From a virus, in the IMG/VR virus record IMGVR_UViG_3300025120_000061, positions 1-56,973 of that record: a stretch of 56,973 bases of DNA; one strand, written 5' to 3'. The notes below the pieces were generated by a model. That model worked only from the letters and a program-made list of their open reading frames with translations, was not told where the DNA came from and did no database searches. Made by a program: the position numbers and the translations under genes. Numbering within the stretch: the first letter of the stretch is position 1; every line of letters begins with the position of its first letter. Of this stretch, positions 1 to 56,973 are shown one piece after another.

Positions 1-570
1 ATCCCAGGTTAAAACGTGGTTAGTTGTTGGTGTGCCTGTGTAGTCTACATTGCCTAAATCATTTAAAGGAGCGGCAGCAATACGAGCATCTGCTCTTGCA
101 TCTGTATAATACAAGTTTGTTTGTTCCGGCAAGTCTGCTGTGCTAACTTGATTTGAACCAGTACCAAAGTCAATCATTGTGTCTTTGATTTGGTCGTTAC
201 CAATACTAATCGCTCCACTTGAAACTGTAATACCAGCACCTGCGCTAATATGAGCTCTTACTTCTGCTGCACTCGGACCAGTGTATGTAATTACACCTGT
301 ACTACTATTGTATGCTAGGCTTCCATCGCCACCAGCATCAGTTACACTAATACTAGCTCTAGCTCTTGCATCTGTATAATACAAGTTAGTATTCTCCGTA
401 ATATTTGCAGTTGTAATTGTTACTGCATTACTAGTTGGACTAACTCCATTAACTGTTTTTACATAGGCGCCTTCAATTGTAGTGGTACGTCCATCTAGGT
501 CGGTAAAGTTGCCGTCCAATTGGGTATGTGTGAGTGCAGTACTTTTACTTGCTCTTAGTGTAATTGTCAT
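1..570 (-). CDS. Tail-fibre-like structural protein, C-terminus cut by window edge
   Basis: The frame is open from an ATG at 570 to the left edge, giving 190 residues without a stop. It begins MTITLRASKSTALTHTQLDG and contains two copies of a motif NLYYTDARA (roughly residues 55 and 150), which recurs in fibre and other virion proteins of marine T4-like phages. A GGAG ribosome site lies 8 bases upstream and a late-promoter sequence GATAAATA at 596-603 points at it. It follows the giant gene on the same strand. I infer a tail-fibre or adhesin component; the receptor-binding end is outside the window, so the function is not proven. Confidence 0.75.
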   Translation of the reverse strand, partial: MTITLRASKSTALTHTQLDGNFTDLDGRTTTIEGAYVKTVNGVSPTSNAVTITTANITENTNLYYTDARARASISVTDAGGDGSLAYNSSTGVITYTGPSAAEVRAHISAGAGITVSSGAISIGNDQIKDTMIDFGTGSNQVSTADLPEQTNLYYTDARADARIAAAPLNDLGNVDYTGTPTTNHVLTWD

Positions 571-595
571 TCTTTAAACTCCGCGCCTGTTACAA

Positions 596-603
596 TATTT
601 ATC
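596..603 (-). promoter_or_regulatory. T4-type late promoter (GATAAATA)
   Basis: On the minus strand the sequence reads GATAAATA, one base from the T4 late consensus TATAAATA. It lies between the giant gene's stop and the ATG at 570, in the position expected for a late promoter of the left-edge fibre gene. Confidence 0.6.
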
Positions 604-608
604 AACCA

Positions 609-3600
609 TTAAAACAGTCTCTCGACATAGTCATCGTCGACGTAGTTATCTTCCACGTATTCTGCTGCATTTAGTTCTGCTTTATAGTTTGGTACTTGTG
701 CTTGACATGCTTTCAAGAAGTTAGCATTTGTTGTTGAACTTTGTTGTAAACCAAGTCCATCTGCGGCTACTCCTGATCCTAAATCATACCATGTCTTTGT
801 ATGTGTATCTGCTGCAGGCAAATATTGATCTTTACCTCCATCTACTACTAAGAAGCCAGGGACAACACGATTTAGTATTGGTGTACCGCCTGTTCCTCTG
901 CGCAAGCCAGTTATATAGTTGTCTGTTGTGTTAATTTCCCAGTAAGTTACACGTTCTGCACCCACAAACACAACACCCGGGTACTCACTATTAACATCTA
1001 CTTGAGGTAGAACGCTTGCATCTTTGACATAAATCTTTGTGTCTGTTAAAAGAACATCTGTGGCAATTTCTGTAGTAGCATCTTTACACATTCTCAAATA
1101 TTCAACAGTGCCATTCATGTCTTGGAAGATTCTAAATCCAGTGCTTGGCTGTATTTGATTCTCAATAATATGTGTAATTACAACAACACTTGTACCACTA
1201 ATAGTTGCTTGTATTTGAGTACTCATTACTATTTCTGCACCATTAGTAATATAATCACCTGGATGTAGTCTTACGCCATTTACTGTTACCCAGAAGTTGT
1301 TAACATTAGTTACAGTTCTATCTAGGTCGTATGTACCAACTGTGCCTGAAACTACACTACGATCAAATCCAGCAGTGTCAAAATTAACTTCGTCAAATTC
1401 GTCAATGACTGTGGTTGAGCCTGTGCCTTGTCCAACATGTACTTTTGTTTGTATACGCAATGGATCATGATTAGCAAACGTGTTGACACGCATTGTGCTT
1501 GAACTTGAAAAACTTACACTGCCATCAATAGTAATCTCTTGCCCGTCACCACTGATGCTATACTCTGCACTTGCACGGTTGTATACAATAACTGTATCAC
1601 CATCAGCCGGTGCTGTGGTCATTGTAATAAATGCAACGCCTGCTGTTGCAGTGTAATCAATATTACGAACTGCATTAAGTGTTGTATTTGTGCTTTGTTG
1701 TATAACTGCAACACCAATATCGCCTGGATTAACAATTGTTGTTTCACCAGCAGTTGTTGAAATATTAAACTGCGTAGTTGATCCATCACCTGAATGATAC
1801 TTGCTGTTTGCCGGACGCAATCTTACGCCATCGATTTCAACAATTGTATTTGCATCTAGTGGCTGTGCATAGTTTACAGTGTTAGTTAAACTGTAGGTAT
1901 AAGTGCCTGCTGAGAGTGTTGTTGTTTGCAGTTTGTATTTGCTTGGTGCATCTCTACTTGTTGCTTGATTAAATGTAAACACATGAATTTGCGCATCTGC
2001 TGCTGGTGCAGTAGCAAATGTCATAGTAGTTTTTCCATCTGACGCTGCAAATACTGGACTAGTTTCTACACCATTAACAAACACAAGACTTTGTAAAACG
2101 TTACTAGGATCGTTAGCAAGGATGAATATCTCTTGTATTCCATCGCCCTCAAAAGTAAACTCGCCTACCATTTTTTCACCAGTTTGTCCGTATGCATAAA
2201 CATGTAATATGTCTGTTACACTAAGCGGACTACTAAGCGTGATAGTTTTTGTTTTAAAGTTTGTTGTGAAATTGTATTCACGCACTGCGTTTCTGTAAAC
2301 AATTAATGTATTGTAATCATCTGCACTCTTGTCTGTTCTTCCATAATTAAAATCTGTAACCACCCCAGTTGCATCAGTAAAACTGACATAGCGAATTTCC
2401 ATTGCATTGCCATCACCTTCATAATCATGACTTGCGTGACTGTATACTTCCATGTCAAGTGTGTCATATACTCTGCCTGGTACTAGTTCTTCTGGAGCAT
2501 GACTGTTATAGGTATCAACAAATCCAGCACCATCAATATTAATATCTTCTGGGCGTGTGCCTAGTGCTAGGTCTGTAAACAAACTAGTAATAGTAGTGTC
2601 AAGTCCTGCTAGAACTGCAAGTCCGTCACTGTCAATCTCAAAGTTATCAAACGCAATAACATCAAAGTTGCCACTGTCAAAGCCAGGGTCTTGGTCAAAG
2701 TTAGGACCATCAATTTTAGTACCTAAATATCCTGTTCCTTTTTGTAGTTGCTCTAAATCATCACCAATCATTCCATCGACTGGGTAGTAGTAAGCAGCAA
2801 TTCTGTCTGCAGTATTTGTAAAATCCGCATCATCTTTAACTGTTAATACAGGAGTACCACTAGCGTTTTCTACACTGAATGTTGCACCACTTGTAAATGA
2901 TACTACACAATCATATACTTCTTGTTTACCAATTACAGTATTTTGATAAGAAATTACATCTCCTGCTGTATATGCAGTGCTTGCTGCCCAATCTTTAACG
3001 CTACTTGTGTATGTAATACGGTCAAACTTAATAGTTGTATCAAAACTTCTTACTGTTGTGTTTACAAGTCTTGGACTTACTAGTATACCTGTTCCGCTGC
3101 CTGTGATAGTGATAGTTGGCTCCGCGGTATACCCGCTGCCTTTGTTTGTCATTGTAATACTAATAATAGAACTACCATTTGTCTTAGCGACTGCAACTGC
3201 TTGTACTCCACCTGCTAGTTGCGGTGCACTAATTGTTACTGTTGGATCAGTAATATACCCAGTGCCTGCACTTACAACCTGGATGCTGTTCAGAATATAA
3301 CCATAGTTCTCACTCCAAGGCTTGTTAAGGCCTTGTGTTTGTAATATTTCATCTCCACTACGCTCGCCGCTTGGCTTACGGAAGTAGCGCAAACTTTCAT
3401 CATAATAAGTATGCACATCAAAGTCTGTGGTATCACTTCCATATGTGTCCACCTTATCATACTTGCTTACATACTCACGAATCTTAGTTTTGTATGGTTT
3501 TACTTCGTTAATAAAGTCTTCAATGAAGTTTGTGTTATCAAACTTAAATGTATTGTACTGATCTAAACTACGAATCTTATGTGCAACTGTAATAAATGAT

Positions 3601-6600
3601 GTCTTAAACAACCAGTCTTGACTAAAATTATTTTCGTTAAGTGCATACTCCATCAAGCGGAAGAACAGTTCGTTCATGTTAATTTCGTAATCACCAACAA
3701 ATACATCTGTTTTTAATGCTTCAACAATCTGTCTTATCTCTTGTGCAGGCACTTTGTCAAATGCAGTAAAGTCAAATCCGTCATTATCAAAACCTGTTGC
3801 TTCAAAGTTGCTATTTGTTGTTGCAAAACTATACAGACTTGCGTTCAACTGCAGTGTGCCGCGTTCAATAATAACTTCATCCCAGCCTGTGTCGGTCTTA
3901 GCAAACATACTGAAGTTGCCTTCATCATTGCTGGTTACTTTAGCAATGTCGCCTGTCACTGCACTGGTAAGTGTAAGCAGGTCTGCTTCCAGTGTGACTT
4001 GATAAGCAGGCACTGTAGTTGCATCATAACCTGTTGCAAAATATGTTGCATAGTCCCAATAGTCTGATGTATTATAACCCTGAATATTTGATAACAGCCA
4101 ACTCTTGTCTGCCTGCAATGTATAAATGGTCCAGTAATCACTTTGGTTTTCATCTTCTAGAACTAGTACTTTATATCCTGTGCTTAAGATAGCAGTGTTA
4201 AGGAAATCTCTTTCCTGACTTGAATCAACAGTGATGTTATATTCACCACTGTTAACTGTAGGAATATTCTCACTGCTTAGTAGTTTTGTCAGGCTTGAGT
4301 TTCTAGCAAATGGTGCTTTTACGAGAACACTGTTTGTATACTGTGTTAGAACTTTAAGTGCTGCGGCACGGTTAACAAACATGCCTTGACGCGGTTGTGT
4401 AAGTACTCCGTACTTTTCAACTTCACTTAGGAATGGATCCGGGACAGGATTTCCTACACTGTCACTACCTGCTAAACTGTCAACAAGTTTTGTATACATT
4501 CTTGCTGGGATATCCTGATCAGTATTACCTCTGCCATATAGCTCAAACTCGCTATGCAGTATGCCCTCGTTTTTAACAACGTCATAGTTAATGCTTAATA
4601 CAACATCTTTGTCTGCAAAGTATTGTTTACAGTTAAAGAGCGCAACTGCATCTGTGTCTAAGAACGCAACGTGCGGTAAGCCTGCTGCTTTAGGATCTTC
4701 TATAAGACTACGCACACTGTCTGCACTGATAGTTCTAAACTCTGCATCACTAGGAACACTTGTAATGTCCTTAACCCAGAAGTAGTAGCGAGGCTGTGTG
4801 CTGTCTGTTTTACTTTCATATACATTTGCTATGTTAAACTGTGTAATATCTTTAACTGTGCCTTCGCCAGTATACTGACTTGGAGGAGTTGTGCTTTCAA
4901 TCCATTCGTAAACATCAATGCTGCTTCCAGGAAATGCTTGCGCCCAATAGTTTGTGCGGAAATTAATATTACCCTGTTCTGCATTTAGATAATGCACAGT
5001 GCTTGTATCCCACCAGAGTCTATTTTTGTATTTGTAGTTCCAAAGATTGTTGTACATTGCAGGATCTGCATGACTTACATAACTAAGTTCTGCACTTGCT
5101 ACCCCTGCAATCTTGCCTTTTGCTGGATCAATATAATCAAGGAAAACTTTAACTTCGCCGTCACGTTTGTTATAAAGTGCAACACGGTTAATTTGACTTA
5201 CGTCAACTCTTGTGCCTTCACTGCGTAGTACATTCCAACTGCCTGCTCTTGTATTGTTGTTAAACTCATATACACTTCCACTATTGTTATAAGTTGTAGT
5301 GCCGCTGGTTGTTGTATCGTTAGGCGCACCGACAAATATTCTGTTGTCATTGTATACAACTGCGCTGCCAAATTGATCTAATTCAAGAATGTTTGTGCTT
5401 TTAAGTTGCTGACCGAACACCATCTTACTTGGGTCTACGATGGTTGGAGCATTTGGATTTAGTAATTCGTAGGCATATACTGCGCCACTTTGTGTACGTC
5501 TATCAGTAAATGTTGTACCGCTTTGATCAAACGTTGTTGTTGCACTAAGATAGTTTTCACTGTTTGTATTTGTTTCGATGTCAAAACCTGTTGCAAGCAT
5601 TGTACTTGCTTTATCACTGGCAATAACAAGATTGCGTGTATCCGAATATGCGCTTGCACTATTATGAACATGTTTGTCAAATGCAACTTTTTCACCAAAG
5701 TTTTCATTTTCAAATGCCTGCGGATGACTAATTTTTTGTGTTAGTTTAAACGGATCAACAACTGCTCCACTTTGGAAACTTGTTCCCGTGCCTGGCATAA
5801 CGCTTAGTTTATTGTAAAGTTCTGTATTGGTTGTTGTAATAACAAGTTGATCAGCACTGTTTTTACTTGCAGTTACACCTGGGATATTTGCTGCAATAAT
5901 ATCTGCTGCTAGGTCTGCAGGATCTGTGCTTGAACTACTTGCTGTTACTTCACGATCATCAATGAACAATGTGTGTCCGCTTGTAATGCTATAAGTACCA
6001 CCTTGTTTACTAGTCACACTAGCATAGTTTTTGCCTGCGTCCTGTAGAATGAATACGCTGCCTGTGTTAGGATTTGTTTCATCTTCGCCAGGACTACCGA
6101 TAGCAATAACACTGCCTTTAGTATCAATACCGACACTAATGCCAAACTGCTCTTCGCCATTGGTCTCATCATCCAGATCCAACTGATCAATCTGCTGCAT
6201 CTGCGTAAATGTACCTGTGTACACTTGAATTATGTCACCTGCTGCAGGTGTAGTTTTGAAAGTTATAGTTTTACTTGCACGAGTATAAAATCCATCAGTT
6301 GATCCATCATTGTCCACTGGAACATCAGTATTATTTGTTTCAATTTGTAATACACCGTTTATTTCAACGTAAATTTTTGTTTGCAATGTGTTAGTTGTTG
6401 TAAATGCTTTTGCTGTGCCATCCGCAATAAACTTCTCAACATACTGCGCATAAAGATATGCTTCACCACTGTTTGCTTTGGCACTAATAGTTGCATTTGG
6501 CGCACCAACAATTACTCGTTTACCTGTGTAATCACAATCAATGCTGTGTCCAAAGGCACCACTGCCTGCTGTGTAATTACCAATTTCTCTGAAGTAATCC

Positions 6601-9600
6601 TGTTGTCTTACAACAACTTGTAGTGTGTTTGCTGGCGCACTACCAAATGTTATTACAGCACCACTTAGTGTAAAGTCTTTTGTTGGCAAATATACTTTGC
6701 CATTGCCATCCACAACATTAAGTGCAGAAATATTGACTGGTGTAAAGTCTAGTGTAAACCCAGTAGCACTTCCATTTCCAGTAAGAGTAAATGTTCTTTC
6801 ATTTGCAGCAACTAGATCAATAAGCGTATATACATATATTTTATTATCGCCTGGTGCACCAATAAACAAATATCTGCCATTGCCGCTCATTGCCATACTA
6901 AAACCAAATTTGTGACTAGAACCTAGTCCGCTTGGACGTATTGCTGGTCTGCGGTTAAATGTTCCTATGCTGTCTATGTAATAAGGGAACGCAGCACCTT
7001 TGCCACTCTCTGTATCAGGAGCACCTACGATTGCATAGTCTGTAGCAATTGCTAGACTAGCACCAAAACTATCCAAACTGTCGCCGATTGTTGCTGCACT
7101 TATGTTATTACCTTCAAGAAGTATGCCGCTTTCACTGCGCACATAGGGCACAATAGTGCCGCTTCCGTTTGCAGGAGCACCTACAAGTGCTAGTGTACTT
7201 GCACTATTAATAGCAATGCTGTTACCATATAGGTCATCTGCATTAATAGGACTTGCTTCTTTAACACCAGTTGTTGTCCACGGGCGAGCATTTTGTAGCA
7301 CTTGCCAATCGCCGTCATTATCCTTGTCTATCCAAACTAGTTCTTTACTGTCCCATCCACTTACAGGTGTGTATGTACTAAGATCACTTGGTTGTGCAAA
7401 ACGTACACTACTAAGTTTATACATTGGAATACGCACATCCTGTATGTCTACTTCTGTATTTGCATCTACAACTGTAAACTTGTTTGGACTACTAACTTCA
7501 TAAATTTTAGCAACTTTGCCAATTGGTTGTGCTGCGCGGACAATAACATAGTCGTCTGCTACAAGTCCATGATTACGATCTGTGGTGTATATTAAGTAGC
7601 CGTTTCCTGTGCTTTCAACACTGATCACTGTGCTTAGTGTTTCATCAATTCTACGCATACCCCAGGTATTTGTAGCATCAGTTGCAACCCAAATCTTTTT
7701 ACCTTTACCAAGTTCGTCAATGCGTGAACTTAGTGCTTCCAGATCATCATTGCTAAACACTGTAAAGTCAACATCATCTAATCTTGCGTAACCTGCACTG
7801 TCTAAATCATTCAGTGTTAAACTGCTTGAATTTCTTGTAGCAAATACACTGCCAGTATAGTTGTTAGGTGTTTTATAAAGATCTTTTTCCTGCACATGGT
7901 AATGACCAAGAGTGTCTGGTTTTGACTCTCCATCAGCATGATAGTGCAAAACAAACGGATTGTTTGTTGCTTGATCTTCTGGTATGATTGTTTCAATAAT
8001 TTGATTACTATCAATACTGCCAAACTCTCCAACACGGAAAGCCCACTCTTCAAAGTAGTCAATGCTTTGATCCAAATTGGAAAGTTCTGCATCAATAAGT
8101 TTGTTAATTGCTGCACCAGTGCCTTTTTGCTTTAGCATGCCCTGGTAGAATTTTACTTGACTAACATCGTCCAGCCCCAATCCTTGCAAATAATCTTTGT
8201 TATTAAATCCAATAGTACCTTTGCCTAGTTTGTCAACTCCATCTTCTAGATTTAAGTTGTCAATTTCAAAGAAGTTTTTGAAACTGTTTGCTTTGTTAGT
8301 TAAATTCTTAACAAGTCCAGTTGTAATATTATCTGCAACTGTCCAGTCGTTGTAGTCAAATATTGCACTAGCATCAACACTATATTTTGCTACATAGTTT
8401 TTACCTTGATAACTTACAATGTCACCTTTTTTGTAATCTGTATAGGTAAGCCAAATATTAATCTTATCTTCATTAATAAAGAAGCCTGGTGCATGCAGTG
8501 TACCATTCCAATCTCCGCTCTTTGCGCCAATTAGTTTTAGTCTGCTATGTCTGTTGCCAAGCTCTGGCTGAAAGATGACATCATTAAAGATTGTTGTATT
8601 ATTAAACACAAGAACATGTTCGTATTGAATAGGATCAATTTGCACACTATATAGTTGCGTATTATCTGTGTCAACTCTAATTTCCGTCACATTATCGATT
8701 CTACTCACATCGTAATATTTTGGATTAATGATACTACCGTTTGCATCTTTTAGTGCGCCGCCATTCGTTAGATCATCTGCAGTCGCATACGCTCTATTAA
8801 CTGTTAGCAGATCACTGAACGGGCTTACCACAATTACACTATCAACTGTCCATTTTTGATTTGTCCAGAATGCAAATTCTTTCCCTGAACTTACAAAATC
8901 GTTCTTTTCACCTGTACCAGTTGTTCCATCAAATACAAAGCCTCGACTCTGCAAATATCTTTGATAACTTACTAGGAAATCAAACACCTGTTGTTTGTTT
9001 GTGATAACTGTGCCGTACGGAATGTTTACTATCTTATTGTCAAAGTCGGTGTATTCAAAGTAAACGTCTTCGCCTACAACAACACGATTAGGTTCTGTAC
9101 CAGTTGAACTTGGAACAATCTTAAAGAATGGATTTTCAATATCATAACCCTGTATTTCATAACCGTCACTGCGCTGAATAATCTGCACACCACTGTATAC
9201 TACACGCTCTAGTGGCAAACTCTTTTTAGTATAGACACTTAAATCTTCATCAGGTATGAAGATGTTTTCACTTTGGCTGCTAGGTGTTACACTTTCTGCA
9301 ACAACTTTGAGAAACTTTTTATCAGTGAAGCCAGCCATACCGTAGCACAAGTTAAGCTCTAGGTTATTAATCTTTGTAATTTCATCATCAATACTATAGC
9401 CATTGAACCTAATGAACTCACTGATAAACTGGTTATAACCTTCAACTCTAAGTATGTCACTGTTGCCATTACTTTGTCCGTGCATTTTATAGTCAGCAAT
9501 GCTAGGTCTATAACTCTTATTCTTTTGCAATATCTGATCGTATTGTGTATTGTTTTCATACATGTTTGTATCAAACATTAGTGTACCATACATTGCAGGT

Positions 9601-12600
9601 TTAATTGTACTAGCTAGAATTTGTAACACAAACGGATATTCGCTACTGCGTCTCCATGCTGTTTCTGCTGGGCTACCATCACTGTATACCCAGTCGTCGT
9701 CTACATTTGTTTGGTATGCATCTTGCACCAAGAAATCTTTTGGTGCTTTCAAGTTTCCTTGTTCATCAACTGGAATAATGCTTAGTAGAGCTGGACGTTG
9801 ACGTCTTGTTTCAGTAGTGTATGTTGTACTTGATGTATCACTATATAACTTGCCGTCTCGAAGATCTTCCCAAAGCACAGTGTTACCCGCTGTATAAGGT
9901 GCTACACCATAACGTGCATCCCACCAGTTTGGCTTATCACTAAGTCCTAGCATTTCCCAAGGTGTAGTATGAGGTGTATCTGTATCATAGAACCAACGAT
10001 ATATATTACGCCAGTATCCAGGAAGTCTTGTCTTAGTTATTTTTTCAACGCTATTACGATAATTCCATGTAAAGCCATTGTTAGCATCAACAGTTGTGTT
10101 AGGTGCTGTCTTTACTTTATTGCGCAGTGCCCACTCGCCGTAGTAACTGCGACTAATGTTATTTGATTCGCTGAGATCAGAAAGTGTGCTACGGAAGTAA
10201 CCTGGAACAACATCTGCATAATCAAACAAATCTTTGCTGTACTGTGTCTTAATGTTATTGTAGATGCGTTTTTCTAGTTCTAGTAAAACATTGTCTCTTA
10301 TATCGCCCCAGCCAACCCAAATGCTGCCGTCATGTCCTTCTACAACTGTTTTAGGTGTAGCGTATGTCGAGTCTGTGAAGATAGCAGGTGTAAACTTGTA
10401 CCACAATCCCATTTTACTTGGCGTTGGTGGAACAAAACTGCCGTTAGTTTCTGTGTATTCTACAATAGTAACTTTGTCATCTACGTTCAATCCAACTGTT
10501 GCGACACCAAGATTAGTTGTTGTAAGTGTTACTTTTGCTTCTACTGTATCGAATGCATAGTCTTTGCCTTCAACAAGAAGATCAGCAACACCAGTACTAA
10601 CAGGTGTGTGATAAACTAGCACTCCTTGGTTACTGATTGCAGTTAAGTCAAACTGTGTGTTAAATTCAAATTCTGTTTCTGTAGCGTCATCAATGGTATA
10701 AACCAGCTGTGACTTTTGTGTGCCCCATGGTAGCATATCACTGTAGTAGAAAGGAAACGCACTGGTTTTCTTTCCTGCCATGTGTGTTAAAATATCATCT
10801 ACACATTTACTAGGATTTGTTAAATCTAAATCTAGTTTATTAATGTTGTCAATGAACTTGTTTTTAAACTTTGTATATTCATTTTTAACATACTTGATAC
10901 TATCAATTGTATTTGCTGTTTTATTAGTTAGTGCATACATAGGCAGTATCATGCCTGCACTGTGCTGCAAAATATTACCATGATATGCTCTGTAGTTCAC
11001 ATCACGAATATTACTCTTACCAGGAGCAACGCCTGCAAATGTCTTAATTTGCTGACTTATGTCAAGAGTGTGATTACGCATTTGTCCCAGTGTAAGTGTA
11101 TCAAATGTTGCATTACCTGCATTACGTTCTAGATTATCTGGAACTTCATAGAAACTATCTATTGCTTTAGTATTACTAACAAACTTGATAGTTACAACAT
11201 CATTTACAGCCAGTGCAGTTGTGAATACAACATACTCTCTTTCATACTGAACAAGATGTGTATATTCACTAGGATATTTAAACTTGCCATTTACAAATAC
11301 TTGCAAGGGTTGCCTAACTTTAGTTGTATCAACACTTGCGCCAATTTCAAAACTATAAAGTTCATTTATTACATCATAACTTACAACTTGGTATTGTGTG
11401 CTATGTTCAACTGTTTTAGTCCAGCCGTTATATAGTACTCTGTTACCCGCGATGTCAAATTGGTGTGCATGTCCACTGCGCACAATAACATTGGTATTGC
11501 CTGTGCTTTTTGTATACTGGAACTTGTCACTATCAAAATTATTGTCAAAAACAATATCACCCAGTGTGTTAAAGTTTCTATAGGTTAGTCCGAAGTTTAA
11601 AACTGTGTCCGGATTTGCGTTATTATTGCGCTTGTAACTGAATAACTTACTTCCAACAAAATTACTACTTGGATACTTTGTTGTATCACTAAAACTTGTA
11701 TGATCCGGATCAAAGACGTCAAACAATGGGTCTTGGTTAAGTGCTGTCTTCTGCTGTGCTTGTGTCCATGTAGTGCCGTTTAGCCAATATTGTTTACCTT
11801 GATTGTTTGAACCTAGTGTACTTAACACGCAGTTGCCATCAACTACTGTGCCTATAGCAACTAGATTGATAATTTCACTAGTTGTTGCGTCACTGTCTTG
11901 GTCAATTATGTCTACACGATAAATTTTATTTCTAGTATCTGCATCTGTGTCTGCGCTAAAAATAACTGTGTTATCTTGTTGTAAATCAATACCATCAGCA
12001 AAGTAACCCAATGTGCCATTAACATTGCTTAGTGCATCTACTTGTGTTGTATCCACTACTGTTACTGGAGTAACACTGCTTGTTCCCATGTTGAACAGTT
12101 CTAGTCCACTGTGGAATTCTACGATAGGACGCTTTGCTCTTGCAGCATCATCAATATCTGCAGTGAAGCTGTTATACGTTGCAGTTGCTTCAATAACTTC
12201 TCTGTGGAACCAACGGTTGCCGCGACTCCACGCATTTCTGTCTGAACTACTGCGATTAACAACAATATAATCCTGATCTATAGGAGCATTTAGTGTGCCA
12301 TCCCAGCCGCCTGCATCGTATGCTACAGTATCGAATCCATCACTAGTACTGTTAGTATAAGTTTCCGGAGTAAGCATTTCATCTACAGGTGTAAGTGTAA
12401 TACCCTGAGGTTGACCTACACCTTCAACAAAATATTCTCTGTCTGCATAGGTGCTTGGTGTGATGTCGCTGTTGAATTCAACTTTTAAACCGTTAGTAAA
12501 CTTAACGCTGTTAGCACTAGTAAAAGTTTGTTTACCTAGTATATCATTTTCAACATCAATTGCTGGAACCACGTCAACATCTACAAGTTGAATTTTGCCA

Positions 12601-13832
12601 AACTGCGTTGCGTTTGTGCCGTCTTGATAATAAAGTGTGTCTAGTCCAGCAGTGTAAGGTTGGATTAGTTCAGGCAATCCGCTTGCATCTTTGTAGAACT
12701 CTCTGTTACCGTATGCATCGCCTTGCTTAATTTTTACTTTTTGTCCTGTGGGCCAGTCTGTGCTGCGAGTAAGTTGAATTGTATCTACGCCGCCAATATT
12801 ATTGACTGCAATGTCATATACATCATAGCGTGTTGCGACAGGAAGTGTAGTTGTCTCATCCCAAGGATTGTCAGGATCATCAAATCCGTATCCATCAAAT
12901 GGCTGACCTGCATCCCAGGCTGTTTCGTCTGTAGTTGTATTCACAAATACTAAACTCTTGCCAGCAATTATTGTTTGCACATCAATGCCGCCATGCTCTG
13001 CAATGAATGCACTATAAGGAACATTGTGTATTTGTTTGTAGGTCAGCGTTGTAGCAAAGTCTGGATTTGCTGCTTGGGTTGTATTAATCTTATCATTTTG
13101 CGCATCTGTTTCTGGAACATTAAATGTAATGGTACCATTATCGTCACCATTATTTGTGACGCCAAGTACTTCACGAGTACTTACGTTGCTACCATAATTG
13201 CTTATGCCACTAGTGCCCGTTTCAGTTTGTATCCAGAAAGGCGTGCCTGTTTGCTGCACAGCAAATGTATAACTGCCGCCTCTTGCAAGAGTAATAGTTG
13301 GGTTAGCATTGTCACTACCATCGACGCTGTATTCATCTACTGCGGCGACTGTGCGGCGTGTTATTGTGAAATCACGTTCAGTGTCTACTGTGCTATTAAA
13401 CACCTGCACACTGTCAGGACCTGCAGGCAACCAAAAGTATTCACCATAGTTTACAAGTTTATCTAAATCAACAAATCCACTGTAGTTGTAGTACTCTTGA
13501 TCAAACAAATCACTGTGTGTGTCGACACTAACGTTGTTATAGCGTAATTGATTTATAAAATCAGTATAACCAGTTAGACTTTCAATTTGCTTGCTAGGAC
13601 TACGATATACTACTGCAGGCTCTAGCTGATAATTTTGTCTATCTGCATCAATTTCTTGCACATAGCTATCGCCTACTGTAAAATTAGGAGCAAACTTACG
13701 TCCGATAAAACTGTTAACACGCTGTAAATTAGGTTCACTAACTAGTTGGTCAACCGTAGCGTTTAGAAACTTGTTGTTCTTTGTAGTTTGGAATATAGTA
13801 GGTAGTAGTACCTGACTTTTACGAAGTGCCAT
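609..13832 (-). CDS. Giant 4407-residue tail/baseplate structural protein with FG-GAP propeller
   Basis: A single uninterrupted frame of 4407 codons, starting at the ATG that overlaps the gp6 stop (TAATG), so translation is probably coupled to gp6. Residues about 2190-2855 hold seven copies of an FG-GAP-like motif (FG/YG ... GAP or a variant), the number needed for an integrin-alpha type beta-propeller; large inserts interrupt it. Several beta domains of a type seen in the fibre genes here (NGST..F.L ... V.VNGV ... GD.I.V) occur inside the propeller and in the C-terminal third. The C-terminus is acidic and Tyr-rich (YVEDNYVDDDYVERLF). It sits directly after gp6, where T4 has gp7 and gp8, so a baseplate-wedge or peripheral role is inferred from position. 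No catalytic motif was seen. Confidence 0.85.
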   Translation of the reverse strand: MALRKSQVLLPTIFQTTKNNKFLNATVDQLVSEPNLQRVNSFIGRKFAPNFTVGDSYVQEIDADRQNYQLEPAVVYRSPSKQIESLTGYTDFINQLRYNNVSVDTHSDLFDQEYYNYSGFVDLDKLVNYGEYFWLPAGPDSVQVFNSTVDTERDFTITRRTVAAVDEYSVDGSDNANPTITLARGGSYTFAVQQTGTPFWIQTETGTSGISNYGSNVSTREVLGVTNNGDDNGTITFNVPETDAQNDKINTTQAANPDFATTLTYKQIHNVPYSAFIAEHGGIDVQTIIAGKSLVFVNTTTDETAWDAGQPFDGYGFDDPDNPWDETTTLPVATRYDVYDIAVNNIGGVDTIQLTRSTDWPTGQKVKIKQGDAYGNREFYKDASGLPELIQPYTAGLDTLYYQDGTNATQFGKIQLVDVDVVPAIDVENDILGKQTFTSANSVKFTNGLKVEFNSDITPSTYADREYFVEGVGQPQGITLTPVDEMLTPETYTNSTSDGFDTVAYDAGGWDGTLNAPIDQDYIVVNRSSSDRNAWSRGNRWFHREVIEATATYNSFTADIDDAARAKRPIVEFHSGLELFNMGTSSVTPVTVVDTTQVDALSNVNGTLGYFADGIDLQQDNTVIFSADTDADTRNKIYRVDIIDQDSDATTSEIINLVAIGTVVDGNCVLSTLGSNNQGKQYWLNGTTWTQAQQKTALNQDPLFDVFDPDHTSFSDTTKYPSSNFVGSKLFSYKRNNNANPDTVLNFGLTYRNFNTLGDIVFDNNFDSDKFQYTKSTGNTNVIVRSGHAHQFDIAGNRVLYNGWTKTVEHSTQYQVVSYDVINELYSFEIGASVDTTKVRQPLQVFVNGKFKYPSEYTHLVQYEREYVVFTTALAVNDVVTIKFVSNTKAIDSFYEVPDNLERNAGNATFDTLTLGQMRNHTLDISQQIKTFAGVAPGKSNIRDVNYRAYHGNILQHSAGMILPMYALTNKTANTIDSIKYVKNEYTKFKNKFIDNINKLDLDLTNPSKCVDDILTHMAGKKTSAFPFYYSDMLPWGTQKSQLVYTIDDATETEFEFNTQFDLTAISNQGVLVYHTPVSTGVADLLVEGKDYAFDTVEAKVTLTTTNLGVATVGLNVDDKVTIVEYTETNGSFVPPTPSKMGLWYKFTPAIFTDSTYATPKTVVEGHDGSIWVGWGDIRDNVLLELEKRIYNNIKTQYSKDLFDYADVVPGYFRSTLSDLSESNNISRSYYGEWALRNKVKTAPNTTVDANNGFTWNYRNSVEKITKTRLPGYWRNIYRWFYDTDTPHTTPWEMLGLSDKPNWWDARYGVAPYTAGNTVLWEDLRDGKLYSDTSSTTYTTETRRQRPALLSIIPVDEQGNLKAPKDFLVQDAYQTNVDDDWVYSDGSPAETAWRRSSEYPFVLQILASTIKPAMYGTLMFDTNMYENNTQYDQILQKNKSYRPSIADYKMHGQSNGNSDILRVEGYNQFISEFIRFNGYSIDDEITKINNLELNLCYGMAGFTDKKFLKVVAESVTPSSQSENIFIPDEDLSVYTKKSLPLERVVYSGVQIIQRSDGYEIQGYDIENPFFKIVPSSTGTEPNRVVVGEDVYFEYTDFDNKIVNIPYGTVITNKQQVFDFLVSYQRYLQSRGFVFDGTTGTGEKNDFVSSGKEFAFWTNQKWTVDSVIVVSPFSDLLTVNRAYATADDLTNGGALKDANGSIINPKYYDVSRIDNVTEIRVDTDNTQLYSVQIDPIQYEHVLVFNNTTIFNDVIFQPELGNRHSRLKLIGAKSGDWNGTLHAPGFFINEDKINIWLTYTDYKKGDIVSYQGKNYVAKYSVDASAIFDYNDWTVADNITTGLVKNLTNKANSFKNFFEIDNLNLEDGVDKLGKGTIGFNNKDYLQGLGLDDVSQVKFYQGMLKQKGTGAAINKLIDAELSNLDQSIDYFEEWAFRVGEFGSIDSNQIIETIIPEDQATNNPFVLHYHADGESKPDTLGHYHVQEKDLYKTPNNYTGSVFATRNSSSLTLNDLDSAGYARLDDVDFTVFSNDDLEALSSRIDELGKGKKIWVATDATNTWGMRRIDETLSTVISVESTGNGYLIYTTDRNHGLVADDYVIVRAAQPIGKVAKIYEVSSPNKFTVVDANTEVDIQDVRIPMYKLSSVRFAQPSDLSTYTPVSGWDSKELVWIDKDNDGDWQVLQNARPWTTTGVKEASPINADDLYGNSIAINSASTLALVGAPANGSGTIVPYVRSESGILLEGNNISAATIGDSLDSFGASLAIATDYAIVGAPDTESGKGAAFPYYIDSIGTFNRRPAIRPSGLGSSHKFGFSMAMSGNGRYLFIGAPGDNKIYVYTLIDLVAANERTFTLTGNGSATGFTLDFTPVNISALNVVDGNGKVYLPTKDFTLSGAVITFGSAPANTLQVVVRQQDYFREIGNYTAGSGAFGHSIDCDYTGKRVIVGAPNATISAKANSGEAYLYAQYVEKFIADGTAKAFTTTNTLQTKIYVEINGVLQIETNNTDVPVDNDGSTDGFYTRASKTITFKTTPAAGDIIQVYTGTFTQMQQIDQLDLDDETNGEEQFGISVGIDTKGSVIAIGSPGEDETNPNTGSVFILQDAGKNYASVTSKQGGTYSITSGHTLFIDDREVTASSSSTDPADLAADIIAANIPGVTASKNSADQLVITTTNTELYNKLSVMPGTGTSFQSGAVVDPFKLTQKISHPQAFENENFGEKVAFDKHVHNSASAYSDTRNLVIASDKASTMLATGFDIETNTNSENYLSATTTFDQSGTTFTDRRTQSGAVYAYELLNPNAPTIVDPSKMVFGQQLKSTNILELDQFGSAVVYNDNRIFVGAPNDTTTSGTTTYNNSGSVYEFNNNTRAGSWNVLRSEGTRVDVSQINRVALYNKRDGEVKVFLDYIDPAKGKIAGVASAELSYVSHADPAMYNNLWNYKYKNRLWWDTSTVHYLNAEQGNINFRTNYWAQAFPGSSIDVYEWIESTTPPSQYTGEGTVKDITQFNIANVYESKTDSTQPRYYFWVKDITSVPSDAEFRTISADSVRSLIEDPKAAGLPHVAFLDTDAVALFNCKQYFADKDVVLSINYDVVKNEGILHSEFELYGRGNTDQDIPARMYTKLVDSLAGSDSVGNPVPDPFLSEVEKYGVLTQPRQGMFVNRAAALKVLTQYTNSVLVKAPFARNSSLTKLLSSENIPTVNSGEYNITVDSSQERDFLNTAILSTGYKVLVLEDENQSDYWTIYTLQADKSWLLSNIQGYNTSDYWDYATYFATGYDATTVPAYQVTLEADLLTLTSAVTGDIAKVTSNDEGNFSMFAKTDTGWDEVIIERGTLQLNASLYSFATTNSNFEATGFDNDGFDFTAFDKVPAQEIRQIVEALKTDVFVGDYEINMNELFFRLMEYALNENNFSQDWLFKTSFITVAHKIRSLDQYNTFKFDNTNFIEDFINEVKPYKTKIREYVSKYDKVDTYGSDTTDFDVHTYYDESLRYFRKPSGERSGDEILQTQGLNKPWSENYGYILNSIQVVSAGTGYITDPTVTISAPQLAGGVQAVAVAKTNGSSIISITMTNKGSGYTAEPTITITGSGTGILVSPRLVNTTVRSFDTTIKFDRITYTSSVKDWAASTAYTAGDVISYQNTVIGKQEVYDCVVSFTSGATFSVENASGTPVLTVKDDADFTNTADRIAAYYYPVDGMIGDDLEQLQKGTGYLGTKIDGPNFDQDPGFDSGNFDVIAFDNFEIDSDGLAVLAGLDTTITSLFTDLALGTRPEDINIDGAGFVDTYNSHAPEELVPGRVYDTLDMEVYSHASHDYEGDGNAMEIRYVSFTDATGVVTDFNYGRTDKSADDYNTLIVYRNAVREYNFTTNFKTKTITLSSPLSVTDILHVYAYGQTGEKMVGEFTFEGDGIQEIFILANDPSNVLQSLVFVNGVETSPVFAASDGKTTMTFATAPAADAQIHVFTFNQATSRDAPSKYKLQTTTLSAGTYTYSLTNTVNYAQPLDANTIVEIDGVRLRPANSKYHSGDGSTTQFNISTTAGETTIVNPGDIGVAVIQQSTNTTLNAVRNIDYTATAGVAFITMTTAPADGDTVIVYNRASAEYSISGDGQEITIDGSVSFSSSSTMRVNTFANHDPLRIQTKVHVGQGTGSTTVIDEFDEVNFDTAGFDRSVVSGTVGTYDLDRTVTNVNNFWVTVNGVRLHPGDYITNGAEIVMSTQIQATISGTSVVVITHIIENQIQPSTGFRIFQDMNGTVEYLRMCKDATTEIATDVLLTDTKIYVKDASVLPQVDVNSEYPGVVFVGAERVTYWEINTTDNYITGLRRGTGGTPILNRVVPGFLVVDGGKDQYLPAADTHTKTWYDLGSGVAADGLGLQQSSTTNANFLKACQAQVPNYKAELNAAEYVEDNYVDDDYVERLF

Positions 13833-16800
13833 TAGTATCCATATCCTCCGCCGCTACTGCCACTACTAGAGCTGCTGGAACTGCTTGAGCCACTGCTACT
13901 ACTTGAACCTGTAGTTGTAGATGTGACTGTGTTTGTTGCTGTATTTACTGTTGTGCTGGCACCGCTTGCACTTGCACTTTCTGCAGCGAGATTCGTTGAT
14001 GTAGTGTTAACAACATTACCGCTTGCTTGTAAACTGTTTGCTGTAATAACGTCGATAACTTCAATGTCATTCACTGTTGCTGCACTAATTAAAATTTCAT
14101 CTCGCTGACTCTGAATTTGGAATAAACTTCCAAAGTTGCTAGTTGCTAGTTTAGGAACAATAACAATACTAAGCACATCTGGACTAAGCATTGAGTACAA
14201 ATAAGCAGCAAGTTCACTAAAGAAGAAGCTATCACCAAAGTCCCAGTTTTCAATAGCAAAGTAATCATTGATGGCTGCAACTGTGCGCTCTTTTATTTCA
14301 CTATCACTAATAAGTGTGCTGGTGTTTTTAACTACTTTAAATGTTGCTTGCAATTCTTCATCTGCCTTGTCGCCAAATAGAGGTCTGTAACTGATACTGT
14401 TAAAAATAATAGTGTCACTTACACTTTTATACTGTTCTAAACTACCAAACTGATCACGCAGTTCGTTTGTAGTTGGCTTTACTGGTTTTGTTATGCTTCC
14501 AGTAATATCAGTTACATAGTTTCTATAATCATTGTTATACTGGCTTGTGAGCAAGAATAAATCTACAATGTTACTTGGACTTGGATCAATACGTCTATTG
14601 TTTGGACTGTTGTGTGTATACTGGAACAACAAGTCATCGCGTCCTGTGCGCTTGACATAATCAGTAGTTTGTGCTATACTTTTTATATTAGAACCACTTA
14701 CACTTAAAATGTAAAACTTGTCATCTGTGCTTGCATAGAATATTTGTCCACTAGAGAACTGTGCAATAACTTCATTGATTGCTGCTTGTGTTGCATAGCG
14801 TTGTTCGATAGTTGTAGTTGTAACAGGAGTATATGTTAAGTAGCCGCCGGCACTTGTACTGGTCTGATAAAACACAACTTTAGTTGCTGGGCTTGTAAGT
14901 GGTGCCACAACAATATCAAACACTTCTGGATTATCAACTACACCGTCACTGTCAACATCAGGGAATGTTACTTTAATTCTGTTTGTTAGTGTATAACCAT
15001 CTGTTTCTGTGATTACATCATCAATCTGCATTGCATAGTCAACTGCTAGACTGCTAACACTGTCAGGTAAACTATTTACTTTTAAGATATTAACTTTGTC
15101 TTTAATTGTTTTGCCTGTGCGAGGATCAAATATTTTTAGATCATTGTCAAAATAGAAACGTGTCTCTAGTTTACTTTCAAATATATAACTTGTGCTGCGG
15201 AAGTCAACAGTATATGTTGATCCATCATTAGTAAATTTAAAGAACCAACTGTTGTCCAAACTAACATTACTTGTGTTGCCTGCATATACTAAACTAAATG
15301 TAGTTGTCTGATCTAAATCCAAAGCATCAATAATTGTCCAGGCTTGTGTGTCTCTGTCATAGCGTAAACCAAAAGTCTTAAAATCGCCAATTGCTTGAAT
15401 AATGCTGTTTCTTACTGTGCTATCAATTGCAGTATTCCACGGTGCAATAACTTTATCCAACACTGCATCCTGAGGAATAACTTCACTGAGAGTAACTGGT
15501 CCAACACCTGTTTCTAAATTACCAACACCTTGGTTAGTACCATCAGTGACTACTGCACTTATACTAGCCCAGATATAATCTCTGGTATTAATTGTACCAC
15601 TTGTGCCTGTAATTAGATTGTTGTTAATGTCAAATACTTTACCACTTGGCGCAGTAAACTTTAGCAGTGCGCCTACTTTTACATATTTCAAATTACTGGT
15701 TGCAAAACTGCCGATTTTTAGAGGACTATTCACATCGTTTTTAAAGTAACCTGTTACTGTACCACTGCTAGTCGTTGCTAAATTCCAACTAGCAGTAAGT
15801 CCTGTCACATCAATACCTCCGTAGTTTTTAAGATAATAATGCAAACTTTCGTTTTTAAGAATATTCTTTTCTACTTGCTGGCTTAAAGTATTACTAATAT
15901 CGCTGTCTGTAATAAATGTGAATTGGAACTGTTGTAGATCTTCTGTACGATAGAAAATTCCATCTTCTGCAACAATGTTTGTGCTACTATACTTTCCTGT
16001 TGTATCACGCACATCCAAATATCGGCTAATGCCACTAGCAGTTCTGTTAATTGCTTTTGACTTGATAACATTGCTAAACTTTGTGTAAGGGAGGATTTGA
16101 TAATCCTCACCTGTAATCATACGATCCTGTGTGTAATACTGTTGCTGTGCTTTTAATTTAACGTCACGTAGATTTTCTCTGCCGCTTGCATTAGCAACAG
16201 TGCTTTGTAAACTTAGGTTTACTGTCAAATTTTCAATTTGATTACTGTGACTGATATACGGAATTACAATTTGCAAGTTTTGCATATCATCAGGACTGAT
16301 CTTATATGTTGTCCCAGCACCTGTACGGAAATACACACGGAAGTTACCAACTGGGATATTTGAGAAAACATCATCGCCAAACACCAAACTGATCTGATCG
16401 TTTGCACGGCTACGCACAGTGAACAAGTTCTTATTGTTTGCACTTAAACTGTTATAGATAACATTGTTACCACTGATTGCTGGTACTTTATCCCAGCGTG
16501 TAGTTTCTCTACCTTGATCGTCTACTTGATACAACCAAACATCATTGTTGTCAACATTATTAATGTCTAGTTCTACTGTGCGGTTAGGTAGTTTCTCAGC
16601 AATACTAAAGTCTGCACTTTGCAAGTTACCTTGTTTAAAGTAAAAGAAAAATCCGTTGTTAGCACTGTTAAAGCCTCTGTTATCATTACGATAGAGAATG
16701 TTTGTTGTGCTACTAGGTTGAGGTGCTACTTCATATAAAAAGTCTGTGCCACTATAGGTTCCTTTGACAAGTTCAAAGTCTAGATTCTGTGCTCCTACAT

Positions 16801-17410
16801 CGCTTCTAAAATCATAAATTGGAACAGTGCCAGGATTTAGTTTCAATTGATATTCTTCAATGTTTATACCACCGACTGTGGTTTTTAGACCTGGGTTGCC
16901 AAACTGTTGTGTGCTGACCATACTTGAGTTAAGAATTGTAGTAAACTGCTCTAAAAAGTCGCTGTTTGTTGGATCACCCCAACTAATTTCCGTGTCACGA
17001 AGGCTGTTTCCGTTGCTGTCAGTGATTGCTTCTGTTGTTTCTACGCTTACTACCTTAAGTAAACCACGTGCAATCTGCTGACGCTTTGGATAATAGTTAA
17101 GCATGCGAGCCAAGCGTAGTATGCTGTCTCTGCGTTCTGCTGTTTCTAGGAAGTTTTCTCTGGCATTTAAGTCTGCACGGAAACTAAGGCTTTGTCCTAG
17201 AAATGCAATCAAATCAATCAGTGCAACATATTCACTTGATTCGATAAAGTCGTTGAAATCTTCTGGGTAATATGTACGAAGGTAATCCACCATACTCTTA
17301 CGAATGGTTTCATAGTCGTAGCTCTGAAAATCTGCTTCACGGAAGGTCTCGTAGACTTTCTTCCAGTCTTCAGCAGCAAATAAATTTGATTGTCTTGTAC
17401 TAGCAGCCAT
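13832..17410 (-). CDS. 6: Baseplate wedge protein gp6
   Basis: gp6 homologue, the wedge subunit that forms the ring of the contractile baseplate in T4. The N-terminus matches the family: it begins MAASTRQSNLFAAEDWKKVY and continues with SYDYETIRKSMVDYL, YPEDFNDFIESSEYVALIDL and then FRADLNARENFLETAERRDS. At 1192 residues it is nearly twice T4 gp6 (about 660), and the extra length includes a Ser/Gly-rich low-complexity C-terminus ending GGGYGY. A late-type promoter at 17436-17443 and an AGGA site 10 bases upstream of the ATG support this start. It is followed by the giant gene with a one-base stop/start overlap and preceded by gp25, the same gp25-gp6 order as in T4. Confidence 0.93.
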   Translation of the reverse strand: MAASTRQSNLFAAEDWKKVYETFREADFQSYDYETIRKSMVDYLRTYYPEDFNDFIESSEYVALIDLIAFLGQSLSFRADLNARENFLETAERRDSILRLARMLNYYPKRQQIARGLLKVVSVETTEAITDSNGNSLRDTEISWGDPTNSDFLEQFTTILNSSMVSTQQFGNPGLKTTVGGINIEEYQLKLNPGTVPIYDFRSDVGAQNLDFELVKGTYSGTDFLYEVAPQPSSTTNILYRNDNRGFNSANNGFFFYFKQGNLQSADFSIAEKLPNRTVELDINNVDNNDVWLYQVDDQGRETTRWDKVPAISGNNVIYNSLSANNKNLFTVRSRANDQISLVFGDDVFSNIPVGNFRVYFRTGAGTTYKISPDDMQNLQIVIPYISHSNQIENLTVNLSLQSTVANASGRENLRDVKLKAQQQYYTQDRMITGEDYQILPYTKFSNVIKSKAINRTASGISRYLDVRDTTGKYSSTNIVAEDGIFYRTEDLQQFQFTFITDSDISNTLSQQVEKNILKNESLHYYLKNYGGIDVTGLTASWNLATTSSGTVTGYFKNDVNSPLKIGSFATSNLKYVKVGALLKFTAPSGKVFDINNNLITGTSGTINTRDYIWASISAVVTDGTNQGVGNLETGVGPVTLSEVIPQDAVLDKVIAPWNTAIDSTVRNSIIQAIGDFKTFGLRYDRDTQAWTIIDALDLDQTTTFSLVYAGNTSNVSLDNSWFFKFTNDGSTYTVDFRSTSYIFESKLETRFYFDNDLKIFDPRTGKTIKDKVNILKVNSLPDSVSSLAVDYAMQIDDVITETDGYTLTNRIKVTFPDVDSDGVVDNPEVFDIVVAPLTSPATKVVFYQTSTSAGGYLTYTPVTTTTIEQRYATQAAINEVIAQFSSGQIFYASTDDKFYILSVSGSNIKSIAQTTDYVKRTGRDDLLFQYTHNSPNNRRIDPSPSNIVDLFLLTSQYNNDYRNYVTDITGSITKPVKPTTNELRDQFGSLEQYKSVSDTIIFNSISYRPLFGDKADEELQATFKVVKNTSTLISDSEIKERTVAAINDYFAIENWDFGDSFFFSELAAYLYSMLSPDVLSIVIVPKLATSNFGSLFQIQSQRDEILISAATVNDIEVIDVITANSLQASGNVVNTTSTNLAAESASASGASTTVNTATNTVTSTTTGSSSSSGSSSSSSSSSGSSGGGYGY

Positions 17411-17435
17411 GTTTTAATATTCCTATCTTATGCAG

Positions 17436-17443
17436 TATTTATT
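17436..17443 (-). promoter_or_regulatory. T4-type late promoter before gp6 (AATAAATA)
   Basis: The minus strand reads AATAAATA about 26 bases upstream of the gp6 ATG, in the only gap between gp25 and gp6. It differs from the T4 late consensus only in the first base. Confidence 0.6.
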
Positions 17444-17463
17444 TGCGGAATAAAGTAGGTATA

Positions 17464-17841
17464 TTATATTGCAGCGTTGTCTGGTCTATCAAAGCGTACT
17501 ACAAGGTTTTCTACTTGATTGTCGAGTACATACCTAACAGACATTTCGATTTGTAGTCCGTTTTCATATTCGTCTAGTGTAATACCTTCGCTGCGCACTC
17601 TGGGATCATTTTCAATAACAGCATTTACTTCTTGTATCACAATCGCTTTGGTTTCTTCTGTCAGAGGATCCATGATTAAATCACGCAAACTAGTGCCAAA
17701 TTCGCCATTCATAAGTTTTTCACCTTTGCGAATAGCAAAGTGATTGAGTAAATCTCGTTTAATTAAATCAGTATCAGTTAACTTTGAACTACTAAAGTTA
17801 TTGTTTACTGTACTGAATCCTTTGTATGTTGCTATAGCCAT
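17464..17841 (-). CDS. 25: Baseplate wedge protein gp25
   Basis: gp25-family (lysozyme-like fold, non-enzymatic) baseplate wedge protein of 125 residues, close to T4 gp25 (132). It starts MAIATYKGFSTVNNNF; a longer frame upstream adds 14 codons that overlap the gp5 end, but GGAG lies 10 bases before the ATG at 17841, so the shorter start is preferred. Family signatures are the D.DLIKRDLLNHF, RKGEKLMNGEFGTSLRDL and DPRV segments. In T4, gp25 links sheath and wedge and nucleates sheath polymerisation. A TAAATA sequence overlapping its ribosome site might add a late promoter, but this is weak. Neighbours are gp5 and gp6. Confidence 0.93.
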   Translation of the reverse strand: MAIATYKGFSTVNNNFSSSKLTDTDLIKRDLLNHFAIRKGEKLMNGEFGTSLRDLIMDPLTEETKAIVIQEVNAVIENDPRVRSEGITLDEYENGLQIEMSVRYVLDNQVENLVVRFDRPDNAAI

Positions 17842-17848
17842 AATGTAT

Positions 17849-20398
17849 TTACTCCGCAGGGTTCGCTTTATCAACACCTGCATATATCTGTAGTATTGAT
17901 TCGTTTAGTTGTTTTTGTTGGTCAGGTGAAAGTTGTGCTTGCTTACTGAACATTTCCAAGTGTTTTTGTGCGGCTTCGCTGTTAGACTGTGCCACTCCTT
18001 GTTTTGGTTCAACTTCACGCTTTACTGTGTCTGATCTAATTTGATCTACACGCCTCGCCGCGGCGGCGCCAGTCTGCATATTTTGTTTTACAATACTAGC
18101 AATGTCTTCACCACTTGGAATATTTGTAGTGTTAGGCAACACTCCTTCTATGCTACTAAATCCTTGTCTAACTTGTGCAACAATTTCAGGAGATGCCGAA
18201 TTACTTGCAGTTAACATACTCATAATTTCTTGTTTGCCGTCACCAAGTTTAATTGCACCGCTGTTTACCATTGTTTGGTAATCATCTGCTACCACTGCTT
18301 GCTGTAAACTTTCTTGTAATCCAGAGTTACCAAGGAATCTATTTAGGCTAGATGCACCTCCTTTGCCTGTCCATACACTACTATCACTTAGTTGATCGTT
18401 AAACACCGCTTCAGGGCGCACAAAGCCTTGCTTTTTTAATTGGTCAACATTGACACCAAATTTGCCAACACTTTTTGTTACACTGTCTATAAATGCTGGA
18501 TTATTCAAACTTCCTGCTTGCTGCACAACTGCAGCATTAAGTCCTTGTACATCAAAACTATCCAATGCTCCGACACTAAATCCTGTGTTTACTTGCTTGA
18601 CCATATCTGTAACAGGAAACTTATTGAGTGCAGGACTGCTTAACACTGATCCAAGTTGATCTTGTATCTGCGGAAGTACTTTATTAAACTCACCAACTGC
18701 ACCTGGCAGTTGTGCTTGTAGTTGACCTGCCATTCCTGTGATCTTTCCGCTAAAGTCTTTAGTAAAGCTATCTAAATCTGCACCAGCTAGTGGACCGGCT
18801 GCGCCTGCAAATTGACTAGTAAGATCACCCACTGGTAAGTTACTAGTGATGTTTTCAAAACTTCCAGTAACAGCTGGTAAAGCACCACCGAGAGCACCAG
18901 GACTTAACCCGGGTACAGAAATAGGCAGTGATACAGCCGAAGAAAGAATACTAAATCCGCCTGTAGGTGACCCGCCGCCGCCTGCAAGTCCCCCGCTGTA
19001 CGGAGTGGCAATGTTTGCAGAGCCGTGTCCTATAAAAGGTTCGTGCATAGTAAGTCTATCAATACTAGTACTAAGCATTTGTTCTTCGTCTAGTATAAAT
19101 TGGTTACTTGCAGGATCATATGTAGTATCTTCTTTTTGTCCAGCCGTAATTTTTTTTGCTTGCTTTGCTTGTGTTCTTGGTCCTTGAAGCAGTACCATTG
19201 CACCTGCTACACTGATATTGCCGCCGGCATTGTAATAACTTGCACCTGTGCTTGTAGCAAATATTTCACTGCTTGAATGCAAATGCAAATTCTTTTTTCC
19301 GTTTATACCAATTTCACCTTCACTAAATGCTGTAAGTTCTTGCTTGCCTTCAAGAGCAAGTTGTTTTTCACTTACTATTTGTGTGTAACCTTTGCTGTGA
19401 AATTTAATGTTTTGGTCAGCATGAAAGTTAATATTTGTGCTTCGAAAGTTAATACTATCTTGTGCATACACATCCATTGTGCCATTGTTGCTTAGTTCAA
19501 TCCAAACACTGCCTGTGCTATTGCCTACATAGATTACACCTTCACTGTCATTTAATAAAAGTTGATGTCCTGAGCTTGTACGCAAACGAACTTGATTGCT
19601 GTTTCCATCAATGTCCCCATCATCAAGTGTTACGCTATGCCCTTTACGTCTATTAGGACCTAATAGTCCATCAATTACATTTTTGTCTGCAGTGTCAGGA
19701 TTTTTTACCTGTTCGCTGTAGGTTGTTAAAAAGTCAGTGCCTTGTGCAGTAATGCGTCTGCCTTTTGAACTAATACCAATAAGTTCGCTAGGCGATTCTC
19801 TCATATATCCGCTGTTGTTTATACCTCTTACACTGTCAGCATCTAATCCTTGTTGTATCAAATATCCTTGTGTGAAAAAATCGGTAGGCCTTGGTTCTTT
19901 TCTAAAATTATCAACTTTTTTAGAACTGTGTTCTCCGTTAGGATTATCATTAAATTCACCGCCGGCTTCACCGTCAGCGTTTCTTGTTGATTCAGGAACT
20001 GCTTGCAGCATAAATGTGTCAGGCACACAAGCAAAATAATAACCTTCGGCATTCTTACCATCAGCAAAAACACATAGCACTGTGGTTCCTAGATCCGGCG
20101 GTGGAGTGATAATGCCACTACTAACTTTTGTGCTTAGGTATGTGTTAAGAGGTCCTTGGCTATCTGCTCTACTATAAAAAGGACTACAGTAGCGTACTGT
20201 GCGCCATTGCGACTTATCGTTTGGGTTTGTACTATATGTAGGAATCCAAACTTTAATTACACCCATGTGTGCACCGTGTACATTTGCTTTGACAATACCA
20301 GTAACAATACCGCGTTCTTCTCTAACGCCTGTTAGGTTAGCAGTGTTATAATTCGGATCGCCGCCTCTGGTTCCAGTTCTTGAAATATCTATTGCCAT
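17849..20398 (-). CDS. 5: Baseplate central spike gp5, lysozyme domain absent
   Basis: gp5/VgrG-like tail spike of 849 residues. The N-terminal OB-fold region (about residues 20-130) has the family segment EERGIVTGIVKANVHG..MGVIKVWIPTY. Residues about 240-410 are a beta-helix-like stretch with repeating short strands (GVIYVGNSTGSVWIELS, INFRSTNINFHADQNIKFHS), the needle region of gp5. T4 gp5 has a lysozyme domain between these two parts; here that interval is a short linker (EFNDNPNGEHSSKK..) without the lysozyme Glu/Asp/Thr context. After residue about 430 comes a Gly/Ser-rich then helical extension not present in T4. The trimer should puncture the outer membrane, but the wall-degrading activity must come from elsewhere or be unnecessary. 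Confidence 0.88.
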   Translation of the reverse strand: MAIDISRTGTRGGDPNYNTANLTGVREERGIVTGIVKANVHGAHMGVIKVWIPTYSTNPNDKSQWRTVRYCSPFYSRADSQGPLNTYLSTKVSSGIITPPPDLGTTVLCVFADGKNAEGYYFACVPDTFMLQAVPESTRNADGEAGGEFNDNPNGEHSSKKVDNFRKEPRPTDFFTQGYLIQQGLDADSVRGINNSGYMRESPSELIGISSKGRRITAQGTDFLTTYSEQVKNPDTADKNVIDGLLGPNRRKGHSVTLDDGDIDGNSNQVRLRTSSGHQLLLNDSEGVIYVGNSTGSVWIELSNNGTMDVYAQDSINFRSTNINFHADQNIKFHSKGYTQIVSEKQLALEGKQELTAFSEGEIGINGKKNLHLHSSSEIFATSTGASYYNAGGNISVAGAMVLLQGPRTQAKQAKKITAGQKEDTTYDPASNQFILDEEQMLSTSIDRLTMHEPFIGHGSANIATPYSGGLAGGGGSPTGGFSILSSAVSLPISVPGLSPGALGGALPAVTGSFENITSNLPVGDLTSQFAGAAGPLAGADLDSFTKDFSGKITGMAGQLQAQLPGAVGEFNKVLPQIQDQLGSVLSSPALNKFPVTDMVKQVNTGFSVGALDSFDVQGLNAAVVQQAGSLNNPAFIDSVTKSVGKFGVNVDQLKKQGFVRPEAVFNDQLSDSSVWTGKGGASSLNRFLGNSGLQESLQQAVVADDYQTMVNSGAIKLGDGKQEIMSMLTASNSASPEIVAQVRQGFSSIEGVLPNTTNIPSGEDIASIVKQNMQTGAAAARRVDQIRSDTVKREVEPKQGVAQSNSEAAQKHLEMFSKQAQLSPDQQKQLNESILQIYAGVDKANPAE

Positions 20399-20401
20399 TG
20401 A

Positions 20402-23161
20402 TTATATTGCTCCATCTGGGTATGCTGTATATCTAGTTGCCCAAGCCTCACTTTGATCTGGGTTATTGTCTGTTATTGTGTCTACTGATCTATCCTGTTG
20501 ATCTCTTGCTATTTGTTGTGTTCTAGCGTTGTTAACAGTTGAGCTTGTATAAACTTCTTCATATTCGACGCCAGCGTTTCTATCCTCCTCAAATGGATTA
20601 ATAACTCTCGCAACACCACTGTCAGTCTTAGGCTTAGTATTAAACTCTCCTAGTAAATCGCCTCCGGCAAATGTATTTGCTGCTTCTTTTGCAAATCTGT
20701 TGCGCTCTAAACCAGCAGTTTGTGCCTCACTTCTAGCAACTCCGTTTGCTGTAGGCTGTAACATAGCACGAAATCCGTTTAGTCTTTGTTCAAATCTGCC
20801 GCCACTAAATGTGCTATCTACACTTGTCACTTGATACACACCACTAAAACTACTGTTTCCATATCTACTAGGATTAGCAAGTCCGCTGTTTTCATCATAA
20901 TCAACTGGTGTTCTGAGATTTACTCTAATAAAAGGAGGTGTTAAGTTATAATTTATAGTACCGTCGGGCATAAATGATTCTGTGTATTGCTGTCCTTGTC
21001 TTACTTTGTCTTGCCAAAATGCATCACTGGTAGGTATAAATGCAGGATCTCCTACAATTTGTAAATTTAAATCGATCATATCCACGCCATCACTCATTAC
21101 ACTACTAAACAAGTCTTTTGCTCTTGCTCTTTTTAAGTTGTCTTGAGTGTTAATAGTGTTTCCTTCAATACTTTGTGGCAGCTCTTTTACCACTCCTGCA
21201 AAGTTTTCGTCAGCAGTTTTATTTCCAAAAGGAGCACCGGTACCGGCAGTCATCACTTGTATGAATGCAGTTCTAAATTTAAGATCAAAATCTAACACTT
21301 CTGTGTTTGTTCCGCTAAAGAGATAATCGTAATTCTTATGTACTCCAACGCCAGTTGGCTTGCTCTTTTTAGCCCATGGAAAATCACTGTAATATATTTT
21401 GTTTTTTTCAACTGCATGTGTGATAAGATATTTGTATCTGCCATCTTTGTTATCCATGCCGCCGCCGACACTTTCTGCACTTTCAATCACAGGTCTAATC
21501 TTAAACCAGTTTATGCCTCCGCCTTCACTAACTTGCGAACTAGGATTTTCAACAATATTTGCATCCATATAATCACTGTGCAGTATAACAAGATTTAAAA
21601 GTTTTGTAATAGATGTGCCGGCATTAATCTTGAATGTTTGTGTTTCTTTGTCTAGTGTTATTCCTTGTCCTATACCTCTTACATAGGCATCAAATTGACG
21701 TTTATCACCTTTGGTTTTACTGTCATCTTTTTCTTTTGCTTCTTCTGTAGGTGCAGGAGTATTAAGTGCATCATACAACTCACTAAGATTTAGTTTAGCT
21801 TCTGCAATTTCACCTGCAATTAAAAATTTGTAACTATCATATTTTTCTGCAGCAGGCGGTACTGGTTTTTCAACTACTTCAAAGTTTTTCTCTGTTAATG
21901 CTGTGCTTTGTAGTGTGCGCTTACGCTGGTAGTTTGTTAAAATTTCACCTAAATTTTTTGCTTTGGATTTTTTCTTTTTCTTTACAATTCTTTCTTGAGT
22001 AGTAGTTTCCTGAGCTCTTACTCTTACAGTTTCAGTTGTCTGAACTGTTTCTTCTACTATTACACCTGCGCTAAAAATATCACCAACAGTGCTTGCTTGA
22101 AGTTCTATATTAAATGGTATAGTGCCCATTATGCTTCCCATTGCATGATTTGCAAAAGGTATTGCTTGACACTTATATTGTGTTCCGCTTGCATTTACAT
22201 CAAATTGCATGTCAATTAATCTAATTGGAATATACTTGGGTGTACTTGATGCTGGCATTGGTGTGCCATTTTCATCGTAACCTTTGAATGTTATTTCTAG
22301 CAGATACGGAGCATGGATGTATTTTTCTCTTGTACTTGCCATAACTGATCCTGCTACTCTTTGCAATCTTTCTAGCAATGTAACACCACGTGGCTCTGTG
22401 ATTGTAAATCTAATATCAGTCGCATTTGTGTTTGCTTTGAACTTGCTAGGACCAACTGCAACGTTAGATATCTCAAGATCATCTATGAAAAAATCATTAC
22501 TAAAATCTGTGCCGCCTCCATCAAATCCTACTCCGCCACTGCGCATCAACAAGTAACTGTTAGGAGGGCTTAGTGCATCTTGAGGAAGTCTAGGCTGTGT
22601 AAGCAAATTAACATAGCTCTTACTGTTCATCATGTATAGTGCAATATTATAAGTGACACTTGAAAAACGGTTAAGTTCGTTTTTGCGAGGATTGATTTGA
22701 ATCTTACTCAAATCTTCCATGAAAGGTCCTTGATTTATGGAAGTAGCAGGTTTAGAATCTGCAATTTTAGTTTTAGTTCTTGCACTTGCATTTAATCCAA
22801 TTGGCGGACCTGTTACACTGTCATCATCAGTTACATAGCTAGAGCCAGTTTCAAAGTCGCCTTCTTCGACATAGTCGTCCTCCGGGGCGTCTTGATTTAC
22901 ACTACTATTGTTACTACCTCTTTCCTGTAGATAAAGATTTTGTGTTCTGTTATATTCTGTACTGCCTGGTGTAAATTGTATTCTTTGAAGTTTTCCACTA
23001 GGACTAAGTTGAACATCAACGTCGCCCGGTGATATTGCAGGCACAGTAAGTGTCTCAGCGTTAGTAACACGAATAGGATCAGCCTGCAGCGGTTCGTAGA
23101 GTGAAAAATCCTCTGGTGATGGATTATTTTGTCTGTTTTTGAAATAATCTGGTGGCGGCAT
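20402..23161 (-). CDS. Large baseplate/hub-region structural protein
   Basis: A 919-residue protein between gp5 and gp53, three bases upstream of gp5. The first about 150 residues are polar and acidic (PEDDYVEEGDFE), probably flexible. The middle starts with a segment FSSVTYNIALYMMNSKSYVNLL followed by strands such as FTITEPRGVTLLERLQ and PYLLEITFKGYDENG, which I recognise as recurring in virion proteins of marine T4-like phages. A basic patch (KKKKKSKAK) lies near residue 400. Its place beside gp5 makes it a candidate for the central hub (gp27) function, but I see no motif that proves this. The C-terminal hundred residues are again polar. No enzymatic motif was seen. Confidence 0.75.
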   Translation of the reverse strand: MPPPDYFKNRQNNPSPEDFSLYEPLQADPIRVTNAETLTVPAISPGDVDVQLSPSGKLQRIQFTPGSTEYNRTQNLYLQERGSNNSSVNQDAPEDDYVEEGDFETGSSYVTDDDSVTGPPIGLNASARTKTKIADSKPATSINQGPFMEDLSKIQINPRKNELNRFSSVTYNIALYMMNSKSYVNLLTQPRLPQDALSPPNSYLLMRSGGVGFDGGGTDFSNDFFIDDLEISNVAVGPSKFKANTNATDIRFTITEPRGVTLLERLQRVAGSVMASTREKYIHAPYLLEITFKGYDENGTPMPASSTPKYIPIRLIDMQFDVNASGTQYKCQAIPFANHAMGSIMGTIPFNIELQASTVGDIFSAGVIVEETVQTTETVRVRAQETTTQERIVKKKKKSKAKNLGEILTNYQRKRTLQSTALTEKNFEVVEKPVPPAAEKYDSYKFLIAGEIAEAKLNLSELYDALNTPAPTEEAKEKDDSKTKGDKRQFDAYVRGIGQGITLDKETQTFKINAGTSITKLLNLVILHSDYMDANIVENPSSQVSEGGGINWFKIRPVIESAESVGGGMDNKDGRYKYLITHAVEKNKIYYSDFPWAKKSKPTGVGVHKNYDYLFSGTNTEVLDFDLKFRTAFIQVMTAGTGAPFGNKTADENFAGVVKELPQSIEGNTINTQDNLKRARAKDLFSSVMSDGVDMIDLNLQIVGDPAFIPTSDAFWQDKVRQGQQYTESFMPDGTINYNLTPPFIRVNLRTPVDYDENSGLANPSRYGNSSFSGVYQVTSVDSTFSGGRFEQRLNGFRAMLQPTANGVARSEAQTAGLERNRFAKEAANTFAGGDLLGEFNTKPKTDSGVARVINPFEEDRNAGVEYEEVYTSSTVNNARTQQIARDQQDRSVDTITDNNPDQSEAWATRYTAYPDGAI

Positions 23162-23162
23162 A

Positions 23163-23462
23163 TTAAATTCCTAATGCTGTTTCTACTATATCCTTTTTAG
23201 GAATGTAAAATTTTACACCTGCACGAAAATCCCAAACAGGATCTTCAAATGCATTTGGATTACGAGCTTGGAACACCCACCATAGATTACTGTTCCCGTA
23301 CAAATCAAACGCAAGTAGATCAGGTCTGTGTTGGTGCACCAGTGTTAATGTATGTAACACATCATCTCTGAATGCTGGCACACGCCTCGGAGTCAATACA
23401 TCTAAGTAATATCCATACTGTGATGTATTTGCATACGGGCTATCATTGCGATACTCTGCCAT
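23163..23462 (-). CDS. 53: Baseplate wedge protein gp53
   Basis: A 99-residue protein with the gp53 core: LLAFDLYGNSNLWWVFQARNP followed by a proline-containing turn and a C-terminal IPKKDIVE. In T4, gp53 clips neighbouring wedges together to form the baseplate ring. T4 gp53 is about 196 residues, so this is a short version of the family, as in other marine T4-like phages. The ATG overlaps the upstream stop by one base (TAATG), indicating coupled translation with the gp48/54-like gene. The next gene starts two bases after its stop. Confidence 0.85.
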   Translation of the reverse strand: MAEYRNDSPYANTSQYGYYLDVLTPRRVPAFRDDVLHTLTLVHQHRPDLLAFDLYGNSNLWWVFQARNPNAFEDPVWDFRAGVKFYIPKKDIVETALGI

Positions 23463-24304
23463 TATAGAAATCCTCCGCCTTTGCCTGGGTTACCAATTAA
23501 ATCGCCTCTGGCAAATCCTTGTAAACTAAAGTTACTAATTTGGTCCTTGCTGTATATTGGTAGCAACGACATTGTAACAGGCAAGTAAGTTGGGATCATT
23601 GTTTTTGTTGCTGCATCCGGAGATGACGCTAACGGCACTTCAATCATATCTCTGTCAGCTGGCATAATTTCTGTAAATTGTTGTAGTACAACAGGAACAC
23701 TGTTGTAATTATGTGGGCCATAACCGCTGAGTCTAAGAACTGGTGGAGGTGTGCCTCTTAGAGGATCAGCACCATAAAACATTTTGTAAGCACTGCGCAA
23801 AAAATGAAGCACTGCAAATACATATCGTGCTTCGTCTGCTGTGTTGGCTGTGAAATATCCATCAACAGTGATAGTATCTACACTGCTTGCATTATAACTA
23901 TGCTGCATATGATTACTGTGTGCAGGATGCACTGCAGAATATTGCGCACTGTGACTTACGCTGATTGATGGTGTATAAGGAAATAATATACCGTCTGTGT
24001 CAACTAATGGCCCGAGTAACTTATTGTTTGGGTCTTTGTAAAGCAAAGGGCCACTTGATGGGCTCATACTCAATCTAACACGGATATCCCCATCTCTAAA
24101 CACAGTAGCAGCGACATCGCTGAACCCTGGAATATTTGCACCTGCAAAATTTAGTCCTGCTTGAATAAGTCTATTGCCACTAGCGCCTAATACACTGCGT
24201 CCAATTTTACTCAATGGGTCATTGCCCGGAAGAGCCCTACCGGCAGCATCACTTACAAATTGTTGTGCTTTGCGAGTAAATTTGGTACCTAAATCAAATG
24301 CCAT
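23462..24304 (-). CDS. gp48/gp54-like tail-tube cap/initiator
   Basis: A 280-residue protein that opens the minus-strand baseplate operon. Residues about 110-185 contain FPYTPSISVSHSAQYS..HPAHSNH and the segment VDGYFTANTADEARYVFAVLHFLRSA, typical of the tube-related proteins (gp48/gp54 and relatives) that sit on the hub and initiate the tail tube. The N-terminus is basic and amphipathic, and the C-terminus ends in a Gly-rich tail. AAGGA lies 8 bases before the ATG and a perfect late promoter at 24338-24345 drives it. I cannot separate gp48 from gp54 by eye; only one such gene is visible, so it may serve both roles. Confidence 0.72.
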   Translation of the reverse strand: MAFDLGTKFTRKAQQFVSDAAGRALPGNDPLSKIGRSVLGASGNRLIQAGLNFAGANIPGFSDVAATVFRDGDIRVRLSMSPSSGPLLYKDPNNKLLGPLVDTDGILFPYTPSISVSHSAQYSAVHPAHSNHMQHSYNASSVDTITVDGYFTANTADEARYVFAVLHFLRSAYKMFYGADPLRGTPPPVLRLSGYGPHNYNSVPVVLQQFTEIMPADRDMIEVPLASSPDAATKTMIPTYLPVTMSLLPIYSKDQISNFSLQGFARGDLIGNPGKGGGFL

Positions 24305-24327
24305 TTATCAAATCCTTGTTTTTTTAC

Positions 24328-24356
24328 TTGATAAGTATATTTATAGGTTGTATAAT
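24328..24356 (+). promoter_or_regulatory. Sigma70-type promoter for gp55 operon
   Basis: TTGATA (24328-24333) and TATAAT (24351-24356) are separated by 17 bases, a near-consensus host housekeeping promoter. The predicted start is near 24363, with an AAAAGGA ribosome site at 24367-24373 and the gp55 ATG at 24384. This gives early expression of the late sigma factor. Confidence 0.8.
24338..24345 (-). promoter_or_regulatory. Perfect T4-type late promoter TATAAATA for the baseplate operon
   Basis: The minus strand reads TATAAATA exactly, 34 bases upstream of the gp48/54-like ATG. It lies inside the 17-base spacer of the plus-strand sigma70-type promoter of gp55 (24328-24356), so the two promoters cannot be occupied together. 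Confidence 0.8.
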
Positions 24357-24383
24357 ATACGCATATAAAAGGAATCACATTAC

Positions 24384-25196
24384 ATGATCAAAAGGAAAAA
24401 TTATCTCAACAATCGCGATTTGTTGAAAGAAATTCATTTATCTAAGAACACTTACAGTAGTTTTGTTGCAGATGGCGATGATGTTTATGACATTATCCTG
24501 CCAAATGTTGAAAAAATTAACATTCGTACTATTGCACAAGCCAAGCGTAATCAAGCAGATCGTTTGCAAAAGCAAGCATATGAAGCAGCTCGTGCAGAAG
24601 GACAGAAAGTTAAACAAGCAGACTTTGCTGTAGACTGGAAGAAAATTAACAAGCAAGATGTTATTTTTCGTGTCATGACACACGATCACATTCCACTGCA
24701 TCCCGGACGTAAAAAGAATCCTAAAACTGTTGCAGACCATCATGTGCAGTGCAACTTCCCTCCTTTTCAACACTTTAAACTAGACGACGACGATGTTGCA
24801 GTTTGTGTTGGTAAAAGTCACTGGGAAGGCGGACTAGAAAATGGCAACTTTAGTAAAGCACATGGGCGCACTACTAACAAACTTGCCCGCATGTATATGA
24901 AATTGTGCGAGCGTTACGGTACACGTTCAAACTGGCGTGGATACACATACAATGATGAAATGCGTAGCCAAGCACTGCTACAACTTACACAGATTGGTCT
25001 ACAGTTTGATGAAAGTAAAAGTGAGAATCCATTTGCATACTACACTGCAGCAATTACAAATAGTTTTACCCGTGTACTAAACTTGGAAAAGAAAAATCAA
25101 AGCATCCGTGATGATATCTTAGAAAATGCTGGTCTAAACCCAAGTTACACTAGACAAACAGAGAACGATCTAGCAAAAAGTTCAGATCCTATTTAA
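24384..25196 (+). CDS. 55: Late-transcription sigma factor gp55
   Basis: gp55-family sigma factor, which binds host RNA polymerase and directs it to TATAAATA late promoters. It has 270 residues against about 185 in T4. The conserved region is the C-terminal half: LARMYMKLCERYGTRSNWRG, then MRSQALLQLTQIGLQFDESK and PFAYYTAAITNSFTRVLNLEKK, corresponding to sigma region 2-like helices. The N-terminal about 130 residues are charged and specific to this lineage. The gene is preceded by a sigma70-type promoter and an AAAAGGA site 10 bases from the ATG. The stop overlaps the next ATG (TAATG), coupling it to the amidinotransferase. Late promoters of the expected type are scattered through this window. 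Confidence 0.95.
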   Translation: MIKRKNYLNNRDLLKEIHLSKNTYSSFVADGDDVYDIILPNVEKINIRTIAQAKRNQADRLQKQAYEAARAEGQKVKQADFAVDWKKINKQDVIFRVMTHDHIPLHPGRKKNPKTVADHHVQCNFPPFQHFKLDDDDVAVCVGKSHWEGGLENGNFSKAHGRTTNKLARMYMKLCERYGTRSNWRGYTYNDEMRSQALLQLTQIGLQFDESKSENPFAYYTAAITNSFTRVLNLEKKNQSIRDDILENAGLNPSYTRQTENDLAKSSDPI

Positions 25197-26302
25197 TGAA
25201 ATATAACATTTGGAACAAGTGGGATCCTTTGAAGGTGTGCATGCTAGGAAATAACTATGCACCTGAATTCTTTAACGGCTGCGACCCAAAAGCAAGCGAT
25301 CCTCTTAAACGCATATGCGAAGAAACACTTGAGGACCTAGACGGGTACAAAAAAATATTACAGCAATTTGGTGTTAAAGTAATACAGCCCAAGTTAGATC
25401 CTAATGAAAGATTTGTAGATGATCCTGGTCGTTATCCACGTGGGCCGCTTCAGCCCAGAGATGATCAATTAGTGTTAGGCAATAAGTGTTTTTCACATCT
25501 CCGTGACCATCCTTCTATTAGTCAGTGCCTTGTTGATTACGGAGGTATAAGCAAGATGGCATCAGATGTTCCTATGATAATTTCTAAGCAAGATTATAAC
25601 ACACTTGCAGGAGACGATTGGCCAAGTTGGGAAAGTTACCTAGAAAATAGAAAAAATAAAGATTTTTTCATTGACTTTGTATGGGAGGAATTGTGCAAAG
25701 GTGGTTTTACTTTTACCAGTGCAAATGCTTTTATGTTAGGAAAAAAAATAATAATAGGTGCAGATACAGATGCAGCCGTTGATAAAAGTACATTGTCAGA
25801 CTTTGAAGATTGGGAAGTAATAATTAAACCTATACAAGGTCATAGTGACGGAAACTACCACCCAATTAAACCCGGCGCTATACTCAGTTTACATGATGTA
25901 CAAACATACAGCGAAACATTTCCTGGGTGGGATGTCTGTTATTTGCCTGATCAAAGTTGGGCAAAAGTTGGAGGTTTTTGGAAACTTAAACAGAAAAATG
26001 AAGGTAAGTGGTGGCTTGCAGGTGAAGAAGATAATGACGAGTTCACGCACTTTGTTGAAACTTGGTTAAGTGACTGGGTTGGATATGTAGAGGAGACAGT
26101 ATTTGACGTTAACGTTCTTATGCTCGATGCTAATCATTGTTGTGTTAGTAATCCTAACAACGAACAGGTAAATGCATTTTTGAAGAAACATAAAGTAGAA
26201 CCAGTATATGTGCCATGGCGTCATAGGTATTTTTGGGATGGTGGATTACACTGTATTACACTAGACCTTTATCGAGAAGGCACACAGCAAGACTATTTTT
26301 AA
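25196..26302 (+). CDS. Glycine-amidinotransferase-type (GATM family) protein
   Basis: A 368-residue member of the amidinotransferase/deiminase fold, closest in motif pattern to arginine:glycine amidinotransferase, which moves the amidino group of arginine onto an amine. Seen: PRDDQLVLGN near residue 90 (the family's PRD..LVVGN), a catalytic-type His at 216 in GHSDGNYHPIKPGAILSL, the strand NVLMLDANH near 306-314, and the nucleophile Cys353 in DGGLHCITLDLYREGT. The acidic residue preceding the His motif in AGAT (Asp254 in human, from memory) aligns with Asn177 in TSANAF, so activity may differ. Start overlaps the gp55 stop. It may alter host arginine metabolism or make a guanidino compound; the substrate is unknown. 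Confidence 0.85.
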   Translation: MKYNIWNKWDPLKVCMLGNNYAPEFFNGCDPKASDPLKRICEETLEDLDGYKKILQQFGVKVIQPKLDPNERFVDDPGRYPRGPLQPRDDQLVLGNKCFSHLRDHPSISQCLVDYGGISKMASDVPMIISKQDYNTLAGDDWPSWESYLENRKNKDFFIDFVWEELCKGGFTFTSANAFMLGKKIIIGADTDAAVDKSTLSDFEDWEVIIKPIQGHSDGNYHPIKPGAILSLHDVQTYSETFPGWDVCYLPDQSWAKVGGFWKLKQKNEGKWWLAGEEDNDEFTHFVETWLSDWVGYVEETVFDVNVLMLDANHCCVSNPNNEQVNAFLKKHKVEPVYVPWRHRYFWDGGLHCITLDLYREGTQQDYF

Positions 26303-26305
26303 TCA

Positions 26306-26333
26306 TTGACAATAACACATAAGGTGCTATAAT
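26306..26333 (+). promoter_or_regulatory. Consensus sigma70 promoter at gp47, predicted leaderless mRNA
   Basis: TTGACA (26306-26311), a 16-base spacer and TATAAT (26328-26333). The gp47 ATG at 26340 is where transcription should begin, so the mRNA would have no leader. There is no good ribosome site: the nearest AAGG is 15 bases away. Confidence 0.8.
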
Positions 26334-26339
26334 ACACAC

Positions 26340-27350
26340 ATGAGTTTGTTCAAACGGGCCGCCGTATTCACGGATATTCACTTTGGTAACAAAAGCAATA
26401 GCCAGACTTTCAACAAGGATTGTTTGGACTTTGTAACTTGGTTTTGTAAAGAGGCTAAAGCGCAAGGTGCCGATACCTGCATCTTTATGGGCGATTGGCA
26501 TCATCAACGAGCAAGCATAAATGTTGCTACACTGAACTACAGTATTGCCGCATTGGATTTGCTTAACGATTCGTTTGATACAATCCACTTTATCCCTGGC
26601 AACCATGATGAATACTACAGAGACAAGCGTGACTACAACAGCGTTGCTTTTATTAAAAAGTTTGAGAACATACAGTTTTACAATGACATTACTACTGTAG
26701 ACGGTGTTGCATTTATTCCATGGTTAGTAGGTGATGAACACAAGCAGATGCGCAAAGTAAATGCTGACTATGTTATTGGTCACTTTGAACTTCCTCACTT
26801 TTATATGAATGCTATGGTGCAAATGCCTGATCATGGTGAACTAAATGCAGATGACTTTGGTCGTTGTGGAACTGTGTTTACAGGACATTTTCACAAGCGG
26901 CAAGAAAAAGGCAATGTTGTATACACAGGCAATGCATTTCCTCACAACTACAGCGATGCTGGCGATGATGATCGTGGACTAATGATATTGGATTGGGATG
27001 GCACAAGAGAATTTATTGCTTGGCCCGATCAGCCAAAGTATCGCACATTGAAAATAAGTCAACTGCTAGAAGGTCCTGAAAAGTATCTAGGTCCAAAGAC
27101 CTATGCTCGTGTTAACTTGGATGTGGACATCAGTTACGAAGAAGCAAACTTTATTAAAGAAACTTTTATACAAGAATACCAACTGCGTGAAATGAGTTTG
27201 ATCCCTGTAAAAGTTGAAGACATGGACATGCAAATCTCAGGTGAGATCAACTTTGAAAGTGTTGACACTATTGTTACCAGTCAACTGCAACAAATTGACA
27301 GCGAACAATACGATACTAACCTAATGTTAGACATTTATAGGAATCTTTAA
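26340..27350 (+). CDS. 47: Recombination nuclease subunit gp47 (Mre11/SbcD family)
   Basis: A 336-residue calcineurin-like phosphoesterase, the same size as T4 gp47 (about 339). The metal-binding motifs are all present: D-x-H in FTDIHFGN, GDWHH, GNHDE, GHFELPHF and GHFHKR near residue 185. With gp46 it forms the Mre11-Rad50-type complex that resects DNA ends for recombination-dependent replication and degrades host DNA. It starts at an ATG located at the predicted transcription start of its own promoter. Its stop overlaps the next ATG (TAATG). Confidence 0.96.
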   Translation: MSLFKRAAVFTDIHFGNKSNSQTFNKDCLDFVTWFCKEAKAQGADTCIFMGDWHHQRASINVATLNYSIAALDLLNDSFDTIHFIPGNHDEYYRDKRDYNSVAFIKKFENIQFYNDITTVDGVAFIPWLVGDEHKQMRKVNADYVIGHFELPHFYMNAMVQMPDHGELNADDFGRCGTVFTGHFHKRQEKGNVVYTGNAFPHNYSDAGDDDRGLMILDWDGTREFIAWPDQPKYRTLKISQLLEGPEKYLGPKTYARVNLDVDISYEEANFIKETFIQEYQLREMSLIPVKVEDMDMQISGEINFESVDTIVTSQLQQIDSEQYDTNLMLDIYRNL

Positions 27351-28159
27351 TGTATTACATACATTACCCAAGTGGTGGATTCGGGCATTTTATGCTACAA
27401 ATGCCAAGCATTTGTTTTGATGATGTTTTTTGTCCGCAAGAAACAAGCACATTCAGTAGCACCGGCAACAGCCACGACTATCCACTACATTGCAAAACTT
27501 GGCTTCTTAGTGCTCCGTTTATTAAAGAGAACTACTACGATTTTAAAAATAAGAAAAGTATTTGCTTAATAGATAGTGGTATACATGACGCAATACATAG
27601 AGGCACTGAAAATACTATAAGAATGTGTATTGATGAACACGCAAGAAGTATTGTGTTTCAGACTTGCAAAGAAAAAGCAGAACAGTTAAATTTTAATTTT
27701 GATCTAGAAGAATATCAAACAAGAGAACAGTTTAGTCTAGTATATCACCACTGTGATAAAAATCCAGATTTTTATCTCAACACTTGGAATCAAACTTCTA
27801 CAACAACTAATATTAACATTAGTGATTTATTTTTTAATCCAATCAGAGTGGTCACCTTATTAGAACCTCACTTTGGTAAATGCAATTGGGGTAAGTTTTG
27901 GAAGTTATGGAATGAATTTATTAATGCAAATCGCAAATACTACCAAGCACAGCATTTAGTAAATCGTGTAAAGTATGCGTTAGATACAGGGTTTGATTTT
28001 AAATTTAAAAAAGATTACAGTTTGCATGACCAAGGATACTTGAACTACTACATTGAAAAACGATATAAAATAAGCATTCCAGTTTATGATTATCAATATT
28101 GGTTCACAGGCACACAACACATTAGGCAGATGATCAATGAGATTACTAACGTTCAGTGA
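27350..28159 (+). CDS. Unknown protein with GGFGHF N-terminal motif
   Basis: A 269-residue protein that I do not recognise. It starts MYYIHYPSGGFGHFMLQMPS; a small-residue loop after a first strand of this kind occurs in several nucleotide- or sugar-nucleotide-binding transferases, including sulfotransferase-like and glycosyltransferase-like phage proteins, but no complete family signature follows. The rest is rich in Tyr, Phe, Asn and His, with a C-terminal segment KKDYSLHDQGYLNYYIEKRY. It starts at the gp47 stop (TAATG) and its end overlaps the following gene by 23 bases, so it is co-translated within the gp47-gp46 interval. No signal peptide or membrane segment was seen. Confidence 0.8.
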   Translation: MYYIHYPSGGFGHFMLQMPSICFDDVFCPQETSTFSSTGNSHDYPLHCKTWLLSAPFIKENYYDFKNKKSICLIDSGIHDAIHRGTENTIRMCIDEHARSIVFQTCKEKAEQLNFNFDLEEYQTREQFSLVYHHCDKNPDFYLNTWNQTSTTTNINISDLFFNPIRVVTLLEPHFGKCNWGKFWKLWNEFINANRKYYQAQHLVNRVKYALDTGFDFKFKKDYSLHDQGYLNYYIEKRYKISIPVYDYQYWFTGTQHIRQMINEITNVQ

Positions 28160-28892
28160 CGGTTTCGGAGATACTACACATAGCCCACTTTGGTATCAGC
28201 AGTTCTACAAGTGGCCTGATATAATTAAACTGATGTGCAAAAACATTGAGCTAGTTAACCTTAGTAGGTATGGAGCAGGTAACGAGTACATCATAAACGC
28301 ACTTAAACAAAACTATGCCAATGCTGATTTTGTTATAGTACAATGGGCATATCCTGCTAGGTTAGATTTAGTTTTAGATCACCAAGATGATTGTTGGCAA
28401 GAGCAAATAGCACTAGATCCTGTGTACAGTGAGAATATTGTTGAAATTAACAATGATCAGTACTGGCTAAGCAGTGCAAGCACCAATCCTGCAGTTGCGC
28501 AGTATCACAGCACAATTGCACTACGGCAACATCAAATACGCAGTCAGAACTATGTGGACTATGCACATAGACTATTACAAGATACGCCTTATCGTTTTAT
28601 GCTATGCGAAGACAGTTTGTATTTGCGAGAAACAGATGTTAGTCCAAATAGTTGGTGCTGGCACGATGAATATTTGGGTATGACTAGTTTTAAAAAAATT
28701 AGTAGATACTATAAAGAAGATGCAAAGGCTGATGTAATTCAACCTATCAGCCTTGTACAGTTTGACTTTATAAGAAAATATGTGCAGCCTTGTGTGGATT
28801 TTCCATGGCGCAACGAACGAGAAATACTTGCAGTAGAAAATATGTTGTATAAAAAATATCATGATGCTATAATAAACAAATGTTCAAATTAG
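28137..28892 (+). CDS. SGNH/GDSL-hydrolase-like protein
   Basis: A 251-residue protein with an SGNH-like layout: a first-strand motif LLTFSDGFGD in the block I position, then NLSRYGAGNEYIINAL resembling block III (G.N), followed by DFVIVQWAYPARLDLV, a pattern common in phage SGNH-like proteins. A convincing block V (DxxH) is not obvious; a WHDEYLG segment near residue 180 is the best candidate. If active it would be an esterase, perhaps acting on acylated surface glycans. It overlaps the preceding gene by 23 bases and its 3' end contains the gp46 promoter and the gp46 start codon (13-base overlap). Confidence 0.65.
   Translation: MRLLTFSDGFGDTTHSPLWYQQFYKWPDIIKLMCKNIELVNLSRYGAGNEYIINALKQNYANADFVIVQWAYPARLDLVLDHQDDCWQEQIALDPVYSENIVEINNDQYWLSSASTNPAVAQYHSTIALRQHQIRSQNYVDYAHRLLQDTPYRFMLCEDSLYLRETDVSPNSWCWHDEYLGMTSFKKISRYYKEDAKADVIQPISLVQFDFIRKYVQPCVDFPWRNEREILAVENMLYKKYHDAIINKCSN
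28845..28873 (+). promoter_or_regulatory. Sigma70-type promoter at gp46, predicted leaderless mRNA
   Basis: TTGTAT (28845-28850), a 17-base spacer and TATAAT (28868-28873) lie inside the end of the SGNH-like gene. The gp46 ATG is at 28880, six bases after the -10 element, the same spacing as at gp47. The 17 bases ending in the ATG differ from those at gp47 at two positions only. Confidence 0.7.
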
Positions 28893-30643
28893 ATACACTT
28901 ACAGTAAAAAACTTTATGAGCGTGGGTAACACCACACAAGCCATTGACTTTAACCGCAATGACCTTACACTGGTGCTAGGTGAAAACTTAGACACAGGAG
29001 GAGGAGATGCTGGCAGTAGAAATGGTACTGGCAAGACTACTATCATTAATGCGCTAAGTTACGCACTTTATGGTAATGCACTTACAAATATTCGCAAGGA
29101 CAACTTGATTAACAAAACCAATGGTAAGAACATGCTTACCACTGTGGAGTTTGAAAAAGATGGACTAGCATATCGTATTGAACGTGGACGTAAGCCAAAT
29201 GTGCTAAAGTTTTACATTAACAACAACGAGCAAGAAACAGAGGATAATGCACAAGGAGATAGCAGAGAAACACAAAAGGCTATCGAAGAACTGTTAGGTA
29301 TGTCACACGACATGTTTAAACATGTGCTTGCACTAAACACATACAGTGAACCTTTTCTAAGCATGCGCACCAACGATCAACGTGCTATCATTGAACAGTT
29401 GTTAGGTATTACTATTCTCAGTGAAAAAGCAGAAAATCTCAAAGAAATGGTGCGTGTAACTAAGAACAAGATTCAAGAAGAAGAGTTCCGTATCAAAGCA
29501 GTCGAAGATGCTAACGGCAAAATTGTAGAGCAAGTTGATGCACTAAAACGCAGACAGCGTATGTGGCAAGACAAAAAAGATCAGGACATTGCAAACTTTA
29601 AAACAGCAATAAACGACCTTAGTCATGTTGACATTGACGAAGAGCTTAGAGCGCACACTGAACTTGCAGACTGGAATACACTAAACAATGCACAAGTGCA
29701 ACTACAAAAAGACGTTGCTGCACTGCAAGCACAGGAAGGCAGAGCAGAGCGCGATGTTAAAAAAGCAAACAAAGCTCTAGTAGGATGGCAAGATGGAGTG
29801 TGTCATAGTTGCAATCAAAGCATTACACACTTAGATAGTCATAAACAAGAGATTGAAAAAGCGGAGAAGGAACATGACGAAGCAAATAATTTCCTTACAG
29901 AATTACAAACAGCAATTACAGAGCTCAGAGCTCAAGAAGAAACAGTCCCAAGCAAACCACGAACTTTCTATGATAGCGCCAATGATGCACACAACCATCG
30001 TTCAAGCCTATCCACACTGGAATCACAACTACAAAGTAAGCAAGATGAAAGTGACCCTTACACCGATCAAATAGCAGAAATGGAAACTACTGCAGTTCAG
30101 GAGGTTACCTGGGATAGTATAAATGAACTTACCCGGGTGCAGAATCATCAAGAGTTCTTGCTTAAACTGCTTACTAACAAAGACAGTTTTATCCGCAAAC
30201 GTATTATTGATCAGAACCTTGCATACTTAAATACAAGACTAGAAGGTTACCTGGGCGCAGTTGGACTACCACACACGGTGGTGTTCCAAAATGATCTAAC
30301 AGTAGAAATACAAGAACTAGGTAGAGACTTGGACTTTGACAACTTGAGCAGAGGTGAACGTAACAGACTTATACTAAGCCTAAGTTGGGCGTTCCGTGAT
30401 GTTTGGGAAAGCCTATATCAGCCAATCAACTTGTTGTTTATTGACGAACTAGTTGACAGTGGCATGGATAGTGCAGGTGTAGAAAACGCCATGGGTGTAC
30501 TAAAACGAATGAGCAGAGAGCGTAACAAAAGTGTATGGCTAGTAAGTCACAAAGATGAACTTATAGGGCGTGTCAACAATGTACTTAAAGTTATCAAAGA
30601 AAATGGCTTTACTAGTTATGATACTGATGTAGAACTAGTATGA
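28880..30643 (+). CDS. 46: Recombination nuclease ATPase gp46 (Rad50/SbcC family)
   Basis: An SMC-like ATPase of 587 residues (T4 gp46 about 560). Seen: Walker A near residues 45-53 (GSRNGTGKT), a coiled-coil arm with a zinc hook CHSC near residue 308, the ABC signature LSRGERNR near 489, Walker B LLFIDE near 519 and a following D-loop SGMD. It partners gp47 in end resection and recombination-dependent replication. The insertion GGGDAG just before Walker A lengthens the P-loop region. The start is at the predicted transcription start of an internal promoter, and the stop overlaps the radical SAM start (ATGA). Confidence 0.96.
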   Translation: MFKLDTLTVKNFMSVGNTTQAIDFNRNDLTLVLGENLDTGGGDAGSRNGTGKTTIINALSYALYGNALTNIRKDNLINKTNGKNMLTTVEFEKDGLAYRIERGRKPNVLKFYINNNEQETEDNAQGDSRETQKAIEELLGMSHDMFKHVLALNTYSEPFLSMRTNDQRAIIEQLLGITILSEKAENLKEMVRVTKNKIQEEEFRIKAVEDANGKIVEQVDALKRRQRMWQDKKDQDIANFKTAINDLSHVDIDEELRAHTELADWNTLNNAQVQLQKDVAALQAQEGRAERDVKKANKALVGWQDGVCHSCNQSITHLDSHKQEIEKAEKEHDEANNFLTELQTAITELRAQEETVPSKPRTFYDSANDAHNHRSSLSTLESQLQSKQDESDPYTDQIAEMETTAVQEVTWDSINELTRVQNHQEFLLKLLTNKDSFIRKRIIDQNLAYLNTRLEGYLGAVGLPHTVVFQNDLTVEIQELGRDLDFDNLSRGERNRLILSLSWAFRDVWESLYQPINLLFIDELVDSGMDSAGVENAMGVLKRMSRERNKSVWLVSHKDELIGRVNNVLKVIKENGFTSYDTDVELV

Positions 30644-31539
30644 CCAAGATACTGCACTTTGAACCTACCAGCAGATGCAATGCTGCTTGCCCTATGTGTG
30701 CAAGAAATATAAACGGTAACGGGTGCGTTGTTAGCCTTGCAGATCTAAGTTTTGATAAATTTCAAGCACATGTCACCAGTAGGCTAATAAGTTTAGAGAA
30801 GATATTTTTCTGCGGGAGCCTAGGTGACCCATGTGCAGACAAAGACTTGCTTAAAAAAATTGCATGGGTGAAAGGTATTCGTCCTAGTATCGTTGTTGGT
30901 ATTAACACAAACGGTAGTATACGAAATCCTAAATGGTGGACAGAATGTGCTGAACTTCTTACTGGCATTTACGATTACGTTGTGTTTAGTATAGATGGAT
31001 TAGCTGATACTAATCATATATATAGAGTAGGTGTGCAGTTTGATAAAATTATGCAAAATGCACAAGCATACATAGAAGCAGGCGGCAGTGCGCATTGGGA
31101 CATGCTAGTATTTGATCATAATAAACATCAAATAGAAGATTGTAAGCAACTAGCTGATTCAATGAGATTTACTTGGTTTCGTAGCAAAGAAACAGATAGA
31201 TGGGATCAATTTACATTTGAAAACATTAAAGCAGCAAATGAACATAATTATATTGACTACACAGTTGTAAACAGTATAACATGTGAGAGGAATATAGAAT
31301 CTAGTACATACATAGATTACCAAGGACAAGAATTTCCTTGTTGTCACATTGGAGAAATGTATTACAGCCAAACACAAGAACACGATCATACAGATATAAA
31401 AGAATTTACACCAAAAGAATTAATGACGGAATATCAAACAAGACTAGTTAACAACAGTCCGTTTTATGTGTGTAAAAGAAGTTGCGGAAAGATTGTAAAT
31501 AAGCGGTCGCAATGGAAACAAGAAATTCAACTAAGATAG
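30640..31539 (+). CDS. Radical SAM protein with SPASM-like C-terminal cysteines
   Basis: A 299-residue radical SAM enzyme. The iron-sulphur motif CxxxCxxC is complete (Cys13, Cys17, Cys20 in SRCNAACPMC). Other fold signs are CGSLGDP near residues 58-64 (the GGE/GEP position), INTNGS at 88-93 and FSIDG at 116-120. The C-terminal third has Cys215, Cys234-Cys235, Cys278 and Cys282, arranged like a SPASM or twitch auxiliary cluster, common in peptide- or protein-modifying members. Substrate unknown: candidates are a virion or host protein or a small peptide. The ATGA overlap with gp46 couples its translation to recombination genes. No peptide precursor gene is obvious, although the 57-residue gene downstream is adjacent. 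Confidence 0.85.
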   Translation: MTKILHFEPTSRCNAACPMCARNINGNGCVVSLADLSFDKFQAHVTSRLISLEKIFFCGSLGDPCADKDLLKKIAWVKGIRPSIVVGINTNGSIRNPKWWTECAELLTGIYDYVVFSIDGLADTNHIYRVGVQFDKIMQNAQAYIEAGGSAHWDMLVFDHNKHQIEDCKQLADSMRFTWFRSKETDRWDQFTFENIKAANEHNYIDYTVVNSITCERNIESSTYIDYQGQEFPCCHIGEMYYSQTQEHDHTDIKEFTPKELMTEYQTRLVNNSPFYVCKRSCGKIVNKRSQWKQEIQLR

Positions 31540-31548
31540 GAGACAGAG

Positions 31549-31722
31549 ATGTCACACGAACAAATTACAGAACAGTACGAAGCATACTTGAAAGAGCATG
31601 CAGCATTTGAAGAAAAAGGCGTAAAAGCCGCAGCAACTCGCGCTCGTAAAGCACTAGGTGAACTGGGCAAACTTACTAAAGCACGCCGCGCTGAGATTCA
31701 GGAAAAGAAGAACAGCATGTAA
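31549..31722 (+). CDS. Small basic helical protein, 57 residues
   Basis: A short gene with a strong ribosome site (AGGAGA, 5 bases before the ATG). The product begins MSHEQITEQYEAYLKEHA and continues with a Lys/Arg/Ala-rich helix containing KAAATRARKALGEL and KARRAEIQEKK. It is predicted to be entirely helical, with net positive charge in the C-terminal two thirds, resembling small histone-like or nucleic-acid-binding proteins of marine T4-like phages. It lies 9 bases after the radical SAM gene in the same direction. A DNA- or RNA-binding role is inferred from composition only. A less likely alternative is a substrate of the adjacent radical SAM enzyme. Confidence 0.8.
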   Translation: MSHEQITEQYEAYLKEHAAFEEKGVKAAATRARKALGELGKLTKARRAEIQEKKNSM

Positions 31723-31743
31723 TTCTGCATATATACAAAGCAC

Positions 31744-32172
31744 ATGGAACAACACTGGTACTATAATAACGAAATTATCGAAGAACTACCAGAAGGTTCT
31801 GTGGGCTTTGTTTATTTGATTACAAACTTGACTAACAATAGAAAATACATTGGCAAAAAACTGGCACAATTCAAAAGAACTAAACCACCCCTAAAAGGCA
31901 GAAAAAACAAAAGGCGTAGCACTGTTGAAAGTGACTGGCGCGAATATTACGGCTCATCCGACGAACTATCAGCAGACGTTGCTGAACTAGGCCCACAAAG
32001 TTTCAAACGTGAAATCCTGTTCTATTGCACTAGCAAAAGTGAACTAAGTTATGTTGAAGCGAGAGAACAATTCAATCACAAAGTATTAGAATCTGACGAA
32101 TGGTACAACGGGCACATTAGAGTGAGAGTACATCAAAAAGGTATTCTCAACAACAAACAATTAAATGGCTAG
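31744..32172 (+). CDS. GIY-YIG-type endonuclease
   Basis: A 142-residue protein whose N-terminus has the two-part GIY-YIG signature as FVYLITNLTNNRKYIGKK (about residues 22-39), followed by a basic Lys/Arg-rich loop (residues about 43-60) and the segment SDWREYYGSSDEL. The family cuts DNA and is used in phages for homing or for host DNA degradation. The usual catalytic Glu may be in SYVEAREQF near residue 110. There is no good ribosome site before the ATG. It is the last plus-strand gene before the structured non-coding block at 32173-32577, a location that makes a homing-type origin conceivable but unproven. Confidence 0.75.
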   Translation: MEQHWYYNNEIIEELPEGSVGFVYLITNLTNNRKYIGKKLAQFKRTKPPLKGRKNKRRSTVESDWREYYGSSDELSADVAELGPQSFKREILFYCTSKSELSYVEAREQFNHKVLESDEWYNGHIRVRVHQKGILNNKQLNG

Positions 32173-32443
32173 ATAGTGTTACAATAGAATTAATTTGGCG
32201 TTTACGGTCTACGCATTAAACCGTCGTTAACACAAGTAAAACCAACTTTAGGCACAAAAGATAGCGGCTCTGAGAAAAAGCAACCGCGACTGGACATGTA
32301 TTGCTGTTATGATATATGTAAGGTTCCGAAACTATCAGTGAAGGCTGAAGTAGGGGGTAAACGGGTTTCCGCCTCCGTGCAGCAATGCAATCTTCTTATA
32401 ACAGATGAGCGAGACACGCAGATGATGGCGTCTTTTTTCATGG

Positions 32444-32465
32444 CTTCGCCCGGCAACGGGTGAAG
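32444..32465. repeat. GNRA-capped hairpin
   Basis: CTTCGCCCG - GCAA - CGGGTGAAG forms a 9-base-pair stem (one G-T) closed by a GCAA tetraloop on the plus strand. GNRA loops are typical of structured RNA rather than of rho-independent terminators, and there is no T-run after it. Confidence 0.6.
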
Positions 32466-32493
32466 TATGAGTTCAACTTCGAGATGATAGCAC

Positions 32494-32551
32494 TTCACTT
32501 CGTTCATAATATAATGTGTTCTAATAAAAAAAAGTGATTGAACGAAGTGAA
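32494..32551. repeat. Perfect 12-base inverted repeat
   Basis: TTCACTTCGTTC (32494-32505) and GAACGAAGTGAA (32540-32551) are perfect complements separated by 34 AT-rich bases that include a run of eight A. On the minus strand this follows the gp26/gp51 terminator hairpin and offers a T8 tract. Confidence 0.7.
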
Positions 32552-32557
32552 AAGAAC

Positions 32558-32577
32558 GAATGAGCTTTAGCTCATTC
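32558..32577. terminator. Hairpin between convergent operons, probable bidirectional terminator
   Basis: GAATGAGC - TTTA - GCTCATTC, a perfect 8-base-pair stem abutting the stop codon (32578-32580) of the gp51-like frame. The T-tracts on both sides are weak (TTAAATT on plus, GTTCTTTTC on minus), so efficiency is uncertain. Confidence 0.6.
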
Positions 32578-32811
32578 TTAAATTATCAATTGATTAGCTT
32601 TCTTACTCATTTCTAAATTCTCTTCGATAACTTCGTTAAAGAATTTAAAGTCTGACATAGGTAAATCTAAGAGTTCGCTGTAAGTAACTCCGCCTCGCAT
32701 ATACCAACATAACTGCGCAATGGTTTTCTTGATGCGAGCTATTTCTTTTTCGAATCCATTAAGTAGCCTCTCAATCTCAGGATTAGGTAATGCTAAGAGG
32801 CGAATACGAAA
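32578..32811 (-). CDS. 51: gp51-like extension, -1 frame relative to gp26 (frameshift product)
   Basis: An open frame encoding 77 residues after the shift point, with no ATG, GTG or TTG for its first about 36 codons. It contains a helix PNPEIERLLNGFEKEIARIK, then LCWYMRGGVTYSELLDLPMS and FFNEVIEENLEMSKK. I recognise the MRGG(V/I).Y pattern as typical of the small gp51-type baseplate-hub assembly proteins of marine T4-like phages. The frame is open only from 32823, just upstream of the slippery site, because a TGA closes it there. Reading through the shift gives a 371-residue gp26-gp51 fusion (base 32811 read twice). An internal ATG at the MRGG would give only 42 residues. Confidence 0.75.
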   Translation of the reverse strand, partial: FRIRLLALPNPEIERLLNGFEKEIARIKKTIAQLCWYMRGGVTYSELLDLPMSDFKFFNEVIEENLEMSKKANQLII

Positions 32812-32817
32812 AAATTT
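32766..32817 (-). promoter_or_regulatory. Programmed -1 ribosomal frameshift signal
   Basis: On the minus strand the gp26 codons AAT TTT form the slippery heptamer A AAT TTT (complement of 32811-32817), fitting X XXY YYZ. After a 9-base spacer, GCCTCTTA (32801-32794) pairs with TGAGAGGC (32773-32766): six Watson-Crick pairs, one G-T and one A-T, with a 20-base loop. The -1 frame then stays open for 77 codons, whereas the gp26 frame stops five codons after the heptamer. Confidence 0.75.
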
Positions 32818-33692
32818 GCTTGGTCAAACGTAAATGGGCTTTGATACTTGTGACTGCATTCATCACAGGTGTGTTCTACAGTTTTATCTGGAATGCCTGC
32901 ATTAATCTGATCTAGTTTTTTCTTTACGCTATCAAACAACTGTCTTTCACTGTTTGTTACATATTCTTCAATAAACTCTGGATCTGATACATGTTCACCA
33001 TCAGGTGTAACAATTTGAACAATTGTATTGCTAACATTTTTCACAGTATACTCTGTCATCTTTTTAAAGATCTTATAGAACCGTTCTTGTTTTTCTTCTT
33101 CACTGAGTGTACTGTCTCCAATAACACTTACCAGTCTTTGCTGTTCGAACCTTTCAATGTTTTGCATATTAATAGTATCATAGTCAATAGGCTTTAGATA
33201 TATTTGCATGCCTTTGTATTCAAATGGTTGTGCATATCCTGTCATATCTACTGGAATATCCATGAAAATACGCAGATCAATTTCGTATTCGTCAGTGTTT
33301 TCGCAACTTGGACAGCTACTGGTATATTCCATTTTTTCACCGTAACTAGCAATTCTAATGCCAATTAACACTGTATCTAAATCAGTAGCAGGTAATGCCC
33401 AAGCATTTTTAATGTTTGGTATACAACTGTGAATCATATCTACCACTGCTTGTCCGTTAAGCAACGCATCTGGAGTATTGAGTGCAATTTCGTCTCTGGT
33501 GCTCATGGGCATTACAGGTATTTCATTGCTAACGGGCATTTCTAGCGCACCTGCTAGCCAATACTGACCATTGCTGGGTAGTTTGATGTAAATTGCAGGC
33601 TGCCGCATAAATTTTTGTAGAGGATTTGTTCTGTTTTGCATATGTGCAACTTGCTCAGGATTCATTGAAAAGTTCTCGGGTACTTCGACCAT
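32793..33692 (-). CDS. 26: Baseplate hub/assembly protein gp26
   Basis: T4 gp26-type baseplate protein of 299 residues (T4 about 208), starting MVEVPENFSMNPEQ. The ATG at 33692 has GGAG six bases upstream; an upstream extension of the frame lacks support. Two CxxC pairs, CPSC near residue 155 and CDEC near 280, suggest a zinc ribbon. The end TFDQANFFVFAS is typical of the family. In T4, gp26 and gp51 are needed for assembling the hub around the tape measure, though gp51 is a separate gene there. A perfect late promoter at 33737-33744 drives it. Just before the stop the frame crosses a slippery heptamer leading into the gp51-like frame. Confidence 0.85.
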   Translation of the reverse strand: MVEVPENFSMNPEQVAHMQNRTNPLQKFMRQPAIYIKLPSNGQYWLAGALEMPVSNEIPVMPMSTRDEIALNTPDALLNGQAVVDMIHSCIPNIKNAWALPATDLDTVLIGIRIASYGEKMEYTSSCPSCENTDEYEIDLRIFMDIPVDMTGYAQPFEYKGMQIYLKPIDYDTINMQNIERFEQQRLVSVIGDSTLSEEEKQERFYKIFKKMTEYTVKNVSNTIVQIVTPDGEHVSDPEFIEEYVTNSERQLFDSVKKKLDQINAGIPDKTVEHTCDECSHKYQSPFTFDQANFFVFAS

Positions 33693-33714
33693 GTGTTTCT
33701 CCAGGTAAATACAT

Positions 33715-33722
33715 AATAAATA
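33715..33722 (+). promoter_or_regulatory. T4-type late promoter for the tape-measure gene (AATAAATA)
   Basis: AATAAATA lies 48 bases upstream of the preferred tape-measure start and differs from the consensus only in the first base. It faces away from the gp26 promoter at 33737-33744. Confidence 0.55.
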
Positions 33723-33736
33723 TGATACTGTGTGTA

Positions 33737-33744
33737 TATTTATA
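33737..33744 (-). promoter_or_regulatory. Perfect T4-type late promoter TATAAATA for gp26
   Basis: The minus strand reads TATAAATA, 44 bases upstream of the gp26 ATG, in the divergent gap between gp26 and the tape-measure gene. Confidence 0.75.
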
Positions 33745-33770
33745 TACGCATATAATTGGAGATTTTTTCT

Positions 33771-35663
33771 TTGCCCGTAATTGACATTCCAGGATTTGGT
33801 GCTGTACAAGCAGATAACTTTGCAAGCGAGCAAACGCTAAACCGTTTGGTTGATGCTGTAAACAATCAAACCACAGGTGCAGGCGGCATTCAAAGTATCT
33901 TTGCTTCAGTTGCCGGTGATAGTAAGCGTACAGCAAGAGACTTGCAACAGTTGGGCCAGTCTGCTGACAATACTAAAAGCAGTATGCAAGCGCAAAGCAG
34001 TGCAGCCGAGACACTAACAAAACGTAATATGCAAGCAAGCAATAGTTTTGCTTCGTTCAGTCGCAAAATGAGTTCAATAAGTTTTGAAAGTCCGATAGCT
34101 ATGCTGTCAGCAGGTGTGGAGAAATTTACTGGGTTAGTTGGAGATAACGCAGGTGCAATTACAGCAGCAGGTGCTGCAGCAGGCGCAGCATTTGGCGGAC
34201 CAGCTGGATTGATGCTTGGCGGCGCTCTTGCTGGTTTAGCAGTTGGCATGACACAAGTGACAGGTGTCCTAGGCGGCGTATTGTTAGGTGATTTAGAAAA
34301 GATGGCTACACAATTTGGCAAAGCGCAACAAGCGGGTGCTGTTTTTGGAAATAGCATGCTTAACTTTAGAAACATTTCTAGTAATAGCGGGCTTACAATG
34401 GAACAGTTTGGTAATGTTGTTACTAAAAATACAGAAGCCGTTGCTATGTTTGGTGGTACTACTAGTCAAGGTGCACAAGAATTTGCAAGAGCAAATAGTT
34501 TACTCATAAGACAACACGGAAATGATTTACAGCGACTGGGCGTGAGCTATGAGGAAATGGGCATGCGCACAGCAGACTTTATGGCTTCATTAGTAGAAGC
34601 TGGTGTGCCCATTTATGAAAATGGTGTTGCAACACAGGATGTAGTCAGACGAACTAAAGAACTAGCAGTCCAGCAAAAAGCACTGGCAGCAATTAATGGT
34701 ACTACTATTGACCAAGAAAAAGAAAAGCAGCGTATGCAACGCAAAGATGCACAGATGAACGCAGTTCTAATGGGCCTAAACGAAAAAGAGCGTGAAGTTG
34801 TTCAACAACTATCAGCACAGTTTCCTCAGGCTACACAGTTTATTAAAGAGTTTGTAGCATTTGGTGGACCAGTTACCAAAGAAGGAAATTTGCAGGCTGC
34901 AATGATGGGCACTCTTACTAGTGAAATTGGCAATACTATTACTGCAGTGAAAAATGGACAAAGTGTACCAGGTGCGTTAGGAGCACTAGAAAATCTTGCA
35001 GAAAGCAGTCCACAAATAGCTGCAGAAACACGAGCAATGGCTGATATGGTTAAACTAAGTATCGCGGGTAGTACAAACAGTGTTGTACAGATGGCAGAAA
35101 AGAACTTTAATGCACAGTTTGAACTTATGAATAAAACACAAGCTGGTGTTGTGCAAAATGTATTGGATACTCTTACTCCAGACTTAAAAGGATTTAAAAA
35201 TGCAGTCGACCCGGCAACAGAAGCAGTGGTAAAATTTGGAGATGCATTTCAGAGAATACAAACAAGCATAAGCCAGTTAGCTGAGACAGCATACAGAAGT
35301 GACGTTGGAACAGGTGCGCTTGCAGCTGGTGCGAACGCAATAGGAATGGCTTCTCGTGTTGCACAAGCAGGCGCTGCACAATTTGGAAACACCACAGCGG
35401 CAACAGGCGCTGCTGGCCCTTCTATTGATATTACTCGTCAAGGATTTGCAGGAATGCAAGAAGGTGGTCCAATAGACACAATGATAGCTGCGTTGCCAGA
35501 TAGTATAGAAAAAGCAGTTAATAAAGCAATGTCGGGTATCAGCGATGCTATTACAGGCGGAAATGTAGTAGCGAGTTCTCAACTTACTGATTTGGTTGCA
35601 GAACAAAAGAAAACCACAGATGCAATGAATCGTCTTACTGATGCTACAAAGATGACACAATAA
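33771..35663 (+). CDS. Probable tail tape-measure protein (gp29-like role)
   Basis: A 630-residue protein starting at TTG 33771 (MPVIDIPGFGAVQADN), chosen because GGAG lies 9 bases upstream; another in-frame TTG at 33756 would overlap that site. Residues about 125-180 are a long Gly/Ala hydrophobic segment (AGAITAAGAAAGAAFGGPAG..) able to span a membrane, flanked by long amphipathic helical, Gln/Ala-rich regions. This layout, the size (T4 gp29 about 590) and the position next to gp26/gp51 fit a tape measure, which sets tail length and enters the inner membrane. No sequence signature proves it. It is followed by the portal gene. Confidence 0.65.
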   Translation: MPVIDIPGFGAVQADNFASEQTLNRLVDAVNNQTTGAGGIQSIFASVAGDSKRTARDLQQLGQSADNTKSSMQAQSSAAETLTKRNMQASNSFASFSRKMSSISFESPIAMLSAGVEKFTGLVGDNAGAITAAGAAAGAAFGGPAGLMLGGALAGLAVGMTQVTGVLGGVLLGDLEKMATQFGKAQQAGAVFGNSMLNFRNISSNSGLTMEQFGNVVTKNTEAVAMFGGTTSQGAQEFARANSLLIRQHGNDLQRLGVSYEEMGMRTADFMASLVEAGVPIYENGVATQDVVRRTKELAVQQKALAAINGTTIDQEKEKQRMQRKDAQMNAVLMGLNEKEREVVQQLSAQFPQATQFIKEFVAFGGPVTKEGNLQAAMMGTLTSEIGNTITAVKNGQSVPGALGALENLAESSPQIAAETRAMADMVKLSIAGSTNSVVQMAEKNFNAQFELMNKTQAGVVQNVLDTLTPDLKGFKNAVDPATEAVVKFGDAFQRIQTSISQLAETAYRSDVGTGALAAGANAIGMASRVAQAGAAQFGNTTAATGAAGPSIDITRQGFAGMQEGGPIDTMIAALPDSIEKAVNKAMSGISDAITGGNVVASSQLTDLVAEQKKTTDAMNRLTDATKMTQ

Positions 35664-35667
35664 ATTA

Positions 35668-35675
35668 GGTAAATA
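35668..35675 (+). promoter_or_regulatory. Possible late promoter before gp20 (GGTAAATA)
   Basis: GGTAAATA lies 24 bases upstream of the gp20 ATG. It keeps the TAAATA core but differs from consensus in the first two bases. Confidence 0.45.
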
Positions 35676-35699
35676 CGCAACAAGGTAATATAATAAGTT

Positions 35700-37427
35700 A
35701 TGAGCTGGAAAAAACATTTCACATTAGTAAAAGACGTTAGTCCTTTTACAAACACAAATCAAGGAGGCACTGACGGTACCAAGTACAGTCACTATGCCAG
35801 TCACTTGCCTGAAGTTTATAGTGGTCATCCTAACCGTACTGAACGTTATAGTCAGTACGAAACCATGGATATTGACAGTGAGATCAATGCTGCACTGGAT
35901 ATCCTTGCTGAATTTTGTACACAAACTAACACAGAAAACGGTACAGGCTTTGATATTCACTTTCACGAAACACCAACTGAGAGTGAAATTGATATTATCA
36001 AAAAGCAGCTCACTAACTGGAGCAATCTCAACGATTTTAATATGAGATTGTTTAAGATGTTTCGCAATACATTAAAGTACGGTGATCAAGTATTCATTAG
36101 AGATCCAGAAACATTCCAGTTGTATTGGAGTGAAATGAACAAAGTCACAAAGATTATTGTGAATGAAAGTGAAGGCAAAAAGCCGGAACAGTATATTATC
36201 AAAGACATCAATCCTAACTTTGAAAATCTTACAGTAACAGCAAGTACATTTAGTGATCATGGAGGTCAAGGCGATCTCAATAAAAACAGAGGTTACATTC
36301 AGCCTAGTACATTGTATGATGGCGGCGGCGGAAGCAGTGCGCAAGGACGTTTTGATCGTGCGCTAAATGAAAAAGCAATTGAAGCAGAGCATATTGTACA
36401 TGCTAGTTTAACAGAAGGACTGGATCCTAACTGGCCCTTTGGTAACAGTATTTTAGAACAGGTGTTTAAAGTATACAAGCAAAAAGAACTGCTTGAAGAT
36501 GCTATTATTATCTACCGTATTCAACGTGCTCCAGAGCGCAGAGTATTCTATATTGATGTAGGCAACATGCCAAGTCATATGGCTATGAGCTTTGTTGAGC
36601 GTGTGAAAAACGAAATTCATCAGCGTCGTATCCCAAGTAAAACTGGCGGCGGCACTAACATCATGGATACAACATACAATCCACTATCAACCAACGAAGA
36701 CTACTTCTTCCCGCAAACAGCAGAAGGCAGAGGTAGTAAAGTTGATACACTGCCAGGTGGCACAAATCTTGGTGAGATTGATGACTTGAAATTCTTTACT
36801 AACAAACTGTTCCGTGGCTTGCGTATTCCTAGCAGTTATTTGCCAACTGGATTTGAAGACAGTCCTAGTTCATACAATGACGGTCGTGTTGGCACAGCAA
36901 TGATCCAGGAAAAGCGTTTTAACGAATACTGCATGAGACTACAGCGTCTTATTGCTGCTACATTTGACAGAGAATTTAAAATGTTCTTGAAGTGGCGCGG
37001 TGTTGAAATTGACAACAGTACATTTGAACTACGCTTTAATGAGCCGCAAAACTTTGCCAGTTACCGCGAAACTGAAATGGATGCTGCTAGAATCAACACA
37101 TTCCAAGCACTTGAAGGTTATCCATATATGAGCAAACGTTTTCTAATGCAGCGTTACTTGGGCATGAGTGAAGAAGAAATGTCAGAGAACAACAAACTAT
37201 GGCGTGAAGAAAATGCTGATGTTACTGTTGAAAGTGAACTACCTAGCATGCGCAGTGTTGGTGTAACCACAGGCGGTATACAAGCAGACATGGATAACTT
37301 TGAAATGCCTAGTGAAGAACCAGCAGCAGAAGCCGGCGGCGGCGAAGAAGGCGGCGCAGGTGAAGCAGGTGCAACTGGTGATGTAAGTCCAGTAGGATCA
37401 GCACCACCAGCAGGAACAGAAGCCTAA
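35700..37427 (+). CDS. 20: Portal vertex protein gp20
   Basis: Portal protein of 575 residues (T4 524), the dodecameric DNA channel at the head vertex and start point of prohead assembly. Clear family segments: MDIDSEINAALDILAEFCTQ, APERRVFYIDVGNMPSHMA, a block running from MDTTYNPLSTNEDYFFP through GRGSKVDTLPGGTNLGEIDD, and LFRGLRIPSSYL. The C-terminus is a low-complexity Glu/Gly/Ala tail of about 45 residues (EEPAAEAGGGEEGGAG). The ribosome site is weak (AAGG, 14 bases away). It begins the head module in T4-like order, but two extra genes lie between it and the core genes. Confidence 0.97.
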   Translation: MSWKKHFTLVKDVSPFTNTNQGGTDGTKYSHYASHLPEVYSGHPNRTERYSQYETMDIDSEINAALDILAEFCTQTNTENGTGFDIHFHETPTESEIDIIKKQLTNWSNLNDFNMRLFKMFRNTLKYGDQVFIRDPETFQLYWSEMNKVTKIIVNESEGKKPEQYIIKDINPNFENLTVTASTFSDHGGQGDLNKNRGYIQPSTLYDGGGGSSAQGRFDRALNEKAIEAEHIVHASLTEGLDPNWPFGNSILEQVFKVYKQKELLEDAIIIYRIQRAPERRVFYIDVGNMPSHMAMSFVERVKNEIHQRRIPSKTGGGTNIMDTTYNPLSTNEDYFFPQTAEGRGSKVDTLPGGTNLGEIDDLKFFTNKLFRGLRIPSSYLPTGFEDSPSSYNDGRVGTAMIQEKRFNEYCMRLQRLIAATFDREFKMFLKWRGVEIDNSTFELRFNEPQNFASYRETEMDAARINTFQALEGYPYMSKRFLMQRYLGMSEEEMSENNKLWREENADVTVESELPSMRSVGVTTGGIQADMDNFEMPSEEPAAEAGGGEEGGAGEAGATGDVSPVGSAPPAGTEA

Positions 37428-37433
37428 TAAATA
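37426..37433 (+). promoter_or_regulatory. T4-type late promoter (AATAAATA)
   Basis: AATAAATA overlaps the gp20 stop codon and lies 17 bases upstream of the next ATG, which has a TAGGAG ribosome site. Confidence 0.55.
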
Positions 37434-37450
37434 CGCTATAGGAGACTTCC

Positions 37451-38212
37451 ATGGCGTTTAGAAAACTTTTCTTTAAAAGAGTACAAGGTATTCGCGACAA
37501 TTATTTGTTGCAAGAAGGTGATATTGCGCTTGATGAAGATGATTTCAAACTATATCGTGGTGATGGATCAACAACAGGCGGTATTGTAATTGCAGGTGCA
37601 GGCGGCGGCAGTGGCATAGCACTTACAGACATAAGTGTTACACAAGCCAGTGCCAGCGGTGCAGGTACACTAGCATACAACAATACAACAGGCGTGTTTA
37701 CATACACCCCTCCAACTATACCTGCAGCAATTACAGATTTAAGTATTAGTGATGGCACTAACGGACAAGTACTTACTACAAATGGTTCAGGTGGTTTTAC
37801 ATTTGAAGACGCAAGTGGTGGAGGCAGTAGTCTACAAAGCAGAGCTACAAAAGCAGGTACCACAGGCAGTTTAGCAGATGCAGCACAGGAAAACCTAGAC
37901 ATCACAGGATTTAAAGGCTATGCACTGCTCAAAGTACAAACAGACAGAGCTGCTAGAGTGCGTATATACACAGATGCCGCCAGTAGAACAGCAGACGCTA
38001 GTAGAGCAGAAGGCACAGATCCTACAGCAGATGCAGGAGTAATAGCAGAAGTAATCACAACAGGTGCTGCAACTGTGCTGATATCACCGGGTGCTTTTGG
38101 TTTCAACAACGAAAGCACACCCACAACAACTATTCCTTGTAGAATCACAAACAAAAGTGGCGGAACAAGCACTGTTGTTGTAACACTTCATGTACTACAA
38201 CTGGAATCATAA
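37451..38212 (+). CDS. Fibre-like virion structural protein
   Basis: A 253-residue protein starting MAFRKLFFKRVQGIRDNYLL. Residues about 20-50 (EGDIALDEDDFKLYRGDGST) are a motif common at the start of phage fibre and adhesin proteins, and the following GTLAYNNTTGVFTYTPP and TNGQVLTTNGSGGFTFEDAS segments are typical repeat units of marine phage fibres. The C-terminal about 120 residues form a separate beta-rich domain (ENLDITGFKGYALLKVQTD). It lies between the portal and the subtilisin-like gene and overlaps the latter by one base (TAATG), so the two are probably made together; a head-surface fibre or protease anchor is possible but inferred. Confidence 0.7.
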   Translation: MAFRKLFFKRVQGIRDNYLLQEGDIALDEDDFKLYRGDGSTTGGIVIAGAGGGSGIALTDISVTQASASGAGTLAYNNTTGVFTYTPPTIPAAITDLSISDGTNGQVLTTNGSGGFTFEDASGGGSSLQSRATKAGTTGSLADAAQENLDITGFKGYALLKVQTDRAARVRIYTDAASRTADASRAEGTDPTADAGVIAEVITTGAATVLISPGAFGFNNESTPTTTIPCRITNKSGGTSTVVVTLHVLQLES

Positions 38213-39978
38213 TGGAACTGTTCCAAGTTACACTAAAACGTGGTGTAGACATTGATGCTTTCTATGATGATATGGAAACACCAGGCGGTGCTATAACTAT
38301 TCCAGATAGAAAAGTAGATTGCGGAGAACGCAGACCAACTTCAAGAACTACAGGCTACATGCTTACCTTGGAAGAAGCAAAAGAAGTAAGTTATGATGAC
38401 AGAGTAGAAGTTGTTGTTCCACAGAGTGTATTGGACAGACAGACCGTAGTTAACAATGCTACATACACAGGTAGATTTACCAAAAGCACAAGTCCAACTG
38501 GATCATTATTTACAAAAGCCAACGGTAGTAGCGGAGTTACATACACCAATAATGATCACCACGCTTGGGGAATACTAAGACACATTGAAACAGCCAACAG
38601 ATCAGGTTGGGGCGGCGATGCTGGAAGTTCGTCTGGCAGGCGTGTTGATACCACTGTAACATATTCAGCAAGTGGCAAGAATGTAGATATCATTATTGTA
38701 GAAAACCACACAGGTAGTGATCATGCAGAATATTCAAGCAGATTAGTAGATTATAATTGGGGACAACACTACAACACAATAACAGGTGGCACAAACTATA
38801 CATACAGCAACGCAGATGCTCGTGACAACTATAATCAAGAAAATAACCATCCAACAGCAAGTGCCTCCTATGCGGCAGGTGAAAGATTTGGACTTGCTAA
38901 AGATGCTAATGTATATATGTTTGATGGGACCTACGAGCAAAGCAAATCAGGTGGTGGTAGCACTAACAGAACCTTTGCCTACATCAGAGAATTCCACAGA
39001 ACCAAATCAATCAACCCAGCAACAGGTAGAAAGAATCCTACCATTGTAAATGCAAGTTTGGGATCAATCAACATCTATTCAGGTGCCAGTATAGCACACT
39101 TCCAAGGTGTGACATTAGACAAGGGCGACGGCAGTACATTCCTCAGTGATGCTGAACTGTTGGCTCGTGGAGTGTACAAGAACGCTGGTAAATCGTGGAC
39201 TAATTTTACCAGCAACACCAACTTTCAAGTAAACAGTTCTGCACCTAACAGTGATTTGGTAGATGCCATAGCAGAAGGTATCATTGTGGTCTCTGCGGCT
39301 GGCAACGATAACGCTTACACTGATGTATCAGGCGGCAACAACTACGACAACTACTTGGTTGCTGGCGCCGCATATGCGAATAGGAACTACTTCTTCAATG
39401 GCTACTATCCATTCAGAGATTATTATCATCGTGGCGACAACTTCTCATTCAACGGAGCAATAAACGTAGGTGCATTGAGCAACCGCATAGATGAAGGCAA
39501 ATCAGACTTCAGCAACTGGGGTCCGGGCATAGATGTATATGCCGCTGGAGAGAATGTAATGGGTGCTATGATGAAAGATGAAATTGCCTACGGTAATCCC
39601 TATTACGGACAGGAAAACAATACACCAAAATGGGATACAATGGGCTCGCAAAACGGCACAAGTTACGCCTCACCTTTTATAGCAGGTTTGCTGGCTTGTT
39701 TAGCAGAAGTATATCCTACACTGACACAGGCACAAGCAAGAACATATTTACAAAACAATGCTGTTACAGGATTGATGGCGGACACTGCAAACGCAATAGA
39801 CGTAGATGTAAGCACAAGAGTGAGCATAGACGGTTCAAACATTGATAGAATAGCACTGTGGAAGAATCACAGAGCAACGTCAGGTAACATGGCGTTTAAC
39901 ACATACAACAAAGACGTAAACACTAAGCCTACAACAGGAACAATATATCCTAGAACTAGGATTAGACGCAGAGGATAG
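38212..39978 (+). CDS. Subtilisin-family (S8) protein in the head module, atypical triad
   Basis: A 588-residue subtilase-like protein. Residues 1-75 resemble a prodomain (RPTSRTTGYMLTLEEAKEV). The catalytic Ser484 is in NGTSYASPFIAG and the oxyanion Asn365 in VVSAAGNDN. His213 lies in NNHPTASASYAAG, where classical enzymes have HGTHVAG. At the first-strand position of the catalytic Asp the sequence reads IIIVENHTG, with Glu164 instead of Asp. The enzyme may thus be altered or inactive. No signal peptide. It is translationally coupled to the fibre-like protein and sits between gp20 and gp21, so a packaged or virion-bound protease is inferred; the prohead protease gp21 is separately present. 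Confidence 0.85.
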   Translation: MELFQVTLKRGVDIDAFYDDMETPGGAITIPDRKVDCGERRPTSRTTGYMLTLEEAKEVSYDDRVEVVVPQSVLDRQTVVNNATYTGRFTKSTSPTGSLFTKANGSSGVTYTNNDHHAWGILRHIETANRSGWGGDAGSSSGRRVDTTVTYSASGKNVDIIIVENHTGSDHAEYSSRLVDYNWGQHYNTITGGTNYTYSNADARDNYNQENNHPTASASYAAGERFGLAKDANVYMFDGTYEQSKSGGGSTNRTFAYIREFHRTKSINPATGRKNPTIVNASLGSINIYSGASIAHFQGVTLDKGDGSTFLSDAELLARGVYKNAGKSWTNFTSNTNFQVNSSAPNSDLVDAIAEGIIVVSAAGNDNAYTDVSGGNNYDNYLVAGAAYANRNYFFNGYYPFRDYYHRGDNFSFNGAINVGALSNRIDEGKSDFSNWGPGIDVYAAGENVMGAMMKDEIAYGNPYYGQENNTPKWDTMGSQNGTSYASPFIAGLLACLAEVYPTLTQAQARTYLQNNAVTGLMADTANAIDVDVSTRVSIDGSNIDRIALWKNHRATSGNMAFNTYNKDVNTKPTTGTIYPRTRIRRRG

Positions 39979-39986
39979 GATAAATA
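39979..39986 (+). promoter_or_regulatory. T4-type late promoter (GATAAATA)
   Basis: GATAAATA follows the subtilisin-like gene's stop directly. The ATG of the next gene is only 5 bases downstream, so a transcript from here would be leaderless; readthrough mRNA would carry GAGGATAGGA upstream. Confidence 0.5.
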
Positions 39987-39991
39987 ATTAC

Positions 39992-40300
39992 ATGTTATTA
40001 TTTGAATTAGAAGCACCAGCATTTACACAAGTATCAGCAAAAGTTGATATGTTTAGTAAAAATCCTGACGTTCCTACACGAGAAGTAGGCAATGCATCGC
40101 CTGTTGAAGCACATGCTGAGGATAAAGACGAACCAGAATATCAAGATAGCACAGCGGCTATGAAAACTGATACCCGTAAGACACGTCTTACACTGGAACA
40201 GTTAAGCAAACTTCGTAAACTTTCAGATCTAAAAGCAGCAGAATACCAAGAGTCTATTAAAGAGATTCGCAAGCAATTTGCACCTGCACCAGCAGCATAA
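39992..40300 (+). CDS. Small head-module protein, possible prohead core component
   Basis: A 102-residue protein that I cannot assign to a named family. It starts MLLFELEAPAFTQVSAKVDM, has an acidic middle (EAHAEDKDEPEYQD) and a basic amphipathic helix at the end (LEQLSKLRKLSDLKAAEYQESI). Size, charge pattern and place just upstream of the gp67-like, gp21 and gp22 genes resemble the small core proteins of T4 (gp67, gp68). It is followed by an AT-rich hairpin at 40322-40342 and a late promoter for the next gene. Confidence 0.65.
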   Translation: MLLFELEAPAFTQVSAKVDMFSKNPDVPTREVGNASPVEAHAEDKDEPEYQDSTAAMKTDTRKTRLTLEQLSKLRKLSDLKAAEYQESIKEIRKQFAPAPAA

Positions 40301-40321
40301 TCCCAAAAAAATCCTATAGTC

Positions 40322-40342
40322 TACTTTTTGGCTCAAAAAGTA
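40322..40342 (+). terminator. AT-rich hairpin after the small head gene
   Basis: TACTTTTT - GGCTC - AAAAAGTA is a perfect 8-base-pair stem. It is AT-rich with only a short T stretch following (ATTTAAT), so it may be a weak terminator or an mRNA-stabilising structure. Confidence 0.35.
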
Positions 40343-40370
40343 CGCATTTAATCCTGTATCATTCATAAAC

Positions 40371-40378
40371 ACTAAATA
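40371..40378 (+). promoter_or_regulatory. Possible late promoter for the core-protein gene (ACTAAATA)
   Basis: ACTAAATA lies 37 bases upstream of the preferred ATG at 40416. It keeps the TAAATA core, like the promoter at 50837-50844. Confidence 0.45.
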
Positions 40379-40415
40379 AAACTACAAATGCCTTATGAAT
40401 ATAGGAGTTATACAA

Positions 40416-41126
40416 ATGACAAACAAATTTGAGCAATTGATTGAACTGTTTATCGCAGAAGATGAGCAGGGCGCAAAAGATTTGTTCCATGAGATCGTGG
40501 TTGAAAAATCACGTGACATCTATGAGGGTCTCACAGATGAGGATCAAGTTGAAGAAACTGCAGAAGTAGAAGAAGATGCAGTTGAAGAAAGTGAAGAAGA
40601 AATTGAAGAGTCAGATTTTGACGAAGCAGAACTAGGCGGCGATGCTGCTGATGATATGATTGACGACATCGAAGCTGATGAAGAAGGTCTATCAATGGAA
40701 GATGACGATGCGGACGAAGATATGGAAGACCGTGTTGTAGACCTAGAAGATGCACTAGACGAATTGAAAGCAGAATTTGAAGCACTAATGGGTGCAGACG
40801 ATGCTGCTGACGACGACGCAATGGACATGGAGCCAGAAATGGACATGGACATGGGCGACGAAGAAGGTGAAGAAGAAGGTGAAGAAATGGATATGGAATC
40901 AGTAGAAGAAGAGACTGAGGAAATGGTTCGCGAATACACCGAGAAAGCTCCTGCACCAGTAACTAGCGAAGAAGGTGATGGATCAGCAGGTCCAGTAGCT
41001 GGCAAAAACGACATGGGCGGCAAAGCAGTCGATCCAACAGGCGAAGAGTCAGGTGCACCAACACCAAAATCAACAGTACAAACAGATGCGTCAGACACAC
41101 GTGGCGCAACAATGAGTAAAGCATAA
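40416..41126 (+). CDS. 67: Prohead core protein, gp67-like, with extended acidic region
   Basis: A 236-residue protein starting MTNKFEQLIELFIAEDEQGA. The ATG at 40416 is preferred over one seven codons upstream because AGGAG lies 8 bases before it. The N-terminal about 40 residues (AKDLFHEIVVEKSRDIYEGL) match the conserved start of T4 gp67-type internal core proteins. Residues about 40-180 are almost entirely Asp, Glu, Met and Ala, far longer than the acidic part of T4 gp67 (about 80 residues in all). In T4 the protein is a scaffold-core component cleaved to internal peptides by gp21. The next gene, gp21, follows 5 bases later without its own ribosome site. Confidence 0.78.
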   Translation: MTNKFEQLIELFIAEDEQGAKDLFHEIVVEKSRDIYEGLTDEDQVEETAEVEEDAVEESEEEIEESDFDEAELGGDAADDMIDDIEADEEGLSMEDDDADEDMEDRVVDLEDALDELKAEFEALMGADDAADDDAMDMEPEMDMDMGDEEGEEEGEEMDMESVEEETEEMVREYTEKAPAPVTSEEGDGSAGPVAGKNDMGGKAVDPTGEESGAPTPKSTVQTDASDTRGATMSKA

Positions 41127-41131
41127 TTTCT

Positions 41132-41764
41132 ATGTTATACTTGAGAGAAAACCTAACGTTTAAAGATGCAAATGTTGTTTATGAAGCAACAGAAAATTCT
41201 AATGGCGGCAAGGATCTCTACATGAAAGGCATTTGTATCCAGGGCGGGGTAGAGAACGCAAACAAGCGTGTTTACCCTGTCTCTGAAATTACTAATGCTG
41301 TAACTACCATCAACGAGCAAATAAAAGAAGGCAATAGCGTTCTTGGCGAAGTTGACCATCCAGATGATCTCAAAATTAACCTTGATCGAGTATCACATAT
41401 GATTGAAAGTATGTGGATGGATGGACCTAACGGATATGGTAAATTGAAGATTCTTGAAACACCTATGGGTCAACTTGTGAAAACAATGATCGAGGGTGGA
41501 GTAAAATTAGGAGTTAGTAGCAGAGGCAGTGGAAACGTAAATGAATCCAGTGGTCAAGTTGCTGATTTTGAAATTGTCACAGTTGATGTTGTGGCACAAC
41601 CCAGTGCACCAAATGCATACCCAGTAGCGATTTACGAAGGACTACTTAATATGCGTGAGGGGCATAAAGTGCTTGACATGGCTCGCGAAGCAAGCGGCGA
41701 TGCTAAAGTACAAAAATACCTGAAAGAGGAAATGATTCGTCTTATCAGGGACTTAAAGATCTAG
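41132..41764 (+). CDS. 21: Prohead maturation protease gp21
   Basis: gp21-family serine protease (herpes-protease-like fold) of 210 residues, equal in size to T4 gp21 (212). The catalytic His is in GEVDHPDD (His76) and the catalytic Ser in GVSSRGSG (Ser129 or Ser130). The protease sits in the scaffold core, cleaves gp22, gp67 and the capsid protein propeptide at L/I-x-E sites, then itself. There is no recognisable ribosome site, so it probably depends on coupling to the core gene five bases upstream. gp22 follows 9 bases later with AGGAG. Confidence 0.94.
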   Translation: MLYLRENLTFKDANVVYEATENSNGGKDLYMKGICIQGGVENANKRVYPVSEITNAVTTINEQIKEGNSVLGEVDHPDDLKINLDRVSHMIESMWMDGPNGYGKLKILETPMGQLVKTMIEGGVKLGVSSRGSGNVNESSGQVADFEIVTVDVVAQPSAPNAYPVAIYEGLLNMREGHKVLDMAREASGDAKVQKYLKEEMIRLIRDLKI

Positions 41765-41773
41765 GAGATCAAA

Positions 41774-42877
41774 ATGCTAGATGCTATCAAACCACTTTTG
41801 GATAGCGACCTTGTGAATGAGGAAACTCGCTCTGCTATTGCTGAACAATGGGAAGCAAAGATGAACGAAACTCGTACACAGGTTACTGCAGAACTTCGCG
41901 AGGAGTTTGCACAACGCTATGAGCATGATAAATCTACTATGGTTGAAGCCTTAGATCGTATGGTTACTGAAGGTCTTACTACAGAGATAGAGCAGATCGC
42001 TGAAGAGCGTAAAGCAATCTCTGAAGACCGTGCTAAGTTTGTTGCAAAAATGCAAGAAGCAAGCGGCACATTTGACCAATTTTTAGTTAAAACACTTAGT
42101 GAAGAAATCAAGGAACTAAAGTCAGAAAGAGCAGATCAGCAAGCACTGGTTGGCAAACTCGAAGAGTTTGTTACCGCACAGCTTTCTGAGGAAATTTCAG
42201 ACTTCCAGAAAGATCGTCAAGATGTTGTTGAAACTAAAGTAAGATTGGTTAAAGAAGCTCGTGAGCAGTTTGCAAACCTCAAAGAGAAGTTTGTAAAGCA
42301 CACAAGTCAAGCCGTTAATGAAGCAGTAACTGGCTATCTAAAAGGTGAAATGACTCAACTTAAAGAAGATATTCAAATCGCAAAAGAGAACTCATTCGGA
42401 CGTAAAATATTCGAAACTTTTGCTACAGAATTTTCATCAAGTCACTTAAACGAAAATCAAAAAATTAAGGAACTAGAAGCAGCAGTCCAAGCGGCTACTG
42501 AAGAAGTTTCACAAATCAATGAAAGTCTTGAAGAAAAATCTAAGATCGTTGAGAGCAAAGAGCAAGAAATTGCTTTAATTAATGAGGGTGTAGAGCGTAA
42601 AGAAACACTAAACACACTTCTTAAGCCACTCAACAAAGATAAGGCAGCGATTATGACTGACCTACTAGAAAGCGTACAGACTGCAAAGTTGCAGACTGCT
42701 TTCGACCGTTACCTACCAGCAGTACTAGATGGTAAATCGATGATTAAAGAATCAAAGAAAGAAACTATCACAGAAAGCCGTACTGAAGTAACAGGTAATA
42801 AAGAACAAAAAACAGTCCAGGTTGAAGAAGGAAACGATAACATCGTTGATATCCGCAAACTTGCTGGCTTAAAATAA
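41774..42877 (+). CDS. 22: Prohead scaffold protein gp22
   Basis: gp22-type major scaffold of 367 residues (T4 269). It starts MLDAIKPLLDSDLVNEETRS, is almost wholly charged alpha-helix/coiled coil (LREEFAQRYEHDKS, LKEDIQIAKENSFGRKIFE), and ends with the short conserved segment DNIVDIRKLAGLK. The core forms inside the prohead and is degraded by gp21 during maturation. The position between gp21 and gp23 is the T4 order. A good ribosome site (AGGAG) lies 6 bases before the ATG. Confidence 0.92.
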   Translation: MLDAIKPLLDSDLVNEETRSAIAEQWEAKMNETRTQVTAELREEFAQRYEHDKSTMVEALDRMVTEGLTTEIEQIAEERKAISEDRAKFVAKMQEASGTFDQFLVKTLSEEIKELKSERADQQALVGKLEEFVTAQLSEEISDFQKDRQDVVETKVRLVKEAREQFANLKEKFVKHTSQAVNEAVTGYLKGEMTQLKEDIQIAKENSFGRKIFETFATEFSSSHLNENQKIKELEAAVQAATEEVSQINESLEEKSKIVESKEQEIALINEGVERKETLNTLLKPLNKDKAAIMTDLLESVQTAKLQTAFDRYLPAVLDGKSMIKESKKETITESRTEVTGNKEQKTVQVEEGNDNIVDIRKLAGLK

Positions 42878-42898
42878 AGTACAACAGAGGAGACTTAA

Positions 42899-44077
42899 AT
42901 GTCAGACGTACTACTAGAAAGCCGTTGGGACGATACCAAAGATGCACTTCTTGAAGGTCTAGAAGGTAATCGCCGTAACAGCATGGGTGTTGTTTTAGAA
43001 AACACTCGCAAATACTTGAAAGAGGCAGCTACAGCAGGTGCTTCAGCAGCAGGCAACGTAGCGACACTTAACCGTGTAATTCTACCAGTTATCCGTCGTG
43101 TAATGCCTACAGTTATCGCTAACGAAATCGTTGGTGTACAGCCAATGCAAGGTCCAGTTGGTCAGATTCATACACTTCGTGTACGTTATGCTGAAACAAC
43201 AAACGATGCATCAGCAACTAACACAGACACAGTAGCAGGTGACGAAGCATTGTCACCATTCAAAATTGCTAACGCATATTCTGGTTCACTTACAACAGGT
43301 AAAGCAGACAGCACAGCAGCAAAAGAAGGTAATGGCGGTCGTGCATTATCAATCCAGATCCTAAAGCAAGCAGTTGAAGCAAAAACTCGTAAGCTACAGG
43401 CACGCTGGACATTTGAAGCAGCTCAAGACGCACAGTCAATGCATGGCATTGATGTCGAAGCTGAAATCATGGCAGCACTTGCACAAGAAATCACTGCAGA
43501 AATTGATCAGGAAGTACTAGCGTCATTACGTTCACTAGCCGCTACTGAAGAAACATTCAACCAAGCAGCAGTTTCTGGTACAGCAACATACGTTGGTGAC
43601 GAGCATGCAGCACTTGCAGTTCTAATCAACCGCACAGCAAACAAGATTGCACAGCGCACACGTCGTGGTGCAGGTAACTTTGCAGTTGTTTCACCTGAGT
43701 CACTAACAGTGCTTCAGTCAGCATCAACTTCAGCGTTTGCTCGCACAACAGAAGGCACATTTGAGGCACCAACAAACACTAAGTTTGTAGGTACACTTAA
43801 CGGTGCAATGCGTGTATATGTTGATTCATATGCAGCAGACGCAACAGCAGTACTTGTTGGCTACAAAGGCTCAAGTGAAACAGATGCGGCAGCATTCTAT
43901 TGCCCATACGTTCCGCTAATGTCAAGTGGCACAGTGCTTGATCCAGACACATTTGAGCCAGTCGTATCATTCATGACACGTTATGGTTATGTCGAGCTAT
44001 CAAACACAGCAAGTTCACTAGGCAACGCAGGCGATTATGTCGGCGAAGTTGCAATGTCAAACATCTCATTCTCATAA
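42899..44077 (+). CDS. 23: Major capsid protein gp23
   Basis: HK97-fold major capsid protein of the T4 superfamily, 392 residues (T4 521), so a compact version. Family segments: VATLNRVILPVIRRVMPTVI, QPMQGPVGQIHTLRVRY and FYCPYVPLMSSGTVLDPDTF, with a C-terminal VSFMTRYGY. The N-terminal propeptide region ends with LKE at residues 40-42 followed by AATAG, fitting the gp21 cleavage rule, so the mature protein probably begins at Ala43. It has a strong GAGGAG ribosome site and is followed by a textbook terminator at 44105-44130. Confidence 0.97.
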   Translation: MSDVLLESRWDDTKDALLEGLEGNRRNSMGVVLENTRKYLKEAATAGASAAGNVATLNRVILPVIRRVMPTVIANEIVGVQPMQGPVGQIHTLRVRYAETTNDASATNTDTVAGDEALSPFKIANAYSGSLTTGKADSTAAKEGNGGRALSIQILKQAVEAKTRKLQARWTFEAAQDAQSMHGIDVEAEIMAALAQEITAEIDQEVLASLRSLAATEETFNQAAVSGTATYVGDEHAALAVLINRTANKIAQRTRRGAGNFAVVSPESLTVLQSASTSAFARTTEGTFEAPTNTKFVGTLNGAMRVYVDSYAADATAVLVGYKGSSETDAAAFYCPYVPLMSSGTVLDPDTFEPVVSFMTRYGYVELSNTASSLGNAGDYVGEVAMSNISFS

Positions 44078-44104
44078 GTCTAACTTATAGAATAGGAACA
44101 CAGA

Positions 44105-44130
44105 AACAGGCTCTTCGGAGCCTGTTTTTT
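44105..44130 (+). terminator. Rho-independent terminator after gp23
   Basis: AACAGGCTC - TTCG - GAGCCTGTT followed by a T-run: a 9-base-pair GC-containing stem with a stable UUCG tetraloop. It ends the head transcription unit. Confidence 0.93.
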
Positions 44131-44138
44131 GTTAAATA
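44131..44138 (+). promoter_or_regulatory. T4-type late promoter (GTTAAATA)
   Basis: GTTAAATA directly follows the gp23 terminator and precedes the next structural gene by 74 bases, leaving a leader with an 8-base-pair stem. Confidence 0.5.
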
Positions 44139-44158
44139 CAGTATCAGCAAAGTCTGAT

Positions 44159-44205
44159 TTATGCGGTATACCAACCGCGTAGTGGGCTAAAACCCGCATA
44201 AGGAG
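44159..44205 (+). promoter_or_regulatory. Leader stem adjoining the ribosome site
   Basis: TTATGCGG (44159-44166) pairs perfectly with CCGCATAA (44194-44201), whose last base is the first base of the AGGAG ribosome site (44201-44205). A competing inner GGG/CCC pairing exists. It may tune translation of the downstream structural gene or stabilise the mRNA 5' end. Confidence 0.45.
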
Positions 44206-44212
44206 AAACAAA

Positions 44213-44647
44213 ATGGGAAGACCAATTAAAAGCGCCGAAACAGTAGGCGGAACATCAAAACTTGCTAGTGTAAACACAGTATTGCCAATTGGTGCAAGTG
44301 GACTAGGCGGCAATCAGATGATTATGAAAGGCTTTGTAACTGGTGGTAGTGCTCAAGACACAACAGTTATCATTCAAAAGGGTACAAAACGTTTTCGTTG
44401 TACAACTGCAACTGGTACAGAAACACTAACTCTTGTGCCAGTAGTACATGGTTCAATTGCTGCAGGCCAGTGCCAGATTACTGGTACAGACAGTGCAGGC
44501 GGAACTTACTTTGCTAGTAAGATCACAGGACGTCACTTTGTAGTTGGTGCTCAAGGCACAGGCTCGCAGTTTGCAGTAGGCGATAAAGCAAATATCGTAG
44601 CATCAAGCCCAGTTGAAGACGTAAGTGTAAGTATTCCTAACGGCTAA
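44213..44647 (+). CDS. Small virion structural protein, possible capsid decoration
   Basis: A 144-residue protein starting MGRPIKSAETVGGTSKLASV. It is all-beta in appearance, Gly/Thr/Val-rich, with segments such as TVIIQKGTKRFRCTTATGTE, VVGAQGTGSQFAVG and a VEDVSVSIPNG end. I do not recognise a named family. It lies just after gp23 but has its own late promoter and a structured leader, and AGGAG lies 7 bases before the ATG. Position after the capsid gene suggests an abundant head-associated protein; a tail component is the alternative. The stop is followed by the promoter/terminator at 44655-44700. Confidence 0.7.
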   Translation: MGRPIKSAETVGGTSKLASVNTVLPIGASGLGGNQMIMKGFVTGGSAQDTTVIIQKGTKRFRCTTATGTETLTLVPVVHGSIAAGQCQITGTDSAGGTYFASKITGRHFVVGAQGTGSQFAVGDKANIVASSPVEDVSVSIPNG

Positions 44648-44654
44648 TAGTTAC

Positions 44655-44683
44655 TTGACTAAAATAAAGGGTTACAGTATAAT
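44655..44683 (+). promoter_or_regulatory. Sigma70-type promoter overlapping a terminator hairpin
   Basis: TTGACT (44655-44660), a 17-base spacer and TATAAT (44678-44683). The -10 element lies at the apex of the terminator at 44670-44700, so transcripts starting here (about 44690) contain only the right arm of the hairpin and escape it. It would drive the DUF115-like gene at 44707. Confidence 0.65.
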
Positions 44684-44700
44684 ACACTGTAACCTTTTTT
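44670..44700 (+). terminator. Rho-independent terminator containing a promoter
   Basis: GGTTACAGT - ATAATAC - ACTGTAACC followed by TTTTTT: a perfect 9-base-pair stem, 7-base loop and T-run. It ends the preceding structural gene. Confidence 0.9.
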
Positions 44701-44706
44701 ATTGAC

Positions 44707-45291
44707 ATGATTGAATTTGCATTTATATTGGGTAATGGCGTAACACGTTTAGAAGTAGTTCCAGAAGAATTACTCCTGCGAGGCAAAGTCTATGGCTGTA
44801 ATAGAATATATGAGGAGTTTGAACCCACTATACTAGTAAGCACAGATCGTGGTATGGCAGAAGAAATACAACTGAGTGGTTATAGTAAACGGCGCCAGCA
44901 CTATACACGCAAACAACATGTAATAGAACATAGCGGTGCTAGAATATTGCCACAGCAAATACATAATTTTAGCAGTGGGCCTGCTGCATGCGGACTTGCT
45001 TGTTTAACTGATGCAGAGTATATATTTTTAATAGGATTCGATCTCAAAGGACAGCATAACTTTATAAACAATATATACGCTGGTACTAAAAATTATAAGA
45101 GTAAAGACAGCGCACCAACACCTTGGAGTCTTTGGGAAACACAGATTAGCACATTGCTTACAAAATTTCCTAGTAAAAACATAGTGCATGTTAATCCATT
45201 GCATGGATTTACTAGTGTTTCTTGGTTGAAACACACAAACTTTAAAACAATGTATTTGACTGAGTTCCAACAAGTGATAAATAATCTATAA
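44707..45291 (+). CDS. DUF115-like Rossmann-fold protein, possible glycosyl-transfer role
   Basis: A 194-residue protein. It begins with a strand and glycine turn (MIEFAFILGNGVTRLEV), followed by VYGCNRIYEEFEPTILVSTD, then SSGPAACGLACL and EYIFLIGFDLKG. This order (GNG, N, D, S-G-A, IGFD) resembles the DUF115/sialyltransferase-like family found with surface glycans. The match is by eye and partial. The gene has no ribosome site but its own sigma70-type promoter, unlike the late structural genes on either side, suggesting early or middle expression. It may modify host or virion glycans. Confidence 0.6.
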   Translation: MIEFAFILGNGVTRLEVVPEELLLRGKVYGCNRIYEEFEPTILVSTDRGMAEEIQLSGYSKRRQHYTRKQHVIEHSGARILPQQIHNFSSGPAACGLACLTDAEYIFLIGFDLKGQHNFINNIYAGTKNYKSKDSAPTPWSLWETQISTLLTKFPSKNIVHVNPLHGFTSVSWLKHTNFKTMYLTEFQQVINNL

Positions 45292-45306
45292 GCAGGAATT
45301 TAAACA

Positions 45307-45954
45307 ATGAGTCAAACAAAAAGAATCGGCGGAGCATATACAATCACTGCCAGCGGTGGTACTACCATCGACAGTGCATTAGTTGTTACTGGTAACTTAA
45401 CAGTAAGCGGCACAACCACAACTGTATCAACAACCAATGCGGCTATTAAAGATAACATTGTTGTTTACAACGATGGTGAGTCAGGTGCAGGTGTTAGTGG
45501 CGGTGCAGGCAAATCTGGTATTGAAATTGATCGTGGTAGCGTTGCAAATGCACAGTTTGTTTTTGATGAAGCAGATGATAAATTTAAAATAAGTTTAGAT
45601 GCAGGCTCTTCATTCTCAAACATAATGGTTACTAGTAGTTCAGGATCAACAGTAGTTGTAGATGATACGTCACCTCAACTAGGTGGCGATTTAGAAACTA
45701 ACGGATTTAATATTGTAAGTGCAATTAGCAATGAAGATATTCAGTTGGTACCAAGTGGAACTGGCAAAGTAACAGTTGCAAGTGCGCTTAAATTAAATGA
45801 TCAGTCAGTTGTTCCTAGCAGTGTAACAGGTGCAACATTGCTGTATGCAGACACAGCGGCAGGTGGTGGCACAGGCGTGTACTTTGTAGATGGCAGTACT
45901 AGTGACGAACTTGTAAGTAAATCTAAAGCCATCGTATACGGATTAATTTTTTAA
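45307..45954 (+). CDS. Fibre-like structural protein
   Basis: A 215-residue protein made of modules shared with the larger fibre genes downstream: GNLTVSGTTTTVSTTN near residue 30, ERGS-type segment IEIDRGSVANAQFVFDEADD near 75-95, and TSPQLGGDLETNGFNI near 125. AGGA lies 8 bases before the ATG. Fibres of marine T4-like phages use the same modules, so this is probably a short fibre, collar or adaptor component. It starts the fibre series that runs to the right edge. Confidence 0.7.
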   Translation: MSQTKRIGGAYTITASGGTTIDSALVVTGNLTVSGTTTTVSTTNAAIKDNIVVYNDGESGAGVSGGAGKSGIEIDRGSVANAQFVFDEADDKFKISLDAGSSFSNIMVTSSSGSTVVVDDTSPQLGGDLETNGFNIVSAISNEDIQLVPSGTGKVTVASALKLNDQSVVPSSVTGATLLYADTAAGGGTGVYFVDGSTSDELVSKSKAIVYGLIF

Positions 45955-45966
45955 AGGAACTAACAA

Positions 45967-46278
45967 ATGGCGATTACACAAGCAGGTGCAGTAGGCACAA
46001 GTGCAACAACAGTATACACAAGCAGTGGTACAACCGCTATTACTTGTATGTTTTTTATGAATGACAACGCTAGTGCAAGAACAATGGATGTTCATGTTGT
46101 ACAAAGCGGTGCTAGTTTAGCAACAACAAATAAGATTGTTAAAACAATTACCATTGATCCAGCAGATACTTATGTCGTTAACCTAGAAAAATTAGTACTA
46201 TCCAACGGCGATATGATTCAATGTGTTGCTAGTGCAGCATCTAGTATTATGCCAACAGTTAGTTCGGTAACAATCTAA
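45967..46278 (+). CDS. Small beta-rich structural protein
   Basis: A 103-residue protein starting MAITQAGAVGTSATTVYTSS, with beta-strand pattern (ITCMFFMNDN, MDVHVVQSG, IVKTITIDPADTYVVNLEKL) and a C-terminal VSSVTI. Related small proteins sit among fibre genes in other marine T4-like phages; the role is not known. AAAGGA lies 8 bases before the ATG. Its stop overlaps the next ATG (TAATG), so the two are probably made in equal amounts. Confidence 0.65.
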   Translation: MAITQAGAVGTSATTVYTSSGTTAITCMFFMNDNASARTMDVHVVQSGASLATTNKIVKTITIDPADTYVVNLEKLVLSNGDMIQCVASAASSIMPTVSSVTI

Positions 46279-46715
46279 TGGCTGGCTTTGTAAAAACAAA
46301 AGGCAGAGCTGATGGTGGTGATACTATTAAAGCAACAGATGAAGGCGGTTTAGAGATTCCAGCAGGAACAACTGCACTTAGGCCCTCAGCCGCAAAAAAA
46401 GGCGACTTAAGATTTAACACTAGTATTGATAAAATGGAATACTTTGACGGCAGTGCTTTTGTTCAGTTTAGTAAAGAAGGCAATGTTGCTGTTACGCAAG
46501 ATAGTTTTACTGGTAATGGATCAACAACTGCATTTACAATGAGTCAAGCAGTCACAAGCAATCAGCCCCAACGTGTTATTGTTGCTGTAGGTAACGTTTT
46601 CCAAAATCCAGCCACTGCTTATACACTAAGTGGTACAACTATTACATTCACAAGTGCTCCTGGTGGCAGTGAGAGTGTAGTTGTTATTCATGGAATCGAC
46701 AGTACAACTCACTAA
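46278..46715 (+). CDS. Fibre-like protein with NGST-type beta domain
   Basis: A 145-residue protein. The first half has the segment AGTTALRPSAAKKGDLRFNT followed by MEYFDGSAFVQFS, a fibre head-type motif seen again in the 377- and 1076-residue fibre proteins here. The second half is the recurring beta domain TGNGSTTAFTMSQAV ... VIVAVGNVFQNPATAYTLSG ... TITFTSAPGGSESVVV. Translation is coupled to the preceding gene by TAATG. A fibre-tip or adaptor function is inferred. Confidence 0.65.
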   Translation: MAGFVKTKGRADGGDTIKATDEGGLEIPAGTTALRPSAAKKGDLRFNTSIDKMEYFDGSAFVQFSKEGNVAVTQDSFTGNGSTTAFTMSQAVTSNQPQRVIVAVGNVFQNPATAYTLSGTTITFTSAPGGSESVVVIHGIDSTTH

Positions 46716-46716
46716 G

Positions 46717-46724
46717 TATAAATA
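46717..46724 (+). promoter_or_regulatory. Perfect T4-type late promoter TATAAATA for the fibre gene at 46787
   Basis: TATAAATA exactly, 62 bases upstream of the ATG. The leader contains TCACCT ... AGGTGA, a 6-base-pair stem. Confidence 0.75.
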
Positions 46725-46786
46725 CACTTAATAAACCCTGTCACCTCGGACGTTAGTAGGTGATCGCAGGATAGCGGAGTGTAGGT

Positions 46787-49636
46787 ATGGCTATAAGTCG
46801 TATTGGGGGCAGAGCTCTCAAAGCAAATTTAGAACGTGATAGCAATTTAGCGTTTAATACTACAACTCTCGTAGTAGACTACTCCAATGGTCGCATTGGT
46901 ATAGGAACAGCAAGTCCTTCAAGCACATTAAATGTCGTAGGCAATACTGCTATTAGTAGCGGTACGCTTGCTCTCGATCAAATTACTATTGCAGGTAATA
47001 AGATTGAAAGCACAGCAAGTAATGCTAACCTTACACTGGATGCTAACGGCACTGGTACTGTTGATATTAGAGCAAACACTACTATTGATGGCAGTATTAC
47101 ACTACAAAGTGGTGTAGCAATAAGCAGCATACTTGACGAAGACAACCTGGGCAGCGATAGTGCAACTGCACTTGCTACACAACAGAGTATTAAGGCATAT
47201 GTGGATGCACAAGCAGCCGCAAGCACTGGTATGCAACTTACACTAGGAACTCCTGCAGATAGCAGTCTCACAACAGACGCAATGTTTAAAGGACTAACTG
47301 GTAGTTCAAAGATAACAGATGCTATCGACAGTATTAATGAAAGTTTACAAAATGTTCTTAATAGTACCGCAGTAAGTAACGTTGCATTTACTAGTGATGT
47401 CACAGCAGGTGGCGCAGGTTCAGCAGCAACCCTTACAATTACTGCAGACGGTAATCCAAACAGGTACACAGTCAACTGGGGTGATGGTACAACAGATAGC
47501 AGTCTAACAGATAGCACACCTACACATACATATAGCAGCAACACCGGTAGTCCATTTGATGTTAGTGTTACAGCATTTAATGCAAGTGGTAGTGGCGATG
47601 GTAGCACTGAAACACTTGTTAAAACAGATTTCATAACAATCTTCACAGCAAATCCTGTTGCACAGTTTGACTTGTTTAGAGCAAGTTCGGGCGGTAGTGC
47701 ATTGACTGGTAATGACTTATACGTCATTGAAGGTCAGAGTTTGTATATGGCAAACACAACTACTAACATGGGCAGTGCTACAGCAAACTGGACTATGAAC
47801 TGGGGTGACGGAACCAGTGCAGATACTATAGCAAACATTAGTGCAGCAGGCGGTACAGGCGGCGCAAGATTGCAGCATACTTGGGGAAGCAGTACAGATA
47901 GTGGCACAGGCAGAGATACGTTTACACTTACACTTGCAGGACATCAAACAGCAAATCCTGCGATACTTCCTGTAACAGGTACACAACTTGTAAAAGTATA
48001 CGATAGTGCAATTGGTGCACCGGATGCACTAAGCACTAAAACATTGCCTAACGTAACAAGCACAGGCACAAGTCCTAAACTTGCACACGGATTTACTGAT
48101 CGCACTGGCGGTGCAGTACTAGCAGCAGGCGCGGATGTAAATCGTGTAACAAGTGGAACTGCAGTAGCAGGACCTATAACAACGTTTGCTTATAGAGCAG
48201 ACAGTGGTACACTCACTGCAAATATTAACGGCAGTGCAGATGGAGCAAAAGCATTTTCAGCAAGTGACGATAGTGGTACTTACACAAGCCTAATTATTGA
48301 TAGCGAAAGTGATTATAATTTACTTAACGCAGGCGGTAGTACTGTTAGTTTCTCAAGCAGTATATATCATCCTGCACTGTACACAGGATTCAAAGCAAGA
48401 ATTAGTAAAGCAGTAAGCGGACTTAGTGTAGGCTTAAACAGCATGCAACTTATTCATAGCACCACAGGCAATAGCAGTAAAGTAGAATTTGTAAAAGATG
48501 ATCTTACTGCAGTCCCGGCTGTTAGTGCAGCAGGCACACTAAGTGAAAGCACTGCTGGATCAAAGCGTTTTGTATCAGGTATACCTTATTACAATACTGG
48601 TAGTCCGGCACTTACACTAACTGGTGCTCAGTTTACAAATCTTGTAGGACAAGCATATACAAACCAAAGTAATATTGTTGAAATTGACAGCGACAGTAAT
48701 CAAGAAGGCACAAGCAGTGCAGCGTTTACCGGGCAAAATTATACCTATGCTAATATTGATGGAAGCACTACTATGTTATCAAGTGGAGTACCAAAAGCAA
48801 GTACTGGCACAAGCAGTGCATATGCAATTGGTAACTTGGTTATACCTATTACTAGTAGCAGTGTGCGCACAGTTGATACAGCACATATCCGTGCAAGAAA
48901 CGTTAACGGTGCAAGCGGGTATACTGATATTACAGGCAAAATACAAGTGCATACAGCGGCACAGAGTGGCATAAGTGAAATTGCAATTGCAGTAGCAGAT
49001 GCACTTGGTGCAACATATGATGATGATGGAAAACGTATTTTTGATCTAAGTGCAGCAACTACAAACACTCCTGCGTACTCAGGCAGTGCAAACTTTTATA
49101 CAAACAGTTTGTATACAGAACAAAGTGATCCTGGCGTAGCAGGCACAAAAGAAGCAACTGTGAGACTTGGTGTAATCAAGCATGATGTTACAGACTACTC
49201 AAGCGGTTACTTGCCAACTGGTCCAGATAGAAGCGGTGACACAGGTACACAGTACTTTACTTTTGCATTCCGTAGAACAGGTGTTGCTAACTTTGATATT
49301 AATATAACAAGTAACGGAGTTACAGGTGTGTTTATTGCAGCACCGGGCACAGGCATAGATAACAGTAGTGGACTGAACGGCTGGTTAGATTGCAGTACAA
49401 CTTACGGCGGTAGTGGACAGCCAGGCAGTGATACAGGCAATGGTGGTAACGGCAGTAATGGTTGCGCATTTACATCAGGAGATAGAATAGCAGCAAGCAC
49501 TGCACTAAGCGGTGGCTATACAATGACACTGGGATCAGAAAACATGAGTAATGCTAGAAATAATGTTGTACTAGTTCGTATTGCACTAGCAAGTGGTCAA
49601 AGTGTTAGTGCATTGAGTATAGGAGAGGCTGCGTAA
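46787..49636 (+). CDS. Tail fibre/adhesin with two PKD-like domains
   Basis: A 949-residue protein. The N-terminus (ISRIGGRALKANLERDSNLA, then GRIGIGTASPSSTLNVVGNT) is a fibre attachment-like module with repeat segments. Residues about 200-265 and 300-390 look like PKD (polycystic kidney disease) domains, each with the signature strand: VNWGDGT and MNWGDGT. These Ig-like folds are used in extracellular proteins for carbohydrate or protein contact. The C-terminal half is Ser/Thr/Gly-rich with a final region rich in Gly and Asn (SGQPGSDTGNGGNGSNG). A distal, receptor-binding role is inferred. The stop overlaps the next ATG (TAATG). Confidence 0.75.
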   Translation: MAISRIGGRALKANLERDSNLAFNTTTLVVDYSNGRIGIGTASPSSTLNVVGNTAISSGTLALDQITIAGNKIESTASNANLTLDANGTGTVDIRANTTIDGSITLQSGVAISSILDEDNLGSDSATALATQQSIKAYVDAQAAASTGMQLTLGTPADSSLTTDAMFKGLTGSSKITDAIDSINESLQNVLNSTAVSNVAFTSDVTAGGAGSAATLTITADGNPNRYTVNWGDGTTDSSLTDSTPTHTYSSNTGSPFDVSVTAFNASGSGDGSTETLVKTDFITIFTANPVAQFDLFRASSGGSALTGNDLYVIEGQSLYMANTTTNMGSATANWTMNWGDGTSADTIANISAAGGTGGARLQHTWGSSTDSGTGRDTFTLTLAGHQTANPAILPVTGTQLVKVYDSAIGAPDALSTKTLPNVTSTGTSPKLAHGFTDRTGGAVLAAGADVNRVTSGTAVAGPITTFAYRADSGTLTANINGSADGAKAFSASDDSGTYTSLIIDSESDYNLLNAGGSTVSFSSSIYHPALYTGFKARISKAVSGLSVGLNSMQLIHSTTGNSSKVEFVKDDLTAVPAVSAAGTLSESTAGSKRFVSGIPYYNTGSPALTLTGAQFTNLVGQAYTNQSNIVEIDSDSNQEGTSSAAFTGQNYTYANIDGSTTMLSSGVPKASTGTSSAYAIGNLVIPITSSSVRTVDTAHIRARNVNGASGYTDITGKIQVHTAAQSGISEIAIAVADALGATYDDDGKRIFDLSAATTNTPAYSGSANFYTNSLYTEQSDPGVAGTKEATVRLGVIKHDVTDYSSGYLPTGPDRSGDTGTQYFTFAFRRTGVANFDINITSNGVTGVFIAAPGTGIDNSSGLNGWLDCSTTYGGSGQPGSDTGNGGNGSNGCAFTSGDRIAASTALSGGYTMTLGSENMSNARNNVVLVRIALASGQSVSALSIGEAA

Positions 49637-50769
49637 TGGCTATTTCAGATACCCAAAAAGTTGACTACCTTTGGAAAAAACTAGGTTATGCTGCAACTAA
49701 AACTGACACCAACTCTGCAAAGAAAGCACCTAACGAAGCAATTGCATCACCCCTTGTTCTTCGTGGCGATAAAGTTTTAAAACAAGCAAGTAGTATACCT
49801 GCTACATTGCCAGCGAGCAGTACAGGTGTACTGACAGTTTATCCAACTTCTGCACCAATAGAAACCACTAATGATGCAACTGCCGCTGCAAATAGAACTT
49901 GGAAAACAGGACAAACAGATTGGGTTAGTCCAGAGTTTGGCAGTACATATCAAGTTAAAGTTTATATCCACACTAGCAGTAACGCAGGATCTGCAGCCAG
50001 TGGCGGAAGTCAAGTGTTTGCTACAGGCAGTGGCAATGATGATGAATGGTTCTTTGACTATCAAAGTGGTGTGCTACACTTTATTGGTACTAACCTGCCC
50101 AATGGTATTAGTTTTAGTGGCAAAAGTGTTTACATTGCTGGTGCAAGATACACAGGAGATTTTGGTGTAGGCGGCGACCTAGGCGCATTTACGTTTACAG
50201 ACAATAGATTACAAACTACAACTACAAATGAAGAAATAATTATTGAACCTGCAGGCACAGGTTATGTTGCTATTGATGCTAACAGTGGACTTATTATTCC
50301 TGTAGGCACAACAAGTGAACGCCCAACAGGGCAAACTGGTATGTTACGTTTTAATAGCAGTACTAGCCAAACAGAAGTCTATAACGGAAGTGCATGGGCA
50401 TCAGTTTCCGCTACTAATACTATTACTAAAAATGATTTTAGTGGAAACGATAGCACAACAGCATTTACACTTGGTGCAAGTACAACTACAAACGCAGTGC
50501 TAGTAACACTAAACGGTACAGTACAAGAAGCATCTAATGCATACAGTGTAAGTGGCACTACATTGACTTTTACTAATGCTCCTGCTACTGGTGATGTGAT
50601 ACAAGTTAGAAGTTTTCACAGTGGAACCGCACAACCAGCGCAGAAGTTTCAGAGTTTTACTACTACACAAAGAAATGCACTTACAAGTGCAAATGGTGAT
50701 GTTATATATAACACAACCACACATAAATTCCAAGGCTATGCTAACGGCAGTTGGGTAGACTTCCACTAA
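49636..50769 (+). CDS. Virion structural/fibre protein
   Basis: A 377-residue protein whose N-terminus (MAISDTQKVDYLWKKLGYAA, KTDTNSAKKAPNEAIASPL) is a module I associate with virion proteins of marine T4-like phages. The middle resembles a beta domain ending DDEWFFDYQSGVLHFIGTNL. The C-terminal half repeats modules of neighbouring genes: IIEPAGTGYVAIDAN, TSERPTGQTGMLRFNSST, then the NGST-type beta domain FSGNDSTTAFTLGAS ... LNGTVQEASNAYSVSG. It is coupled to the PKD fibre gene by TAATG. Probably a tail-fibre or collar subunit. Confidence 0.7.
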   Translation: MAISDTQKVDYLWKKLGYAATKTDTNSAKKAPNEAIASPLVLRGDKVLKQASSIPATLPASSTGVLTVYPTSAPIETTNDATAAANRTWKTGQTDWVSPEFGSTYQVKVYIHTSSNAGSAASGGSQVFATGSGNDDEWFFDYQSGVLHFIGTNLPNGISFSGKSVYIAGARYTGDFGVGGDLGAFTFTDNRLQTTTTNEEIIIEPAGTGYVAIDANSGLIIPVGTTSERPTGQTGMLRFNSSTSQTEVYNGSAWASVSATNTITKNDFSGNDSTTAFTLGASTTTNAVLVTLNGTVQEASNAYSVSGTTLTFTNAPATGDVIQVRSFHSGTAQPAQKFQSFTTTQRNALTSANGDVIYNTTTHKFQGYANGSWVDFH

Positions 50770-50836
50770 TATATTGTTGAGAATTATAAATTTTTAGCAT
50801 TGTACCTCTACGACTAGATTATATTTCCCCATACCA

Positions 50837-50844
50837 ACTAAATA
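50837..50844 (+). promoter_or_regulatory. Possible late promoter for the large fibre gene (ACTAAATA)
   Basis: ACTAAATA lies 35 bases upstream of the ATG at 50880, which has a TGGAGA ribosome site. Same core as the promoter at 40371-40378. Confidence 0.45.
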
Positions 50845-50879
50845 CACTTATAATTTACGCGATTGGATGGAGAACCAAA

Positions 50880-53800
50880 ATGGCATTGACCAGAATTAAA
50901 ACTAACCAGATCACTGATGCCGCAGTAACCACAGCAAAAATTGCTGATGCAAATGTTACTGCAGGCAAACTGGCAAACAATCTAACTTACGGTAGTAACC
51001 TTACAGTCAGTGGAAACCTTACAGTCAGTGGTACAACAACAAGTGTTAGTACAACAAACACTCGTGTTGAAGATGCAATCATTGCACTTAGCGCAGAAGC
51101 AACTGGCTCAGCCAGTGTAGACAGTGGTCTACTTATTAACCGTGGTTCGGATGACAACCAAGCATTCCTTTGGGATGAAAGTGCAGATCAATTTATTGTT
51201 GCTAACGTAGGCGCAGAAGATGGTGATACAGCAGGCAACGTTACTGTTAGCAGTTACGCTGGATTACAAGCAGGTGCTGTAATATATGGATCATTGAATG
51301 ATGGTACAACAACACTAACGACAACTGTAGCAGAACTTAACTTAATTGACGGTGGTGCAAGTGTAGGAACTACCGCAGTAGCGACAGGTGATGGTATCGT
51401 CACTAATGATGGCGGAACAATGAGAGTAACAAATGTTGATACATTTGATACATATCTATCTGCGACAACAAAAACATTGTCAAACAAAACACTCACTGCA
51501 CCAAAAATTGCAAATGGTGGCTTTATTGCTGATGCAAACGGTAACGAACTTGTTATCTTTACAACAACAGGAAGTGCAGTAAATGAAATAACTTTTGCAA
51601 ATGCAGCCACAGGTGGACATCCAACTCTTACTACAACGGGTGGTGACACAAACATTAACCTAGTACTAAGTCCAAAAGGTTCTGGTACAATTAATGTTTC
51701 ATCAAGTCAGATTATAAATGTTACAGATCCAACTGCTAACCAACATGCCGCTACCAAAGCATATGTTGATACACAAGTTAGTTCAGGTAGTTCATTAACT
51801 ATTGCTGCTGACAGTGGATCAAATGACGTAGTTACAATTGGTACAAACACACTTACATTTGCAGGTACAGCAAACGAAGTTAACACAACAGTTAGTGATA
51901 ACCAAATACAAATTGGTCTTCCGGATAACGTAACAGTTGGTGGTGCATTAACAGTTACTGGTAACTTAACAGTAAACGGTACAACTACAACACTTTCAAC
52001 AACTAACAGTTTAGTAGAAGATTCATTAATTGAATTAAACAGTGGTGCAAGTTCAAACGCTAATGACTTAGGATTTATTTTTGAACGTGGATCAACAGGA
52101 AACAATGCGGCTTTTATCTGGGATGAAAGTGCAGACACATTCCAAGTTGGTACAACTACTGCTACAGGAAGTGCAACTGGTAACTTGACTGTAGCAGATG
52201 CAGCACTTAAAACAGCGGCAATTACTGCAAGTGGTGACGTTACAACAACAGGTTCATTTGTAATTGGTTCAGCAAGTATGAACGAAACAGACTTAGAAAA
52301 GTTAGATGGTATTACAAATGGTACTGTAGCCGCTAATAAAGCATTAGTAGCAGATGCTAACTTAGACATCGGAACACTAAGAAATATTACTGGTAATGGT
52401 AACATTGATATTAGTTCAGGGTCGGGTACAATTACAACAAACGTAGGCAACACACAATTACTTTTCAGTAGTAGTGGTGTAATTGCTGGTAATGCTGCAA
52501 TGGTATTTGATGGCACTGATGTAACATTTACAGGCGCTGGAAATGTAAACAGTCTTACAGTAGCAACAAACAAAGCAACAATTACTGCCGCAGGTATTAT
52601 TACAACTGTAGAAGATATAAGACTAGCCGCAGATAATAAGCAACTAGAAATTGGTGCTGGTACAGACTTTACAATAGGACACGATGGTACAGATACTACT
52701 ATAACTAACGCGACTGGTATACTTAAAGTTGATGGTGTAGCAGGTAGTTCAATTAGAATTAACGAAGCAGGTGCTAACGTTGACACAATTATCGAAGGTG
52801 ATAGTAATGCTTCACTAGTTGTTGTTGATGCAAGTGGCGATAATGTTGGTATTGGTGGAGCACCAAATGCAAACGCTATTTTAGATATTAACGACACAGG
52901 CGCAATGCTACTTGCTCGTGGTACAACAGGACAGCGTCCAAGTACTGCCGTAACTGGTATGTTCCGTTATAACACAACCACTAATAGTATCGAATACTAT
53001 GACAACGACAGTTGGGAAAGTGTTAGTTCATCATTTACTGTTGCTAGTTCACAGACATTTAACGGTGATGGATCTACAACTGCATTTACATTAGCAACAC
53101 TAACTGGTTCAGATAGTTATGTTGTTGCTGGCGTGCTTGTTATGCTAAACGGTGTGGTACAAGAGCCAACAACTGTTTATGGTATAAGTGGAGTAACAAT
53201 GACATTTACTTCAGCTCCTGCATCAGGTGACTTGATTGAGGTTCGTAAGTTTACAACAACCACAACTGTTACTGGACTAAGTGATTTGGATGGCGACACA
53301 CAAATTCAACTAGAAGAGTCAAGTGATGAAGACATCATAAGATTTGATATTGCCGGCAACGAAGTTATCACTATGGCAGCCGCTGGTCAAACTATCAACA
53401 ACGAACTAGCACTACGTTTTGCAGAAGCAAGTGGAAACGGTAGTAACTATATTGGACTAAAAGCACCAGCCGCTGTTTCTTCAAATGTAACATTTACACT
53501 ACCGGCTGCAGATGGTTCTGCAGGACAAGCAATGGTTACAAATGCAAGTGGTGTCTTATCATTTGCGGCAGCAGGCGCAACAATTAGTGCTGATACTAGT
53601 ACAGACACTGACTTCTTACTTTACTTTGCAGCCACAACCAGTGGCGCTTTGACTGCAGTAAAACAAGACAGTGGATTGTTATATAATCCAAGTAGTGGCA
53701 CATTAACAAGTGCAGCTTTTGCTGGTGTCGCTTCCAGCGCAAAATATGCTGACTTGGCTGAGATGTATGCAGCAGACGAGGCGATTGAGCCAGGTACTGT

Positions 53801-54110
53801 TGTTATGTTTGGCGGAGAAGGTAAAGTTGCAGTATGTGATACAGTAAACTGTCGTGCAGTTGCAGGTATCGTATCAACTGATCCAGCATACTTGATGAAC
53901 AGTGACCAGGAAGGTGCAGCACTAGCACTGGCTGGTCGTGTTCCATGTAAAGTAACTGGCCCTGTAGCACCAGGCGACATGATGGTATCAGCAGGCAACG
54001 GTATGGCAATGGCTAACAACGAAGCAGCAATGGGTACAGTAATTGGTAAAGCAATCGAAGCAAATGAAGGCGGCGAAGGCGTTATTGAAGTACTAGCACT
54101 TATGATGTAA
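50880..54110 (+). CDS. Large tail-fibre protein with conserved C-terminal domain
   Basis: A 1076-residue fibre. The N-terminus has a nonapeptide-like repeat (DAAVTTAKIADANVTAGKLA). The module GNLTVSGTTT..STTN followed by a SxxDxG...ERGSxxNxAFIWDESAD segment occurs twice (about residues 40-110 and 360-440); the first copy contains an exact 17-base direct repeat in DNA. An NGST-type beta domain lies near 735-800. The last about 120 residues (ASSAKYADLAEMYAAD ... VPCKVTGPVAPGDMMVSAG ... GKAIEANEGGEGVIEV) are a C-terminal domain common in phage fibres, possibly involved in trimerisation or self-processing. It is followed by a terminator at 54130-54156. Confidence 0.8.
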   Translation: MALTRIKTNQITDAAVTTAKIADANVTAGKLANNLTYGSNLTVSGNLTVSGTTTSVSTTNTRVEDAIIALSAEATGSASVDSGLLINRGSDDNQAFLWDESADQFIVANVGAEDGDTAGNVTVSSYAGLQAGAVIYGSLNDGTTTLTTTVAELNLIDGGASVGTTAVATGDGIVTNDGGTMRVTNVDTFDTYLSATTKTLSNKTLTAPKIANGGFIADANGNELVIFTTTGSAVNEITFANAATGGHPTLTTTGGDTNINLVLSPKGSGTINVSSSQIINVTDPTANQHAATKAYVDTQVSSGSSLTIAADSGSNDVVTIGTNTLTFAGTANEVNTTVSDNQIQIGLPDNVTVGGALTVTGNLTVNGTTTTLSTTNSLVEDSLIELNSGASSNANDLGFIFERGSTGNNAAFIWDESADTFQVGTTTATGSATGNLTVADAALKTAAITASGDVTTTGSFVIGSASMNETDLEKLDGITNGTVAANKALVADANLDIGTLRNITGNGNIDISSGSGTITTNVGNTQLLFSSSGVIAGNAAMVFDGTDVTFTGAGNVNSLTVATNKATITAAGIITTVEDIRLAADNKQLEIGAGTDFTIGHDGTDTTITNATGILKVDGVAGSSIRINEAGANVDTIIEGDSNASLVVVDASGDNVGIGGAPNANAILDINDTGAMLLARGTTGQRPSTAVTGMFRYNTTTNSIEYYDNDSWESVSSSFTVASSQTFNGDGSTTAFTLATLTGSDSYVVAGVLVMLNGVVQEPTTVYGISGVTMTFTSAPASGDLIEVRKFTTTTTVTGLSDLDGDTQIQLEESSDEDIIRFDIAGNEVITMAAAGQTINNELALRFAEASGNGSNYIGLKAPAAVSSNVTFTLPAADGSAGQAMVTNASGVLSFAAAGATISADTSTDTDFLLYFAATTSGALTAVKQDSGLLYNPSSGTLTSAAFAGVASSAKYADLAEMYAADEAIEPGTVVMFGGEGKVAVCDTVNCRAVAGIVSTDPAYLMNSDQEGAALALAGRVPCKVTGPVAPGDMMVSAGNGMAMANNEAAMGTVIGKAIEANEGGEGVIEVLALMM
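50997..51032 (+). repeat. Tandem 18-base repeat in the fibre gene
   Basis: Two adjacent 18-base units (50997-51014 and 51015-51032) starting AACCTTACAGTCAGTGG differ only in the last base. They encode NLTVSG twice and suggest recent slippage or recombination within the fibre gene. Confidence 0.85.
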
Positions 54111-54129
54111 TCATAAAATTAAATAAAAG

Positions 54130-54156
54130 AATAGCACCTTTGGGTGCTATTTTTTT
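54130..54156 (+). terminator. Rho-independent terminator after the large fibre gene
   Basis: AATAGCACC - TTTG - GGTGCTATT with a following T-run: a 9-base-pair stem ending the transcription unit that began near 46717 or 50837. Confidence 0.93.
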
Positions 54157-54170
54157 GACTATAGCCAACG

Positions 54171-54178
54171 GATAAATA
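54171..54178 (+). promoter_or_regulatory. T4-type late promoter (GATAAATA)
   Basis: GATAAATA lies 26 bases upstream of the ATG at 54205 and directly after the terminator, so it restarts late transcription for the right-edge fibre gene. Confidence 0.6.
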
Positions 54179-54204
54179 CAAGCAGTTAATAAAGGAATGT
54201 ATAT

Positions 54205-56973
54205 ATGGCGTTTACAAGACCTAAAGCCAGTCAAATTGATTTTGACATTACAAATATTACAGATCCACTTATTCGTTTGAACAGTGGTGAAAGTGGTAGT
54301 GCTGACAAAGACGTAGGTATTGTAATCGAAAGAGGCAGTGATACAAATGCGGCTATTATATATGATGAAAGTGCAAACCAATTTGCAGTAATCAATACAG
54401 ATGAAACTGGTACTACTGCAGGTAATGTTACTATTTCTAGTTACGCTGATGTTAAAGCAAATGCATTTATTGGTGCATTAACAGGTAATGCGTCCACTGC
54501 TACTGCTCTTGCTACAGCAAGAAACATTGGCGGTGTAAGTTTTGATGGTAGTGCAGCAATTAATCTTCCTGGTGTTAATACTGCTGGTAACCAGAACACT
54601 TCAGGTACTGCGGCAATTGCAACCGCTGTTACAGTTACAGACAATGAGGCTACAAATGAGAATAATGTAATCCTCTTTGGTGCTGGTGCAGCAGGATCTG
54701 GTAATATTGGTGTTGAAGCCGACGGTAATATGACTTACAATCCAAGTACTGGTAAGATTACTGCTACTGGATTTGTTGGTGCATTAACAGGTGATGCGTC
54801 TGGTAATGCAGGATCCGCAACTATATTAGCAACTGCAAGAAACATTGCTGGACAATCATTTGATGGTAGTGCTGATATTACTATTGCTAGTACTGATCTA
54901 AGTAACACTAGCGCAATAACCTTACTTACATCATCACAAACTCTAACAAATAAAAGTTTAACAGCGCCTATACTAACAGGCAGTAGCAGTGCAGCAGGTA
55001 GTATTTTATTCAAAGAGGACACTGATAACGGAACTAATTCAGTAACACTAATTGGTCCAGCAGCAACCGCTGATGTAACCATTACGCTTCCGGCAAGTGC
55101 TGGCACTGTTGCACTAACTAGTGACATTGCAAGTGCAGGTATTAGCAGTGGTAACGTTGCTACATTTGGCTCAGGTGCAGCAGATGATGACTTCTTACGC
55201 ATCAATGGAACTGCCATTGAAGGTCGCAGTGCAAGTGAAGTACTAAGTGATATAGGTGGGCAAGCAAGTTTAACATTTGGTATTAGTAATACAAATGCAG
55301 TAAAAGTTGATAGTACAAGCGTGGCAGATGACGAATACGCTCGCTTTACAGCAAGTGGACTAGAAAGTAGAAGCGTTTCAGAGGTTGCTAGTGATATAGG
55401 TGCAGTTACACTAACAGGGACAGCAACACTAACTAACAAAAGTTTAACAGACGCAGTTTTAATACCAACTGCTACTACTGCTGGAAAGTTGTTGTTCAAA
55501 GAAGGAACAAACAACGGTACTAATGCAGTAACACTTATTGGACCGGCAAGTACAGCAGACGTTACTGTAACACTTCCAGCAGCCGCAGATACATTGGTAG
55601 GTAAAGCAACTACAGATACATTGACTAATAAAAGTATTGACCTAGCAAATAATACGCTAACTGGTAGTGTTGCAGAATTTAACAGTGCGCTTCAAAGTGA
55701 CAGTTTTGCTACACTTGCAAACAGTGTAACACTTACAAACAAAACACTTACAAATCCAACTATTAATGCATTCACTGGTACTGGCAATGGCAGTATTACT
55801 GGTACACTAAGCATTGTTACCACAACAACAGGTGACAGTTTATTAATAACCACCACTGAAGATTCAAGCAGTGCAGCACCTGTGATTACTCTGAAAAGAA
55901 ATAGTAGCAGTGTTGCAGATGCAGATTACTTAGGACAAATAAAGTTTGCAGGCGAAAATGACGCTGACCAAGAAGTTATCTATGCTAAAATTACTGGTAA
56001 AATTTTAGATGCAAGTGATGGTACTGAAGATGGTATTATAGAAATTACACATAAGAAAGCAGGCAGTAATAACATTAGTGCAAGATTTAGAAGTGATAGT
56101 TTACAACTTATTAACGGAACCCAACTTACTGTCGATGGAACATCAACATTTAATGGAGTTACAGTTAATAGTTCACAAACTATCAATATGGGATCTAATC
56201 GTATTACAACTGTGGCAGATCCAACCTCTGCACAAGACGCTGCTACAAAAGCATATGTCGATGCAGAAGTTGCTGGCGCCGGTGGCGATAGTGTGTTTTC
56301 TTCAGCTGCTGACTTTGCCGCTATAACAACCACTGCCACTGTTACTGAAGATCTCTCTGTAGTTACATCTTCAGCAACTAGTTCTTTGGATTTAGGTACT
56401 ATTAGTGTTCAAGGTATTGTTACTTCAACGGCTATTGTTGATGCTAATGTAACTTCAGCAAAAATAGCAAGTAGTGCAGTTACAACTGCTAAGATTGCAG
56501 ATGATGCAGTTACAACTGCTAAGATTCCAGATGATGCAATCACAAGTGTTAAACTAAGTGGCCTTACAAATTCAAGCAGTGGAGTAGTTTCAGCAGATGG
56601 TGATGGAACATTCAGTGTCAGTGCCGGTGGCGGTATGAGCAATATTGTTGAGGATACAACTCCACAACTTGGTGGAGACTTGGCATCAAACGGAAATGAT
56701 ATATTATTCGCCGACAACGACAGTGCTAAATTTGGTGCTGGGTCTGACTTAACCATCAACCACGATGGTAGTAACTCATTCATCACAGATTCTGGTACTG
56801 GGTCACTTTATATTCAAGGAACTAGCGGAGTGTTTATTCGCTCTGCGGATGGTGGTGAAAACCTTGCTGCATTTACAGATGATGGTGCAGTAGAACTATA
56901 TCATGATAATGCTAAGAAAGTAGAAACAACATCCGGGGGCTTAACAGTCACTGGTAGTATTCTTCCAGAAGCA
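54205..56973 (+). CDS. Tail-fibre protein, C-terminus cut by window edge
   Basis: The frame is open from ATG 54205 (AAAGGA 8 bases upstream) to the right edge, giving 923 residues so far. It starts MAFTRPKASQIDFDITNITD and goes straight into the SGESGSADKDVGIVIERGSD..AAIIYDESAN module. It then has two copies of an ATARNI.G.SFDGSA segment (near residues 110 and 210), repeats of the kind LTNKSLTxPILTG, tandem DDAVTTAKI units near 750-780 and TTPQLGGDLASNGNDI near 815, followed by a strand-rich region. All are fibre modules of marine T4-like phages. The receptor-binding tip is beyond the window. Confidence 0.8.
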   Translation, partial: MAFTRPKASQIDFDITNITDPLIRLNSGESGSADKDVGIVIERGSDTNAAIIYDESANQFAVINTDETGTTAGNVTISSYADVKANAFIGALTGNASTATALATARNIGGVSFDGSAAINLPGVNTAGNQNTSGTAAIATAVTVTDNEATNENNVILFGAGAAGSGNIGVEADGNMTYNPSTGKITATGFVGALTGDASGNAGSATILATARNIAGQSFDGSADITIASTDLSNTSAITLLTSSQTLTNKSLTAPILTGSSSAAGSILFKEDTDNGTNSVTLIGPAATADVTITLPASAGTVALTSDIASAGISSGNVATFGSGAADDDFLRINGTAIEGRSASEVLSDIGGQASLTFGISNTNAVKVDSTSVADDEYARFTASGLESRSVSEVASDIGAVTLTGTATLTNKSLTDAVLIPTATTAGKLLFKEGTNNGTNAVTLIGPASTADVTVTLPAAADTLVGKATTDTLTNKSIDLANNTLTGSVAEFNSALQSDSFATLANSVTLTNKTLTNPTINAFTGTGNGSITGTLSIVTTTTGDSLLITTTEDSSSAAPVITLKRNSSSVADADYLGQIKFAGENDADQEVIYAKITGKILDASDGTEDGIIEITHKKAGSNNISARFRSDSLQLINGTQLTVDGTSTFNGVTVNSSQTINMGSNRITTVADPTSAQDAATKAYVDAEVAGAGGDSVFSSAADFAAITTTATVTEDLSVVTSSATSSLDLGTISVQGIVTSTAIVDANVTSAKIASSAVTTAKIADDAVTTAKIPDDAITSVKLSGLTNSSSGVVSADGDGTFSVSAGGGMSNIVEDTTPQLGGDLASNGNDILFADNDSAKFGAGSDLTINHDGSNSFITDSGTGSLYIQGTSGVFIRSADGGENLAAFTDDGAVELYHDNAKKVETTSGGLTVTGSILPEA

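Follow-up and report, generated by a model that had tools for sequence, protein, structure and literature searches.

A gp26-type gene and an overlapping −1 frame joined by a probable ribosomal frameshift in a T4-like phage and its relatives

Short and long tail assembly chaperones in described phages

Frameshifting tail chaperones are already known in tailed phages, T4 relatives included, and the locus described here is a well-supported further case. The lambda pair gpG/gpGT (Xu, Hendrix, Duda 2004; reviewed in PMC5009743) differs from it in using another slippery word, with no sequence similarity shown, and in its gene order: the lambda tape measure gene lies downstream, whereas in the window (the whole 56,973-nucleotide stretch of viral DNA that we analysed) a tape-measure-like gene is divergent. 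According to the same review, G–T frameshifting is conserved in long-tailed phages 'except T4' (PMC5009743), and T4 gp26 and gp51 have been classed as baseplate hub assembly chaperones (PMC3004832). PMC10885494 and PMC12846349 credit T4-like tail assembly chaperones to Vladimirov, Gautam, Davidson 2022 (Virology 566:9-15). Citing that work, the former describes some T4-like phages in which two separate genes, one short and one a long fusion, take the place of frameshifting, and the latter names poly-T motifs as frameshift signals in T4-like phages. That the chaperones of Vladimirov et al. are gp26 and gp51 is our own reading of these citing statements together with the T4 paralogy described below; so read, they share with the window's gene the gp26 family (PF12322), the short and long form and the poly-T site credited to that study. 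Several literature searches for gp26/gp51 frameshifting itself gave no hits, or only unrelated phages with coincidental gene numbers.

In T4, gp26 (208 aa) and gp51 (249 aa) each match the whole length of PF12322, and also phrog_150; gp51 has in addition a C-terminal extension with a match to phrog_634, the cyanophage gp51 family (E 2.5e-9 for the cyanophage gp51 profile against the T4 gp51 C-terminus). Judged by these profiles, the two are paralogues, one a short and the other a long form. Genes 26 and 51 are divergent neighbours, and gene 26 ends in GAG TTC TTT, without a slippery word. As both proteins share PF12322, gp51 is the longer and the slippery word is absent, T4 would make its equivalent short/long pair from two duplicated genes, where the window phage and others would use one gene and a frameshift. 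The textbook exception would then fall under the general rule, its short and long forms being encoded by paralogues.

The gp26-type gene and the frame that overlaps its end

The elements of the locus all lie on the minus strand, except for the divergent neighbour:

33692–32793, minus: gp26-type gene, short form, N-terminal part of the putative tail assembly chaperone (PF12322, phrog_150, AF2/Foldseek)
33699–33702, minus: GGAG, Shine-Dalgarno-like, upstream of the gp26 ATG (sequence)
32824–32826, minus: TGA that closes the −1 frame upstream (sequence)
32811–32817, minus: A AAT TTT, the heptamer first proposed, overlapping T TTT TTC and not conserved (44/90 loci)
32808–32814, minus: slippery heptamer T TTT TTC, frame 0 TTT TTC, shifted TTT TTT (invariance across loci)
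32802–32807, minus: spacer GTATTC, 6 bases from T TTT TTC (sequence)
32793–32801, minus: 5' arm of the stem, GCCTCTTAG, including the zero-frame stop TAG (dinucleotide-shuffle test of the helix, p=0.01; retained in 11 close relatives)
32766–32774, minus: 3' arm of the stem, TTGAGAGGC (helix test; kept in close relatives)
32578–32814, minus: −1 frame extension, predicted helical C-terminal domain, gp51-like by position (conserved motif, pN/pS, AF2)
32558–32577, minus: perfect palindrome of 8 bp, GAATGAGCTAAAGCTCATTC, adjoining the TAA and terminator-like (compensatory changes)
33756–35663, plus: divergent neighbour, tape-measure-like protein of 635 aa (HHalign to its jumbo-phage counterpart)

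The gp26-type frame runs from the ATG at 33692 to the stop TAG at 32793-32795, where the minus strand reads ...FTFDQANFFVFAS, and encodes 299 aa. Its product matches PF12322 at 3.3e-16 (60 bits against a cut-off of 24.5, profile positions 15-217/219) and phrog_150 (baseplate hub) at 2.3e-19, and there is one PF12322 copy in the whole record. On these profile matches, the gene is a member of the T4 gp26 family (PF12322/phrog_150). An AF2 model of the product (pLDDT 84) had 'Baseplate hub assembly protein, T4-like' as its best Foldseek match (E 8e-26). Foldseek against the PDB gave no significant match, and a sequence search found no solved structures for the family. The HK97 tail assembly chaperone gp13 (2ob9) aligned with the model over 101/107 residues with a rmsd of 4.9 and a Z of 4.9, which is within the range of unrelated matches. 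Two CxxC pairs in gp26 (residues 127/130 and 276/279) are invariant in the first marine relatives and in 12 jumbo phages, which suggests a zinc site built from distant parts of the protein; the second pair sits 15 residues upstream of the shift site.

The −1 frame reads through ...KFFRIRLLALPNPEIERLL... towards the TAA at 32580-32578, which it reaches 78 codons from the shifted TTT TTT. The fused product is predicted to have 371 aa (295 + 76). Over 11 close relatives, this frame has a pN/pS of 0.38 and no stops, against 1.14 and 1.43 and 59 and 79 stops for the other two frames of the same sequences. The extension also has the conserved motif FFR.RLL...EI...WYMRGG..S..E...L. The −1 frame is thus coding and under purifying selection. 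In the AF2 model of the extension (pLDDT 88), helices span residues 11-40, 45-49 and 53-73. Directly after the TAA, the palindrome GAATGAGCTTTAGCTCATTC (32558-32577) shows compensatory G-C/A-U changes in relatives and looks like a terminator for the gp26 unit.

The earlier note on this DNA had called the downstream frame gp51-like, a label for which position and one weak profile match speak; a search for phrog_634, the gp51 family, found no match in the window. Pfam and PHROG scans of the 77-aa second frame gave nothing significant, tblastn of the 79-aa frame in phages matched in Phosso and Atu_ph07 only, and Foldseek with the C-terminal model returned no significant match. When the 77-aa domain was compared with gp51 by HHalign, small alignments with few sequences gave 56%; larger alignments scored 16.1, where 40 column shuffles reached at most 8.5, with a probability of 4.8% without the junction residues. 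Homology of the domain to gp51 is therefore weak, and it is chiefly its position that makes the frame gp51-like. The best VIA-align match of the C-terminal model was TrmD at a Z of 4.1, which is helical noise.

The slippery site and the stem that follows it

The earlier note had placed a −1 frameshift at a heptamer A AAT TTT with a 9-base spacer and a stem behind it, in a −1 frame closed by a TGA upstream and open downstream. All of these elements are present on the minus strand. The junction reads GCA AAT TTT TTC, so that A AAT TTT and T TTT TTC overlap in the same phase with an offset of three bases, and slippage at either would give an identical protein (...QANFFRIRLL...). Conservation separates the two. 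In the alignment, T TTT TTC occupies one fixed in-frame position in 78/78 distinct loci of the window type from IMG/VR, in which the codon before TTT TTC is AAT, AGT, CAT, GAT, GCT, ACT or GGT and the last T alone is fixed. As a control, only 1/35 other Phe-Phe pairs within the same genes is encoded in this way. The word is also found at the junction in 12/12 jumbo phages, in 78/78 cyanophage-type loci and in S-PM2, P-SSM2 and KVP40; the pelagiphage HTVC008M has T TTT TTT. As T TTT TTC occurs in frame five times within the window (ATG-ORFs of at least 100 aa), it is its fixed junction position, not the word itself, that carries the evidence.

A AAT TTT is kept in 44/90 loci and has thus been lost in half of the relatives while both frames stayed, an outcome that counts against this heptamer as the conserved slippery site but leaves the shift standing. 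We therefore rejected it and read the site as T TTT TTC with a 6-base spacer; counted from A AAT TTT (32817-32811), the spacer would be the 9 bases TTCGTATTC.

The stem pairs GCCTCTTA(G) (32801-32793) with (T)TGAGAGGC (32774-32766) around a loop of 18 bases. Across 90 loci, a helix starting near the heptamer beats dinucleotide shuffles (p <=0.05) in 89%, and folding z averages −3.2 downstream and −0.14 in a control taken upstream (Wilcoxon 8e-15). Among the 40 sequences of one clade, a 10-pair helix is paired in 96% of cells, with five pairs changed on both sides (0/500 shuffles as high); when the partner is shifted by 1-3 columns, pairing falls to 21-59%. Loop length ranges from ~8 to 55 bases across clades and the position of the 5' arm is constant, which indicates that the structure is kept and not the sequence alone. 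As the stem is almost invariant in the window's own clade, the covariation signal stems from other clades. Many cyanophages have a stem of their own that starts ~5 bases past the heptamer.

The same arrangement recurs in described phages. In KVP40, S-PM2 and P-SSM2, a stem follows the in-frame T TTT TTC and gp51 lies in the −1 frame; they differ from the window in a second frame of ~60-65 codons. The jumbo phages RaK2, GAP32, CBB, BF, PBECO4, Munch, Atu_ph07, Phosso and others share the slippery word in all 12 cases and, in most, the gene order; they differ in the gp26 protein itself (26-31% identity) and in a second frame that is either unannotated or called hypothetical.

Comparison of loci shows that the frameshift is selected, as judged from the invariance of T TTT TTC at the junction, the stem and selection on both frames. 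The proposal of gp26 and a 371-residue fusion made by −1 frameshifting, as the T4-family equivalent of G/GT, is supported by more than 170 compared loci, and we consider it highly probable that one gene gives short and long tail assembly chaperone forms by −1 ribosomal frameshifting. Most ribosomes would stop at the TAG (32795-32793) and release gp26 (299 aa). The stem, which starts six bases past the heptamer, would delay a minority; these would slip on T TTT TTC to TTT TTT, with two Phe tRNAs re-pairing, and continue in the −1 frame to make the 371-aa protein, in which gp26 is extended by a helical domain of 76 residues. If the two forms work like gpG/gpGT of lambda, the short one may cover the tape measure protein, and the long one, the less abundant, may recruit tail tube subunits. 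The slippage itself, its rate and the roles of both forms are what we infer. It is also quite probable that marine T4-like, cyano-, Vibrio and jumbo phages ancestrally, and nearly universally, make the gp26/gp51 pair through T TTT TTC and a covarying stem close by, and that the two-gene state of T4 is a late duplication that replaced frameshifting.

Other readings, gene models and neighbouring sequence

The 635-aa neighbour aligned by HHalign at 99.2% with its positional counterpart in the jumbo phages (members of phrog_14121), and one phrog_14121 member also matches the tape-measure phrogs 4200, 167 and 4070 at ~3e-6; there was no profile match to T4 gp29. The neighbour is thus likely to be a tape measure. 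The earlier note's statement that the phage has its own tape measure beside gp26 accordingly holds as to adjacency, but the two genes are transcribed divergently. The window has, in order, a gp46-like gene (28880-30643), a radical SAM protein, a GIY-YIG-like ORF and the gp26 unit on the minus strand, and beyond it, divergently, the 635-aa protein and then the portal. Most jumbo phages examined have this order too: portal, large protein, divergent gp26 and small frame, followed by endonuclease VII and gp46 genes.

The frameshift could be real while both proteins serve baseplate hub assembly, with no action on the tape measure, a reading that we regard as rather unlikely. The hub and tape-measure readings may be one, since gp29, the tape measure of T4, belongs to the hub. 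Pfam and PHROG names and the T4 literature (PMC3004832) point to the hub, and as T4 gp26 and gp51 are classed as hub chaperones, tape-measure binding is a putative role in this family. Against a role restricted to the hub stand the short/long pair, the tape-measure-like neighbour with its kept synteny and the published reassignment of gp26/gp51 as tail assembly chaperones, as cited in PMC10885494 and PMC12846349.

Alternatively, the second frame might be a separate gene, coupled to gp26 and translated by reinitiation at or after the gp26 stop, with Phe-Phe kept for protein reasons. Start codons bear on this directly. Within the stretch of the −1 frame that runs from its upstream stop to codon 10, 27/90 loci have an ATG, among them Phosso and Atu_ph07 with ATGA overlaps; in most of the cyanophage loci sampled, an ATG stands at codon 5, a difference from the window that explains their annotation as a separate gene 51. 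However, 32/90 loci, including the window and nearly all its clade, have no ATG, GTG or TTG in that stretch; the only such ATG in the window's clade is at codon 8 in locus L041, and the first start codon of the frame in the window itself is codon 38. The earlier observation that no start covers the first helix is therefore correct for the window, and the lack of a start extends to nearly all of its clade but not to a minority of relatives or to many cyanophages. No evident ribosome site was seen at the candidate second-frame ATGs inspected, and conservation of Phe-Phe would leave the invariant choice of TTT TTC and the preceding T unexplained. Reinitiation is, in our judgement, very improbable.

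Still less probable is slippage of RNA polymerase, rather than the ribosome, on the T run. The run of six T in the heptamer would serve equally, but six is short for transcriptional slippage, and a covarying stem mostly 5-6 bases downstream in very different phages is placed as for a ribosomal stimulator. A broken gene or a sequencing error splitting one frame, for which nothing speaks besides the frame change itself, is refuted by counts: over 150 distinct sequences, finished isolate genomes included, change frame in the same way at this codon.

Ribosomal frameshifting, the preferred reading, would correct gene models in T4-like, cyano- and jumbo phages that omit the second frame or give it as a separate hypothetical gene or as gene 51. 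In the Klebsiella phage RaK2 (L013), the second frame (3846-4064) is unannotated in the RefSeq record, and in BF, CBB, GAP32, PBECO4, Munch and others it is a separate hypothetical protein; these models could be corrected. The loci also supply natural slippery sites, with stems that differ in loop length, on which frameshift rates can be measured.

Two observations concern the sequence downstream of the gp26 unit. The GIY-YIG homing-endonuclease-like ORF (31744-32172) has as its best PHROG family 447, labelled 'NAD synthetase', which is probably a mislabelled family. Between this ORF and the gp26/gp51 unit, directly downstream of the latter, lie ~430 bases without a convincing gene (32150-32580). 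The region gave no Rfam family, tRNA or tmRNA and no match among 50,697 phage records; it matches 11/13 relatives at 73-93% DNA identity, over most of its length in the majority. Read as plus-strand RNA, it gives a consensus structure (−66.7 kcal/mol) in which 12 pairs show two-sided changes, and is thus a candidate for an undescribed conserved structured phage RNA.
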